From: Streptantibioticus ferralitis
GTDB lineage: Bacteria > Actinomycetota > Actinomycetes > Streptomycetales > Streptomycetaceae
Direction of reading: 5' to 3'
Assembly: GCF_029223525.1 (NCBI RefSeq)
Contig: NZ_JARHTQ010000021.1
Span: 1 to 64,000 of the forward strand
Length of the DNA: 64,000 nucleotides
Below are positions 1 through 64,000 of this stretch, in pieces. Position 1 is the first letter of the stretch, and the number at the start of each line of letters is the position of its first letter. The notes below the pieces were generated by a model. That model was given only the letters and a program-made list of their open reading frames with translations, made no database searches and had not been told where the DNA came from. The translations under genes and the position numbers were made by a program.

Positions 1-81
1 GAGCCGGAAGTATTCCTCCCGCTCAGCGTGCAACTTCTTCCGCCCTTGTTCCTTCCGGCTCTCCCGGATCTTGAAGTCCAT
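1..81 (-). CDS. Putative transposase, 5' fragment (cut by the window edge)
   Basis: An open frame runs from an ATG at 81 to base 1 without a stop, 27 codons beginning MDFKIRESRKEQGRKK. An AGGGGA ribosome-binding sequence sits about seven bases upstream, so this is a real start and not a random frame. The basic, charged N-terminus fits the pre-HTH segment of IS30-type transposases, which cut and join element ends. No catalytic DDE residues are in view, so neither family nor intactness can be proved here. A regulatory protein with a basic N-terminus is the alternative. Confidence 0.45.
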   Translation of the reverse strand, partial: MDFKIRESRKEQGRKKLHAEREEYFRL

Positions 82-117
82 CGCATCCCCTGAGCTGGGG
101 TGTTGCGACGACCACTA
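1..117 (-). mobile_element. Edge of a probable IS30-family insertion sequence
   Basis: The first ~117 bases hold the 5' end of a minus-strand gene (1-81) and its upstream flank. The peptide resembles the start of actinobacterial IS30-family transposases as I remember them, and the flank GGTGTTGCGACGACCAC (about 97-113) resembles a terminal inverted repeat of that family. The other end lies outside the window, so the repeat pair and any target duplication cannot be checked. The element would lie immediately downstream of the C39-family gene that ends at 153. This is recognition from memory, not a match computed here. Confidence 0.45.
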
Positions 118-121
118 GAAC

Positions 122-144
122 GGAAGGCCGTGGGAGGGGCCTTT
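122..144. terminator. Hairpin between the IS-like gene and the C39 gene
   Basis: GAAGGCC and GGCCTTTC arms face each other across about eight bases just past the stop of the minus-strand gene at 153. It is short and has no T-run, which is usual for high-GC actinobacteria, and would serve as the 3' end of that transcript. Confidence 0.4.
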
Positions 145-152
145 CCCGTGCG

Positions 153-1523
153 TCAGCGGACACCGACGCAGGCCAGCGCTGCCCTCTGAGCAGGCATGAT
201 GCCGGTCGGCCAGTACAGGTAGGCGACTCCGCCGGAACCGCTGACCACCTGGCCTTTCGCGTTGTACCGCTTGGTGCGCAGCCAGATGTTCTCGAACTGC
301 CGTCGCTTGTACACGCGGTGGACCGCGGCGTCGTTGGGGCTTGCCGGATCGTTGGCGATCACGTCGCCGGCGGGGGTGAAGCCGATGACGCACATCAGGT
401 GCCCTGCCGTCCCGTAACCCGCGCCGTCGAGCTCCGACGCGAGGAAGGACTGTGACGTTATGACCGGGATGCCGTTCCTGATCAGCCGTTCGACGTCGTT
501 CAGCGAACGCAGCCGGGTGATCACGCTCTCCATCTCGTGGTAGGTCGCGGCGTATGCGGCGTTGAACGGCCAGTTGCCGCAGCCCTGGTACTGCCAGTCG
601 TAGGTGTACCGGGCCGCCTGGTCGACCTGGGGGTCGGCGAACGCCGGGTTGATCCAGGCGAGTTGGGCGGGTGTGGGCCTGCGCCCCCAGTACTCGATGA
701 CCATCTGCGAGGAGGTGGGGCTGCACCAGGCCTCACCGCCGTTGTTGTACTCGGGGTACTGGCCTTTGTGGATCTCCTGCGAATAGCGCGGCACCGGCAG
801 CTCGTGCCCGGCGCCCTCGCCCGGCTTCGAGGCCGGCACGGTGAAACGGTCCGGGACGGCGGAGGCCATGGCGCCGATCCGCCAGACGACCGGGGTCAGT
901 TGGGTACCGGGCTTGCGGTAGAGGGTCAGTCGCAGACGGTAGGCGGCCAGCCGCAGCCCGCCGGCCGGCTTGTCGATGGCGAAGGTGTCGGTGGAGATCC
1001 CACTCCTGCCGTCGTCCTGGCCGTCGAGCGAGGTGCGCTTGATGTCGGTGTCGCCGGACGCCCAGCGGCCCATGACGTACCACGGGGTCGCGGCGCCGTC
1101 GCTGTACGTGCCGCCCAACTCGGCCTGCAGCCAGGTCCCTTGGGGGGTGCGGGCGTTCCAGGAGGCGACCAGCTCGGTGGCGCCGAACGGGAGGGTACGG
1201 GCCGGGGAGGTCCAGGTCGCGTACTCCCAGGTGCTGGTGGTCTTGGTGTGCGGGTCGGTGTAGTCGATCGTTCCGGCGGGACGGTCCAGCACGACGCCGG
1301 GGCGGTGGCCGGACACCACCCGGGTACCGCTCCCGGCTCCGCAGCGCCAGTCGGTGTACGAGGTCCAGGAGTGGTAGTCCACGGGCGCCGCCTCGGGGCC
1401 GGGTGCGGGGGTGCCCGCCGGGTCCTCGGTACCGCGCGGCTCGGCGGACGCCCGGGTCGCGGCGGTGGCGGTGGCCGCGAGCGCGGTGGCCAGCACGGTA
1501 CGGCGCGAGGTCTGTCTCGTCAT
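153..1523 (-). CDS. Secreted C39-family peptidase-like protein (Tat signal)
   Basis: The product is 456 residues. The N-terminus carries SRRTVLA followed by an alanine-rich hydrophobic stretch ending near ASA, a typical twin-arginine export signal, so the protein is predicted to be exported folded. The N-terminal half (about 45-240) looks like a beta-rich region of unknown role. The C-terminal half carries the papain-like C39 pattern: Cys in EAWCSPTSS, His in TAGHLMCVIGF and Asn/Asp in IANDPASPND. C39 enzymes are best known for cutting bacteriocin leaders, but free-standing secreted actinobacterial members have no known substrate. The frame stays open to 2234, but the ATG at 1523 has a ribosome-binding sequence (AAGGGGG) and directly precedes the Tat signal. 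The gene is alone on this strand next to the M24 gene at 1622. Confidence 0.85.
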   Translation of the reverse strand: MTRQTSRRTVLATALAATATAATRASAEPRGTEDPAGTPAPGPEAAPVDYHSWTSYTDWRCGAGSGTRVVSGHRPGVVLDRPAGTIDYTDPHTKTTSTWEYATWTSPARTLPFGATELVASWNARTPQGTWLQAELGGTYSDGAATPWYVMGRWASGDTDIKRTSLDGQDDGRSGISTDTFAIDKPAGGLRLAAYRLRLTLYRKPGTQLTPVVWRIGAMASAVPDRFTVPASKPGEGAGHELPVPRYSQEIHKGQYPEYNNGGEAWCSPTSSQMVIEYWGRRPTPAQLAWINPAFADPQVDQAARYTYDWQYQGCGNWPFNAAYAATYHEMESVITRLRSLNDVERLIRNGIPVITSQSFLASELDGAGYGTAGHLMCVIGFTPAGDVIANDPASPNDAAVHRVYKRRQFENIWLRTKRYNAKGQVVSGSGGVAYLYWPTGIMPAQRAALACVGVR

Positions 1524-1621
1524 GGGGCGGAACCCCCTTGTCGTTGGCTCATCGGGTCGGTCCTGTCTGGCAACTGTCGTGGCGGGTATGGCGGTTCGGC
1601 CAGGCTCTGCCCCCGGCGGGA

Positions 1622-2755
1622 TCAGCCGGGCAGCACGACGAGGTCGCGGCCGGTGACGTTGAGCCGTTCGCCGCCGGGCTCGGTGACCACCACGATGTCC
1701 TCGATGCGGGCGCCGAAGCGGCCCGGCAGATAGATCCCCGGTTCGATGGAGAAGGCCATGCCGGGCTCCAGCGGCCGCTCGCTGCCCGCCACGATGTACG
1801 GCTCCTCGTGCGTTTCCAGCCCGATGCCGTGCCCCGTGCGGTGTACGAAGTGCTCGCCGTATCCGGCGGCCTCGATGATGTCCCGGCCGATCGCGTCGAG
1901 TTCCTGTGCGGTGAGCCGGGGCCGTACCGCCTCGGTCTGCGCCTGCTGGGCCCGCTGGAGCACCGCGTACAACTCCCGGAATTCCGGGTGCGGTTCGCCG
2001 ACCGCGTAGGTGCGGGTCGAGTCCGAGCAGTAGCCGTCGGCCGTGGTACCGCCGATGTCCACCACGACCGGGTCGCCGGTCCTGATGACGCGGTCGGAGA
2101 CCTCGTGGTGCGGGCTGGCGCCGTCGGGGCCCGCGGCCACGATGACGAAGTCGCAGGTGGCATGGCCCGCCTCGATGATCGCCTCGGCGATGTCCCGGGC
2201 CACCTCCCGCTCGGTGCGGCCGGGCACCAGCCACTCCCCGATCCTGCGGTGCACCCGGTCGATGGCCGCCCCCGCCCGCCGCAGCGCCGCCACCTCGGCC
2301 GGGCTCTTGCGCATCCGCAGCTCGCGCAGCACGTCACCGGCGAGGCCCTGCTCCGCGTGCGGCAGCGCCGCACGGAACGCGAGCACCTTCTCGGCCCACA
2401 TGTGGTTGTCCACCGCGATCCGCTTGCTGCCCACCGGCAGGCGGTCCGCGACCAGCGCGTACGGGTCCTCGGTCTCGGCCCAGCCGATGATCTCGATCCC
2501 CAGCCCGCCGACCGGCGACGCCTCGGCGGCGGCCTTCTCCAGCGCGGGCACGACCAGCACCGGATCGCCGTCCGCCGGGCACACCAGACAGGTCAGCCGC
2601 TCCAGCGGCAGGGCCTGATACCCGGTCAGGTAGCGCAGATCAGCGCCGGGCGAGACGAGCAGCGCGTCCAGACCGGCGTCGGCGGCGGCCTCGCAGGCCT
2701 TCGCGATGCGGTCGGCGGGGTAGAGGTCCGCGGCGGAGTCGTGGGAGTCAGTCAC
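1622..2755 (-). CDS. M24-family Xaa-Pro aminopeptidase-like protein
   Basis: The protein is 377 residues, the usual size for the PepQ/PepP-like M24 'pita-bread' metallopeptidases that remove N-terminal residues ahead of proline or cleave X-Pro dipeptides in the cytoplasm. All five expected metal ligands are visible: Asp in VVVDIGG, Asp in CSDSTRT, His in GHGIGLE, Glu in SIEPGIY and Glu in ARIEDIV. The N-terminal creatinase-like domain contains LRYLTGYQAL. I chose the GTG at 2755 (VTDSHDS); upstream codons remain open but are arginine/proline-rich in a way typical of a shadow frame. It diverges from the kinase-like gene at 2827 with a 71-base gap. It contrasts with the second M24 gene at 56583, which has lost ligands. 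Confidence 0.85.
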   Translation of the reverse strand: MTDSHDSAADLYPADRIAKACEAAADAGLDALLVSPGADLRYLTGYQALPLERLTCLVCPADGDPVLVVPALEKAAAEASPVGGLGIEIIGWAETEDPYALVADRLPVGSKRIAVDNHMWAEKVLAFRAALPHAEQGLAGDVLRELRMRKSPAEVAALRRAGAAIDRVHRRIGEWLVPGRTEREVARDIAEAIIEAGHATCDFVIVAAGPDGASPHHEVSDRVIRTGDPVVVDIGGTTADGYCSDSTRTYAVGEPHPEFRELYAVLQRAQQAQTEAVRPRLTAQELDAIGRDIIEAAGYGEHFVHRTGHGIGLETHEEPYIVAGSERPLEPGMAFSIEPGIYLPGRFGARIEDIVVVTEPGGERLNVTGRDLVVLPG

Positions 2756-2826
2756 GGACTTACCGTAATCGCCGCCCGCGCGGGGCGCATCGGGGCCCGT
2801 AGGGGACGCGCCGTAGGCTGATCGCG

Positions 2827-3429
2827 ATGGACCAACAGGATGCCCACTCCCCCGTGCTGCCGGAGCTCGCCGCCCGGCTGCGCGCGCTGCCGCCGTCCTG
2901 CGGTCCGGTGCGCGTGATCGCGGTGGACGGGCATGCGGGCTCCGGCAAGAGCACCTTCGCCGCCCGGCTGTCCGAGGCGCTGGGCGGCGCCCCCGTGGTG
3001 CATCTGGACGATCTGGCCACCCATGAGGAGCTCTTCGGGTGGACCGGACGGCTGCGGGAGCAGGTACTGGAGCCGATGGCGCGGGGCGCGGCGGCCTGCC
3101 ACGCGGTGTACGACTGGGCCGCGTCCCGTTTCGCGTCCTGCGTGGACGTGCCATGCGCCCCGGTCGTCCTGATCGAGGGAGTGGGAGCCGGGAGACGGGA
3201 GGTGCGGCCGTTTCTGGCGGGGCTGGTGTGGATGGATTTTCCGCGCGGCCGGTCCTGGGAGCGCGGTCGGCACCGGGATGGCCCGGAACTGCGTGACTTC
3301 TGGCACGGCTGGACGCGGGCCGAGGCCGAGCACTTCGCGGCCGATCCATCTCGTCCATTCGCCGATCTGCTGGTACTGCAGAGGTCGGATGGATACGAGG
3401 TACTACCGGGGCCGATGTGCCGACGCTGA
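2827..3429 (+). CDS. Uridine kinase-like P-loop protein
   Basis: A 200-residue protein with a Walker A motif GHAGSGKST at residues 35-43, followed by VVHLDDL (around 60), the position where uridine kinases and phosphoribulokinases hold a catalytic Asp. VVLIEGVGAG (around 117) fits the strand carrying the lid/sensor glutamate. This architecture suggests phosphorylation of a small nucleoside-like or sugar-like substrate from ATP in the cytoplasm. It is not close enough to Udk to name the substrate. It is transcribed divergently from the M24 peptidase gene and followed by a 478-base gene-free region. Confidence 0.75.
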   Translation: MDQQDAHSPVLPELAARLRALPPSCGPVRVIAVDGHAGSGKSTFAARLSEALGGAPVVHLDDLATHEELFGWTGRLREQVLEPMARGAAACHAVYDWAASRFASCVDVPCAPVVLIEGVGAGRREVRPFLAGLVWMDFPRGRSWERGRHRDGPELRDFWHGWTRAEAEHFAADPSRPFADLLVLQRSDGYEVLPGPMCRR

Positions 3430-3515
3430 ACGGCCTTGTTCCTTACGTTCGGTGACAGCACGCAGGCGGTGAGCTGCGACGGCGAAATGTCTGACACCAA
3501 GTGCCCGATGGCGGC

Positions 3516-3545
3516 TTGACCTGGGGGGCGTACAGGACTTACGTT
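3516..3545 (+). promoter_or_regulatory. Putative SigA-type promoter
   Basis: TTGACC at 3516-3521, an 18-base spacer and TACGTT at 3540-3545 fit the Streptomyces housekeeping consensus (TTGAC / TANNNT). Transcription would begin near 3551, only about 30 bases before the hairpin at 3581. Confidence 0.45.
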
Positions 3546-3550
3546 CTGAA

Positions 3551-3622
3551 TGCGCGGTCGGTGACCGACTGCCCCTATACACGAAGCCCCCGGTTGTTCC
3601 CCCGTGACCGGGGGCTTCGTCC
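3551..3622 (+). ncRNA. Candidate small RNA of about 70 nt
   Basis: Between the predicted start near 3551 and the end of the hairpin at 3620 lies a short segment with a small stem (CGGTC-GGT-GACCG, about 3556-3568) followed by the strong 14-bp stem. Promoter, leader and terminator-like hairpin are packed into about 110 bases with no reading frame. This is an inference from structure alone; the segment could equally be an attenuated leader of the AAA+ gene. Confidence 0.25.
3581..3620. terminator. Strong hairpin, terminator-like
   Basis: Perfect 14-bp inverted repeat: ACGAAGCCCCCGGT at 3581-3594 and its complement at 3607-3620, loop of 12 bases. It could end the kinase transcript or the small transcript predicted just upstream. 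Confidence 0.7.
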
Positions 3623-3907
3623 TGTTCCGACTTGACGGAATGCCCCTTTTGCCGGAAATGCACTCACCCTGTGTCACGGTCGGCCCAGCGCCTTTCCGGG
3701 ACGGCCGGTTCGCCATCCGGAACCTGAGAGAGCGGTGCGCCGCTCTCTCCCCCGCGCAACGTCGCAGGTACGATGCCGAAGGGGCGGCCGGCCGTCGCGC
3801 ACGGTTCGTTCCCGCGCCAACTTCCTTGGCGGGTAGGCCCGTTCGACAGCACAGTTCGACAGGACCGTTCGCAGGAGTGGCACTGGCAGGCCACGGGGGG
3901 CACGGTT

Positions 3908-5806
3908 GTGGGGGACCTGATGAACTTCGGTACTGAGCGCTCCAGCGCCCCCGCCGATCTGGCGTGGCTGCGCGCCGTCGACGCCTGCACGATGGGCGCT
4001 TACGCGCAGGCCGAGGAGGAGTTCCGGGCCGCGGTCCGACTCGATCCCGGGATGGCCGACGCCTGGCTCGGGCTGCACGCGCTGCGCGCCGACACCTCGA
4101 CCGCCCTGCTGCGGATGTACCGGCACCGGGACCGGTTCGGCGAGCAGCGCCACCGGTACCATCGCTCCCTCAACTCCTGGTACTGGCTGGGCTGGTGGGT
4201 GCAACCGGTACTGGAGTCCCCACGGGACCTGCTGCTCGCCCACGCCTCGCACTGGCTGGACGGCCGCCATGTGGCGGATCTGGACCGGGCGTTGGCGGAG
4301 TGCCCGCCGGTGGACACCGATCCGCAGGTCCGCTTTCTGCACGCCTGCCGCGCCTATCTGGTCAAGGACTGGGAGCAGTTGGTCCGGCACACCGAGCCGC
4401 TGCTCGACGATCCGGTGCTGGGCATAGAGGCGGGACTGTTCGGCGGTATGGCCCGGGTGCGGCTGGAGATGTGCGGGCAGGCGGAGCCACTGCTGGCCGC
4501 CGCGCTGATGCGCTGCCGCAGCGAGCTGCCGCAGCGCAAGGAGCTGCGCTACTGGCTGGCCCGCGCCTACGAGGGGACCGGGCGCTCGGCCGCCGCGCTG
4601 CCGCTGTACCGGGCGGTGCACCGGGTGGACCCCACCTTCATGGACACCGCCGCCCGGATGGCGGCGATCACCGAGGCCGAGGACGGTCTCGACGAGGCGC
4701 AGGATTTGGCGGCCGTGACGCTCGCGGGGCTCGGCCAGTCGGGCCCCGACGGCCTGCCGGACGGCGACCAGGGCCCGCTCCCCGACCTGGACACCGGCCG
4801 CGGCGCCGACGGCCCCCCTGCTCCGGGGGCCTCCCCCGCTCCCGCACCGGTCGACGATGACGCGGTACGGGAGAAGGCGGTACTGCCGGTGGCGCCGATT
4901 CCGCCGCAGATACCGCTGGGCACGCCCGATCCCGTACTGCTGGCCAATGCGCTGGCCGAGCTGGAGCGCATGGTCGGCCTTGAGCCGGTCAAACGGCAGG
5001 TCAAAGCGTTGTCCGCGCAGTTGCGGATGGCTCGGCTGCGGGCCGGGCAGGGGCTGCCGGTGCAGCCGCCGAAGCGGCACTTCGTCTTCTCGGGCCCGTC
5101 CGGCACCGGCAAGACCACGGTCGCCCGCATTCTCGGCCGGGTCTTCTTCGCCCTCGGGCTGCTCGGTGGCGACCATCTGGTGGAGGCCCAACGGGCCGAT
5201 CTGGTCGGCGAGTTCCTGGGGCAGACAGCGGTCAAGGCCAATGAGCTGATCGACTCCGCGCTGGGCGGCGTGCTGTTCGTCGACGAGGCCTACAGTCTGT
5301 CCAACTCCGGCTACAGCAAAGGCGACGCGTACGGCGAGGAGGCGCTGCAGGTGCTGCTGAAGCGCGCCGAGGACAACCGCGACCGCCTGGTGGTGATCCT
5401 CGCCGGGTACCCCGAGGGAATGGACCGGCTGCTCGCCGCCAATCCCGGTCTCAGCTCCCGGTTCACCACCCGGGTGGACTTCCCCAGCTACCGGCCGCTG
5501 GAGCTGACGAAGATCGGGGAGGTGCTGGCGGCCGAGGGCGGCGACCACTGGGACGAGGAGGCCCTCGACGAACTGCGCAGCATCAGCGGCCACGTCGTGG
5601 CCCAGGACTGGATCGACGAGCTGGGCAACGGCCGCTTTCTGCGCACGCTGTACGAGAAGAGCTGCGCGTACCGCGATCTACGGCTGTCGACGTACACGGG
5701 CACGCCGAATCGCGAGGACCTGTCCACGCTACGGCTTCCGGATCTGATGCAGGCCTACGGCGAGGTTCTCTCGGGGCGAGGCCCGGGCCAACAACCCCTG
5801 GACTGA
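3908..5806 (+). CDS. AAA+ ATPase, CbbX/EccA-like, with N-terminal repeat domain
   Basis: About 632 residues. The N-terminal half is helical and TPR-like (for example YAQAEEEFRAAVRLDPGMADAWLG), then comes a Pro/Ala-rich linker (about residues 285-350). The C-terminal half is a CbbX/CfxQ-type AAA+ module with Walker A FSGPSGTGKTT, Walker B GVLFVDEAYSL and a downstream sensor region (LSSRFTTRVDF). This two-part plan matches EccA, the cytosolic ATPase of type VII (ESX) secretion, but no WxG100, EccB, EccC or EccD gene is nearby, so the role is open. The GTG at 3908 is preferred because GGGGGG lies seven bases upstream; ATG at 3920 is the alternative. It may mediate ATP-driven remodelling of a partner protein. 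Confidence 0.85.
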   Translation: MGDLMNFGTERSSAPADLAWLRAVDACTMGAYAQAEEEFRAAVRLDPGMADAWLGLHALRADTSTALLRMYRHRDRFGEQRHRYHRSLNSWYWLGWWVQPVLESPRDLLLAHASHWLDGRHVADLDRALAECPPVDTDPQVRFLHACRAYLVKDWEQLVRHTEPLLDDPVLGIEAGLFGGMARVRLEMCGQAEPLLAAALMRCRSELPQRKELRYWLARAYEGTGRSAAALPLYRAVHRVDPTFMDTAARMAAITEAEDGLDEAQDLAAVTLAGLGQSGPDGLPDGDQGPLPDLDTGRGADGPPAPGASPAPAPVDDDAVREKAVLPVAPIPPQIPLGTPDPVLLANALAELERMVGLEPVKRQVKALSAQLRMARLRAGQGLPVQPPKRHFVFSGPSGTGKTTVARILGRVFFALGLLGGDHLVEAQRADLVGEFLGQTAVKANELIDSALGGVLFVDEAYSLSNSGYSKGDAYGEEALQVLLKRAEDNRDRLVVILAGYPEGMDRLLAANPGLSSRFTTRVDFPSYRPLELTKIGEVLAAEGGDHWDEEALDELRSISGHVVAQDWIDELGNGRFLRTLYEKSCAYRDLRLSTYTGTPNREDLSTLRLPDLMQAYGEVLSGRGPGQQPLD

Positions 5807-5973
5807 GGGAGTTTCAGGGGCCGCAGCCCTCTGCCCTCTGCCCCCTGGCCCCCTGGCGGAGCCGCAGACCCCCCACACCGGCTGGAGGCCAGGGGCGCGG
5901 CCCCCTGGCCTCTGATCCCTCGCGACGGCGAGCGACCACAACGGCGGTGCCGAACCCACCGCGTCCCCGGGCG

Positions 5974-7071
5974 TCAGCCCGCCATGGCGGAGGGCCGCGG
6001 GGACGGCGCCGCCTCGGGCTTGCGGGGCTCCGCAACCGCCCGGTGGGCCGGGTCGCGGACCTCGCCCACCAGCGTCTCCAGCACGTCCTCCAGCGCCACC
6101 AGCCCCAGCGTCCGGCCGCTCGCGTCGGTCACCGCAGCGAGGTGCGAGGCGGCTCGGCGCATGGCGGTGAGCGCGTCGTCCAGCGGGAGTTCGGCGCGCA
6201 GCGTCGTCATCCGACGCCACAGCCGACGCGGCACCGGCCGGTCGCCCTCGTCGGTCTCCTGGAGCTCCAATACGTCCTTGACGTGCAGGTAGCCGAGGAA
6301 GGTCCCGTCGGATCCGGCCACCGGAAAGCGCGAGTAGCCGGTGCGGACGGTGAGTTGCTCGACCTCGTGCGGGGTGACCTCGGGGCCCACCGTCACCAGT
6401 GACGACGGCTCCAGCAGGACGTCGGTGACCGGACGGGTGCCCAACTCCAGGGCGTCCTCAAGGCGTTCCAGGTCACCGGGGTCAAGCAGCCCGGCCTGTC
6501 GGGAGTCCACCAGCAGGTCGCTGAGCTGCTCGCTGGTGAAGACCGCCTCGACCTCGTCCCTCGGCTCCACCCGGAACAGCCGCAGCACCAGCCGCGCGCA
6601 CGCGCCCAGCACCACGATCACCGGACGGAACAGCCCCGCGAAGGCGACCAGTCCGGGACCCAGCCACAGCGCGGTCTTCTCCGGCGCGGCCATCGCCAGG
6701 TTCTTCGGCACCAACTCGCCGATGACGAGGTGGAAGAAGACCACCACGGCGAGCGCGATCACATAGCCGATCGGGTGAACCAGCCCGTCCGGAACGCGCA
6801 GCGCGGCGAACACCGGCTCCAGCAGCCCGGCGACGGTCGGCTCCGCCACCGCACCGAGGGTCAGCGAGCAGACGGTGACACCGAACTGCGCGGCGGCCAT
6901 CATCTGCGGCAGGTTCTCCAGGCCGTGCAGCACGGTACGGGCCCGCCGCTGGCGCTGCGCGAGCGGCTCGATCTGGCTGCGGCGCACCGAGACCATGGCG
7001 AACTCGGCGCCCACGAAGAACCCGTTGCCCAGGACCAGCAGCACGGCGAACAGCAGTTGCAGGAAGCTCAT
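5974..7071 (-). CDS. CNNM/CorC-type membrane protein (DUF21 and CBS pair)
   Basis: A 365-residue membrane protein. The first ~170 residues contain about four hydrophobic segments of the DUF21/CNNM type (FAVLLVLGNGFFVGAEFAMV; GELVPKNLAMAAPEK is the family hallmark). A CBS-domain pair follows (about 205-335). The C-terminal CorC_HlyC domain seen in the neighbour is missing; the chain ends in a Pro/Ala-rich tail. Relatives are annotated as hemolysin-like but are linked to Mg2+/Co2+ export. It overlaps the start of the upstream gene's stop by four bases (ATGA at 7068-7071), so the two are translationally coupled and may form a heteromer. Confidence 0.88.
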   Translation of the reverse strand: MSFLQLLFAVLLVLGNGFFVGAEFAMVSVRRSQIEPLAQRQRRARTVLHGLENLPQMMAAAQFGVTVCSLTLGAVAEPTVAGLLEPVFAALRVPDGLVHPIGYVIALAVVVFFHLVIGELVPKNLAMAAPEKTALWLGPGLVAFAGLFRPVIVVLGACARLVLRLFRVEPRDEVEAVFTSEQLSDLLVDSRQAGLLDPGDLERLEDALELGTRPVTDVLLEPSSLVTVGPEVTPHEVEQLTVRTGYSRFPVAGSDGTFLGYLHVKDVLELQETDEGDRPVPRRLWRRMTTLRAELPLDDALTAMRRAASHLAAVTDASGRTLGLVALEDVLETLVGEVRDPAHRAVAEPRKPEAAPSPRPSAMAG

Positions 7072-8396
7072 CGCTCGGCCTCCTGCCCACTCCCGGTGCG
7101 CACCAGGCGTATCCGCTCGGCCCGGTGGTGTACGACCACGCGCACCCGCAGCTCCCAGCCGGGCAGCCGCGCGATGTCACCGGGCCGCGGAATCCGGCCG
7201 AGCAGGTCGGCGACCAGACCGGCCAGCGTCTCGTACGGGCCGGACGGCGTGTCGAGCCCGATCCTGGCCAGTACGTCGGCACGGCAGCTGCCGTCCGCAT
7301 CCCACGCGGGATGCCCGTCCTGTGCCGGGGCCTGGGCGAGCTCCGGGGTACCGGCGCCCTCGTGGTCGTGCTCGTCGCGTACCTCGCCGACCAGCTCCTC
7401 CACGATGTCCTCCAGGGTCACCACTCCGGCGGTGCCGCCGTACTCGTCGACGACCACGGCCATCGGCTGCTCGCTGCGCAGCCGCTCCAGCAGCGGCTGC
7501 ACCGGCAGCGTCTCGGGGACCAGCAGCGGCGGTACGGCGATCCGGCCCACCGGTGTGACCGCCCGCAGCTGGGCGGGCACGGCGAGGGCGTCCTTGAGGT
7601 GGACCACACCCACGACCTCGTCGAGCCGCTCCCGGTAGACGGGGAACCGGGACAGTCCGGTGGCCCGGGTGAGGTTGAGGACATCGGCGGCGGTCGTGGT
7701 GTCGTCCAGGGCGCTCACCTTGACGCGTGCGGTCATCACCGACTGCGCGGTGAGCTCACCGAGGTTGAGGGTGCGCACGAACAGGTCGGCGGTGTCCTCC
7801 TCGATGGCCCCGGCCCGCGCCGAGTGGCGGGCCAGCGACACCAGTTCGGTGGGGGTACGGGCGGAGGCCAGTTCGTCGGCGGGCTCCACGCCCAGGGCGC
7901 GCACCAGAGAGTTGGCAGCCGAGTTGAGCACCTGGATGACGGGCTGGAAGGCCCGGGTGAAGGCGCGCTGTGGACCGGCCACCATCCGTGCCACCTGCAG
8001 CGGCCGGGAGACGGCCCAGTTCTTTGGCACCAGCTCGCCGATGACCATCTGCACGGCCGAGGCGGCGATCATGCCCACCACCACGGCCACCCCGGGCGCC
8101 ACTGCGCCGGGCAGTCCGATCGCGGTGAGTGGTCCGGTGAGCAGCCGGGCCAGCGCGGGCTCGGCGAGCATACCGACCACCAGCGAGGTGATGGTGATGC
8201 CCAGCTGGGTGCCGGAAAGTTGGAAGGAGAGCTTGCGCAGCGCCTCGACCACGCTGCGGGCCCGGCGGTCGCCGTTCGCCGCGGCCCGCTCGGCCGCCGG
8301 CCGTTCCACGGTGACCAGGCCGAATTCGGCGGCCACGAAGAAGCCGTTGGCGAGGATCAGAAGAAGTGCCGCACCGAGCAGCAGGAGGGAACTCAT
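7068..8396 (-). CDS. CNNM/CorC-type membrane protein (DUF21, CBS pair, CorC_HlyC)
   Basis: 442 residues with the complete family plan: DUF21 membrane domain (about 1-190, including GELVPKNWAVSRP), a CBS pair (about 210-345, with VVVDEYGGTAGVVTLEDIVEELVGE split between sheet and helix), and a C-terminal CorC_HlyC domain (from about 365). Probable divalent-cation transporter or regulator in the cytoplasmic membrane. First gene of a two-gene unit with the shorter paralogue at 5974. Tandem paralogues of this kind are common in actinobacteria; the experimental basis for 'hemolysin' naming is weak. Confidence 0.88.
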   Translation of the reverse strand: MSSLLLLGAALLLILANGFFVAAEFGLVTVERPAAERAAANGDRRARSVVEALRKLSFQLSGTQLGITITSLVVGMLAEPALARLLTGPLTAIGLPGAVAPGVAVVVGMIAASAVQMVIGELVPKNWAVSRPLQVARMVAGPQRAFTRAFQPVIQVLNSAANSLVRALGVEPADELASARTPTELVSLARHSARAGAIEEDTADLFVRTLNLGELTAQSVMTARVKVSALDDTTTAADVLNLTRATGLSRFPVYRERLDEVVGVVHLKDALAVPAQLRAVTPVGRIAVPPLLVPETLPVQPLLERLRSEQPMAVVVDEYGGTAGVVTLEDIVEELVGEVRDEHDHEGAGTPELAQAPAQDGHPAWDADGSCRADVLARIGLDTPSGPYETLAGLVADLLGRIPRPGDIARLPGWELRVRVVVHHRAERIRLVRTGSGQEAER

Positions 8397-8598
8397 GCCG
8401 CCACCGCCACGCGTGAAGCGTTCAGGGCAGGGGCGGCGCAGGTACTACAGGACGGTTCGTCCATCGCCGTGAAAGTGTCACTCCTCGGATTGTTCCGGTC
8501 TCCCCGCGGCGTAGCGGGGTGGGCGCACATGCGCCATCCACCTCAAGAATAGTCAAGTGGTGGCCTCCACGGGGAGGCCTGCCCGCGCCACCAGGCCG

Positions 8599-9111
8599 TT
8601 ATGCCCCGTTTTGCCAGCGGTCGTGGCCGCCGGTGCCGCGTGCGTCGACCAGCGCCCGGAGTCGCCGGGCGTCACGTAGCGCCTGCTCCTTGGCCATCCC
8701 GGGCTGGATACCCATGGCGGGCAGGCTGGTGCCGTCGGCGAGGTCCAGGTACACCCAGGGATCACCGGCGCGGAGGTTGACCCGCAGCACCTCGGCCCAT
8801 TCCAGACGGCGGTGGGTGGTGAGGTTGACGACGGTCACCCCGTCCTGCGCGGCGATCACCTTGGGACGGCTGAGCAGTACCAGCAGGGCGAAGATCAGCA
8901 GCCCGGTGCCGATCATGGTCGCTCGGTCGATCACCGTCCAGTTGTCCGGCATCGCGAGGGCGACCGCGACGAACGTGATGAGCATCACAGTTCCGGCCGA
9001 CAGCAGCACCGCGCGGGTCCGGGTGGGGCGGAAGGTGACCGGCAGCTCGGGCAGCTGGTCGGAGGCGGGCATGTCGGCGGGCTTCCCGGTACGGGGCGAG
9101 GTGTCGGTCAC
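8599..9111 (-). CDS. PH-domain membrane protein
   Basis: A 170-residue protein with two close transmembrane segments (about 32-50 and 62-80), followed by a short beta-rich region (VIAAQDGVTVVNLTTHRRLEW) typical of bacterial PH (bPH_6) domains. Its role is unknown. The start ATG at 9111 overlaps the hisG stop by four bases, so it is read from the hisE-hisG transcript, an arrangement I recall as common in Streptomyces. No residue in the sequence suggests an enzyme. Confidence 0.8.
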   Translation of the reverse strand: MTDTSPRTGKPADMPASDQLPELPVTFRPTRTRAVLLSAGTVMLITFVAVALAMPDNWTVIDRATMIGTGLLIFALLVLLSRPKVIAAQDGVTVVNLTTHRRLEWAEVLRVNLRAGDPWVYLDLADGTSLPAMGIQPGMAKEQALRDARRLRALVDARGTGGHDRWQNGA

Positions 9112-9956
9112 AGGCGGCAGGCGTGGATGCCGGTGGTGAGGATGGCGCGCGCGCCGAGCTCGTACAGATCGTCCATGATCCGCTGGGCCTCGCGGGACGG
9201 CACCATCGAGCGGACGGCGACCCAGCCCTCGTGGTGCAGCGGGGAGATGGTCGGCGACTCCAGGCCCGGGGTGAGGGCGACCGCCGCCTCGACCTTCTCG
9301 GCCCTGATGTCGTAGTCCATCATCACGTAGCGGCGGGCGACCAGGACGCCCTGCATCCGGCGGAGGAACTGCTGGACCTTGGGGTCCTCGACGGAGGCGC
9401 CGGTGCGGCGGATGACCACCGCCTCGGACTCCAGGATCGGCTCGCCGATGATCTCCAGGCCGGCGTTGCGCAGCGTGGTGCCGGTCTCCACGACGTCCGC
9501 GATGATCTCGGCGACGCCGAGCTGGATCGCGGTCTCCACGGCGCCGTCGAGGTGGACCACGGAGGCGTCCACGCCGTTGTCGGCGAGGTGCTTCTCCACC
9601 AGCCCGGCGAAGGAGGTGGCGATCGTCATGCCGCCGAACTCCTTGACGTTGGTGGCGGTTCCCGGCCGGGTCGCGTACCGGAAGGTGGAGGCGGCGAAGC
9701 CGAGCTGGAGGATCTCCTCGGCCTGCGCGCCGGAGTCCAGCAGCAGGTCGCGTCCGGTGATGCCGATGTCGAGGCGGCCGGATCCCACGTACACGGCGAT
9801 GTCACGCGGGCGCAGGAAGAAGAACTCGACCTGGTTCTCCGTGTCGATCAGGACCAGTTCCCGGCGGTCCTTGCGCTGGCGGTAGCCGGCCTCATGCAGC
9901 ATCGCCGACGCAGGCTCGGACAGAGAACCCTTGTTGGGAACGGCGATGCGCAGCAT
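9108..9956 (-). CDS. hisG: ATP phosphoribosyltransferase (long form)
   Basis: The 282-residue product catalyses the first step of histidine synthesis, joining ATP and PRPP. It is the long form, with periplasmic-binding-like catalytic domains (MLRIAVPNKGSL; SGRLDIGITGRDLL; EIIADVVETGTTLRNAGLEI for PRPP/ATP) and the C-terminal ACT-like regulatory domain (about 210-282) that gives histidine feedback without HisZ. It sits 66 bases downstream of hisE and is coupled to the PH-domain gene by a four-base overlap. The rest of the his pathway is not in this window. Confidence 0.97.
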   Translation of the reverse strand: MLRIAVPNKGSLSEPASAMLHEAGYRQRKDRRELVLIDTENQVEFFFLRPRDIAVYVGSGRLDIGITGRDLLLDSGAQAEEILQLGFAASTFRYATRPGTATNVKEFGGMTIATSFAGLVEKHLADNGVDASVVHLDGAVETAIQLGVAEIIADVVETGTTLRNAGLEIIGEPILESEAVVIRRTGASVEDPKVQQFLRRMQGVLVARRYVMMDYDIRAEKVEAAVALTPGLESPTISPLHHEGWVAVRSMVPSREAQRIMDDLYELGARAILTTGIHACRL

Positions 9957-10022
9957 GGGAGTCGCTTCCTTCGTACGTGGGGCGGTGAACGGTGGGCTGG
10001 GGTACGGAATGTCAGGTGACTC

Positions 10023-10304
10023 TCAGAGGTGAGCGTATACGTCGTCCAGGGTGATTCCCCGGGCGACCATCATCACCTGAAGGTGGTACAGCAGCTGCGA
10101 GATCTCCTCGGCGGTGCGGTCGGTGCCCTCGTGCTCGGCGGCCATCCACACCTCGGCGGCCTCCTCGACCACCTTCTTGCCGATGGTGTGTACGCCCGCC
10201 TGCACCAGTTCGGCGGTACGGGACGTGCTCGGGTCGCCGGAGGCGGCCTTGCGCTGGAGCTCGGCGAAGAGCTCCTCGAATGTCTTCTTGGCCATGGTGG
10301 TCAT
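10023..10304 (-). CDS. hisE: Phosphoribosyl-ATP pyrophosphatase
   Basis: The second histidine-pathway enzyme, hydrolysing PR-ATP to PR-AMP and pyrophosphate. 93 residues with the all-alpha MazG-like fold; acidic metal-binding residues appear in [17 protein letters not shown] and [11 protein letters not shown]. HisE is separate from HisI here, as usual in actinobacteria. Two starts are possible: ATG 10304 (MTTMAKK) or ATG 10295 (MAKKTFEEL), the latter being the more common N-terminus in relatives. It follows ribH by 74 bases, so it may also receive read-through from the riboflavin operon. Confidence 0.95.
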
Positions 10305-10378
10305 ACTCTACGTGACCGCCCACTCATCGCCCCCGCCACCCTTGGCGGACAGCGCCGCGCGCCGCCCTCCCCTCGCGC

Positions 10379-10864
10379 TCAGCGCCAGGGCTCGGAAACC
10401 GACCGCAAAGTCGCCGCCGTTGAGACGGCGGCGGTGACCGCCTCATGTCCCTTGTCCTCGGTGGAGCCGGGCAGTCCGGCCCGGTCCAGCGCCTGCGCCT
10501 CGGTGTCGCAGGTGAGCACCCCGAAGCCGATCGGCACACCGGTCTCCACCGAGACCTGGGTGAGCCCGACGGTCACGCCCTGGCAGACGTAGTCGAAGTG
10601 CGGAGTGCCGCCACGGATGACCACCCCGAGCGCCACCACGGCGTCGTAACCGCGACCGGCCAGCACCTTGGCGACGACGGGCAGTTCGAAGCTGCCGGGT
10701 ACCCGCAGCAGGGTCGGCTCGTCGATACCCAGCTCGTGCAGTGCCCGCAGCGCACCGTCGACCAGACCGTCCATCACCTGCTGGTGCCACTGCGCCGCGA
10801 CCACGGCCACCCGCAGGTCGCCACAGTTCTTCACGCTCAGTTCGGGGGCGCCCTTACCGCTCAC
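10379..10864 (-). CDS. ribH: 6,7-dimethyl-8-ribityllumazine synthase
   Basis: 161 residues. Condenses 5-amino-6-ribitylaminouracil with 3,4-dihydroxy-2-butanone 4-phosphate, the penultimate riboflavin step, as a large oligomer. Family signatures include the substrate loop VPGSFELP, the phosphate site [15 protein letters not shown] (with the catalytic His) and [19 protein letters not shown] start at 10864 has GAGGAG a few bases upstream. It is the last rib gene, 57 bases after ribBA, and the gap contains a hairpin (10886-10904). Confidence 0.97.
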
Positions 10865-10885
10865 GTCTCTCCTCAGGGTTGGGGT

Positions 10886-10904
10886 CCGGGGGCAGCGCCC
10901 CCGG
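10886..10904 (-). terminator. Hairpin between ribBA and ribH
   Basis: CCGGGGGC at 10886-10893 and GCCCCCGG at 10897-10904 around a 3-base loop. It belongs to a type of GC-rich hairpin repeated in intergenic spaces of this window (also 12233-12249 and 62898-62920). It could reduce ribH transcription, but ribH has its own good ribosome-binding site just downstream. Confidence 0.45.
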
Positions 10905-10921
10905 GGAAAACAACAGGTCGG

Positions 10922-12211
10922 TTACTGGTTCCCGCATGCGCCGGTCGGCGCCGCCGCGTCGAGCCAGGGCAGTTCGTGGCCCATCCGGTCGCGCTTGGTG
11001 CGCAGGTACCGGAGATTGTGCTCCCCCGCCTGGACCGGCATCGGCTCCCGGCCGATGACCCGCAGGCCGTGTTCGGACAGAGCGGCCACCTTCTCCGGGT
11101 TGTTGGTCATCAAACGCAGCGATCTCACACCGAGATCGGCAAGGATCTGGGCGCCCGCCGCGTAGTCACGGGAGTCGGCGGGCAGTCCGAGTTCCAGATT
11201 GGCGTCGAGCGTGTCGCGACCGCGCTCCTGGAGTTCGTACGCGCGCAGCTTGTGCAGCAGACCGATGCCACGGCCCTCGTGTCCGCGCAGGTAGACCACC
11301 ACGCCGCGGCCCGCCGACGCCACCTTCTCCAGCGAGGCCTGCAACTGCGGTCCGCAGTCGCAGCGCAGCGAGTGGAACACATCGCCGGTCAGGCATTCGG
11401 AGTGCATCCGCACCATGACGTCCTCGCCGTCACCGATGTCCCCGATGAGCAGGGCGATGTGCTCGACGCCGTCAGCGGTGCTGCGGTAGCCGTAGGCCTG
11501 GAAGTCGCCGTACTCGGTGGGCAGCCGGGTCGCCGCCTCGCGGCGCACGGTGGGCTCGCTGACCTTGCGGTACTCGATCAGGTCCGCGATGGAGATGATC
11601 GCCAGACCGTGCTTGCGGGCGAACGGCACCAGCTCGGGCAGCCGGGCCATCGTGCCGTCCTCGTTGGCGATCTCGCAGATGGCGGCGGCCGGGCGCAGCC
11701 CCGCGAGCCGCGCGAGGTCGACGCCCGCCTCGGTATGCCCGTTGCGGGTGAGCACACCGCCGGAGCGGGCCCGCAGCGGGAAGATGTGCCCTGGCCGTAC
11801 GAAGTCCGTGGTCACGCTGCCGGGGTCGGCGAGCATCCGCAGCGTGGTGGCCCGGTCGGCGGCGGAGATGCCGGTGGTGGTGCCGTGCTCGGGGGCGGCG
11901 TCCACCGAGATCGTGAAGGCGGTGCGCATCGACTCGGTGTTCTGCTCCACCATCTGCGGCAGGTCGAGCCGGTCGAGGTCGAGGGCCTCCAGCGGGGCGC
12001 AGATCAGGCCGCGGCACTCGGTCATCATGAAGGCGACGAGTTCGGGGGTGGCCAGCTCCGCGGCGAAGACCAGATCGCCCTCGTTCTCGCGGTTCTCGTC
12101 ATCGACCACCACGACCGGACGTCCGGCCGCGATGTCGGCGATCGCCCGCTCGACGGGGTCCAGCGCGAAGGTGTCCTCGTCGGCGTCGTACCAGCTCTGC
12201 AGCGCGGTCAT
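10922..12211 (-). CDS. ribBA: Bifunctional DHBP synthase / GTP cyclohydrolase II
   Basis: 429 residues in two catalytic halves. The N-terminal RibB domain makes 3,4-dihydroxy-2-butanone 4-phosphate from ribulose 5-phosphate ([14 protein letters not shown] acidic loop; [16 protein letters not shown]). The C-terminal RibA domain opens GTP (zinc site Cys residues in [28 protein letters not shown]). Together they supply both precursors used by RibH and RibD. The ATG at 12211 is chosen because AAAGGGA sits about eight bases upstream; the open frame continues to 12496 but carries no conserved sequence. A hairpin (12233-12249) lies just upstream of the ribosome-binding site. Confidence 0.96.
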
Positions 12212-12232
12212 GCTCGGTCCCTTTCCTTCTCC

Positions 12233-12249
12233 CCCGGACTCCGTCCGGG
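12233..12249 (-). repeat. GC-rich hairpin upstream of the ribBA ribosome-binding site
   Basis: CCCGGAC and GTCCGGG arms around a 3-base loop, within the 110-base gap between ribM and ribBA. The core CCCCCGGACTC.GTCCGGG recurs at 62899-62920. Role unknown; it may influence ribBA translation or be a dispersed repeat. Confidence 0.4.
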
Positions 12250-12321
12250 AGGTTCCCCCGCCGCCGCGGCGCGGTGCGGCTTCGGCTGTCGGCTGCGGCC
12301 CGGCGGCCGCCGTTGCGTCGC

Positions 12322-12975
12322 TCACGCCACTCCTTCCAGAACGCTGCCGGGTTCGACCCGGAGCACCCGGGTGCGCAGCCACCAGGCGCGCATGCCGGCG
12401 ATCACCAGAACGAAGTAGACGCCGTAGACCAGGGCCGAGAAGACCAGGCCGCTGCTGAACGCCAGCGGGACGCCCACCAGGTCCACCGCGAGCCACCCGA
12501 ACCAGAACTCGACCCAGCCGCGCGCCTGCGCCACCATCGCGGCGAGGGTGCCGACGAAGATGTACGCGTCGGGCCAGGGGTTCCAGGACAGTGCCGGGTA
12601 CGCCGTGAACAGCCCGCCGACGGCGAGCGTGCCGAGCGCCAACCCGGCGACCAGCCAGCCGCGTTCACGCCAGGTGGCGAAACGTACCGCCACGTCGCCC
12701 TCGGTGCGCAGGCCGCGCTGCCACCGCGTCCAGCCCCACAACGCCACGACGATGACCACGAGTTGCTTGCCAATGCCGCCGCCGAGATGGGCCGTGGCGT
12801 ACGCGACCACCAGGATCACGCCGGAGAGCAGCTGCGCGGGCCAGCTCCACACCGAACGGCGCCAGCCGAGCGCGAGCGCGGTCAGGCCGAGCACGTTGCC
12901 GATCATGTCGGACCAGATGACGTGCTGTCCCAGGACGCTGAACGCCTGGCCGGACAACCAGTCGACGGCACTCAT
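12322..12975 (-). CDS. ribM: PnuC-family riboflavin transporter
   Basis: A 217-residue PnuC-type membrane protein with about six or seven hydrophobic segments. PnuC proteins usually move nicotinamide riboside, but a subgroup (RibM/PnuX) encoded in FMN-riboswitch operons of Streptomyces and Corynebacterium takes up riboflavin. The position here, between ribE and ribBA and overlapping ribE by four bases (12972-12975), places it in that subgroup. Substrate is therefore inferred from context; the sequence shows the PnuC-type pattern ([20 protein letters not shown]). Confidence 0.88.
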
Positions 12976-13580
12976 TCGGCCACTTCCGCGGTTCGGTCGC
13001 CGAGCAGCCGCTCGACGTACTTGGCGAGCACGTCCACCTCGAGGTTGACCGGGTCGCCGGGCTGCTTGATGCCGAGGGTGGTCAGCGCGAGCGTGGTCGG
13101 GATCAGGCTGACGGTGAAGTAGTCCGCCGCCGCCTCGACCACGGTCAGGCTGATGCCGTCCACCGTGATCGAGCCCTTCTCGACCACGTAGCGCGAAAGA
13201 GTGTCCGGAAGCGAGATCTTGACGATCTCCCAGTGCTCGGCGGGCGTGCGGTCGATGATGGTGCCGGTGCCGTCGACGTGCCCTTGGACGAGGTGGCCGC
13301 CGAGCCGTCCACCGAGCGCCATCGGCCGCTCCAGGTTGACCCGGGAGCCGGTGCGCAGCGCGCCCAGGCTGGAGCGGTGCAGCGTCTCGGCCATCACATC
13401 GGCGGTGAAGGCGCCGTCCGCGGTCTCCACGACCGTGAGGCAGACGCCGTTGACCGCGATCGAGTCGCCGTGCTTGGCGCCATCGGTGACGACCGGGCCG
13501 CGCAGGGTGAAGCGGGAGGCGTCGCCGAGGTCTTCGACGGCGACGACCTCGCCCAGTTCTTCGACGATTCCGGTGAACAC
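12972..13580 (-). CDS. ribE: Riboflavin synthase, alpha subunit
   Basis: 202 residues made of two similar lumazine-binding barrels, each starting with a family motif (MFTGIVEELG at 1; GGHLVQGHVDGTG near 97). Dismutates two lumazine molecules into riboflavin and the RibH substrate. GTG start at 13580 abuts the ribD stop (TGAGTG), with GAGGAG in the end of ribD serving as ribosome-binding site, so the two are translationally coupled. Also called ribC in some genomes. Confidence 0.96.
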   Translation of the reverse strand: MFTGIVEELGEVVAVEDLGDASRFTLRGPVVTDGAKHGDSIAVNGVCLTVVETADGAFTADVMAETLHRSSLGALRTGSRVNLERPMALGGRLGGHLVQGHVDGTGTIIDRTPAEHWEIVKISLPDTLSRYVVEKGSITVDGISLTVVEAAADYFTVSLIPTTLALTTLGIKQPGDPVNLEVDVLAKYVERLLGDRTAEVAE

Positions 13581-14714
13581 TCAGTTCTCCTCGGCAGATT
13601 CGCAGGGGCGGGCCCGCAGGGCACTCGATGAGGGGTGGGCGGGGTAGGCGGTGATGCGTAGATCGGGTCCGACCGGTTGCAGGTCGGTCACATCGAGCCG
13701 CAACGCCTGTTCGATGGTGGGGATTCCGGCGTCGGCGAGGGCGGCGGGGCCGGCGCCGAGCAGGGCGGGGGCGAGGTAGCCGATGACCTTGTCGACGGCT
13801 CCGGCCGCCAGGAAGGCCCCGGCGAGGGTGGGCCCGCCCTCCAGCAGCACGGAACGCACATCGCGCTGGTAGAGCGCACCGAGCAGGGCGAGGACGTCCA
13901 GACCTCGGCCGTCGGCCGCCCGCGGCAGGCGGACCACATCAGCCTTGAGGTGGTCGGTGTCGGCGTCTTCGGCGACCGCGAGCAGGGTGGGCGCGGCCGA
14001 ATCCAGTACCCGCGCGTCCGGCGTGATGGTTGCCTCGGTGTCCACGACGACCCGCAGTGGCTGGGTGATGTCGCCGTCGATGCCGCGTACCGCGAGCTGC
14101 GGGTCATCGGCGCGCAGCGTGCCGGAGCCGACCAGGACCGCGTCCGACTCGGCGCGCAGCCGGTGCACTTCGGCACGCGCCGGTGCCGCGGTGATCCAGC
14201 GGCTGGTGCCGTCCGCGGCGGCGCTTCGGCCGTCCAGCGTGGCCGCGTACTTCCAGGTCACGAAGGGGCGCTGGCGGGGGGTCGCGGTCAGCCAGGCCTC
14301 GTTGCCGCGGGCCGCCGCGTCGGCGAGCAGGCCGCCTTCGACGTCGATCCCGGCGGCGCGCAGGGTGGCGGCGCCACCGGTGGCGGTGGGCGTGGGGTCG
14401 GCGACGGCGTAGACGACGCGGGCCACTCCGGCACCGATCAGCGCCTGGGCGCAGGGGCCGGTACGGCCGGTGTGGTTGCAGGGTTCCAGGGTGACGACGG
14501 CGGTGCCACCGCGGGCCCGCTCGCCTGCCGCGCGCAGCGCGTGCACCTCGGCGTGCGGTCCGCCGGCCCGCTGGTGCCAGCCCTCACCGGCGGTCTCGCC
14601 GTCGGCGTCGAGGATGACGCACCCGACGACCGGGTTGGGGCTGGTGGAGCCGAGCCCACGGGCGGCGAGCTCAATGGCCCGCTGCATCGCGAGGGCTTCA
14701 ACTGCGGTGGCCAC
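13581..14714 (-). CDS. ribD: Bifunctional pyrimidine deaminase / reductase
   Basis: 377 residues. The N-terminal cytidine-deaminase-like domain has the zinc site PHAEVHAL and LEPCNHTGRTGPC; the C-terminal domain (from about 150) is the NADPH-dependent ribosyl reductase (RAESDAVLVGSGTLRADDP). Performs steps two and three of riboflavin synthesis. GTG start at 14714 is preceded by AGGAGG. It is the first gene after the FMN riboswitch, 171 bases downstream of the aptamer. Confidence 0.96.
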   Translation of the reverse strand: MATAVEALAMQRAIELAARGLGSTSPNPVVGCVILDADGETAGEGWHQRAGGPHAEVHALRAAGERARGGTAVVTLEPCNHTGRTGPCAQALIGAGVARVVYAVADPTPTATGGAATLRAAGIDVEGGLLADAAARGNEAWLTATPRQRPFVTWKYAATLDGRSAAADGTSRWITAAPARAEVHRLRAESDAVLVGSGTLRADDPQLAVRGIDGDITQPLRVVVDTEATITPDARVLDSAAPTLLAVAEDADTDHLKADVVRLPRAADGRGLDVLALLGALYQRDVRSVLLEGGPTLAGAFLAAGAVDKVIGYLAPALLGAGPAALADAGIPTIEQALRLDVTDLQPVGPDLRITAYPAHPSSSALRARPCESAEEN

Positions 14715-14885
14715 CGGGTCCTCCTGCCTCTACGGGCGGACTCCGGGGCTCTACGGGGATGCGTACGGGCGGACACGCCGCCTCGTACGGGCACAAACAC
14801 CGAGATACGCCGCGATCGGCGAAACGCCACCGCGAAGACACACATTCGCGGGGCCGCCGACGACGGCGTACCGGTGAGTTCCCGC

Positions 14886-15012
14886 GCGCACTGCCTCCCA
14901 TCCGGACTTTAACCGTCGGTCCAGGAATTTCACCTGGTCAACCGGCCGCTGGTTGCGGACGGGTCGCGGACTGTAACCGCCGGTTCGGAGTTTCACCGAC
15001 CCCGGAGTGCGC
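14886..15012 (-). promoter_or_regulatory. FMN riboswitch (RFN element) of the rib operon
   Basis: Read on the minus strand, the segment has the RFN conserved blocks in order: GGTCGGTGAAACTCCGAACC, GGCGGTTACAGTCCGCGACC, a variable arm, CCAGGTGAAATTCCTGG, ACCGACGGTTAAAGTCCGGA and TGGGAGGCAG. The ends GCGCACT (minus strand, 15012-15006) and AGTGCGC (14892-14886) form the closing stem P1. FMN binding is expected to shut down the ribD-ribE-ribM-ribBA-ribH operon. The long 171-base spacer to ribD leaves the mode (translation or termination) unclear. Confidence 0.95.
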
Positions 15013-15116
15013 TTTGTCACTGGTACAGCTTCAGTCTGCCACGGCTGATCGGGAACTATGCGAGCGAGGGTCTGTGGCCTGAGTCACAGGGTGAATGCGG
15101 AACGTGAGAGTCCAAA

Positions 15117-15157
15117 CCGCTGGGCCGGACCGCCCCCATGACGGTCCGGCCCAGCGG
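15117..15157. terminator. Terminator of the alginate lyase-like gene
   Basis: Perfect 16-bp inverted repeat (CCGCTGGGCCGGACCG at 15117-15132, complement at 15142-15157, 9-base loop), immediately after the stop at 15162 on the minus strand. Confidence 0.75.
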
Positions 15158-15161
15158 CGGC

Positions 15162-16457
15162 TCAACCCGAGATCGGATCGAGCTGTTCCGGTGCGGGGCG
15201 CAGTCCGTAGTCATCGCCGCCGGGCGGCGGTTGCAGCGTGGGCAGGGCGGCGCGTGCGGCGGGGTCACCGGCGTCGGCGGCGGCGTGCACGATGTCACTC
15301 GCCGCGTAGGCGTGGAACTCCAGCTCCTGGTGACCCCAGGGGGCGGCTCCGGTGGCGGCGGGCAGCAGATAGTCGACGGCTCGGAACAGTGATGCCCCGT
15401 CGGCCGTGCGGTGGCCCCACAGGTTGACGCCGACATGCCGGCCGATGGCGGCGAGCCTGGTCAGGGCGACCAGGTTGAAGGTCGAGTAGTGCCAGCTGCG
15501 GGTGCGGGCCAGTTCCAGCGGCTGGCTGCCGTCGGCCGCGATCTGCATGTCGAGGCGCTGGGTCTCGGCGGCCCGCACGGTGTCCCGGGCCAGCGCGGTG
15601 TCGCCGGTCGCGAGGGCGAGGGCGGCCAGCTGCATGTCGTAGAAGCTGCCGTGGTTGTTCCTCTCCGCGGCCTCCTGCGGGCCGAACGGGCTGGTGCGCA
15701 ACCAGCGCAGGAACGCCTTGTCCCAGCCGAGCATCCCGCCGCGGTCGGCGCGGCTCCAGCCGGGCGCCCCGGTGTCGAGGACGGCGGTGGCGTCGAGGAC
15801 GCTGGTGAACTCCTGGGAGAAGTCGATGACGCCGATCGCCCGGCCGTCCGACTGGCAGGGGACGAACTGGGCGTGGTCGAGGTTCGGGTTCATCCGGGTC
15901 GCCGGGTCGACGAACCAGGTGCGCAGTATCCGTGCCGCGTGCTGGGCGTACGCGGCCCGGCCGGTGTAGTACCAGGCGAGGGTGAGCGTGTAGACCGCGT
16001 CGAACATCCTGCCGCGGTTGCCGTGGTCGGGGATCGCGTCGACCCCGGGGTAGCGCTGTCCATCCTCCTGGACGTACGGACAACCCCATGGATTTGACGC
16101 GGACTTGGGCTGCGTGGGCCAGAAGTACGGTGCCTCGCTGAGGTAGTCGTGCCGGTCGCCGCCGGGCGGGGTCTGCGGCTTGCTGGTCACCGTCCACGGG
16201 CCCTGCCCCAGCCAGCCGTCGGCGCGTGCGGTGAGGTCGGCGAGTTCGCGGCGCAGTACCGGGTCGCCATGGTCGATTCGCCTCCTGGCCTGCTGTAGCG
16301 CCGCACCGTCCAGCACCACGGTCCCGGGGGCCGGTGCGCTGTGCGGGTGGCTGTGCGGCGTGGCCCCGGCCGCCGGCGCGGTGGGCACGAGCACCGCGGC
16401 GAGCACTGCCGCGGCGGCGAGGAGCGCGCCGCGGCGCCGTCGTGGTCTTCCCTTCAT
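15162..16457 (-). CDS. Secreted alginate lyase-family protein
   Basis: 431 residues with a Sec-type signal (KGRPRRRRGALL, hydrophobic core, cleavage near AAGA). The mature part is the alpha-helical barrel of the alginate_lyase/PL5-like fold: RNNHGSFYD supplies the Asn-His pair and RTRSWHYSTFN the Arg and Tyr used in beta-elimination in PL5 enzymes. Likely secreted for breakdown of a uronate polymer, though related streptomycete proteins have not, to my knowledge, been shown to act on alginate. It stands alone between the rib operon promoter region and the uracil permease gene, which diverges from it. A strong terminator follows. Confidence 0.85.
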   Translation of the reverse strand: MKGRPRRRRGALLAAAAVLAAVLVPTAPAAGATPHSHPHSAPAPGTVVLDGAALQQARRRIDHGDPVLRRELADLTARADGWLGQGPWTVTSKPQTPPGGDRHDYLSEAPYFWPTQPKSASNPWGCPYVQEDGQRYPGVDAIPDHGNRGRMFDAVYTLTLAWYYTGRAAYAQHAARILRTWFVDPATRMNPNLDHAQFVPCQSDGRAIGVIDFSQEFTSVLDATAVLDTGAPGWSRADRGGMLGWDKAFLRWLRTSPFGPQEAAERNNHGSFYDMQLAALALATGDTALARDTVRAAETQRLDMQIAADGSQPLELARTRSWHYSTFNLVALTRLAAIGRHVGVNLWGHRTADGASLFRAVDYLLPAATGAAPWGHQELEFHAYAASDIVHAAADAGDPAARAALPTLQPPPGGDDYGLRPAPEQLDPISG

Positions 16458-16700
16458 CGAGGCTCCCGTTCTTCGTCCGGTAGTCGGAGATCCCTCCGGG
16501 AGCCAGAAATCCAGGGTTCAGATGAATGAACTCCGTTCAGAATCAGGACCGTTGGAGCGTAGCGGCGCGGTCGACCCCCGGGCAACGGTCCGGACATGAC
16601 GAGGACACTACAACTCACCCACCGCAACCCGCCGAGCGCAGCCCGTTACCATGGACGGGATCTTCCCGCCAGCAGATCCAACAGAAAAGTGGAGCAGTTC

Positions 16701-18110
16701 ATGGGCCTCGGTGTGCGGTGGACCGTGCACGGCGATGGGCGCACCCCCGCCCCCGGCGCGGTCGTCAAACCGGACGAGCGGCTGACCTGGCCGCGCACCG
16801 TCGGACTCGGCGCACAGCACGTGGTGGCGATGTTCGGGGCCTCCTTCGTGACACCCGTACTGATGGGTCTCGACCCGAATCTCGCGATCATGATGTCCGG
16901 CATCGCGACCATGCTCTTCCTGCTCGCCACGCGCGGCCGGGTGCCCAGCTATCTCGGCTGCAGTCTGTCGTTCGTGGGAGTGGCGGCCATCATCCGGGCA
17001 CAGGGCGGCGGCAGCACGGCGGTCACCGGGGCGATCCTGGTGGTCGGCATCGCGCTGTTCCTGGCGGGCCTGCTGGTGCAGAAGTTCGGCGCGCGGATCA
17101 TCCACCTGGCGATGCCGCCGGTCGTCACCGGTGCCGTGGTCATGCTCATCGGCTTCAACCTGGCCCCGGTCACCGCGAGTGCCTACTGGCCGCAGGACCA
17201 GTGGACCGCGCTGCTCACCATGCTGTTCGCCGGGCTGGCGCTGGTCGCGCTGCGCGGGTTCTGGTCACGGATCGCGATCTTCCTCGGCCTGGTCTTCGGC
17301 TACGCCGTCTCCTGGGTCTTCGACCGGGCGTTCGGCAAGATCCACTCGGCGAACGGTGCGGGGAAGGCCGTCGACCACTGGCGGCTCGATCTGTCGGGTG
17401 TCTCCAAGGCCGACTGGATCGGCCTGCCGTCGCTGCACGCACCGGTCTTCCACTGGTCGGCGGTGCTGGTCGCGCTGCCGGTGATGATCGCCTTGATCGC
17501 GGAGAACGCGGGGCATGTCAAGGCGGTCGGCGAGATGACCGGCGAGCCGCTGGACGACCAGTTGGGCACGGCGATCGCCGCGGACGGTGCGGCGACGGTG
17601 CTGTCCACGGCCGTCGGCGGGCCCGCCAACACCACGTACGCCGAGAACATCGGCGTCATGGCAGCCACCCGGGTCTACTCGACCGCCGCGTACTGGGCCG
17701 CGGCCGGGTTCGCCCTGCTGTTCGGCGTGTGCCCCAAGTTCGGGGTGATCGTCGCGGCCATCCCGGGCGGTGTGCTGGGCGGCATCACCGTGATCCTCTA
17801 CGGGATGATCGGCCTGCTCGGTGCGCAGATCTGGGTGCACAACAAGGTCGACCTGCGCAATCCGCTCAACCTCGTCCCGGTGGCGGCGGGAGTCATCATC
17901 GGCATCGGCGGAGTGAGTCTGAAGATCAGCCCCAGCTTCCAGCTGAACGGGATCGCCCTCGGCACCATCGTCGTGCTCTCCGGCTACCACGTACTGCGGC
18001 TGTTCGCCCCGGCCCACATGCGCGAGCGGGAACCGCTGCTCGACGAGGGCACCTCGGCGTACGACAACGCGGCGCCGGCCCCCGAAACACCGCCGGAACC
18101 CGACCGCTGA
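16701..18110 (+). CDS. Uracil permease-type NCS2 transporter
   Basis: 469 residues, about 14 membrane spans of the NCS2 nucleobase:H+ symporter fold. The UraA/PyrP-type signature GPANTTYAENIGV is present, as are ALIAENAGHVKAVGE (nucleobase-binding acidic residue) and FGASFVTPVLMGLDP. Imports uracil (possibly also xanthine-like bases) for salvage, complementing the de novo genes at 44.5-54.7 kb. ATG at 16701 has GGAG six bases upstream; the frame extends to 16596 without conserved sequence. It ends six bases before the convergent XRE regulator gene. Confidence 0.9.
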   Translation: MGLGVRWTVHGDGRTPAPGAVVKPDERLTWPRTVGLGAQHVVAMFGASFVTPVLMGLDPNLAIMMSGIATMLFLLATRGRVPSYLGCSLSFVGVAAIIRAQGGGSTAVTGAILVVGIALFLAGLLVQKFGARIIHLAMPPVVTGAVVMLIGFNLAPVTASAYWPQDQWTALLTMLFAGLALVALRGFWSRIAIFLGLVFGYAVSWVFDRAFGKIHSANGAGKAVDHWRLDLSGVSKADWIGLPSLHAPVFHWSAVLVALPVMIALIAENAGHVKAVGEMTGEPLDDQLGTAIAADGAATVLSTAVGGPANTTYAENIGVMAATRVYSTAAYWAAAGFALLFGVCPKFGVIVAAIPGGVLGGITVILYGMIGLLGAQIWVHNKVDLRNPLNLVPVAAGVIIGIGGVSLKISPSFQLNGIALGTIVVLSGYHVLRLFAPAHMREREPLLDEGTSAYDNAAPAPETPPEPDR

Positions 18111-18116
18111 CCCCCG

Positions 18117-18962
18117 TCAGCCGACGCTGCCGGCGAAGTCCTCGATGCCGACCACCCGCAGCAGCCGCAGCCGCTCGTACGACTCGCTACCGGGCCGGGC
18201 GGTGTGGAGGATCAGCCGCTGGTCGCCCTCGTCGCTGAGCAGCACCTCGCGGTCCAGCTCCATCGTGCCGACGATCCGATGGTGGAACCGCTGGGTGGCC
18301 CGGCGCCGTGGTGCCACCTCGTGGCTCGCCCACAGTGCGGCGAACTCCGGGCTCGCCGAACGCAGTCGGGCCACCAGGGCGGTGGCCTGGGCATCGTCGG
18401 AACGCGCCGCCAACACCGCCCGCAGGTCGGCGACATGCGCCCGGGCCTGCTCCAACCGGTCCTCCGGCGGGAGGAGTTCCCGGGCGGCGGGATCGGTGAA
18501 GTACTGGACGATGACGTTCCGCTCCGCTGCCGGGCGGTCCGAGGCGTCCCCGAACAGCGCCGCCGCCAGCGCGTTCCGCGCCAGTACATCGCCGATGTCG
18601 CTCACCACCTGGGCGGGTATGTCGTCAAGACGGTCCAGGATGCGCAGCAGACCGGGACGCACATGCCCCTCGCAGCGCCGGTCGCCCGGTGGCTCCCCCA
18701 CCAGGCGGAACAGTTGGTCGCGTCCGTCGTCGGTCAGCCGCAGCGCGCGAGCCATCGCGGCCAGGATCTGGCGGGACGGACGCGGTCCGCGGGCCTGTTC
18801 CAACCGCGAGTAGTAGTCCGCGGACATCCCGGCCAACTGTGCCACCTCCTCCCGCCGCAGCCCCGGCGTCCGGCGGCGCGGGCCCGCCGCCAGGCCCACA
18901 TCGGCCGGGGTCAGTTCCGCACGGCGGCGGCGCAGGAAGTCGGCGAGTTCGATGCGATCCAC
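18117..18962 (-). CDS. XRE-family transcriptional regulator (MmyB-like)
   Basis: 281 residues. An N-terminal helix-turn-helix (about 10-70: GLRREEVAQLAGMSADYYSRLE) is followed by a ligand-binding MmyB-like domain with the usual LARNALAAALFGD and LRLLRVVG patterns. Streptomyces encode many of these; targets and ligands are usually unknown. The GTG at 18962 (VVDRIELADFLRRRR) is the likely start; upstream codons are arginine-rich shadow. It is convergent with the uracil permease and shares no operon with the mutarotase gene. Confidence 0.85.
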   Translation of the reverse strand: MDRIELADFLRRRRAELTPADVGLAAGPRRRTPGLRREEVAQLAGMSADYYSRLEQARGPRPSRQILAAMARALRLTDDGRDQLFRLVGEPPGDRRCEGHVRPGLLRILDRLDDIPAQVVSDIGDVLARNALAAALFGDASDRPAAERNVIVQYFTDPAARELLPPEDRLEQARAHVADLRAVLAARSDDAQATALVARLRSASPEFAALWASHEVAPRRRATQRFHHRIVGTMELDREVLLSDEGDQRLILHTARPGSESYERLRLLRVVGIEDFAGSVG

Positions 18963-19066
18963 GACTTCAGCATGCGCGGCGCCGGGGACCGTATCCAGGG
19001 TGTGCCGGTCCCCGTATCGGGCGTTGCGGCGAGCCCGGCCGCCCGGTCCACGTCTCGCTACGGATC

Positions 19067-19402
19067 TCAGTCCAGATGGAAGACCTCCTCGGCCTCGGTC
19101 CACAGCTCGCCCTCCGCCGCGCTGTCCAACGGCTGCTGGCACGGATCGGTCAGCGTCCACCAGCGGCGGGTCTCCGGGTCGGCGGCGATACGGGCCTGGT
19201 CGGCGGCGTAGTCGTCGCCGGTGTACTCGAAGTAGGCGAACAGCAGACCGTCCCGCAGGAAGATCGAGTAGTTGGTGATGTGCGCCGCGGTGAGGGCCTT
19301 CAGCACCGAAGGCCAGACCTCCTGGTGCAGTCTGCGGTACTCCGCCTCGTGTTCGGGGCGGAGTCTGACGATCTGCGCCACGCGGCGCGGGGGCTTCGGC
19401 AT
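19067..19402 (-). CDS. rhaM: L-rhamnose mutarotase
   Basis: 111 residues, the usual size. Interconverts alpha and beta L-rhamnose. Family features: the active-site His and Tyr region RPEHEAEYRRLHQEVWP, the YSIFLRDGLLFAYFEY core strands and the C-terminal RWWTLTDPCQQP. No rhamnose isomerase, kinase or transporter is nearby. The ATG at 19402 gives a normal N-terminus, but its ribosome-binding site is weak; an upstream TTG/CTG is possible. Confidence 0.85.
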   Translation of the reverse strand: MPKPPRRVAQIVRLRPEHEAEYRRLHQEVWPSVLKALTAAHITNYSIFLRDGLLFAYFEYTGDDYAADQARIAADPETRRWWTLTDPCQQPLDSAAEGELWTEAEEVFHLD

Positions 19403-19513
19403 GCGGGCCAGGATGCCCAAGCGGTGGTGCGGCGGGAAGGGGTTCGCCCGTTGTGAGGAACGCCGGGCGGGGCGAATCGCCCGAAGTATCCGGTCGCTGC
19501 GACGCTTGCCGAC

Positions 19514-20206
19514 ATGATTTCGAGCGGTCAACTGTCCTCGGCGACGGCCGGGGTTGATTCCGTGCTGGGGCGGATGCGGGCCCTGTACGAGGAACTGCCG
19601 CCGCAGGACGGCGTGGCGGTGTTCAACCGGGTGTATCTGGCGGTGACCGAAGCGTTGCGCGGCCATATCGCGGACGGTTACTTCCCCGACCCGTACGCCA
19701 CCGGCGAGTTGGGCATGGTGTTCGCGGGCCGCTATCTGGCCGCGGTCGACGACGACGCGGCCGGGCAGCGGCCGCCCGCGTGCTGGCGGCCGCTGCTCCA
19801 GCTGCGCGGCCGCCGCGGGGTGCGGCCGGTGCAGTTCGCCCTGGCGGGCATCAACGCCCATGTCGGCCACGACCTGCCGATGGCGGTGGTGGACACCTGC
19901 CAGGCGCTCGGAGTCCCGCCGCACGCCATCCACCGGGACTTCGAGCGGGTCGGCCAGATGCTGGCGGGCTTGGAGGACCGGATCCGCGAGGAGCTGATGC
20001 CCGGCGCCGATGTGCTGTACATCGGCGATGCGCTGGTGCACCTGGCCGGTGCGTGGAGCCTGGACGAGGCACGGGAGGCGGCGTGGTCCGCCGCGCAGGT
20101 GCTGTGGGGTTTGCGTGAACTGCCCCAAGTCTATGAGGCGTTCACCGAGAGGCTCGACGCGGGCGTCGGGCTGGTGAGTCGATGTCTGCTGACGCCGCTC
20201 AACTAG
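19514..20206 (+). CDS. DUF5995-family protein
   Basis: 230 residues, mostly helical. It matches my memory of the actinobacterial DUF5995 family (start near RMRALYEELPPQDGVAVFNRVY; core FALAGINAHVGHDLPMAVVDT with two conserved His). No function is known. It diverges from the mutarotase gene with a 111-base gap and is followed by a 361-base GC-rich spacer without genes. Confidence 0.75.
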   Translation: MISSGQLSSATAGVDSVLGRMRALYEELPPQDGVAVFNRVYLAVTEALRGHIADGYFPDPYATGELGMVFAGRYLAAVDDDAAGQRPPACWRPLLQLRGRRGVRPVQFALAGINAHVGHDLPMAVVDTCQALGVPPHAIHRDFERVGQMLAGLEDRIREELMPGADVLYIGDALVHLAGAWSLDEAREAAWSAAQVLWGLRELPQVYEAFTERLDAGVGLVSRCLLTPLN

Positions 20207-20567
20207 CGTTTCGCGGCGAGGCGTTGCGGGGTCCTGGTGGGGTTGCGGCTCGTTCGGACACCGCCGGTCCGCTTTCGTCGTGGTTGCTCACCGCGGCGGC
20301 GGGCTTCCTTGGGGGCAAGCCCCGAACCCCCTCGGGGGGATTACTTGGGGCGCGCTCCTAAGCGCGGGGGGCCTGGGTTTCTTGGGGCGGGCCCAACCGC
20401 CAGGGATGTCCGGGCTGCCCGGCCCGGGACCCGCCTAGCCGGGGGCCCGGGGGGTGCCGGGGGCGTGCCCCGGCACCTTGTTCCGCCGCGGCGGCGCGGG
20501 ACCCCCACGACGCGGATCGGCGGTGTCCTGACGAACCACAGCCCCCGAAGAGCCCACCGGAAAGAGG
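20207..20567. other. 361-base GC-rich intergenic region
   Basis: No gene is supported. It is made of C/G runs and short inverted repeats, and near its end (20501-20528) carries a 28-base motif found again at 35321-35348. Confidence 0.6.
20501..20528. repeat. Dispersed intergenic repeat, copy 1
   Basis: Begins ACCCCCACGACGCGGATCGG; 25 of 28 bases match 35321-35348, and the first 20 resemble 31568-31587 (18 of 20 against the 35321 copy). All copies are intergenic. Confidence 0.5.
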
Positions 20568-22280
20568 TCAGTCTTCCGGAAGCTCCACCGGAGCGATCTC
20601 CTCGTACACGTCACCGGGCCCGGGGTTGGCCGGATCCGTCTCGCCGCCGAAGTGGTGCATCACGCCCCACACCGCGTTGAGCGCCGTCTGCACCGCGCCC
20701 TCGGCCCAGCCCGCGGTCCAGGAGATGTCATCGCCCGCGAGGAAGATGCCGCGCTTGTCGGCGGGCAGCCGATCCTGCATGAAGTGGGTGAACAGCCGCC
20801 GCTGGTACCGGTAGTGGCCCGGCAGGTTGGCCTTGAACGCGCCCATGAAGTAGGGCTCGTTCTCCCAGGAGACCGTCACCGGGTTACCGATGATGTGCTT
20901 GCGGATGTCGACCTTCGGGTAGATCTCGCCGAGCGACTTCAGCATGACCTCCATGCGCTCACTGGCGCTCAGCGGAAGCCACTTGAGGCTGTCGTCGCAC
21001 CAGGTGTACGAAAGGCAGATCACCGCGGGCTTGTCCGGCCCGTCGTCCAGCAGGTAGGTGCCGCGGGTCATCCGGTCGGTGAGCGTCATGCTCATGGTGT
21101 CCCGGCCGGTCGGCTTCCCCTCGTCGTCGACGGCCTGGTCCAGCCAGAACGGCCGGTCGACGGGGACGAACAGCTTGGACGACTCCATGTAGTGGGTGCG
21201 CTCGATCGCCGTCCAGTGGTCGATCGGGAAGAGCTCGTCGTCACAGGCGATCTTCGACAGCAGCATCCAGCTCTGCGCGGTGAAGACGACCGCCTTGTAG
21301 GAGCGGATGTCACCGGTGGCGTCGGTGACCGTGATCCGGTTGCCCGCGGTGCGGTGCAGCCGGGTGACGGCCGGACGCGGCTCGCCGTCGTGCAGCGACT
21401 TCAGGGAGGTGCCCGGCGCCCAGTACACCAGCTTGGCGGGCTCGTCCGCCCACAGCCGCAGCGGCAGTTGCTCACTGCCCCCGACGATGCCGCGGTGGTC
21501 GTCGTCGGCGCCGGTGTAGACGACGCGCAGGATCTCCAGGATGGAGTTGGGGAAGTCGGTGTCCCAGCCGCCGGTGCCGAAGCCCACCTGGCCGAAGATC
21601 TCGCGGTGCCGGAAGGACTTGAACGCCGGGGAGTCGCACAGGAACCCGTAGAAGGTCTGGTTGTCGAGCTTGTCCACCAGATCCGCCCATATGGCGCGGA
21701 TGGCGGGTACATCACGCTCGCGGATGGCGCGCTGCATCTCGGAGAACCGGGCGCCGTCCTCCAGGCAGGCGTTCCAGGCGTCCATCACCTGGTGGTAGAC
21801 CTCGGGCAGATCGTCGAGGGTACGGGCGTAGTGCGACTCGCCCTTGAGGTCGACCACGGTCGACGGGGTGTCCGGCGCCAGCGGGTTGGGGAACGCCCTG
21901 GTCTCCAGGCCCGCAAGGTCGATGTAGTGCTGGAAGGCGGTGGAGCACGGCGGGAACCGCATCGCGCCCATCTCGGCCGTCAGGTCCGCGTCGCAGTCGA
22001 AGCGCTCGGTCCGCAGCCGCCCGCCGAGCCGGTCGGCCTCGTAGACGACCGGCTTGAGGCCCATCTTCATCAGCTCGTACGCGGCGACGATGCCGGACAG
22101 ACCGCCGCCGACGACGGCCACCTCCGTGCCGTGCTGCTGCGCCGGGATCGAGCCGAGGCCCGCCGGGTGCGCCAGGTAGTCGTCATAGGCGTACGGGAAG
22201 TCGGGGCCGAACATGGTGATCGGCTTGGCCGCCTCCGGCAGCTGCTCGTCATGGACGGCAGTGGGCACCGTGGACGTCAT
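20568..22280 (-). CDS. Flavin monoamine oxidase-family protein
   Basis: 570 residues. An FAD-binding Rossmann motif near residue 55 (VAVVGGGLSGIVAAYEL, then VVYEADRLGGRLRTE) and the C-terminal FAD motif GIFLAGDDISWTAGWAEGAV place it in the amine oxidase/L-amino acid oxidase superfamily, which oxidises primary amines or amino acids to imines with H2O2 release. The substrate cannot be read from the sequence. The ATG at 22280 has AAGGAG upstream. It follows a nitrilase-family gene by 61 bases, and a two-gene amine or amino acid catabolic unit is likely; an Lrp regulator and amino acid permease are nearby. Confidence 0.85.
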   Translation of the reverse strand: MTSTVPTAVHDEQLPEAAKPITMFGPDFPYAYDDYLAHPAGLGSIPAQQHGTEVAVVGGGLSGIVAAYELMKMGLKPVVYEADRLGGRLRTERFDCDADLTAEMGAMRFPPCSTAFQHYIDLAGLETRAFPNPLAPDTPSTVVDLKGESHYARTLDDLPEVYHQVMDAWNACLEDGARFSEMQRAIRERDVPAIRAIWADLVDKLDNQTFYGFLCDSPAFKSFRHREIFGQVGFGTGGWDTDFPNSILEILRVVYTGADDDHRGIVGGSEQLPLRLWADEPAKLVYWAPGTSLKSLHDGEPRPAVTRLHRTAGNRITVTDATGDIRSYKAVVFTAQSWMLLSKIACDDELFPIDHWTAIERTHYMESSKLFVPVDRPFWLDQAVDDEGKPTGRDTMSMTLTDRMTRGTYLLDDGPDKPAVICLSYTWCDDSLKWLPLSASERMEVMLKSLGEIYPKVDIRKHIIGNPVTVSWENEPYFMGAFKANLPGHYRYQRRLFTHFMQDRLPADKRGIFLAGDDISWTAGWAEGAVQTALNAVWGVMHHFGGETDPANPGPGDVYEEIAPVELPED

Positions 22281-22341
22281 CGGCGTGGCTCTCCTTGGCG
22301 GGGCGGTACAAAAAGGGCGGTACGGGCGGGGGTGGACCGGT

Positions 22342-23142
22342 TCAGGCGAGCGGCCCGTACAACTCGGGGCGGCGGTCGCGCAGATACGGGTTCTGCCTGC
22401 GTGAGGCACGAAGGCGGGCCGGGTCGGCGTCGGCTAGGACGAGGTCCTCGCCGGTCCCGGCGCGGGCGTGCGCCACGCCGTCGGGACCGGCGAGACAGCT
22501 CAACCCGGCGAAGTGGAACTCGCCCTCGGCGCCCGCACGGTTCGCATAAGCCAGATAGAGCTGGCTTTCGAACGCGCGCGCCGGGACGAGTGTCTGGGGG
22601 ACGACCTCGAAGGGCCGCATCAGCGCGGTGGGCACCACCAGCAGATCGGTACCGGCCAGCGCGTGGGCCCGTACGTTCTCCGGGAACTCCACGTCGTAGC
22701 AGATCAACAGGCCGACGGTGAGGTCACCGAGGGGCGCCTGGACGACCAGGGACTCACCGGCGGTGAAGTGCCGGGCCTCGTACTCACCGAACAGATGCGT
22801 TTTGCGGTAGTTGGCGAGGCGGGTGCCGTCGGAGCCGATGAACTGGGCGGAGTTGAAGACCTGGTCGCCGTCGCGCTCGGGGTATCCGTACACGATCGCC
22901 ACTCCGTGCTCGGCGGCGATCTTCGCCACGCGCTGCGCGCCGGGGCCGTCGGCGGGCTCGGCGAGGGTCGCGACGGCGTCGCCGAGGGCGTAGCCGGTCA
23001 GATACATCTCGGCGGTCACGAGCAGTCCGGCACCGGCGGATGCGGCGCGCCGTGCGGCGTCGTCCAGCGCGTCAAGGCTCACGCGGTTGCTCTGCGGCAC
23101 ACCGCTCGGGCCTTGGTACAACGCGATGCGCAGCGGCGTCAT
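22342..23142 (-). CDS. Carbon-nitrogen hydrolase (nitrilase superfamily)
   Basis: 266 residues with the complete Glu-Lys-Cys triad of the superfamily: Glu in TAEMYLTGY (about 43), Lys in YRKTHLFGEYE (about 112), Cys in LICYDVEFPEN (about 146). Such enzymes hydrolyse amides or carbamoyl groups. Context with the amine oxidase downstream suggests conversion of an amide formed from an amine or amino acid. The ATG at 23142 (MTPLRIALYQG) is the natural N-terminus. It lies downstream of a broken LysR gene on the same strand. Confidence 0.88.
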   Translation of the reverse strand: MTPLRIALYQGPSGVPQSNRVSLDALDDAARRAASAGAGLLVTAEMYLTGYALGDAVATLAEPADGPGAQRVAKIAAEHGVAIVYGYPERDGDQVFNSAQFIGSDGTRLANYRKTHLFGEYEARHFTAGESLVVQAPLGDLTVGLLICYDVEFPENVRAHALAGTDLLVVPTALMRPFEVVPQTLVPARAFESQLYLAYANRAGAEGEFHFAGLSCLAGPDGVAHARAGTGEDLVLADADPARLRASRRQNPYLRDRRPELYGPLA

Positions 23143-23278
23143 GATCCTGGTGACCGTTCCGTGAGGGCGTTCGGGAGGGGGCTCCTCGACGGTACGGGCC
23201 GGGTGCGAGGGGCGACAAGGCGAGGTCATTGCGGACCCGCGATCGATCCGTTGCGTCATACCGCCCGAACATGGCGAT

Positions 23279-23488
23279 TCATTGCGCGCGGCGATTCGGC
23301 GCTGCCCGCCGAATCGCGGTCCCGGACAGCCCCAGCCGCTCAGCGGCCGAGGTGACACTCTCCTCCTCCAACAGCGCATCAAGCGCGACCAGCAGATTCA
23401 GATCGGCTCCGGGGTCCGTTTCTCCCCTCCGAACTGCCGGATTGCGTACGGCGCAATAACCCCTTGCCGTCATTGCCCTTGAAGGCAA
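23279..23488 (-). pseudogene. Remnant of a LysR-family regulator gene
   Basis: The 69-codon frame contains DLNLLVALDALLEEESVTSAAERLGLS, split here by eye from the start of the LysR winged helix-turn-helix, and then departs (GTAIRRAAPNRR) and stops at 23279. A full LysR protein is about 300 residues; the rest of the HTH and the whole effector-binding domain are absent before the nitrilase gene. No good start codon precedes DLNLL. A perfect 11-bp hairpin (23291-23301 with 23307-23317) lies at the break. It diverges from the MFS gene, the usual LysR arrangement, so this was probably that gene's regulator. Confidence 0.75.
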
Positions 23489-23507
23489 TGTCGGCGGTCT
23501 CTAGCGT
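23441..23507 (+). promoter_or_regulatory. Leaderless promoter and two operator-like palindromes of the MFS gene
   Basis: TTGAAG (23479-23484), a 17-base spacer and TAGCGT (23502-23507) make a SigA-like promoter whose start would fall at 23513-23515, on the ATG at 23515, which has no ribosome-binding sequence: a leaderless mRNA. Two related palindromes precede it: ATTGCG-N5-CGCAAT (23441-23457) and CATTGCC-N6-GGCAATG (23471-23490), centres about 31 bases apart. The second overlaps the -35. They fit LysR-type (T-N11-A) operators. Confidence 0.6.
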
Positions 23508-23514
23508 CCTGAAC

Positions 23515-25026
23515 ATGTCCACAACGCTTTCCTCCACCGCTCCACCGCTCCCAACTGCCAAGCCCCGGGCCGTTGTTCTCGCGATGTGCGCCTGCGTCCT
23601 GGTGACCCAGTCACTGGTCGCGGCGATCAACCTCGCGATACCCAAACTCTCCGCCAGCGGACTGCATCCAAGCTCCGCGCAGCTGCTGTGGATCGTCGAC
23701 GCGTATGTCATCGTCTTCGCCGGGCTCCTCATCCCCGCCGGTGCGCTGGGCGACCGCTTCGGCCGCAAGGGGGCACTGCTCAGCGGCCTCGCGGTGTTCA
23801 CCGCGGGCGCGGCCGGGTGCGCACTCGCGCCGAACGTGCCGGTACTGCTCGCGGCCCGGGCGGTCTGCGGTCTGGGCGCCGCCCTCGTACTGCCCGGCAC
23901 CATGGCCCTGCTGCTGTACGCGGTGCCGCTTGAGCGGCGGGGCGCGGCGGTGGCCAGTTGGAGCAGCGCCATCGCGGTCGGCGGTGTGCTGGGCAACGCG
24001 GGTGGCGCGCTGATGCTGCAATACCTGCCCTGGCAGGGGCTGTTCTGGATGTACGTGCCGCTGGGCACCGCGCTGCTGGCGTTCTCGGCACGCAGCGCGC
24101 CGCGCGTCCCCCGGCACGACACGGCCTTGGACCTGCCCGGATCCGGGCTGCTGATCCTCGGCTGCGTCGCGCTGCTCTACGGCATCATCGAGGGCCCCGC
24201 GCTGGGTTGGGGTTCGGCCGCCACGCTGGGCGCCTTCGCGCTCGCGACCGCCCTGCTGGCGGTCTTCGTCCGGCATGAGCTGCGGGTCGCGGCTCCGCTG
24301 CTCGACCCGCGGCTGTTCCGGTTGCCGAGGGTGCGGGCGGGGGCGCTCGGGGTGGCGGCGGCGTTCTTCGGGATGTTCGCGCTGTTCTACGTCAACGCCC
24401 AGTTCCTGCAGTACGTCAAAGGGTTCAGCGCGCTACGGGCCGGGTTCGCGGTGCTGCCGCTGGCGTTCGGGATGATGGTGGTGACGCAGCGCAGTATGCG
24501 GTGGGCGGCCCGGATCGGGACCGCCGCCACCGTGGCCGCGGGGCTGGTGTCCATCGCGGGCGGTCTGCTGCTGCTGTCCACCGCGGACTCGTCGACGCCG
24601 TACCCGCTGTACGCCTGCTACATGCTGCTGCTGGCATTCGGTGCCGGTACGGCGATGCCCTCGTTGTCGCACGCCATCGTCACATCACTGCCTCAGCGGC
24701 AGGCCGGGGTCGGTTCCGCGTTGAACACGGCGGCGCGTGAGCTCGGTACCGCGCTGGGGGTGGCGGCGGTGGGCACCGCGCTGTCGACCGGGTTCGCCTC
24801 CCGGCTACCCGCGTCGCTCGCCGGTCACGCCGACTCGACGGCGGCCACCTTCGCGGCGGCGTCCCGGCTCGGTGCCGGGGCGCACACCGAGGCGGTGGCC
24901 GCGTTCACCCACGCGGTAGCGGACGGCTACCGGATCGCGGCGGCGCTGCTGCTGGTGCTGACCGTTCCGGTCGTCGCGGGGCTGCGGCGCAGGCCCGCGA
25001 CTCAGGTGGGCGAGCCGGCACTGTAG
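23515..25026 (+). CDS. MFS transporter, DHA2/EmrB-QacA type
   Basis: 503 residues with about 14 membrane spans and the MFS motif A GALGDRFGRKGAL after span 2, typical of drug:H+ antiporters of the EmrB/QacA group. Probably exports a toxic or secondary compound across the cytoplasmic membrane; substrate unknown. The ATG at 23515 is chosen because the promoter places the transcript start there. The gene's likely divergent regulator (LysR) is truncated, so expression may be constitutive. Its last 25 bases overlap the end of the convergent Lrp gene. Confidence 0.88.
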   Translation: MSTTLSSTAPPLPTAKPRAVVLAMCACVLVTQSLVAAINLAIPKLSASGLHPSSAQLLWIVDAYVIVFAGLLIPAGALGDRFGRKGALLSGLAVFTAGAAGCALAPNVPVLLAARAVCGLGAALVLPGTMALLLYAVPLERRGAAVASWSSAIAVGGVLGNAGGALMLQYLPWQGLFWMYVPLGTALLAFSARSAPRVPRHDTALDLPGSGLLILGCVALLYGIIEGPALGWGSAATLGAFALATALLAVFVRHELRVAAPLLDPRLFRLPRVRAGALGVAAAFFGMFALFYVNAQFLQYVKGFSALRAGFAVLPLAFGMMVVTQRSMRWAARIGTAATVAAGLVSIAGGLLLLSTADSSTPYPLYACYMLLLAFGAGTAMPSLSHAIVTSLPQRQAGVGSALNTAARELGTALGVAAVGTALSTGFASRLPASLAGHADSTAATFAAASRLGAGAHTEAVAAFTHAVADGYRIAAALLLVLTVPVVAGLRRRPATQVGEPAL

Positions 25027-25457
25027 CGGCGCAGCAGCGGCGACAGCACGAGGACGGACTTGGTGCGCTCCACGAAGGGTTCGCCCGCGATGCGCTCCAG
25101 GACGCGCTCGAAGTGGCGTACGTCGGAGGCGTAGATCTGGACGAGGGCGTCCGCCTCGCCGGTGACCGTGGAGGCCGATGCGACCTCCGGGTAGCGGTTG
25201 AGGCCGCGCCGGATGTCCTCGGGGGAGGTGTTGTGGCGGCAGTAGATCTCGACGAACGCCTCGGTCTCCCAGCCGAGGGCGGCCGGGTCCACCCGTACCG
25301 TGAAGCCGGTGATGGCGCCCGCCGCCAGCAGCCGGTCCACCCGGCGCTTGACGGCGGGGGCGGACAGGCCGACTTCGGCGCCGATGTCGGCGTAGGAGCG
25401 GCGGGCATCCTCGGCGAGGGCGTGCACGATGCGTTCGTCGAGATCGTTCAGTCGCAA
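25002..25457 (-). CDS. Lrp/AsnC-family transcriptional regulator
   Basis: 151 residues: N-terminal HTH (about 1-50, DERIVHALAEDARRSYADIGAEVGLSAPAVKRRVDRL) and C-terminal RAM domain (about 65-140) that binds amino acids and forms octamers. Ten bases separate it from the permease gene upstream on the same strand, so it is probably co-transcribed with and controls that permease. Overlaps the convergent MFS gene by 25 bases. Confidence 0.92.
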   Translation of the reverse strand: MRLNDLDERIVHALAEDARRSYADIGAEVGLSAPAVKRRVDRLLAAGAITGFTVRVDPAALGWETEAFVEIYCRHNTSPEDIRRGLNRYPEVASASTVTGEADALVQIYASDVRHFERVLERIAGEPFVERTKSVLVLSPLLRRYSAGSPT

Positions 25458-25467
25458 GGGGGGTGGT

Positions 25468-26976
25468 TCACTTCTCTAGTCGGGCGGCCCGGGACTCCTC
25501 CTGGGCGAGCTGGGAGCGGCGCATACCGTACGCGAAGTACAGCACGACTCCGACGATCATCCAGCCACCGAAGTACTCCCAGGTAATCGTTTCGAAGCTG
25601 CCCATCATCCACAGGCACAGTGCGAAGCCGATCGCCGGGGTGATCGGCGAGAAGGCGACCTTGAAGCTGCGCGGCATGTCGGGCCGAGTCCTGCGCAGCA
25701 CGATCACCGCCGCGTTGACCAGGGAGAAGGCGAACAGGGTGCCGATGCTGGTGGCGTCGGCCAGTGCGCCCAGCGGGACCACGGCGGCGAGCACCCCGCA
25801 GAACAGCGAGACGATCACGGTGTTGGCGACCGGCGTGCCGGACCTCGGGCTCACCTTGGCGAACAGCTTGGGCACCAGGCCGTCGCGGGACATCGAGAAC
25901 AGGATGCGGGTCTGGCCGTACATCACGGTCAGCACCACACTGGCGATGGCGATGACGGCGCCCGCGGCCAGCAGCACGGACCAGAAGCTCTGCCCGGTCA
26001 CGTCCTTCATGATCTGGGCCAGCGCGGCGTCGGCGTTGCCGAAGTTCTTCCACGGCATGGCGCCGACGGCCACCAGCGCGACCAGGCAGTACAGCACGGT
26101 GACGATCAGCAGCGAGAGCATGATCGCTCGCGGCATGTCGCGCTTGGGGTTCTTGGCCTCCTCGCCCGCGGTGGAGGCGGCGTCGAAGCCGATGTAGGAG
26201 AAGAACAGCGAGGCGCCCGCCGCGCTGACGCCGCCGAGGCCGAGCGGCATGAACGGCTTGTAGTTCCCGGCCCGGATACCGGTGAAGGCGACCGCGCAGA
26301 ACAGGATCAGCGAGGCGATCTTCACCACGACCATGATGGTGTTGGCCCGGGCGCTCTCCTTGGCGCCGCCCAGCAGGAAGCCCATGGCCAGCAGCACCAC
26401 GAGCAGTGCCGGGATGTTCAGATAGCCGCCCTGGCCCGGCGGGTTGGCCATCCAGCCGGGGATGGTGAGGCCGATGGTGCCGCTGAGCAGCTCGTTGAGG
26501 TACTGCCCCCAGCCCACCGCGACCGCGGCGACCGACACGCCGTACTCCAGGATCAGACACCAGCCGCAGATCCAGGCGATCAGCTCGCCCATCGTGGCGT
26601 AGGCGTAGGAGTACGAGGAGCCGGAGACCGGGATGGTGCCGGCCAGCTCGGCGTAGGACAGCGCGGAGAACAGCGCGGTCAGACCGGCGATCACGAAGGA
26701 GATCACCACGGCGGGACCAGCCTTGGGGACCGCCTCGCCGAGCACCACGAAAATGCCGGTGCCCAGGGTCGCGCCAATGCTGATCATGGTGAGCTGCCAC
26801 ATGCTCAGCGAGCGCCGCAGCCGTCCACCCTCGCCCTGACCGCCCTCGGCGATCAGTCGCTCCACGGGCTTGCGGCGCATCACGGCGGCGCCGAGACCGG
26901 ACGGCCGTCCGGCCGAGGGCGGTACGGCGTCGTTCGGCCGGGCAGGGGCTGTCGGCGTCGTGCCGGGTTCCACCAC
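25468..26976 (-). CDS. APC-family amino acid permease (cationic amino acid type)
   Basis: 502 residues with about 12-14 spans. The first membrane helix carries ISIGATLGTGIFVVLGE, the unwound substrate-binding GTGIF motif of the APC fold; PVSGSSYSYAYATMGELIAW and EEAKNPKRDMPRAI follow the CAT-type pattern. Probably imports an amino acid or related amine. I placed the start at the GTG pair 26976/26973 because GGAG lies 6-8 bases upstream; the frame reaches 27159 without conserved residues. The mRNA leader upstream is long and holds two perfect hairpins. Likely in one transcript with the Lrp gene. Confidence 0.88.
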   Translation of the reverse strand: MVEPGTTPTAPARPNDAVPPSAGRPSGLGAAVMRRKPVERLIAEGGQGEGGRLRRSLSMWQLTMISIGATLGTGIFVVLGEAVPKAGPAVVISFVIAGLTALFSALSYAELAGTIPVSGSSYSYAYATMGELIAWICGWCLILEYGVSVAAVAVGWGQYLNELLSGTIGLTIPGWMANPPGQGGYLNIPALLVVLLAMGFLLGGAKESARANTIMVVVKIASLILFCAVAFTGIRAGNYKPFMPLGLGGVSAAGASLFFSYIGFDAASTAGEEAKNPKRDMPRAIMLSLLIVTVLYCLVALVAVGAMPWKNFGNADAALAQIMKDVTGQSFWSVLLAAGAVIAIASVVLTVMYGQTRILFSMSRDGLVPKLFAKVSPRSGTPVANTVIVSLFCGVLAAVVPLGALADATSIGTLFAFSLVNAAVIVLRRTRPDMPRSFKVAFSPITPAIGFALCLWMMGSFETITWEYFGGWMIVGVVLYFAYGMRRSQLAQEESRAARLEK

Positions 26977-27035
26977 GGGGGCTCCATCATCATCAGCGGC
27001 TCTGAGCGGCGGCAACCCGCGCGGCCGACCAGGCG

Positions 27036-27091
27036 AAGGGCATGCCGATGACAGGCATGCCCTTTGGGGGACCGCCGAGCCGGGGGTCCCC
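27036..27091 (-). promoter_or_regulatory. Two tandem hairpins in the permease 5' leader
   Basis: AAGGGCATGCC at 27036-27046 pairs perfectly with 27054-27064 (7-base loop); GGGGACC at 27067-27073 pairs with GGTCCCC at 27085-27091. On the minus strand the GC-rich stem comes first and the 11-bp stem second, both ahead of the GTG at 26976. The layout suggests attenuation or a structured leader, but I cannot assign it to a known riboswitch class. Confidence 0.4.
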
Positions 27092-27260
27092 GCTGCTCCA
27101 CGTATGGCCCACGACTCTAAGAGGGCGGGCACTCCATCCATAATGCGTGACCATTGCACATATACAAAAAAACGTTGCGCCTAACCTCGGGTAGCCGAGT
27201 GATCATTAGCCGCTCTTGGCGATTCGTTGCGCTCGGGCTGTTTTGCGGCAAATAAGCAGG

Positions 27261-27298
27261 GCCCCGTACGGTCCGCCGAGCGGCGGTCCGTACGGGGC
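27261..27298. terminator. Terminator of guaB1
   Basis: Inverted repeat GCCCCGTACGGTCCGCCG (27261-27278) against 27281-27298, 17 of 18 pairs, just past the guaB1 stop at 27319. Confidence 0.75.
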
Positions 27299-27318
27299 CT
27301 GGTGCCGTTGTGGTGCGT

Positions 27319-29908
<2,590 letters not shown>

Positions 29909-29965
29909 GTCACCGCCCACTTCCCGGGGACATTCCCCCGCACGTTTTCGAGGAGCTGACCGCCC

Positions 29966-30547
29966 GTGGGATTCCTTGACACCCTGCTCGGCCGTAGCAA
30001 GCCGGTCCGGCCCGATCTCGACCAGCTCTTCGGCCTGCCGTCGGCCGCCGTGACGCTGACGGCGGCCGCCGGGTTCACCCCGACCGGCGAGGGGTCGGTG
30101 TGCTTCGCCGCCGTGGAGGGCGGCGCCTTCGCCCAGTTGAAGGACGAGGTACAGGGCCTGCTGGACGCCGGTGCCGCACAGGACGGCGGACTGCCGGTGG
30201 AGTTCAGCCGGGACTCCTACGGCTACACCTGGCTGCTCTCCCGGCACGCCCCGGAAGACGTGACGGGCCTGGTCACCGATCTGCACGCGGTCAACTCGGT
30301 GCTGGAGGGCGGTGGTTTCGGCCCGCAGCTGCTGTGCTCGCTGGTGGGCTTCCGGGACGCCGAGGGGCGTTCGCTGGCGCTGGTCTACCTCTACAAGCGC
30401 GGTACGTTCTACCCGTTCGCGCCACGCGGCGGCGAACGGCGCGACAACGCGCTGGAGTTGCAGGTCAAGGCGATGGTCGCGAACGATCTGCGGGTTGAGG
30501 AGGACCTCAGCCGCTGGTTCCCGGTGTGGGGTGCCCCGGGGCTGTGA
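29966..30547 (+). CDS. pspAB: PspA-associated protein PspAB
   Basis: 193 residues; begins GFLDTLLGRSKPVRPDLDQLFGLPSA in two parts (residues 2-27), the start typical of the actinobacterial PspAB family linked to the phage-shock membrane-stress response. No catalytic motif is visible. Position directly after htpX supports a shared role in membrane upkeep. GTG start at 29966. Its last 41 bases overlap the 3' end of the convergent barstar-like gene, an unusual overlap that could produce antisense pairing at both 3' ends. Confidence 0.85.
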   Translation: MGFLDTLLGRSKPVRPDLDQLFGLPSAAVTLTAAAGFTPTGEGSVCFAAVEGGAFAQLKDEVQGLLDAGAAQDGGLPVEFSRDSYGYTWLLSRHAPEDVTGLVTDLHAVNSVLEGGGFGPQLLCSLVGFRDAEGRSLALVYLYKRGTFYPFAPRGGERRDNALELQVKAMVANDLRVEEDLSRWFPVWGAPGL

Positions 30548-30959
30548 CGTCGGGCTCCGCCAGCAGGACAAGGAGGGGCGTGTCCGTCTTCTCCCAGTAG
30601 GCGGCGGCGTCGCCGAGAACGTTCAGCGCGGTGCGCCACTCCCCCGGCGCCGCGGCCGCGTAGCCCTGCCAGTCCGAGATCACCAGCAGCCGGGCGCTCT
30701 CGGCGGGCAGCACGTCCGGGTCGGTCAGGCAGTCGTACAGGGCGTCCCAGTTGCGTCCGAACCAGTCCGGCAGCTTCAGCGCCTCGGCGCAGCGCGCCAT
30801 GAACCCGGCCTTGTCCGCCACCCCTTGGAGGTCCAGCGCGTCCGCCCGCCGACCGGCGTCCCGCGCGGCGGCCAGCAGCTCGGCGGTCGGCCGGTCCCGC
30901 TGCCAGTGCACAACTCCGCTACGGCTCAGCAGAGCTGACAGATCACCGGGCATGCTCAT
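30507..30959 (-). CDS. Barstar-family ribonuclease inhibitor
   Basis: 150 residues, longer than classic barstar (about 90) by N- and C-terminal extensions. The inhibitor core is clear: LPDWFGRNWDALYDCLTD (about 72-89), carrying the acidic residues equivalent to barstar Asp35/Asp39 that plug the RNase active site, then RLLVISDW. No signal peptide, so it stays in the cytoplasm. Its ATG overlaps the RNase gene's stop by four bases (30956-30959), giving coupled translation of toxin and antidote. Confidence 0.9.
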   Translation of the reverse strand: MSMPGDLSALLSRSGVVHWQRDRPTAELLAAARDAGRRADALDLQGVADKAGFMARCAEALKLPDWFGRNWDALYDCLTDPDVLPAESARLLVISDWQGYAAAAPGEWRTALNVLGDAAAYWEKTDTPLLVLLAEPDVTAPGHPTPGTSG

Positions 30960-31390
30960 CGTCCCGTCACCGCCTTGAAGGTCCGGTAGTGGTCATCGGT
31001 GTAGTACGTCTCGTGGCCGGAGCCGGTGACGATGCGCCGGGCGCCGCGATCGCGCGCGCCGGGGGTGGGCACCGTGTACTCGTGGTAGTAGCCGCGCCGT
31101 TCGCGCGGCAGCACGTTCTCGTATTTGCCGAAGACCACCCCGTCCTTGGGGTACGGGAACGGGCCCCCGGCGGCGATCAGTTGCAGCGTGTGCCGCGCCT
31201 CGGGGGGCAGCTGGCTGGCCGCGATCGTCGGCAGGCCGTGCGACTGGCCGGGTGCGGAAGCGGCGGGAGCCGCGCTGTGCGCACCGCCGGCGCGGGTACC
31301 GGAGTGCTTGTTGGCCGCGGAGCAGCCAGTCAGGGCGAGTAGCAGGCAGGCCAACAGCGCGGGGAGGATCTGAAGCGGGCGGCGTCGCAT
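30956..31390 (-). CDS. Barnase-type ribonuclease with lipoprotein signal
   Basis: 144 residues. The N-terminus is a lipoprotein signal with lipobox LTGC (Cys23), so the mature RNase should be anchored outside the membrane. The C-terminal domain keeps all three catalytic residues of guanyl-specific RNases: Glu in YYHEYTV, Arg in GARRIVTG, His in TDDHYRTF. Cuts RNA after G. ATG at 31390 directly begins the signal sequence. With the downstream barstar-like gene it forms an RNase/inhibitor pair of the barnase-barstar kind, probably used against competitors or for RNA scavenging. Confidence 0.9.
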   Translation of the reverse strand: MRRRPLQILPALLACLLLALTGCSAANKHSGTRAGGAHSAAPAASAPGQSHGLPTIAASQLPPEARHTLQLIAAGGPFPYPKDGVVFGKYENVLPRERRGYYHEYTVPTPGARDRGARRIVTGSGHETYYTDDHYRTFKAVTGR

Positions 31391-31567
31391 GGAGTTGATG
31401 CTGCCATATCCACGGCGGAGCCCGTTTCGACCACGGTCGGCTGGCACCGCCGGTCCGCGCCGTCGCGGTCGCTCACCATCGCGGCGGGATGTCCTTCCGG
31501 GTCAAGCGCCCGGAACTCCTGGGGGTTTGGGGGCTTGCCCCAAACAGAATCGCCGCAGCCGCGGGCA

Positions 31568-31587
31568 ACCCCCACGGCGTGGCCCGG
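31568..31587. repeat. Dispersed intergenic repeat, partial copy
   Basis: ACCCCCACGGCGTGGCCCGG, 18 of 20 bases matching 35321-35340. It lies in the 243-base gap between the RNase and SorC-type regulator genes, where I see nothing else. Confidence 0.4.
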
Positions 31588-31633
31588 CGGCACAACCCAC
31601 CGCAACCCGAGCCAAGGATCCGCCGGAAGGGCG

Positions 31634-32671
31634 CTACGCCTCGCCCGGGTCGACGCGCTCCAGTGCGGGGCGCGGGCCTGGGGACTGCCGGTTCAGCAGG
31701 TGGTCGGCCGCGGCGGTGTCGGTGACCAGGCTGGTGACCAGCCCGGAGCGGAGCACCGCGCCGACCGCCGGTGCCTTGCGCATGCCGCCCGCGATGGCCA
31801 CGACCTCGGGCACCCGGCGCAGCCGGTCCGCGTCCACGGTGATGCAGCGCTCCCGCAGGTCCCGGCCGACGCGTCGGCCGTCCGCGTCGAAGAGGTGGGA
31901 GGACATCTCGGCGGCCACCCCGAGGTCCGCGTAGTGCTTGCGCTCGGCGTCGGACAGTGCGTCGTAGACGGTCGAGACGCGCGGTTCCCAGGAGCCGATG
32001 GAGACCACGGCGACGGTGACCTTGTCGAAGTAGCCCATGGCGGCGGCGATGCCGGTCTGCTTGCGCAGCGCGGCGGCGGTGGCCGCGTCCGGCAGCACCA
32101 TGGGTGCGTACATCGGGTGGGCCTCGCCGCCGGAGACGGCGGCGGCCCGGCGAACCGCCTCGACCGAGCCGCGTTCCGCGGTCCCGGCGTCGTAGACGCC
32201 GGTGAGCTGGACGACGGTGCACGGCGGCAGCCGGTCGAGGGCGTTGGCCATGGTGATGATGGAGCGGCCCCAGGCCAGGCCGAGGACATCGCCCTCGGTG
32301 ACGAGTTCGCTGAGCAACCCGGCGGCCACCGCGCCGAGGTTCTCCGGGTCGGGGGCGTCGCTGGCCTGACCGTCCGGAGATTCCACCACGACGGCGTTGC
32401 GCAGCCCGTAGCGGGCGCGCAGTGCGTCGGAACGCTCGGCGTCGAGTTCGGCGGGAACGCGGATCTCGATGCGCACCAGATCGCGTTCGAGCGCCGACTC
32501 CAGCACTCGGGCGACCTTGAAGCGGCTGACGCCGAACTCCTCCGCGATCTGGATCTTGGACTTGCCCTCCAGGTAGAAGCGGCGAGCCATCGCCGCCGCC
32601 TGCACCATCTCGGCGGGCCCCATGCGGACGGGTGAGCGGCCAGTGGTCACGTCAGCCTCCCCAGTGCTCAT
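31634..32671 (-). CDS. SorC/DeoR-type sugar-binding transcriptional regulator
   Basis: 345 residues. N-terminal HTH (about 22-65: ARRFYLEGKSKIQIAEEFG followed by VSRFKVARVLE) and a large C-terminal sugar-binding domain related to sugar-phosphate isomerases (VLGLAWGRSIITMANAL; ITVDADRLRRVPEVVAIAGG). Members sense a phosphorylated sugar. No catabolic operon adjoins it, but rpe (ribulose-phosphate epimerase) is 230 bases upstream on the same strand. Its own upstream region has three GAGTAC repeats. Confidence 0.9.
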   Translation of the reverse strand: MSTGEADVTTGRSPVRMGPAEMVQAAAMARRFYLEGKSKIQIAEEFGVSRFKVARVLESALERDLVRIEIRVPAELDAERSDALRARYGLRNAVVVESPDGQASDAPDPENLGAVAAGLLSELVTEGDVLGLAWGRSIITMANALDRLPPCTVVQLTGVYDAGTAERGSVEAVRRAAAVSGGEAHPMYAPMVLPDAATAAALRKQTGIAAAMGYFDKVTVAVVSIGSWEPRVSTVYDALSDAERKHYADLGVAAEMSSHLFDADGRRVGRDLRERCITVDADRLRRVPEVVAIAGGMRKAPAVGAVLRSGLVTSLVTDTAAADHLLNRQSPGPRPALERVDPGEA

Positions 32672-32742
32672 TTGATTGCCAACATGCTCATCTTTGCAGA
32701 TGGCGAGGCGTTGCGGGCGATCCCGACCGCGAGGAGTTCCGG

Positions 32743-32774
32743 TGAGTACTTGGTGAGTACTTCACGATGAGTAC
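32743..32774 (-). promoter_or_regulatory. Triplet of GAGTAC repeats upstream of the SorC-type gene
   Basis: GAGTAC occurs at 32743-32748, 32755-32760 and 32769-32774, spaced 12 and 14 bases start to start, about 75-100 bases before the regulator's ATG. The spacing of roughly one helical turn suggests a binding site, perhaps for autoregulation by the SorC-type protein. Confidence 0.4.
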
Positions 32775-32854
32775 CTCAATCTACGGGAAAACTACGGGAT
32801 CCTCGCCCGCGACGCCCCTCGGTTCAGGGGACGTTCGGCGACAGTTGAACGACT

Positions 32855-32889
32855 GTTCAGCGGTGTCGGTTCAGCGGTGTCGGTTCAGC
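32855..32889. repeat. Short tandem repeat (14-bp unit)
   Basis: GTTCAGCGGTGTCG occurs twice in tandem (32855-32868, 32869-32882), followed by a partial third copy (GTTCAGC). It sits just past the rpe stop at 32901. Confidence 0.6.
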
Positions 32890-32900
32890 CGTGGCGGTTC

Positions 32901-33587
32901 TCAGTGGCCACAAGCCCAGGGTGCCTTCGCGCCCACCGCCTCGGCCTGGGCGCGCAGCGCGCGCACCGCCTGCGCCGGGTCCTCGGCCCCGTACACCGCG
33001 GAGCCCGCCACGAACACATCGGCGCCCGCCTCGGCGCACCGCTCGATCGTCGACGCCGACACCCCGCCGTCCACCTGAAGCCACAGCTCAAGGCCGTGTT
33101 TGGCGATCAGCTCCCGGGTGCGGCGGATCTTCGGCAGCATGATGTCCAGGAAGGCCTGCCCGCCGAAACCCGGCTCGACCGTCATCACCAGAAGCATGTC
33201 GAGCTCAGGAAGCAGGTCCTCGTACGGCTCGATCGGCGTGGCGGGCTTGAGCGCCATCGACGCCCTGGCGCCCTTGGCCCGGATCTCCCGCGCCAGCCGG
33301 ACCGGCGCGGCCGCCGCCTCGACATGGAACGTGACCGAGCCCGCACCCGCCTCCACGTACTGCGGCGCCCAGCGGTCCGGGTCCTCGATCATCAGATGGC
33401 AGTCGAGCGGGGTGTCGGTCGCCCTGCGCAGCGATTCCACGACGGGAACACCGAGCGTGAGGTTGGGCACGAAGTGGTTGTCCATCACGTCGACATGGAG
33501 CCAGTCGGCTCCGGCCACGGCCTGCGCCTCATCGGCGAGCCGGGCGAAGTCGGCGGACAGGATGCTCGGGTTGATCTGCGCACGCAT
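32901..33587 (-). CDS. rpe: Ribulose-phosphate 3-epimerase
   Basis: 228 residues, TIM barrel. Interconverts ribulose 5-phosphate and xylulose 5-phosphate in the pentose phosphate pathway. Metal and acid/base residues are visible: Ser in [15 protein letters not shown] (His, Asp), CHLMIEDPD (His), [12 protein letters not shown], and LQVDGGV (Asp). The start ATG at 33587 gives [10 protein letters not shown], the normal N-terminus. The upstream hairpin (33623-33651) separates it from rsmB. Confidence 0.97.
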
Positions 33588-33622
33588 GCGCCCAGTATGG
33601 CGCGCCCGAACTCCCGTACGGT

Positions 33623-33651
33623 GCCGGGGGCCACCGCGAGCGGCCCCCGGC
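33623..33651. terminator. Terminator between rsmB and rpe
   Basis: GCCGGGGGCC at 33623-33632 and its complement at 33642-33651 with a 9-base loop, 40 bases after the rsmB stop. Confidence 0.65.
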
Positions 33652-33691
33652 GCCTCCCCGCCGGACGGCGCCGGGCGCGTCCCCCGGGGCG

Positions 33692-35119
33692 TCAGCGGGT
33701 GCGGCGGAGCAGCGCCAGATACATCGCGTCCGTGCCGTGCAGATGCGGCCACAGTTGGATGTCGGGGCCCGCGCCGAGGTCCGGTACGCCGGGCAACAGC
33801 GGGCGGGCGTCGATCAGTTCGGCCGCTTCCGATGACGATCGCAGCACATCGTCCACCACGGCCCGGGTCTCGGCCGGGTGCGGTGAGCAGGTCGCGTACC
33901 CGACCACACCGCCGACCCGCACCGAACGCAGCGCGGTGCGCAGCAGCTCCCGCTGCAGCGGGCCGAAGCCCGCCACGTCCTCCGGACGACGCCGCCATCT
34001 GGCCTCCGGGCGGCGGCGCAGCGCGCCCAGTCCGGTGCACGGTACATCCATCAGGACACGGTCGAACGTGCCCTCCGGCCACGCCGGTCGGGTGCCGTCC
34101 GCGGTGATCACCTGGTACGGGCCCGGGTTGCCCGCCAGCGCGCGGGCGACCAGCCGGGCGCGATGCGGCTGCTTCTCGGCGGCCACCAGCCCGGCGCCGC
34201 GCTCCGCCGCGAGCGCGGCGAGCAGCGCCGCCTTGCCGCCGGGGCCCGCGCAACCGTCGAGCCAGCGGCGATCGGGCCCGTCCAGCGGAGCGTTGGCCAG
34301 CGCCAGCGCCACGAGCTGGCTGCCCTCGTCCTGAACCCCGGCGGCGCCGTCGCGCACCGCTTCCAGTGCCGCCGGATCCCCGCCGTCCGCCAGCCTTATC
34401 GCGTACGGGGACCAGCGCCCAGGCACCCCGTCCTCGCCGACCTCCGCGGCCAACTCGGCCGTGCCGCAGCGGCCCGGCCGGGCGACCAGCGTCACCTCGG
34501 GCCGCTCGTTGTCCGCTTCCAGCAGTTCCTCGATGCCGTCGCGGCCACCACCGAGCGCGTCCCACAGCGCGGAGACCACCCAGCGGGGGTGCGAGTGCAC
34601 CACGGCGAGATGGTCCTCGGGATCGTCGTCATAGGGCGGTGCCACCCGGTCCAGCCAGCCGTCGAGGTCATCGGCGGCGATCTTGCGCAGTACGGCGTTG
34701 ACAAACCGGGAGCGGCCGTCGCCCACCACGGCCCGGGCCAGCTCGACGGTGGCCGAGACCGCGGCGTGCGGCGGAATGCGGGTACCGAGCAGTTGGTGCG
34801 CGCCAAGGCTCAGCACGTCCAGCACCGGCGGGTCGACCTCGCCCAGCGGCCGGTCGACACACGCCGCGATGATGGCGTCGTAGGTGCCCTGACGGCGCAG
34901 CGTCCCGTAGACCAGCTCGGTGGCCAGGGCCGCATCGCGCCGGTCGAAGCCGTCACCGCCCCGCTCGGCGTCCCGCAGCAGGGCCGGAAGCACGAGGTTG
35001 GCGTACGCGTCGCGCTCGTCCACCGCCCGCAGCGCGTCATAGGCGAGTTTGCGAACCGGATCGGGGTTCGGGCGGCGGTAGCGCGGCTTGCCCTGCGGAC
35101 GGCGGGGGCGGGAGTTCAT
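33692..35119 (-). CDS. rsmB: 16S rRNA (cytosine-967-C5) methyltransferase
   Basis: 475 residues. An N-terminal NusB-like RNA-binding domain (about 20-160), then an SAM-dependent methyltransferase domain with SAM loop [17 protein letters not shown], and the two catalytic cysteine motifs [19 protein letters not shown] (split after DVPCTG) and [11 protein letters not shown]. Methylates C967 of 16S rRNA. ATG at 35119 has GGAG upstream; the open frame continues far upstream without conserved sequence. Third gene in the def-fmt-rsmB order, but 272 bases separate it from fmt. Confidence 0.95.
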
Positions 35120-35320
35120 CGGGAAGGTGCTCCGGAAATCAGCTGTGTACGGGCCGCCTGGGCGGCAGGCCTCCCCCAGCCTACGGCTTGCCCGCCGGCC
35201 AGGCTGGCCCAGGTCTTCCCGGAACCGCGGGTCCGCAGCTTCGTGGATGCTCGCCGTCCCGGCGGGAAAACGTGATCGGGGCCCGCCCCCCGACGCCCTT
35301 GGGGGCCGCGACGGCGAGCA

Positions 35321-35348
35321 ACCCCCACGGCGCGGACCGGAGGTGTCC
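35321..35348. repeat. Dispersed intergenic repeat, copy 2
   Basis: Begins ACCCCCACGGCGCGGACCGG; 25 of 28 bases match 20501-20528. Located in the 272-base fmt-rsmB gap, which otherwise shows only GC-rich low-complexity sequence. Confidence 0.5.
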
Positions 35349-35391
35349 ACACCCCCGCACCCCAACGAAGACCCGTCGGCGCACAAGAGCC

Positions 35392-36345
35392 CTAGGCGCC
35401 GGCCAGGTCCCCGAACCCCTCGCCGGAGGCGATCCGTACGCCACGGGCCCAATCCGCCGCCCGCATCCGCTTCTTGCCCTGCGGTTGCACCTCCGTGAGC
35501 TCGACGGCGTGCGAGCCGGTCCCCACGTACACCGCGGACTTGGTCACGGCGAGTTCGCCCGGCGCGAGCCGCAGGTCCGCACGGTCCGCCAGGAGCTTCA
35601 CCGGTGCCGCGAGCTTGAGGCGCTCCCCCTGGAAGACGGTCCACGCCCCGGGCGCGGGCGTGCACGCCCGGACCACGCGGTCCACCCGCAGCGCGGGCGC
35701 GTTCCAGTCGACGCGGGCGTTGTCGACGGTGATCTTCGGGGCCAGCGTGATGCCCTCGGAAGGCTGCGGCCGGGCCTGCAGCGTGCCGTCCTCGATGCCG
35801 TCCATCGTGGCCGCCAGCAGCCCCGCGCCGGAGCGCGCGAGCCGGTCCAGCAGTGCGCCGCTGGTGTCGTCGGACCGTACGACTTCGGTGAGCACACCGT
35901 AGACCGGGCCGGAGTCCAGTCCCTCTTCGATGAGGAACGTGGACGCACCGGTCACTTCGTCGCCCGCCAGCACGGCATGCTGCACCGGCGCCGCGCCACG
36001 CCACGCGGGCAGCAGCGAGAAGTGCAGGTTGACCCAGCCGTGGGCGGGAATCTCCAGTGCCGCCTTGGGCAGCAGGGCGCCGTACGCGACGACCGGGCAG
36101 CAGTCCGGGGCGATCTCGCCCAGCCGGGCGAGGAAGTCCTCGTCGCGCGGCCGGTTCGGCTTGAGCACCTCGATACCGGCTTCCTCGGCACGCTGCGCGA
36201 CCGGGCTCGCCACCAGCTTGCGGCCGCGGCCGGCGGGCGCGTCGGGCCGGGTGACGACGGCCGCGACCTCATGCCGGTCGGACGCCAGCAGGGCCTCCAG
36301 AGCGGGGACGGCGACTTCGGGGGTACCGGCGAAGACAAGCCTCAT
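35392..36345 (-). CDS. fmt: Methionyl-tRNA formyltransferase
   Basis: 317 residues. Formylates Met-tRNAi using 10-formyl-THF. The catalytic Asn-His-Asp set is present ([14 protein letters not shown] and [10 protein letters not shown]), and the C-terminal OB-fold tRNA-binding domain (about 205-317) contains [14 protein letters not shown]. Starts at ATG 36345, 43 bases after the def stop. Loss of Def function next door (see 36389) would matter because formyl groups added by Fmt must be removed. Confidence 0.96.
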
Positions 36346-36388
36346 CGGGGTGCGGTGCCTTTCGAGAAGGAGCGTGGAACCGGCGGAC

Positions 36389-36933
36389 TCAACGCGCGCG
36401 GCCGAATGTGCTGTGCGGGGAGACCCGGACCTGCGGTGCGGGCTCGCCCGCCCACTCGGCCTCCCGGATGGCCTTCATCGCCGCCTTGCGCTGCTCGGGG
36501 TCGAGCCGGTCGATGAAGATGATGCCGTCGAGATGGTCTGTCTCGTGCTGTATGCAGCGGGCGAGCAGTTGCGTTCCCTCGACGGTGACCGGGTCGCCGT
36601 ACATGTTGAAGCCCTGGCGACGACGCCGTACGCCCGCTTGCAGTCGAACCGCAGCCCCGGCAGCGACAGACAGCCCTCGGGGCCGTCCTGCTCCTCGTCG
36701 GTCAGCGTCAGGTCGGGGTTGACCAGATGCCCGAGTTCGCCGTCGACGTGATAGGTGAACACCCGCAGCGAAACGCCGAGTTGCGGCGCGGCCAGGCCCG
36801 CACCCGGCGCGTCGACCATAGTGTCGGTGAGGTCCTTGACGAGGGTGCGTAGTTCCTTGTCGAAGACGGTGACCGGCTGCGCCTTCATACGCAGCACCGG
36901 ATCGCCGAAGAGGTGGATCGGCATCACGGACAC
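36389..36933 (-). pseudogene. def: Peptide deformylase gene, frameshifted
   Basis: Read in two frames, the locus encodes a complete 181-residue class deformylase: GAGLAAPQLGV (motif 1), EGCLSLPG (motif 2, metal Cys) in the first frame (36933 to about 36613), then HETDHLDG (motif 3, two metal His) in the second (about 36612 to 36389). The frames join at a run CCC at 36612-36614, where the homologous sequence (...VVA, then GFNMYGDP) needs one more C. As given, translation leaves frame after VVAR, losing the metal-binding helix. Either a real single-base deletion or a homopolymer sequencing error. Streptomycetes usually carry more than one def gene, so a true null could be tolerated. Confidence 0.85.
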
Positions 36934-37189
36934 AGAACGGACTCCCGTCGACGGGGGGCGGAGCGAGGTTGGCGCGGAGCGGCCTCCCAGTCTATGGCGG
37001 TCTGTGCACCGGCGGATTCAGGGGCGTACGGAAGTGCGTACGCCTCTTCCGTGTCTACTCACGCCCCTTAAGCGTGACCCGATGGGCTGCTGACGCGTTG
37101 GTCAAGACAGATTGACCGAAAACGGGCCGCGACACGGTCCGTTCGCAACCCGACAAACTCACAGCATCGCCGGTTCGAGAGGCTTGTTC

Positions 37190-37699
37190 ATGGCCGACCA
37201 CGCAACCCACGACGCCCAGGCACGGGCCAGTCTGCACCTCCTGGTGCGGGATATCGAGCGGGTCCGCCGGCAGGTGGACGCGCTGCGCACCCTCACCGCC
37301 CAGCTGGGCAATGTCTACCGCCCGAGGCGCAGCGGACCCGCCGCCGGATTCGTCGTATACGGCCGGGCCCCGGCACCAACCGTGCGGCTCGCCCAAGAGC
37401 TGCGGGACAGCGTCGAGACCCTGGTCACCGCCGCTGTCGACTTCGACCGGTCGTTGGGCTTCTCCTGGGACGCGGTGGGCTCGGCGCTCGGAGTGACCAA
37501 GCAGGCCGTGCACCGGCGCTACGGGACCCGCCGGGCCACCGCGTCCGGCGGCGAGGACGAGGCTGGGCACACCGCGCCGACCCCGACCCGTACGGTGCCC
37601 GCCGCGCGCTCGGTACCCATGGGTGCGCCGCAGTCCGGAAGCGCCGCGCTCCGGGACGAGGCCTTCCCCGGCGCGCTGCCGGGGCCGCGCAACGGCTGA
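37190..37699 (+). CDS. Small protein with helix-turn-helix, function unknown
   Basis: 169 residues. N-terminal helical stretch ([21 protein letters not shown]), possibly coiled-coil, then [23 protein letters not shown] (about 84-106), a helix-turn-helix of sigma-factor-like or XRE-like appearance, and a disordered Pro/Ala-rich tail. I recall such a gene next to def/priA in other Streptomyces but know no function. ATG 37190 has GAGAGG upstream. An inverted repeat GGTCAA-N6-TTGACC (37100-37117) lies in front of it. Confidence 0.75.
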
Positions 37700-37741
37700 C
37701 GACACGGCAGGCGGACGCCAACGCCTGGCCGGCCCGCACAA

Positions 37742-37789
37742 CACCGCCCCGCCGCCCGCGACGCCGACACGCCGGGCATCGGGGCGGTG
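37742..37789. terminator. Terminator-like inverted repeat between convergent genes
   Basis: CACCGCCCCG at 37742-37751 and CGGGGCGGTG at 37780-37789 with a 28-base loop, between the HTH gene (+) and priA (-). Confidence 0.45.
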
Positions 37790-37850
37790 GCATTGGGCGG
37801 CAGCTCGCGGCGGTGAGCGCGAGGGGCGGGCCCGGGCGGCGGGCGCCCCG

Positions 37851-40022
37851 TCAGCCGATGTCCGGCGGGTCCACCCGTACCCGTACCGGCTCGGTCTGCT
37901 TACGGGCGATCCGGGCCACCTGTGCCGCCTTCAGCGCGGCGGCCAGCGCTCCGCCGCTGCCCGATGGCACCCGGAGCAGCACCCGCTCCCACTCCTCGCC
38001 GGGCGGTGGGTCGCCCATCCGCCGGGGGCGTCCGGGCGGTGCGGCTGGAACCGGCACCGGGCCCAACCGGTCGGTGCCGTCCGGCAGTTCGGCGTTCTCC
38101 AGCAGATCGGTGACCGCTGCCGCGGTGCCGGTCACCGAGGCCATCCGGGATACCGGCGGGAAGCCGAGCTCCGCCCGCTCCGCCAGTTCCCGTACCGCGT
38201 GCCCGACCGGGTCCCAGCGCACCAGCGCCTGCACCGGGCGCAGGCCGGGCTCGGCGAGCACGGCGACGGTGCCGCCCTCGGTCGCGGGGCGGACCAGCGA
38301 GGCCGCGGCCAGCCAGCGTCGTAGCGCCTCCTCGCCCGCGCGTAGATCCGGGCGGTTCAGCAGTGCCCAGCCGTCGAGGAGCAGCGCGGCCGCGTAACCG
38401 CCGTCCGCGACCGGCTCGGCGCCCGGCGTCGAGATGACCAGCGCTGGCTGATCGGGCACCCGGGCCAGTACCGCGTCCCGCCCCGAGGTGCGCACCGGCA
38501 CCGCGGGGAAGGCACGGCCCAACTCGTCGGCGGTGCGGCGGGCGCCGACCACCTGGGCGCGCAACCGGTTCCCGGCGCACTCCCGGCAGTGCCATGCGGC
38601 CTCCGGCCGTCCGCACCACGCACAGTGCAGCGTCCCACCGGACTGCGGTGACCCGGTGAGTTCCAGCGGCCCGGCACACTTTGTGCAGCGCGCGGGTTCG
38701 CGGCAGCGCTCGCAGGCCAGCCGGGGCACGTATCCGCGCCGCGGCACCTGGACCAGCACCGGCCCGCGCAGCAGCGCATCGCGGGTGACCTGCCAGGCGA
38801 GGCTGGGCAGCCGGGCGGCGCGCGCCGCCGGGTCGCGGGCCTGGTCGTCGTCACCGACGGTGCGGATCAGCGGGGCGGCGGTACGCACCTCCGCACGGGA
38901 CGCGGTGAGCGGCGACGCCCAGCGGGTGTCGACGAGTTGGGCGCCCTCCACGGTGACCGAGAGCCCGCCGAGCAGGAAGGCGGCATGCTCGTCGGCGGCG
39001 CGCAGCAGCAGGACGTCACGGGCATGCGGCTGCGGTGCGTGCGGTTCCGCATGGCTGGAGTCGCCGTCGTCCCACAGTGCGACGAGTCCCAGGTCGGCCA
39101 CCGGCGCGAACATCGCGGCACGCGTTCCCACGACGGCGCGCACCGCGCCGCGGTTGACGGCGAGCCACCGCCGGTAGCGCTCTTCCGGGCCGCTGTCGGC
39201 GGTGAGGACGACATGGTGGCGGTCGCCGAGCAGCGCGGTGAGCGCGGCGTCGACCCGGGCCACCGCCCGGCCGTCCGGCAGTACCGCGAGCGCACCGCGC
39301 CCCGAGGCCAACGTCGCGGCCAGCGCGCGGGCGAGTTCGTCCGGCCAGTGCGGGCCGGGGAGCGCGGTCCATACCGCCCGCGGGCTGGCACCGCTCGCCA
39401 GTGCGTCCAGGTAGCCGGGGCCGATGGCATATCGAGTCCAGCTGCCGGGGTCCGGCTTCGGCGGCGGAGCGGGAGCCTGCGGGATCGGCCCGTTCTCCGC
39501 GCGGGCACGCCGCGGCGGCACCGCCAACTGCACGACATCGGCGAGCGCCCCCGCGTACCGGTCGGCGACCGCCCGGCACAGCCGCAACAGCCCCGGCCCC
39601 AACACCGGTTCCGGAGAAAGCACTTGAGCCAGCGGGGCGAGCGGCCCGCGGTAGTCACTCTCGGGCAGCCGCTCCACGATGAACCCGTCGTGCAGCTCCC
39701 CGCCTTCCCTCCGCCCCTTCACCACCCGGGCACCGAACCGCACCCGGACCCGCACCCCCGGCTGGGCCTGCTCGTCCATCGCTTCGGGAACCGCGTAGTC
39801 AAAGAACTGGTCGAGGTGGATCAGCCCCTTGTCCACCAGCACCCGGGCCACCGGCAACTGGGCCGCGAGCGCCGCACCACGCCAGGTACGCGGCTTGGCC
39901 CGCGGCTCCTTCGCCTTGCGCACCGCCTCCCGGATCAGCGCGAGCTGCTCCCCCCCAGGCACCGGCTCCGCCTGGGGCACGCCCGCCGGGCCCTGCCCCG
40001 GACGCTCGTTTTCGCTGCTCAC
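37851..40022 (-). CDS. priA: Primosomal protein N' (PriA), actinobacterial form lacking helicase motifs
   Basis: 723 residues. The N-terminal 3'-DNA-binding domain (about 50-150) and the paired zinc-binding cysteines (CERCREPARCTKC, then CAWCGRPEAAWHCREC) are intact, so the replication-restart scaffold is present. Where other PriA proteins have Walker A (GKT) and DEEH, this one reads LPGPHWPDELARAL and LWDDGDSSHA. ATP-driven unwinding is therefore not expected, as noted for mycobacterial PriA. It should still recognise forks and load DnaB partners. Downstream of metK in the same direction. Confidence 0.9.
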   Translation of the reverse strand: MSSENERPGQGPAGVPQAEPVPGGEQLALIREAVRKAKEPRAKPRTWRGAALAAQLPVARVLVDKGLIHLDQFFDYAVPEAMDEQAQPGVRVRVRFGARVVKGRREGGELHDGFIVERLPESDYRGPLAPLAQVLSPEPVLGPGLLRLCRAVADRYAGALADVVQLAVPPRRARAENGPIPQAPAPPPKPDPGSWTRYAIGPGYLDALASGASPRAVWTALPGPHWPDELARALAATLASGRGALAVLPDGRAVARVDAALTALLGDRHHVVLTADSGPEERYRRWLAVNRGAVRAVVGTRAAMFAPVADLGLVALWDDGDSSHAEPHAPQPHARDVLLLRAADEHAAFLLGGLSVTVEGAQLVDTRWASPLTASRAEVRTAAPLIRTVGDDDQARDPAARAARLPSLAWQVTRDALLRGPVLVQVPRRGYVPRLACERCREPARCTKCAGPLELTGSPQSGGTLHCAWCGRPEAAWHCRECAGNRLRAQVVGARRTADELGRAFPAVPVRTSGRDAVLARVPDQPALVISTPGAEPVADGGYAAALLLDGWALLNRPDLRAGEEALRRWLAAASLVRPATEGGTVAVLAEPGLRPVQALVRWDPVGHAVRELAERAELGFPPVSRMASVTGTAAAVTDLLENAELPDGTDRLGPVPVPAAPPGRPRRMGDPPPGEEWERVLLRVPSGSGGALAAALKAAQVARIARKQTEPVRVRVDPPDIG

Positions 40023-40070
40023 GTCCTATACCTACCAGACGGCTACGACAGTGCCCGCCGGGCAGCGTTA

Positions 40071-40108
40071 CGGCCCCGGACCCGCCTGGCCAGGCTGGTC
40101 CGGGGCCG
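40071..40108. terminator. Terminator downstream of metK
   Basis: CGGCCCCGGAC at 40071-40081 and GTCCGGGGCCG at 40098-40108, with an inner CCTGGCCAGG, 34 bases after the metK stop. Confidence 0.6.
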
Positions 40109-40141
40109 CGACGTGCAGCGGTACGCCTGCGGGCGCCTGTC

Positions 40142-41350
<1,209 letters not shown>

Positions 41351-41614
41351 ATCGCTCCCTGGGGTTGCAGCGGCTGCTGGCTGATACGGGCGGTCCGATC
41401 GGGGCTGCGCCCGTCGGACCACGGCCAGTTTATCGGTCGTGTCGAGCAAAGAGACGCGGTATCCGGATCTTTGTATCCATCGTGACCTGTGACACTCACT
41501 CGAACACCCCGACGATACGCCCCAGTACTCGCAGGACGGTCTCATTCCGGGTGGAGTTCGCGGCCCCGTCGCACCACATTCACCCCGAAGCCCGTGGCCC
41601 CCGCGCGGCGCGGC

Positions 41615-42820
41615 TCACCAGCGCTGGGCGACCAGGTCCCACACCACGTCCGCGAGGGCCTCCTTGGGGCCGTACGGGACCGGAGTCTGTGTGCCGTCCG
41701 GGGCGAGCACCACTGCCTCGTTCTCCTCGGAGCCGAAGGCCTTGTGCTCGCCGACCTCGTTGACGACCAGCAGATCACAACCCTTACGGGCGAGTTTGGC
41801 GCGGCCGTTCGCCAGAACGTCGTCGGTTTCCGCGGCGAAGCCCACCACGATCTGTCCGGCGTGCGGACGCGCCGCGGACAGTTCGGCGAGGATGTCGGGG
41901 TTGCGGACCAGTTCCAGCGGCGCGGGTTCCTCGCCGTCCTTCTTCTTGATCTTGCCGGTGGCGTACCGCGCGGGCCGGAAGTCGGCCACGGCCGCGGCCA
42001 TCACCAACGCGTCCGCGTCCGCCGCCGCCTTCAGCACCGCCTCGTGCAGCTGCCGGGCGGTCTCCACGCGGACCACGTCCGCCCCGGCCGGGTCGGCCAG
42101 CTCGGTGTTGGCGGCGATCAGGGTGACGCGTGCGCCGCGCGCCACGGCGGTTCTGGCCAGCGCATAGCCCTGCTTACCGGAGGAACGGTTCCCCAGGAAG
42201 CGCACCGGGTCCAGCGGCTCGCGGGTGCCGCCGGCGCTGATGACGACATGCCGCCCGGCCAGGTCCGCAAGGGCGGGCTGCGCTCGCCGCGCCAGCACCC
42301 GCTGGCAGATCTCGAAGATCTCGGCGGGGTCGGGCAGCCGTCCCTTGCCGGTGTCGACACCGGTCAGCCGCCCGACGGCGGGCTCGATGACGATCGCGCC
42401 GCGACGGCGCAGCGTCGCGACGTTCTCCTGGGTCGCCGGGTGCTCCCACATCTCGGTGTGCATGGCGGGCGCGAAGACCACCGGGCAGCGGGCGGTGAGC
42501 AGGGTGTTGGTGAGCAGGTCGTCGGCGAGGCCGTGGGCGGCCTTGGCGAGCATGTCGGCGGTGGTCGGGGCGACCACCACGAGATCGGCGTGCTGGCCGA
42601 TCCGTACGTGCGGGACCTCGCTCACGGTGTCCCAGACGCGGGTGGAGACGGGGTTGCCGGACAGCGCCGCCCAGGTCGCCTCCCCCACGAAGTGCAGCGC
42701 GGAGTCGGTGGGCACCACACGCACGTCGTGCCCGGACTCGGTGAACCGCCGCAGCAGCTCGCACGCCTTGTACGCGGCGATGCCGCCGCTCACCCCCAGG
42801 ACGACCTGTGGCCTGCCCAT
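41615..42820 (-). CDS. coaBC: Bifunctional phosphopantothenoylcysteine decarboxylase / synthetase
   Basis: 401 residues. The N-terminal FMN-dependent CoaC domain contains SGGIAAYK and PAMHTEMWEHPAT; the C-terminal CoaB domain (from about 190) contains SAGGTREPLDPVRFLGN and SSGKQG, the ligase lysine region. Steps two and three of CoA synthesis from pantothenate. ATG 42820 has GGGAGAG upstream. Follows rpoZ after a strong terminator. Confidence 0.95.
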   Translation of the reverse strand: MGRPQVVLGVSGGIAAYKACELLRRFTESGHDVRVVPTDSALHFVGEATWAALSGNPVSTRVWDTVSEVPHVRIGQHADLVVVAPTTADMLAKAAHGLADDLLTNTLLTARCPVVFAPAMHTEMWEHPATQENVATLRRRGAIVIEPAVGRLTGVDTGKGRLPDPAEIFEICQRVLARRAQPALADLAGRHVVISAGGTREPLDPVRFLGNRSSGKQGYALARTAVARGARVTLIAANTELADPAGADVVRVETARQLHEAVLKAAADADALVMAAAVADFRPARYATGKIKKKDGEEPAPLELVRNPDILAELSAARPHAGQIVVGFAAETDDVLANGRAKLARKGCDLLVVNEVGEHKAFGSEENEAVVLAPDGTQTPVPYGPKEALADVVWDLVAQRW

Positions 42821-42906
42821 TCGTCTCTCCCGCCGAGTGGTGCGGGTACCCGGGCGGATACCCGTCTCCATACTGCGTTTCCCGGGGGCCGGCCCCCGAA
42901 CGCCCA

Positions 42907-42945
42907 GACCACGGGCCCGGCAGCTGTGCCGCCGGGCCCGTGGTC
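42907..42945. terminator. Terminator of rpoZ
   Basis: Perfect 15-bp inverted repeat (GACCACGGGCCCGGC at 42907-42921, complement 42931-42945), 9-base loop, 34 bases past the rpoZ stop. Confidence 0.8.
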
Positions 42946-42979
42946 CTGAATGCAGGTGATGCCTTGAGTTGTGGTGCTG

Positions 42980-43252
42980 CTACGGGGCCGGCGTCTCGAC
43001 GGCCTCGGAGGTCAGCAGACCCGCGTTGATCTCGCGCAGCGCGATCGACAGCGGCTTCTCGTGCACGTGGGTGTCCACGAGCGGGCCGACGTACTCCAGC
43101 AGGCCCTCACCGAGCTGCGAGTAGTACGCGTTGATCTGGCGGGCGCGCTTGGCCGCGTAGATCACCAGGCTGTACTTCGAGTCAGTGGCCTCGAGCAGCT
43201 CGTCGATCGGCGGGTTGATGATGCCCTCGGGCGTGGCAATGGAAGAGGACAC
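42980..43252 (-). CDS. rpoZ: RNA polymerase omega subunit
   Basis: 90 residues. The conserved core ([23 protein letters not shown], described in two parts at about 16-38) clamps the beta' subunit and supports RNA polymerase assembly. In Streptomyces loss of omega affects morphology and antibiotic output. 60 bases downstream of gmk. Confidence 0.96.
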
Positions 43253-43312
43253 TCTCTACCTACCCCTACTTGTGGAAAAGAACGGAAGTGGATCAACGAA
43301 CCCGATATTGGA

Positions 43313-43909
43313 TCAGCAATCCCGCATCAAGGCTAGCAGTTCGCGCGCTACGTCCTCGACGGAGGTGTTGACCAGGGTGACGTCGAACTCCGACTCCGCC
43401 GCCAGTTCGATCCGCGCGACGGCCAGCCGCCGTTCGATCACCTCGGGCGACTCGGTGCCCCGGCCGGTGAGCCGTCGGACCAACTCGTCCCAGCTCGGCG
43501 GCGCGAGGAAGACCAACCGCGCCTCGGGCATCGACTGACGGACCAGTCTCGCGCCCTGCAGATCGATCTCCAGCAGCACCGGACCACCCGCTTCGAGGCG
43601 CTCCATCACGGCCTGCCGCGGGGTCCCGTAGCGGTTGCCCGCGAACTCCGCCCACTCCAGCAGCTCGCCGTTGGCGACGAGCTTGTCGAACTCGTCATCG
43701 TCGACGAAGTGGTACTGCACACCGTCCCGCTCGCCCGGGCGGGGCTTACGCGTGGTGACGGAGACCGACAGCCAGACTTCGGGGTGGACCTTGCGCAGAT
43801 AGCCGACGACCGTGCTCTTGCCGACACCGGAGGGGCCGGAGAGCACGGTCAGCCGTGGCTGCTTGGCCGGGGGTTCGGGGGTTGCCCCCCGGGGGACCGC
43901 ATCGCTCAT
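43313..43909 (-). CDS. gmk: Guanylate kinase
   Basis: 198 residues. Converts GMP to GDP with ATP. P-loop [10 protein letters not shown] (about 25-34), GMP-binding [11 protein letters not shown] and YHFVDDDEF, and lid LLEIDLQGA are all present. Start at ATG 43909 (MSDAVPRG). 49 bases downstream of sIHF. Confidence 0.96.
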
Positions 43910-43958
43910 GTAGCGATTATCCCGATTCCCCGGCCATGCGGAAAACGACGGTTGAACG

Positions 43959-44282
43959 TCAGCTGGCGGTGCTGCCGAACTCCCGCTCCAGAGCGGCGAT
44001 CTGGTTGGAGCCGAGACCACGCACCCGACGGCTCTCGGAGATGCCGAGACGCTCCATGAGCTGCTTGGCGCGGACCTTGCCCACGCCCGGGAGGGACTCC
44101 AGGAGAGCGGAAACCTTCATCTTGCCGATGACATCGTTCTCCTGCCCCTGCTTGATGACCTCGTGCAGGGAGGCCCCGGAGTGCTTGAGACGATTCTTGA
44201 CCTCGGCGCGCTCCCGGCGAGCCGCGGCGGCCTTCTCTAGCGCGGCAGCGCGCTGTTCAGGGGTAAGGGGCGGTAGAGCCAC
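43959..44282 (-). CDS. sihF: Streptomyces integration host factor (sIHF)
   Basis: 107 residues, the exact length of the S. coelicolor protein as I recall. An actinobacterial nucleoid protein with helix-two-turns-helix DNA binding ([21 protein letters not shown]), unrelated to E. coli IHF. It binds DNA without strong sequence specificity, influences supercoiling and affects sporulation and antibiotics. GTG start at 44282 with a SigA-like promoter 48-76 bases upstream. Confidence 0.95.
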
Positions 44283-44329
44283 GCCTACGTCACCTCGGAT
44301 GTAGAACTGTCGGATACGGACCGGTGAGG

Positions 44330-44358
44330 AACCTAGTTGCTCCACACCTACAGAGCAA
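44330..44358 (-). promoter_or_regulatory. SigA-type promoter of sIHF
   Basis: On the minus strand TTGCTC (44358-44353), a 17-base spacer and TAGGTT (44335-44330), ending 48 bases before the GTG. This fits TANNNT and gives a leader of about 40 bases. Confidence 0.5.
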
Positions 44359-44544
44359 CGAGCAACGCGCTTCCTTGCGTTCTCCTGTCGGAGACTAGCG
44401 GGCGAACCCGCTCCCGTCAGCGAGAACAGGCGAAAAGTCCAGGTCAGACTTGATCTCGCGGTACTTTTCGGGCATATCGGACAGGGTTCATCTGTGCATG
44501 ACTGCGCTCGGTACCCGTGAGGCCACGTTCCGCCCCCTTCGCCC

Positions 44545-45393
44545 TCAGCTGGTGACGACCGCCCGTACCTCGTCGGCGATCCGGTCCGCCGCCGCGCGCA
44601 GCGCCGCCGCGTCCGGTCCGTGCCGCAGCACGTCACGGCTGACGCTCGGCAGCACGTTGCGCAGCGCGGACCCGAAGACCGCGGGAAGGTCCGCCGGGGT
44701 CGCGCCCTGCGCGCCGATACCGGGGGCGAGCAGCGGCCCGCCGGTATCAAGGTCGATCCCGGCCTCGGCGACCGTGGCGCCCAGCGTCGCGCCGACGACC
44801 GCGCCGAACGAGCCCAGCGGCTGCTCGCCCGCGTTCTCCTCGCGCAAATGGCCGAGAACCGTTGCGGCCACCGTGCTGCCGTCGGCACCAGTCGCCCGCT
44901 GCACCTCCGCGCCCTCCGGGTTGGAGGTCAGCGCGAGCGCGAAGATCCCGGTACCGCAGGCGCGGGCCAGGTCGACCGCCGGGCGCAGCGAGCCATAGCC
45001 GAGGTAGGGGCTGACCGTGACCGCGTCGCTGAACAGCGGGCTCGCCGGGTCGAGGTACGTGGCGGCGTACGCGGCCATGGTGGAACCGATGTCACCGCGC
45101 TTGGCGTCCATCAGTACCAGCGCGCCCGCGGCCCGCGCGTCGGCCACCGTGCGCTCCAGCACCGCGATGCCCCGCGAGCCGAACCGCTCGAAGAACGCGG
45201 ACTGCGGCTTGAGCACGGCGACCCGGTCGGCCAGTGCCTCCACGACGGTACGGCAGAAGCGCTCCAGGCCCGCCGGGTCGTCGTCCAGGCCCCAGGCGGC
45301 CAGCAAGGAGGCGTGCGGGTCGATCCCCACGCACAGCGGCCCGCGGGTGTCCATGGCGCGCCGCAGCCGGGCGCCGAACGGTTCGAGGGTCAT
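44545..45393 (-). CDS. pyrF: Orotidine 5'-phosphate decarboxylase (type 2)
   Basis: 282 residues. Last step of UMP synthesis. The larger type-2 form typical of actinobacteria, with VGIDPHASLL and the catalytic Lys/Asp array LMDAKRGDIGSTM. 94 bases after pyrD and read with it. No further gene follows before sIHF. Confidence 0.96.
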   Translation of the reverse strand: MTLEPFGARLRRAMDTRGPLCVGIDPHASLLAAWGLDDDPAGLERFCRTVVEALADRVAVLKPQSAFFERFGSRGIAVLERTVADARAAGALVLMDAKRGDIGSTMAAYAATYLDPASPLFSDAVTVSPYLGYGSLRPAVDLARACGTGIFALALTSNPEGAEVQRATGADGSTVAATVLGHLREENAGEQPLGSFGAVVGATLGATVAEAGIDLDTGGPLLAPGIGAQGATPADLPAVFGSALRNVLPSVSRDVLRHGPDAAALRAAADRIADEVRAVVTS

Positions 45394-45487
45394 GACAGCT
45401 CCTGTTCGTCTTGTTCGCTTCTCCGCCCGCTCCGCGACGGGGCGGGCATCGCCGTCACCCGCCGCCCTGGCGCCTGCCGGGCGTCGT

Positions 45488-46591
<1,104 letters not shown>

Positions 46592-46660
46592 GCGGAGCCT
46601 TCTCCGGCTGGGAGTGAGATGCGGCCCGTGGGGCCTCGTTCGAGGGCGGTGGCGGCATGC

Positions 46661-46691
46661 GGAGGGGGACACCTCGGCGGTGTCCCCCTCC
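46661..46691. terminator. Terminator-like hairpin between carB and pyrD
   Basis: Perfect 13-bp inverted repeat GGAGGGGGACACC (46661-46673) against 46679-46691 with a 5-base loop, 14 bases past the carB stop. Confidence 0.75.
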
Positions 46692-46704
46692 TGGTGCAAG
46701 GCCG

Positions 46705-50008
<3,304 letters not shown>

Positions 50009-50016
<8 letters not shown>

Positions 50017-51166
50017 GCTGGCCCTCCATCAGGGAGACGAAGCGGTCGAACAGGTAGGCCGCGTCATGCGGGCCCGCCGCCGCCTCGGGGTGGTACTGGA
50101 CGCTGAAGGCGGGGGTGTCGAGGCACTCCAGGCCTTCGACCACGTCGTCGTTGAGGCAGACGTGGGAGACCCGGGCCCGCCCGTACGGGGTCTCGGAGTC
50201 GCGGTCGAGCGGCGCGTCCACGGCGAAGCCGTGGTTGTGCGCGGTGACCTCGACCTTGCCGGTGGTGCGGTCCTGCACCGGCTGGTTGATACCACGGTGG
50301 CCGTACTTGAGCTTGTACGTGCCGAAGCCGAGCGCCCGGCCCAGGATCTGGTTGCCGAAGCAGATGCCGAAGAACGGCGTGCTGCGCTCCAACACGCCCC
50401 GCAGGACGGTCATCTGGTGGTCGGCGGTGGCCGGGTCGCCGGGGCCGTTGGAGAAGAACACACCGTCGGGGCCCACCGCGTAGATGTCCTCCACCGTCGC
50501 GGTCGCGGGCAGCACATGCACCTCGATGCCGCGCTCGGCCATCCGCTGCGGGGTCATGGCCTTGATGCCCAGGTCGACCGCGGCGACGGTGAACCTCTTG
50601 GTGCCGATCGCCGGAACCACGTACGGCTCGGTGGTGGCCACCTCGGCGGCCAGGTCGGCGCCCTTCATCTGCGGGGACGCCTGGACCTTCGCCAGCAGTT
50701 CGGCCTCGCCGGCGATCGCCTCGCCGGAGAAGATCCCGACCCGCATCGCACCGCGCTCGCGCAGGTGGCGGGTGAGCGCACGGGTGTCGATGCCGCTGAT
50801 GCCGATGACGCCCTGGCGGGTGAGCTCCTCGTCGAGGGAGCGCTGGGCCCGCCAGTTGGACGAGACGCGGGCCGGGTCGCGTACGACATAGCCGGACACC
50901 CAGATCCGACCGGATTCCGGGTCCTCGTCGTTGACGCCGGTGTTGCCCACGTGCGGCGCGGTCATCACGACGACCTGGCGGTGGTACGAGGGGTCGGTCA
51001 GCGTCTCCTGGTAGCCGGTCATCCCGGTGGAGAACACCGCCTCGCCGAAGGTCTCCCCCACCGCCCCGTAAGCACGACCGCGGAAGGTGCGGCCGTCCTC
51101 CAGGACGAGTACGGCGGGGCCGTGTCCGTTCAAGAGCCCCTGTGTCCCCCTGGTGGAGGTGGTCAT
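50009..51166 (-). CDS. carA: Carbamoyl-phosphate synthase, small subunit
   Basis: 385 residues. Glutaminase with catalytic Cys in FGICFGNQ and His-Glu in [10 protein letters not shown]. Feeds ammonia to CarB by an internal tunnel. ATG at 51166 has AAGGA upstream and overlaps the preceding membrane gene by four bases. Confidence 0.97.
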
Positions 51167-51762
51167 CGTGCGCCTTCCTTGGTGGTGTTCAGGTCTTCGG
51201 CGGTCGCCCCCTGGACGAGCCGCTGCAGGGCGTCGACCCATGCGGGGTGCTCGGCGGGATGCTCGGAGCGGAACCCGGAGTCGATCAGCCGGTCGCCGTG
51301 CTGCCAGGTGATCACCAGCAGTCCGCCTTCGGGGACGACCTTGCCCGCGATGCCCTTGTCGAGCCGCGCTCCGCGCAGGGCGGCGGCGGGGATGAAGAAG
51401 TCGGCGGCGGCCGGTCGGTGCACCGCGACGCCCTGCTCGGTGAGGGCCAGGTCGACCAGGCTGCGGGTGCCCAGGCCCCGGGCGGCGATCCGGTCCAGCC
51501 AGTCACCCGCGGTGGTGCTGGCGTGGTAGCGGCCGGACATGGTCAGCAGCGGCGGCTCGCCGAGGTCGGCGGGGATCTCCGGCAGCTCGGGCAGGTCGGA
51601 CTGGCGGGCGGCCCGCTTGTGCCAGGCCCGCCACATCAGCCAGTAGACCAGCGCGACGAAGGCCAGCAGCCCGGCGACCCACAGCAGCCGGTCGCTGAGG
51701 TCGGTGATCTTCGCGGAGTGCTTGTCAACCGCCTGCGTTACATACGTCGTTGCCGTGTTCAC
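51163..51762 (-). CDS. Single-span membrane protein in the pyr operon
   Basis: 199 residues with one transmembrane helix (about 27-46) and a cytoplasmic domain (about 75-190) with beta-strand-like segments that resemble a PH-type fold. GTG start at 51762 overlaps the pyrC stop by four bases, and its stop overlaps carA by four, so it is firmly embedded in the operon. A gene in this position is, from memory, conserved in Streptomyces, but no function is known. A link to membrane-bound PyrD is possible but unproved. Confidence 0.85.
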
Positions 51763-53054
51763 GTGAGCTTCCCGTCCATGACCGTCGCCTTGCCCCGCAG
51801 GAAGGTGGCGGTCACCCGGCCCGGCAGCTCAAGCCCCTCGTACGGGGTGTTGCGGCTGCGGGAGGCGAAGCCCACGGGGTTCACCACACCACGGTATGCC
51901 GGATCGACCAGCGCGAGGTTGGCGGGCTCACCGACGGCGATGGGCCGCCCGTGGCCGGGCAGACGGCCGATGGCGGCCGGACGGAACGACATCCGGTCGG
52001 CGACCCCCGCCCAGTCCAGCAGCCCGGTGTCGACCATGGTGTGCTGGACCACGGACAGCGCGGTCTCCAGGCCCACCATGCCCATGGCGGCGGCGGCCCA
52101 CTCGCAGTCCTTGTCCTCGTGCGGGTGCGGAGCGTGGTCGGTGGCGACGCAGTCGATGGTGCCGTCGGCCAGCGCCTCGCGCAGCGCGATCGCATCGGCC
52201 TCGGTGCGCAGCGGCGGATTGACCTTGTAGACCGGGTTGTAGGAGCGCACCAGTTCGTCGGTCAGCAGCAGGTGGTGCGGGGTGACCTCGGCGGTGACGT
52301 TCCAGCCCTTGGACTTCGCCCAGCGCACCAGCTCGACCGAACCGGCGGTCGACAGATGGCAGATGTGCACCCGCGAGCCGACGTGCGCGGCGAGCAGGAC
52401 ATCGCGCGCGATGATCGATTCTTCGGCGACCGCGGGCCAGCCGCGCAGGCCCAACTCGGCGGAGACGATGCCCTCGTTCATCTGGGCGCCCTCGGTGAGC
52501 CGGGGCTCCTGGGCGTGCTGGGCGATGACCCCGTCGAAGGCCTTCACGTACTCCAGGGCGCGGCGCATGATCACGGCGTCGTCCACGCACTTGCCGTCGT
52601 CCGAGAAGACCCGGACCCCCGCGGCGGAGTCGTGCATGGCGCCCAGTTCGGCGAGCTTCTTGCCCTCCAGGCCGACGGTGACCGCCCCGACCGGCTGCAC
52701 ATCGCAGTAGCCGGACTCCTTGCCGAGCCGCCAGACCTGCTCCACCACACCGGCGGTGTCAGCGACCGGGAAGGTGTTGGCCATGGCGTGCACGGCGGTG
52801 TAGCCGCCGATGGCGGCGGCGCGGGTGCCGGTCAGCACGGTCTCGGAGTCCTCGCGGCCGGGCTCGCGCAGATGGGTGTGCAGGTCGACCAGGCCGGGGA
52901 GGAGGATCTGCCCGTCCGCCTCGATGACGGTGGCGCTCTCTGCGCTGGACACCGTCAGATCGCTGCCGACGGCGGTGATGGCCTCGTCGACGATCAGCAC
53001 GTCCTGGGGCTCGGCACCGAGGAGTTTCGCGCCGCGGATCAGGATCTTGCTCAT
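51759..53054 (-). CDS. pyrC: Dihydroorotase (type I)
   Basis: 431 residues, zinc amidohydrolase. Metal sites: [10 protein letters not shown] near 61, His residues in [10 protein letters not shown]-like and [10 protein letters not shown] segments, and Asp in ATDHAPHP. Cyclises carbamoyl aspartate. Two bases separate it from pyrB upstream, so translation is probably coupled. Confidence 0.96.
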
Positions 53055-53056
53055 GC

Positions 53057-54073
53057 TTACTTGGTCTCCTCGGTGCGGTTCTCGGTGGTGATCGCGGGCT
53101 CGTTGCCGCCCAGCAGCAGGTACAGGACGGCCATCCGGACGCTGACACCGTTGCCGACCTGCTCGACGGCCGTGCAGCGGCCGGAGTCGGCGACCTCGGC
53201 GGTGATCTCCATGCCCCGGTTCATCGGTCCCGGGTGCATGACGATGGCGTGCTCGGGCAGTACGGCCATCCGCGCCGCGTCGAGCCCGTAGCGGCGGGCG
53301 TACTCACGCTCGGTGGGGAAGAACGCGGCGTTCATCCGCTCGCTCTGGACCCGCAGCATCATCACGGCGTCGGACTTGGCGAGCACGGAGTCGAGGTCGT
53401 AGCTCACCTCGCAGGGCCAGCTCTCCACGCCGATCGGCAGCAGGGTGGGCGGCGCGACCAGGGTGACGTGCGCGCCCAGGGTTCCCAGCAGGTGGACGTT
53501 GGAGCGGGCGACGCGGCTGTGCAGAACGTCGCCGACGATGGTGATCCGACGTCCGGCGAGGTCGCGTCCGGTGCCGTCACCGGGGCCCTGGTGGTAGGTG
53601 GGGCCGCCGTCGGGGGCGCCCGCCAGGTGGCGGCGCATGGTGAAGGCGTCCAGCAGGGCCTGGGTGGGGTGCTCATGGGTGCCGTCGCCCGCGTTGACCA
53701 CCGAGCCCTTGATCCAGCCGGAGGTGGCCAGGCGGTGCGGGGCGCCGGAGGCGTGGTGCCGGATGACGACGGCGTCTGCGCCCATCGCCTCCAGGGTGAG
53801 CGCGGTGTCCTTGAGCGACTCGCCCTTGGAGACCGAGGAGCCCTTGGCGGAGAAGTTGATGACGTCCGCCGAGAGTCGTTTGGCGGCGGCTTCGAAGGAG
53901 ATCCGGGTTCGGGTCGAGTCCTCGAAGAAGAGGTTGACGACGGTCCGGCCGCGCAGCGTGGGCAGCTTCTTGATCGGCCGGTTGGCGACCCGGGCCATCT
54001 CCTCGGCGGTGTCGAGGATCAGCAGGGCGTCGTCGTGGGTGAGGTCGGCGGCCGAGATGAGGTGGCGCTTCAT
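53057..54073 (-). CDS. pyrB: Aspartate carbamoyltransferase, catalytic chain
   Basis: 338 residues. Carbamoyl-phosphate loop [36 protein letters not shown], and aspartate-side [10 protein letters not shown] are present. A glycine-rich stretch ([19 protein letters not shown], about 158-176) between [12 protein letters not shown] and RRITIVGD seems longer than in most relatives I remember. ATG 54073 has GGAG at good spacing; GTG 54082 overlaps that site and is less likely. No pyrI regulatory chain nearby. Confidence 0.96.
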
Positions 54074-54160
54074 CGGGTTCACTCCGGAAGGTACGGATAT
54101 GCGTCAGGGCGGCGACGGGCGCGGCCGTGCTGACACGGTCAGCACGCGGCGGTGTTCGCC

Positions 54161-54777
<617 letters not shown>

Positions 54778-54850
54778 GTCAGGGGTACGCAGCTACCGTA
54801 CCAGCCCGGTCGGGCGAGGTTTTTCTGGGGGTCAACCGGAAGCATTCCGC

Positions 54851-54880
54851 TTGACGAAGCCAAATTACGCTGCGTAACCT
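54851..54880 (+). promoter_or_regulatory. bldD promoter with BldD operator
   Basis: TTGACG (54851-54856), an 18-base spacer and TAACCT (54875-54880) form a SigA-like promoter. Between and overlapping the -10 lies ATTACGCTGCGTAAC (54864-54878), a perfect match at every fixed position to the published BldD consensus (NTNACNCWGNGTNAN). A second palindrome GTAACCTCACAGTGAGTTAC (54874-54893) follows. BldD bound here would block RNA polymerase: negative autoregulation. Confidence 0.85.
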
Positions 54881-54916
54881 CACAGTGAGTTACCAAGTGT
54901 CCATCCGGGGAGCCTT

Positions 54917-55417
54917 ATGTCCAGCGATTACGCCAAACAGCTCGGAGCCAAACTCCGGGCAATCCGCACGCAGCAGGGTCTCTCCCTCCACGGTGTCGAG
55001 GAGAAGTCCCAGGGCCGCTGGAAGGCCGTCGTCGTCGGCTCCTACGAGCGTGGCGACCGCGCGGTCACCGTGCAGCGTCTCGCCGAGCTGGCGGACTTCT
55101 ACGGAGTCCCGGTGCAGGAGCTGCTGCCCGGTAGCGCGCCCGGTGGCGCCGCCGAGCCGCCGCCGAAGCTCGTGCTCGACCTGGAGCGGCTGGCCCAGGT
55201 GCCGTCCGAGAAGGCCGGTCCGCTGCAACGCTACGCCGCGACCATCCAGAGCCAGCGCGGCGACTACAACGGCAAGGTGCTCTCGATCCGCCAGGACGAT
55301 CTGCGCACCCTCGCCGTCATCTACGACCAGTCCCCCTCGGTCCTGACCGAGCAGCTGATCGGCTGGGGCGTGCTGGACGCCGACGCGCGTCGGGCCGTAC
55401 AGCCGGAGGAGGGCTGA
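54917..55417 (+). CDS. bldD: Developmental master repressor BldD
   Basis: 166 residues. N-terminal XRE-type HTH (about 8-68) and a C-terminal domain that binds tetrameric cyclic-di-GMP through Arg114-Gly-Asp116, eight residues, Arg125-Gln-Asp-Asp128; all are present at the numbering known for S. coelicolor. The nucleotide-driven dimer holds off sporulation and antibiotic genes during vegetative growth. It diverges from pyrR across a 186-base region with its own operator, and ends in a large bidirectional terminator before nusB. Confidence 0.97.
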   Translation: MSSDYAKQLGAKLRAIRTQQGLSLHGVEEKSQGRWKAVVVGSYERGDRAVTVQRLAELADFYGVPVQELLPGSAPGGAAEPPPKLVLDLERLAQVPSEKAGPLQRYAATIQSQRGDYNGKVLSIRQDDLRTLAVIYDQSPSVLTEQLIGWGVLDADARRAVQPEEG

Positions 55418-55471
55418 TCCCATCGGTGCCTCTGGGCACCCGTGATGCAGAAACGTCCCGCTGAGCACATC

Positions 55472-55528
55472 AGCGCATAAGGGTGGGGCCCGGAACACTG
55501 TGTGTTCCGGGCCCCACCCTTATGCGCT
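55472..55528. terminator. Bidirectional terminator between bldD and nusB
   Basis: Perfect 27-bp inverted repeat (55472-55498 with 55502-55528) around a 3-base loop. The arm starts AGCGCATAAGGGTGGGGC. It lies between the convergent genes bldD (ends 55417) and nusB (ends 55536) and can stop both. Confidence 0.9.
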
Positions 55529-55535
55529 CAGTGGG

Positions 55536-55964
55536 TCACTGGATGCGCAGCGTCGGCTTCAGGTCCTTCAGCCGGGCCAGCAGCCCGTTGACGAAGGACG
55601 GCGACTCGTCGGTGGAGAACTCCTTGACGAGCTGCACCGCCTCGTCCAGCACGACGGCGTCCGGGATCTCGTCCTCCCAGAGCAGCTCGTACGCGCCAAG
55701 CCGCAGCACATTGCGGTCCACGACGGGCATCCGGTCCATGGTCCAGCCAACCGCGTAGGTGGCGATCAGCTCGTCGACCCGGGCCGCGTGGTCCTCGTAC
55801 CCCTCGACGAGCCGCATCGTGTACTCGGTGACCGGCGGCTGCCGGTCGTCGGTCCGGGCGAGCCGAATCCAGTCCGCCATGACGGTCCTGGGCGCGGCGC
55901 CGCGCTGGTCCGCCTCGAAGAGAATCTGGAAGGCGCGCTTTCGGGCCTTGGTGCGGGCAGCCAC
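55536..55964 (-). CDS. nusB: Transcription antitermination factor NusB
   Basis: 142 residues, all-alpha. Starts AARTKARKRAFQILFEADQRG, described in two parts (2-12, 13-22), and ends with VVLDEAVQLVKEF and SFVNGLLARL, family signatures. Works with NusE in rRNA antitermination. Two bases after the efp stop, so efp-nusB are co-transcribed. GTG start at 55964. Confidence 0.96.
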   Translation of the reverse strand: MAARTKARKRAFQILFEADQRGAAPRTVMADWIRLARTDDRQPPVTEYTMRLVEGYEDHAARVDELIATYAVGWTMDRMPVVDRNVLRLGAYELLWEDEIPDAVVLDEAVQLVKEFSTDESPSFVNGLLARLKDLKPTLRIQ

Positions 55965-55966
55965 GG

Positions 55967-56533
55967 TTAGCTGTTCACCCGGCCGAGGTAGTCACCCGTA
56001 CGGGTGTCGACCTTGATCTTCTCACCGGTGGTGATGAACAGCGGGACCTGCATCTCGTAGCCCGTCTCCAGCTTGGCGGGCTTGGTGCCGCCGGTGGAGC
56101 GGTCGCCCTGCACACCCGGCTCGGTGTGCTCGATGGTGAGCTCGACGGCGGCCGGGAGCTCGACGTAGAGGACCGAGCCCTCGTGCGTCGCCACGACGGC
56201 CTCGAAGCCCTCAAGCAGGAAGTTGGCGGCGTCGCCAACGGACTTGCGGTCGACATGGATCTGGTCGTACGTGTCCATGTCCATGAAGACGAAGTAATCG
56301 CCGTCCATGTACGAGAACTGCATCCCACGCTTGTCGACGGTGGCCGTCTCGACCTTCACGCCTGCGTTGAAGGTCTTGTCGACGACCTTGCCGGAAAGCA
56401 CGTTCTTGAGCTTGGTGCGGACGAAGGCAGGGCCCTTGCCCGGCTTGACGTGCTGGAACTCGACGACGGACCAGAGCTGGTCGCCGTCGAGCTTGAGCAC
56501 CATGCCGTTCTTGAGGTCGTTCGTGCTGGCCAC
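55967..56533 (-). CDS. efp: Elongation factor P
   Basis: 188 residues, three beta-barrels resembling a tRNA. Rescues ribosomes stalled at polyproline. The loop at [13 protein letters not shown] carries the lysine position (Lys32) that is unmodified or variably modified in actinobacteria. GTG 56533 ([10 protein letters not shown]) with AGGAGA upstream. The longer open frame to 57082 is not conserved. 49 bases after the M24 gene. Confidence 0.96.
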
Positions 56534-56582
56534 GGTCGCGGAATCTCCTGAGAGTGCTGCATCGGAAACCAGAAAGCGCCCG

Positions 56583-57689
56583 CTACAAGGCGAGCAGTTC
56601 CTTGGTCGTGATGGTGAGTAGCTCGGGCCCGCCGTCCGCCGCTGGGCGTACGACGAGTGTGTCATCGATCCGGACACCGCCCCGGTCCGGGAAGTGGACC
56701 CCCGGCTCGACGGTGACCGGCACACAAGCGTCCAGTTTACCCATGGCTGACGGGGTGAGCCGAGGGTCCTCGTCGATTTCGAGTCCCACGCCGTGTCCGG
56801 TCCACGATCCGGCGGCCTCGCCATGCCCCGCCCGCTCCAGTACCTGGCGCGCCGCGAGGTCCACTTCCCGGCAGGCAGCGCCCGGCGCGAGAGCCTCCCG
56901 GCCCGCCCGCTGGGCGTCGAAAACCACGTCGTACAGGTCGATCTGCCAGTTCGCGGGCGCGGCGCCGATGACGAACGTACGGCCGACCTCGCACCGGTAG
57001 CCGCGGTAGCAGGCACCGAGGCAGACGGTGAGGAAGTCGCCCTCCTCGACCCGCCGGTCCGTGGGGCGGTGCCGGGCGGCACCGGAATGCGGTCCGGTGC
57101 CGACGTAGGTGGGGAACGCCGGGCCGTCCGCGCCGTGATCGGCGAGCCGCCGCTCCAGCTCCAGCGCGAGATGGCGCTCGGTGCGGCCGACGAGGATGGA
57201 CTCCAGTAGCTCGCCCAGCGCCTGGTCGGTGATCTCCGCGGCGATCCGCAGACAGGCGATCTCCTCCTCGTCCTTGACCAGGCGCAGCTGTTCCACGGCC
57301 TGCCCGAGGTCGAGGAGGCGCAGGCCCGGTGTGACCGAGGCGATGGCCCGGTGCCGGGAGACGGTCAGATGGTGCTCCTCCACCGCCAGGGTGTCCGCGC
57401 CCAGTCCCGGGGCGAGATCGGCCGCGGCCACCGCCGGATCGCCGTCCGGCGACGGTAGGACCACCCGGCGGAGGTCCTCCGGCGGGGTGCCCTCGCCCGG
57501 CTCCCCGTACACCCGGCGGCGGTGGACCAGCACGTCCTCCGCGGGCGCCAGCATCAGTACGGCGTCGGACGGCGCCCAACCGGTCAGATAGCGGATGTTG
57601 GCGGGGCGGGAGACCAGTGCCGCGGCGGATCCAGCCGCCGCGCACCGCTCCCGTAGACGCATCCGGCGGGAAGCGTGCACCTCGGACAT
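56583..57689 (-). CDS. M24-fold protein with altered metal site (aminopeptidase P-like)
   Basis: 368 residues with the creatinase-like N-terminal domain ([10 protein letters not shown]) and the M24 fold. Aligned by eye to the five metal ligands of aminopeptidase P, two remain: His in TGHGVGLE and Glu in TVEPGVHF. The others differ: the first Asp is Cys in [12 protein letters not shown], the second is Glu in RCEVGRTF, and the last Glu is Asp in GVRIDDTLV. Dinuclear metal peptidase activity is therefore doubtful. It sits first in M24-efp-nusB, suggesting a translation-related role that is not strictly catalytic. ATG 57689; no ribosome-binding site stands out. Confidence 0.8.
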
Positions 57690-57802
57690 GTGCCGAGCGT
57701 ACGCGGCACTTGGCCGGCAGACCTCTGGGCGCGTCCGGACGGGTCGCGGATGGGCTTCGGTCAATCGGTCCGGCGATACGGCGTACTGGCCGGACTTCGT
57801 GG

Positions 57803-57852
57803 ACGAACATGCTCGTCAAGTACTTGTTCGTAACGAACATGTTCGTTACGGT
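57803..57852 (+). promoter_or_regulatory. Leaderless promoter and palindromic operators of the TetR module
   Basis: TTGTTC (57824-57829), 17 bases, TACGGT (57847-57852): the start would fall at the ATG 57859, so the mRNA is probably leaderless. A perfect 22-bp palindrome (57829-57850), each half reading CGTAACGAACA, covers the spacer and -10. A weaker copy, ACGAACATGCTCGT (57804-57817), lies just upstream. These fit operators of the adjacent TetR protein. Confidence 0.75.
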
Positions 57853-57858
57853 GCTGGC

Positions 57859-58572
57859 ATGACAGTTCATTCCGACGGGCCGCGCAGTCGCCGGGAGCGG
57901 CCGGCCAAGCCGGCGCTGACCCGGCCGGGCATCATCGCCGCCGCGGTGGAGATCATGCGGGGCGAGGGCCTGGAGCGGGTCACCATGCGGCGGCTGGCGC
58001 AGCAGCTGGACACCGGCCCGGCCTCGTTGTACGTGTACGTCCGCAACACCGCCGAGCTGCACGCGGCGGTCCTGGACGAGTTGCTCGGCGCGGTCGACCT
58101 GACCCCGGTTCACGCCGAGGGCGACTGGCGCGAGCGGCTGGAGACGGTGCTCGTCTCGTATACGACCGTGCTGTTCGAGCACCCCGGGCTGGCCCGGTCG
58201 GCGCTGGTGGCGCGCCCCAGCGGGGAGCACTACCTGACGCTGATCGAGGGACTGCTGGCGCTGCTGGACGAGGGCGGCGTTCCGGGCGCCCAGGCCGCCT
58301 GGGGAGTGGACGTGCTGCTGCAGCACGCCACCGCGACCGCGGCCGAACACGCCACCCGCGGCAGGGCAGCCGGCGCCCAGCAGGAGTGGGACGCGCTCAC
58401 CCGGGCCCTGCACGGCGCACGCGAGCAGACGCATCCGCACATCGCCGCACTCGCCGCCGAACTGCTCTCCGGGGCGCCGCAGGACCGGCTGTCCTGGGGA
58501 TTCCACATGTTGATCAACGGCATCGCCCAGACCCCCAGGCCGACCCCGTCCCAAGAACCACCGCGCCACTGA
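57859..58572 (+). CDS. TetR-family transcriptional regulator
   Basis: 237 residues. HTH at about 24-68 (IIAAAVEIMRGEGLERVTMRRL, in two parts; then LDTGPASLYVYVRNTAELH) with a TetR_C-type ligand domain (about 85-210). The HTH and ligand domain resemble the tetracycline-repressor subgroup. ATG 57859 lies at the predicted transcript start. Likely represses itself and the flavin monooxygenase 41 bases downstream through the palindrome at 57829-57850. Confidence 0.92.
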   Translation: MTVHSDGPRSRRERPAKPALTRPGIIAAAVEIMRGEGLERVTMRRLAQQLDTGPASLYVYVRNTAELHAAVLDELLGAVDLTPVHAEGDWRERLETVLVSYTTVLFEHPGLARSALVARPSGEHYLTLIEGLLALLDEGGVPGAQAAWGVDVLLQHATATAAEHATRGRAAGAQQEWDALTRALHGAREQTHPHIAALAAELLSGAPQDRLSWGFHMLINGIAQTPRPTPSQEPPRH

Positions 58573-58613
58573 CGGCGCCACCACATCCGCCACAACCTCA
58601 GAGGAGCAGCAAC

Positions 58614-59756
58614 ATGACCACCCATCACCCCGTCGCCGTCATCGGCGCCGGCCTTGGCGGCCTCACCCTCGCTCGCGTCCTGCACGTGAACGGTATCCAG
58701 GCGGCCGTCCTCGATCTTGAGGCGTCACCGACCGCCCGCACGCAGGGCGGCATGCTCGACATCCATGAGGACTCCGGCCAGGTCGCCGTGCACGCCGCCG
58801 GCCTGTACGAGGAGTTCAGCGGGCTCATCCACCCCGGCGGTGAGGAGATGCGGATCCTGGACAAGCACGCCATGGTCCACATGGAGGAGAAGGACGAAGG
58901 TGGCGGCGGACGCCCCGAGGTCGAACGCGGCCAGCTGCGGGACCTTCTGCTCTCCTCCCTGCCCGAGGGCGCCGTGCACTGGGGTGCCAAGGTCAGCGGG
59001 GCCCGTCCGCTCGGGGGCGGTCGCCACGAGGTCACCCTCGCCGACGGCTCTGTCTTCACCACCGACCTGCTGATCGGCGCGGACGGAGCCTGGTCGCGAA
59101 TCCGCCCGCTGGTCTCCGACGCCACCCCCGCCTACACCGGCGTGTCGCTCGTCGAGCTGGATCTGCTGGACGCCGACACCCGCCACCCGGACAGCGCCGC
59201 GCTGCTCGGCGGCGGCATGTTCTTCGCACTCGGCGGGGGCAAGGGCTTCCTCGCCCACCGTGAGCCCGACGGCAGCCTCCACGTCTTCACCGCGCTGAAG
59301 GCTCCCGAGGACTGGATCGCCGGCATCGACTTCACCGACACCGACACCGCCAAGGCCGCCGTCCTCACGCACTTCGCCGACTGGGACGACAGCCTCAGGG
59401 CGCTGATCCTCGACGCCGACGGCGCGATGGTCCCCCGGCCGGTCCACGCCCTGCCGGTCGGGCACCGCTGGGACCGCATACCGGGCGTCACCCTGCTCGG
59501 CGACGCCGCCCATCTGATGTCACCGTTCGCCGGGGAGGGAGCCAACCTCGCCATGCTCGACGGCGCCGAACTGGGCCTGGCCCTCGCCGCCCACCCGGGC
59601 GACACGGAAGCCGCGCTCGCCGCCTACGAGCAGGCACTGTTCCCCCGCAGTGAGGCGTCCGCGGCGGCGTCCGCCGCGAACTTGCTCATCTGCTTCCGCG
59701 ACGACGCGCCCCAGGGCCTGCTCGACGAGTTCGCCTCCCATCAGCAGGCGGACTGA
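58614..59756 (+). CDS. FAD-dependent monooxygenase, TetX-like
   Basis: 380 residues. FAD-binding GAGLGGLTLARVL near 11, the mid-protein DG motif (LLIGADGAWSRIRP) and GDAAHLMSPFAGEGANLAM near 301, matching group A flavoprotein hydroxylases. Size and the GDAAHLM-PFAG-G pattern are close to TetX, which hydroxylates tetracyclines; the adjoining TetR fits an inducible detoxification pair. Substrate is not proved; polyketide tailoring is possible. GAGGAG ribosome-binding site. Confidence 0.88.
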   Translation: MTTHHPVAVIGAGLGGLTLARVLHVNGIQAAVLDLEASPTARTQGGMLDIHEDSGQVAVHAAGLYEEFSGLIHPGGEEMRILDKHAMVHMEEKDEGGGGRPEVERGQLRDLLLSSLPEGAVHWGAKVSGARPLGGGRHEVTLADGSVFTTDLLIGADGAWSRIRPLVSDATPAYTGVSLVELDLLDADTRHPDSAALLGGGMFFALGGGKGFLAHREPDGSLHVFTALKAPEDWIAGIDFTDTDTAKAAVLTHFADWDDSLRALILDADGAMVPRPVHALPVGHRWDRIPGVTLLGDAAHLMSPFAGEGANLAMLDGAELGLALAAHPGDTEAALAAYEQALFPRSEASAAASAANLLICFRDDAPQGLLDEFASHQQAD

Positions 59757-59804
59757 GCCCCGGAACCGTGGGCGGCCGGGCCGGGGACCCCAGCGGGAGG
59801 ACGG

Positions 59805-60656
59805 CTACCGGACGGGTGCCCCCGCGATGCTGCGCGCGACGACCTGGTCGAGGGCCTCCGCCGCGGCGGCGACGTCCAGTTGCGAGTTGTCGATGATGGG
59901 CAGCCCGGACCCGTACCAACCGGCCATCCGGCCATGGATTCGAGCCACTTCCTCGTCGGACAGCCGACGGTTGCCGCTGCGCTCCGCGTTGCGGGCCAGC
60001 ACGATCTCCAGACCCGGCAGCAGCACCACCGGCAGCAGCCCGGGGCCGACGTGCCGCTTCCAGCCGCCGAGGCCGACCACCGGCCGATCCGGGAAGACGG
60101 CGTCGTCGATGATGCAGGAGATGCCGTTGGCCAGGAAGTTACGGGCGGAGAAGCCGCAGGTACGGCGAGCGAGGCGGTACTGCGCCTCGGAGTGCTCGTT
60201 CCAGCCGGACTGCGGGTCGGCGAAGCCGGAACGCACCCATTCGCGGACGTCGTCCAGACTGATGTGCGCGGTCGGCGCGGCACGGTGGTCGGCCCAGTGC
60301 CGGGCGATGGTCGTCTTGCCCGCGCCCGCCGGGCCGATGAGCAGCACCGCGACCGGGGCGCGCGAGACGGCCGAGGGGGCCGTCATGGAGGCCGGTGGCG
60401 GCAGCTGGACCGGACCTGCCGGGGGCAGCGGGAAATGGCCGGTGGTGGCCGCCGGTGCCGGACCGGGCGCCACGCCCGGCGGCGCCGGCCATGGCGGTGG
60501 CACGGCCGGGCCAGGAGCCCCGGGCGGCTCCTGGGGGACCGGGCCGGGACCGGGCTGTCCGTGCGGGGCCGGTGGGATCCAGCCGGCGGCACTCCCGTGC
60601 GCCGGGCCGTGAGGCGGTGGCAGCGGCACCCCCACAGCATGCTGCATCTCGGCCAC
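59805..60656 (-). CDS. P-loop kinase/ATPase with proline-rich N-terminus
   Basis: 283 residues. The first ~95 are proline/glycine-rich and probably disordered. The C-terminal domain has Walker A GPAGAGKTTIARH and SLDDVREWVRSGF (Walker-like Asp pair), then IIDDAVFPD: a small-kinase or zeta-toxin-like plan (AAA_33), but no antitoxin is adjacent. GTG 60656 has AGGAGA five bases upstream; the open frame to 60710 lacks a site. Between aroQ and the TetR module. Confidence 0.78.
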   Translation of the reverse strand: MAEMQHAVGVPLPPPHGPAHGSAAGWIPPAPHGQPGPGPVPQEPPGAPGPAVPPPWPAPPGVAPGPAPAATTGHFPLPPAGPVQLPPPASMTAPSAVSRAPVAVLLIGPAGAGKTTIARHWADHRAAPTAHISLDDVREWVRSGFADPQSGWNEHSEAQYRLARRTCGFSARNFLANGISCIIDDAVFPDRPVVGLGGWKRHVGPGLLPVVLLPGLEIVLARNAERSGNRRLSDEEVARIHGRMAGWYGSGLPIIDNSQLDVAAAAEALDQVVARSIAGAPVR

Positions 60657-60789
60657 TCCGTCTCCTGCCGATGGAACCGTGTCAGACGCGGCGCGATGGC
60701 CGGTCGACACCGAACCGTACCGTCCCTGGCCGCAGTTGTGTGAACGACCAGGGGGCGGTCAAGGTGCCCGGACCTCGTCCGGGACCCGT

Positions 60790-62991
<2,202 letters not shown>

Positions 62992-62995
<4 letters not shown>

Positions 62996-64000
62996 CGGAT
63001 CGCCAGGTGGTCGAGGTATCCGGTCACGTTCCGCCGGGTCTCGGTCACCGAGTCGCCGCCGAACTTCTCCGCGACGGCGTCCGCGAGTACCAGCGCCACC
63101 ATCGCCTCGGCCACGATCCCGGCGGCCGGAACGGCGCACACGTCCGACCGCTGATGATGCGCCTGCGCCGGCTCACCCGTGGCCACATCCACCGTCGCCA
63201 ACGCCCGCGGCACCGTGGCGATCGGCTTCATCGCCGCCCGCACCCGCAGGAGTTCACCAGTCGTGAGCCCGCCCTCGGTACCGCCCGAGCGGCCCGAGGC
63301 ACGGCGAACGCCGTCCTCCGTGGCCAGGATCTCATCATGCGCCCGCGACCCCGGCACCCGCGCCAACTCGAAGCCGTCACCGACCTCAACACCCTTGATC
63401 GCCTGGATCCCCATCAACGCACCCGCCAACCGGGCATCCAACCGACGATCCCAGTGCACATGCGAGCCCAGCCCCACCGGCACCCCGTAGGCCAGCACCT
63501 CCACCACACCACCGAGCGTGTCACCGTCCCGGTGCGCCTGATCGATCTCGGCCACCATCGCCTCACTGGCGACAGCATCCAGACACCGCACCGGATCCGC
63601 GTCCAACCGCTCCACATCCGACGGCTTCGGATACACCCCGTACGGCGCCCTGGCCGCACCCAACTCCACCACATGCGACACGATTTCGACGCCCGTGGTC
63701 TCCTTCAGATACGACCGCGCCACCGTCCCCAGCGCCACCCGCGCCGCGGTCTCCCGTGCCGAAGCCCGCTCCAGCACCGGACGTGCCTCGTCGAACCCGT
63801 ACTTCTGCATCCCCGCCAGATCCGCATGACCCGGACGCGGCCGGGTCAACGGCGCGTTACGCGCCAACTCGGCGAGCTCGGCCGGATCCACCGGATCGGC
63901 CGCCATCACCTTCTCCCACTTCGGCCACTCGGTGTTCCCCACCATCACCGCCACCGGCGAACCCAACGTCAGCCCATGACGCACACCACCGAGGAACGTG
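62992..64000 (-). CDS. aroC: Chorismate synthase (3' part; 5' end outside the window)
   Basis: 335 codons are present, open through base 64000. Makes chorismate from EPSP using reduced FMN. Family segments: [45 protein letters not shown], and C-terminal [20 protein letters not shown]. An internal ATG at 63984 is not the start; relatives have about 50 more residues upstream. Its stop overlaps the aroK start by four bases. Confidence 0.97.

Follow-up and report, generated by a model that had tools for sequence, protein, structure and literature searches.

Split reading frame of the fmt-linked peptide deformylase gene in a draft genome of Streptantibioticus ferralitis: recent deletion or assembly error

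The peptide deformylase gene (def) beside fmt in the soil actinomycete Streptantibioticus ferralitis is coded in two reading frames, which raises the question of whether the gene is disabled in the living strain or whether a base was dropped from the draft sequence. If the loss is real, a second question is how the cell tolerates it. We analyzed the locus in the window, a stretch of 64,000 nucleotides at the start of contig NZ_JARHTQ010000021.1 (assembly GCF_029223525.1), together with the rest of the draft and related genomes of the family. Two close relatives, referred to as congeners, are G001 and G002. The features of the locus are as follows.

36610 to 36933, minus strand: N-terminal part of def with GAGLAAPQ and EGCLSLPG (PF01327 profile positions 2-114; 95% identity to the G002 protein over 108 residues)
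36392 to 36616, minus strand: C-terminal part of def in the other frame with HETDHLDG (PF01327 profile positions 113-155; 93% identity to the G002 protein over 75 residues)
36610 to 36616, minus strand: site of the one-base frame change (alignment with both congeners; overlap of the two tblastn pieces)
36475 to 36612, minus strand: out-of-frame tail of the first def ORF, reaching a stop without the metal-binding motif (translation)
35392 to 36345, minus strand: fmt, methionyl-tRNA formyltransferase, intact (TIGR00460, 231.4 bits against a cut-off of 201.5)
37112 to 37699, plus strand: 195-aa ORF, conserved in relatives, that separates def from the priA-like gene and runs on the opposite strand
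37851 to 40022, minus strand: priA-like gene, a conserved upstream neighbor seen beside fmt in relatives

The split frame and the position of the missing base

The initial annotation described def as broken by a one-base frameshift, with the motifs GAGLAAPQ, EGCLSLPG and HETDHLDG all present, the last out of frame, and with an intact fmt next to it. Each of these points was borne out. ORF translation and profile search place the gene directly upstream of fmt on the minus strand (36933 to 36392) and give a peptide deformylase coded in two frames. The ORF at 36933 to 36475 (152 aa) matches positions 2-114 of the Pfam profile PF01327 with an E value of 1.7e-24, and the overlapping ORF at 36604 to 36389 matches positions 119-155 with an E value of 4.9e-11. 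In a six-frame search, the two pieces (36924-36610 and 36616-36488) meet at 36610-36616. Strong matches of two adjacent frames to adjoining stretches of a single profile do not arise by chance.

The first ORF contains motif I (G-x-G-x-A-A-x-Q) as GAGLAAPQ and motif II (E-G-C-x-S, whose Cys is a metal ligand) as EGCLSLPG. Motif III, HETDHLDG with the metal-binding HETDH, lies in a different frame from motifs I and II, and no single polypeptide contains all three. Taken separately, the pieces score 111 and 59.9 bits and miss the curated subfamily cut-off of NF001159 (125 bits). The fmt product passes the curated NCBIfam cut-off of TIGR00460.

Around the gene, an RNA element was considered and rejected, as the Rfam search of 35000-38500 returned zero matches at the gathering threshold. 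A search of a plasmid collection found no near-identical relative of the def locus. The 195-aa ORF at 37112-37699 (plus strand) is kept beside the priA-like gene in relatives, yet it has no Pfam match.

The congeners G001 and G002 share ~93% DNA identity with the window def over some 606 of 611 bases, and their reading frame is intact. In both, the join has one more base than in the window, and this extra base falls in an AAG (lysine) codon that precedes GGC: VVAKGFNMYGDP. The window def reads AGG at this codon. The initial annotation had placed the join at CCC (36612-36614) with one C missing; this location holds within a base or two, but the C run itself is disfavored by the congeners' extra base. 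The lost base is best placed in the AAG codon, directly beside CCC. The join codon was readable in 129 of 134 intact family genes, where it is AAG in 79, CGG in 18, CGC in 17, AGG in 12, and AAA, CGA and CGT in one each (37 with Arg codons other than AGG). Since the family varies between Lys and Arg at this position, the exact ancestral base is beyond proof.

Redundancy and conservation of the gene

The initial annotation had also offered two readings, a real break with another def copy serving, or an error. The six-frame search found three further full-length def genes in the genome (C66:352641-353090, C22:497197-497661 and C21:127782-128249), as the first reading requires. In each of these genes a single frame holds all three motifs. 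Both congeners carry close orthologues of the C66 and C22 copies, at 86-92% identity. For the C21 copy, no close orthologue is present among the congener copies compared, and the best match there is 65%. With three other def genes and an intact fmt, a deformylase-free or formylation-free cell was rejected, and the genome should not be annotated as deformylase-deficient.

We searched the DNA of 394 family genomes, found a strong fmt-linked def match in 136 (hand count) and read all 136 loci. A full-length protein in a single frame is encoded by 134 of them, including the intact orthologues in both congeners; this fails only in the window and at locus L267 of genome G006, which carries two other full-length def copies. 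Among the 134, L195 and L212 have variant motifs and pass the single-frame full-length check. A second set, the best 80 of 357 loci from named genomes, overlaps in part with the 136 and gave full-length genes at 78 loci. The remaining two are L108, which ends with its contig, and L083, which matches residues 3-161 only, in one frame.

The distribution of the fmt-linked copy is uneven. By hand count, 136 of the 144 genomes outside the group g10, the largest genus sampled and probably Streptomyces, carry it, against none of the 250 genomes within g10, where the fmt loci of 13 were read and the other 237 were judged by the lack of a strong DNA match. We read 17 fmt loci from genomes without the fmt-linked def (the 13 of g10 plus G010, G050, G066 and G206); each contains fmt, and at an E value of 0.01 none has a match to def. 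Beyond the gap, 16 of these 17 loci have the 195-aa ORF and 15 have the priA-like gene within reach, G206 being truncated by a contig end on that side. The fmt-linked def has thus been lost in more than one lineage with fmt retained, and this copy is expendable. Among the papers listed, none on its loss in Streptomyces was recognized by title or abstract opening, which is not proof of absence.

Four other genomes stand apart. G190, G212 and G012 have neither an fmt above cut-off nor an rsmB match, and are perhaps incomplete assemblies, although G190 is one contig of 11.3 Mb; G023 has only part of fmt. G012 is also without a def match.

Age of the break and its explanations

We lean, at somewhat better than even confidence, toward a real and very recent one-base deletion that disabled the fmt-linked def. 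The base would be truly absent in the living strain. The ribosome would pass the first two motifs, lose the frame ahead of the third and terminate at 36475, and the product, without the HExxH metal ligands, would likely be inactive. The cell would tolerate the loss because its three other def genes are intact and could supply the activity.

The changes private to the window lineage bear on the age of the break. Relative to the two congeners, 177 codons of def hold 17 synonymous private changes and 3 non-synonymous ones, of which one falls in the codon at the break itself. The ratio for def, ~0.05-0.07, is below those for fmt, rsmB and priA; rpe, read in a wrong frame, was left out of the comparison. 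Free drift since the split would be expected to leave some 50 non-synonymous changes (397 non-synonymous sites at a synonymous rate of ~0.13). With 3 observed against ~50 expected, the lesion spans at most a small last part of the branch, or it is unreal. The private changes in def have no sign of relaxed selection after the lesion, and no second lesion was found. Judging from these counts, the break is either very young or an assembly error.

An assembly or sequencing error, by which the strain's def is intact and the draft lacks one of its bases, is a serious possibility that we place somewhat below even. The strong purifying selection on either side of the break and the missing second lesion fit such an error, as do the 110 contigs of the draft and the intact state of 134 of 136 family homologues. 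The join, however, is not a long homopolymer, and the redundancy of def makes a real null allele tolerable.

The error rate of the draft also bears on this explanation. With the genes of G002 as reference, we scanned three contigs of the window genome for breaks (89.0, 116.9 and 39.0 kb of matched coding sequence, 245 kb in all). The window genome gave 24 flags against 18 in the reverse test on G002, in which the def mirror is counted; this similar frequency argues against an error. The 24 flags comprise 4 frame changes with a coding-like second piece, 11 with a non-coding-like second piece by a third-base test and 9 internal stops. Of the 4 coding-like flags, one is def itself, two sit close to predicted starts (47404-48426 of the joined C63 stretch and 125541-126353 of the joined C1 stretch), and the fourth, at 57280-58218, matches at 79% and contains a stop. 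Besides def, G002 has two coding-like flags, both close to predicted starts, and stops occur in 6 of its ORFs.

On re-inspection of 19 flagged ORFs of the window genome, def retained 95% and 93% identity with third-base bias on both sides of its break. Several other matches have stops in mid-ORF (for example at residues 49 and 56, 64, 91, 125, 164 and 240), and others have stops near the start. These few other unsorted breaks and stops leave some weight with an error. The def break is the clearest and best-supported mid-gene break in the ~245 kb; equally supported ones are rare, and further breaks in the draft are possible. This scarcity of clear breaks tips the balance only slightly toward a real mutation.

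One flagged ORF deserves separate mention. The G002 gene at 102599-103846 of the joined C1 stretch (~416 aa; L305-L314, C22 of the window genome) is matched at 84% over residues 1-118 with high third-base GC, and from residue 139 the match continues in another frame. Scored as non-coding-like, it could be a second true mid-gene break.

The full enzyme might still be made by ribosomal or transcriptional slippage, which we regard as very improbable. Both halves of def appear constrained, and AGG, through which the frame passes at the join, is seldom used for Arg (3 of 160 Arg codons across fmt, rsmB and priA). Such slippage would be at odds with the 134 of 136 homologues that require no shift; inspection by eye found neither a slippery heptamer nor a lengthy homopolymer at the join, and the predicted folding of the RNA there is no more stable than that of shuffled sequences (z -0.66). 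A programmed frameshift was rejected, as the shift site is not conserved (134 of 136 genes are in one frame) and no folding signal is evident. Least probable of all is that two polypeptides function together, the second made from the ATG at 36604: a 71-aa ORF from this ATG does hold the C-terminal part, but among the 136 family genes only that of the window is split at this place, and the first ORF continues through the ATG.

A possibly mobile deformylase gene and comparison with known systems

The C21 def adjoins genes matching TniB and TniQ above the Pfam cut-offs. The same block contains a gene that matches an HTH profile and, just below cut-off, a Mu-transposase C-terminal profile; by its position this gene may be TniA-like. 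A separate HTH gene is also present. The block (L289/L290, about 120680-129207) lies downstream of dnaB and was not seen beside dnaB in the congeners. Its start coincides with the end of similarity to the congener dnaB region, at 120693 against G001 and at 120676 against G002. From 129278 onward the sequence again resembles G002, but on another of its contigs. Near each end of the block lies an inverted match of 13 bases, GTGTAGGTTCTCA. The flanks are not neighbors in G002 and the right flank is only weakly matched in G001, so these genomes offer no clean empty site. The block looks like a transposon carrying a def.

According to PMC12690207, more than one deformylase occurs in 48% of species and extra genes are often on mobile elements, and fmt and def are adjacent in just 58% of species. 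These figures on multiple and mobile deformylases make it plausible that an old copy is swapped for a mobile one. In S. ferralitis, a swap may be under way, in which a def was gained beside a TniB/TniQ-type module and the ancestral fmt-linked copy has just been broken, repeating a loss completed earlier in the largest genus and in three genomes of two other genera; we consider this unlikely. The gain of the C21 def and the break of the fmt-linked def are only a correlation in one genome, and the two older spare copies would be enough without the C21 def.

The window def is an ordinary pseudogene or an error, a new example of an ordinary kind, and its annotation should be marked as frameshifted. 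If the deletion is real, it is a fresh case of redundant deformylases being turned over. This has modest importance, because the enzyme is targeted by antibiotics and, as stated in PMC12690207, susceptibility to its inhibitors can fall when an accessory copy is present.

Compared with the intact relatives among fmt-linked bacterial def genes (PF01327), the window gene is the same in sequence, motifs and place beside fmt and differs in its third motif, which is out of frame. The closest cases are the fmt-linked def genes of Streptantibioticus rubrisoli DSM 42083 and Streptomyces sp. RPT161 (L042 and L043, which we take to be G001 and G002). They are the same gene at ~93% DNA identity, but their frame is intact with one more base at the join. 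The gene at L267 of G006 is also the same gene, likewise split over two frames in a genome with other def copies. Unlike in the window, its frame changes just before EGCLSLPG, pointing to an independent event or error.
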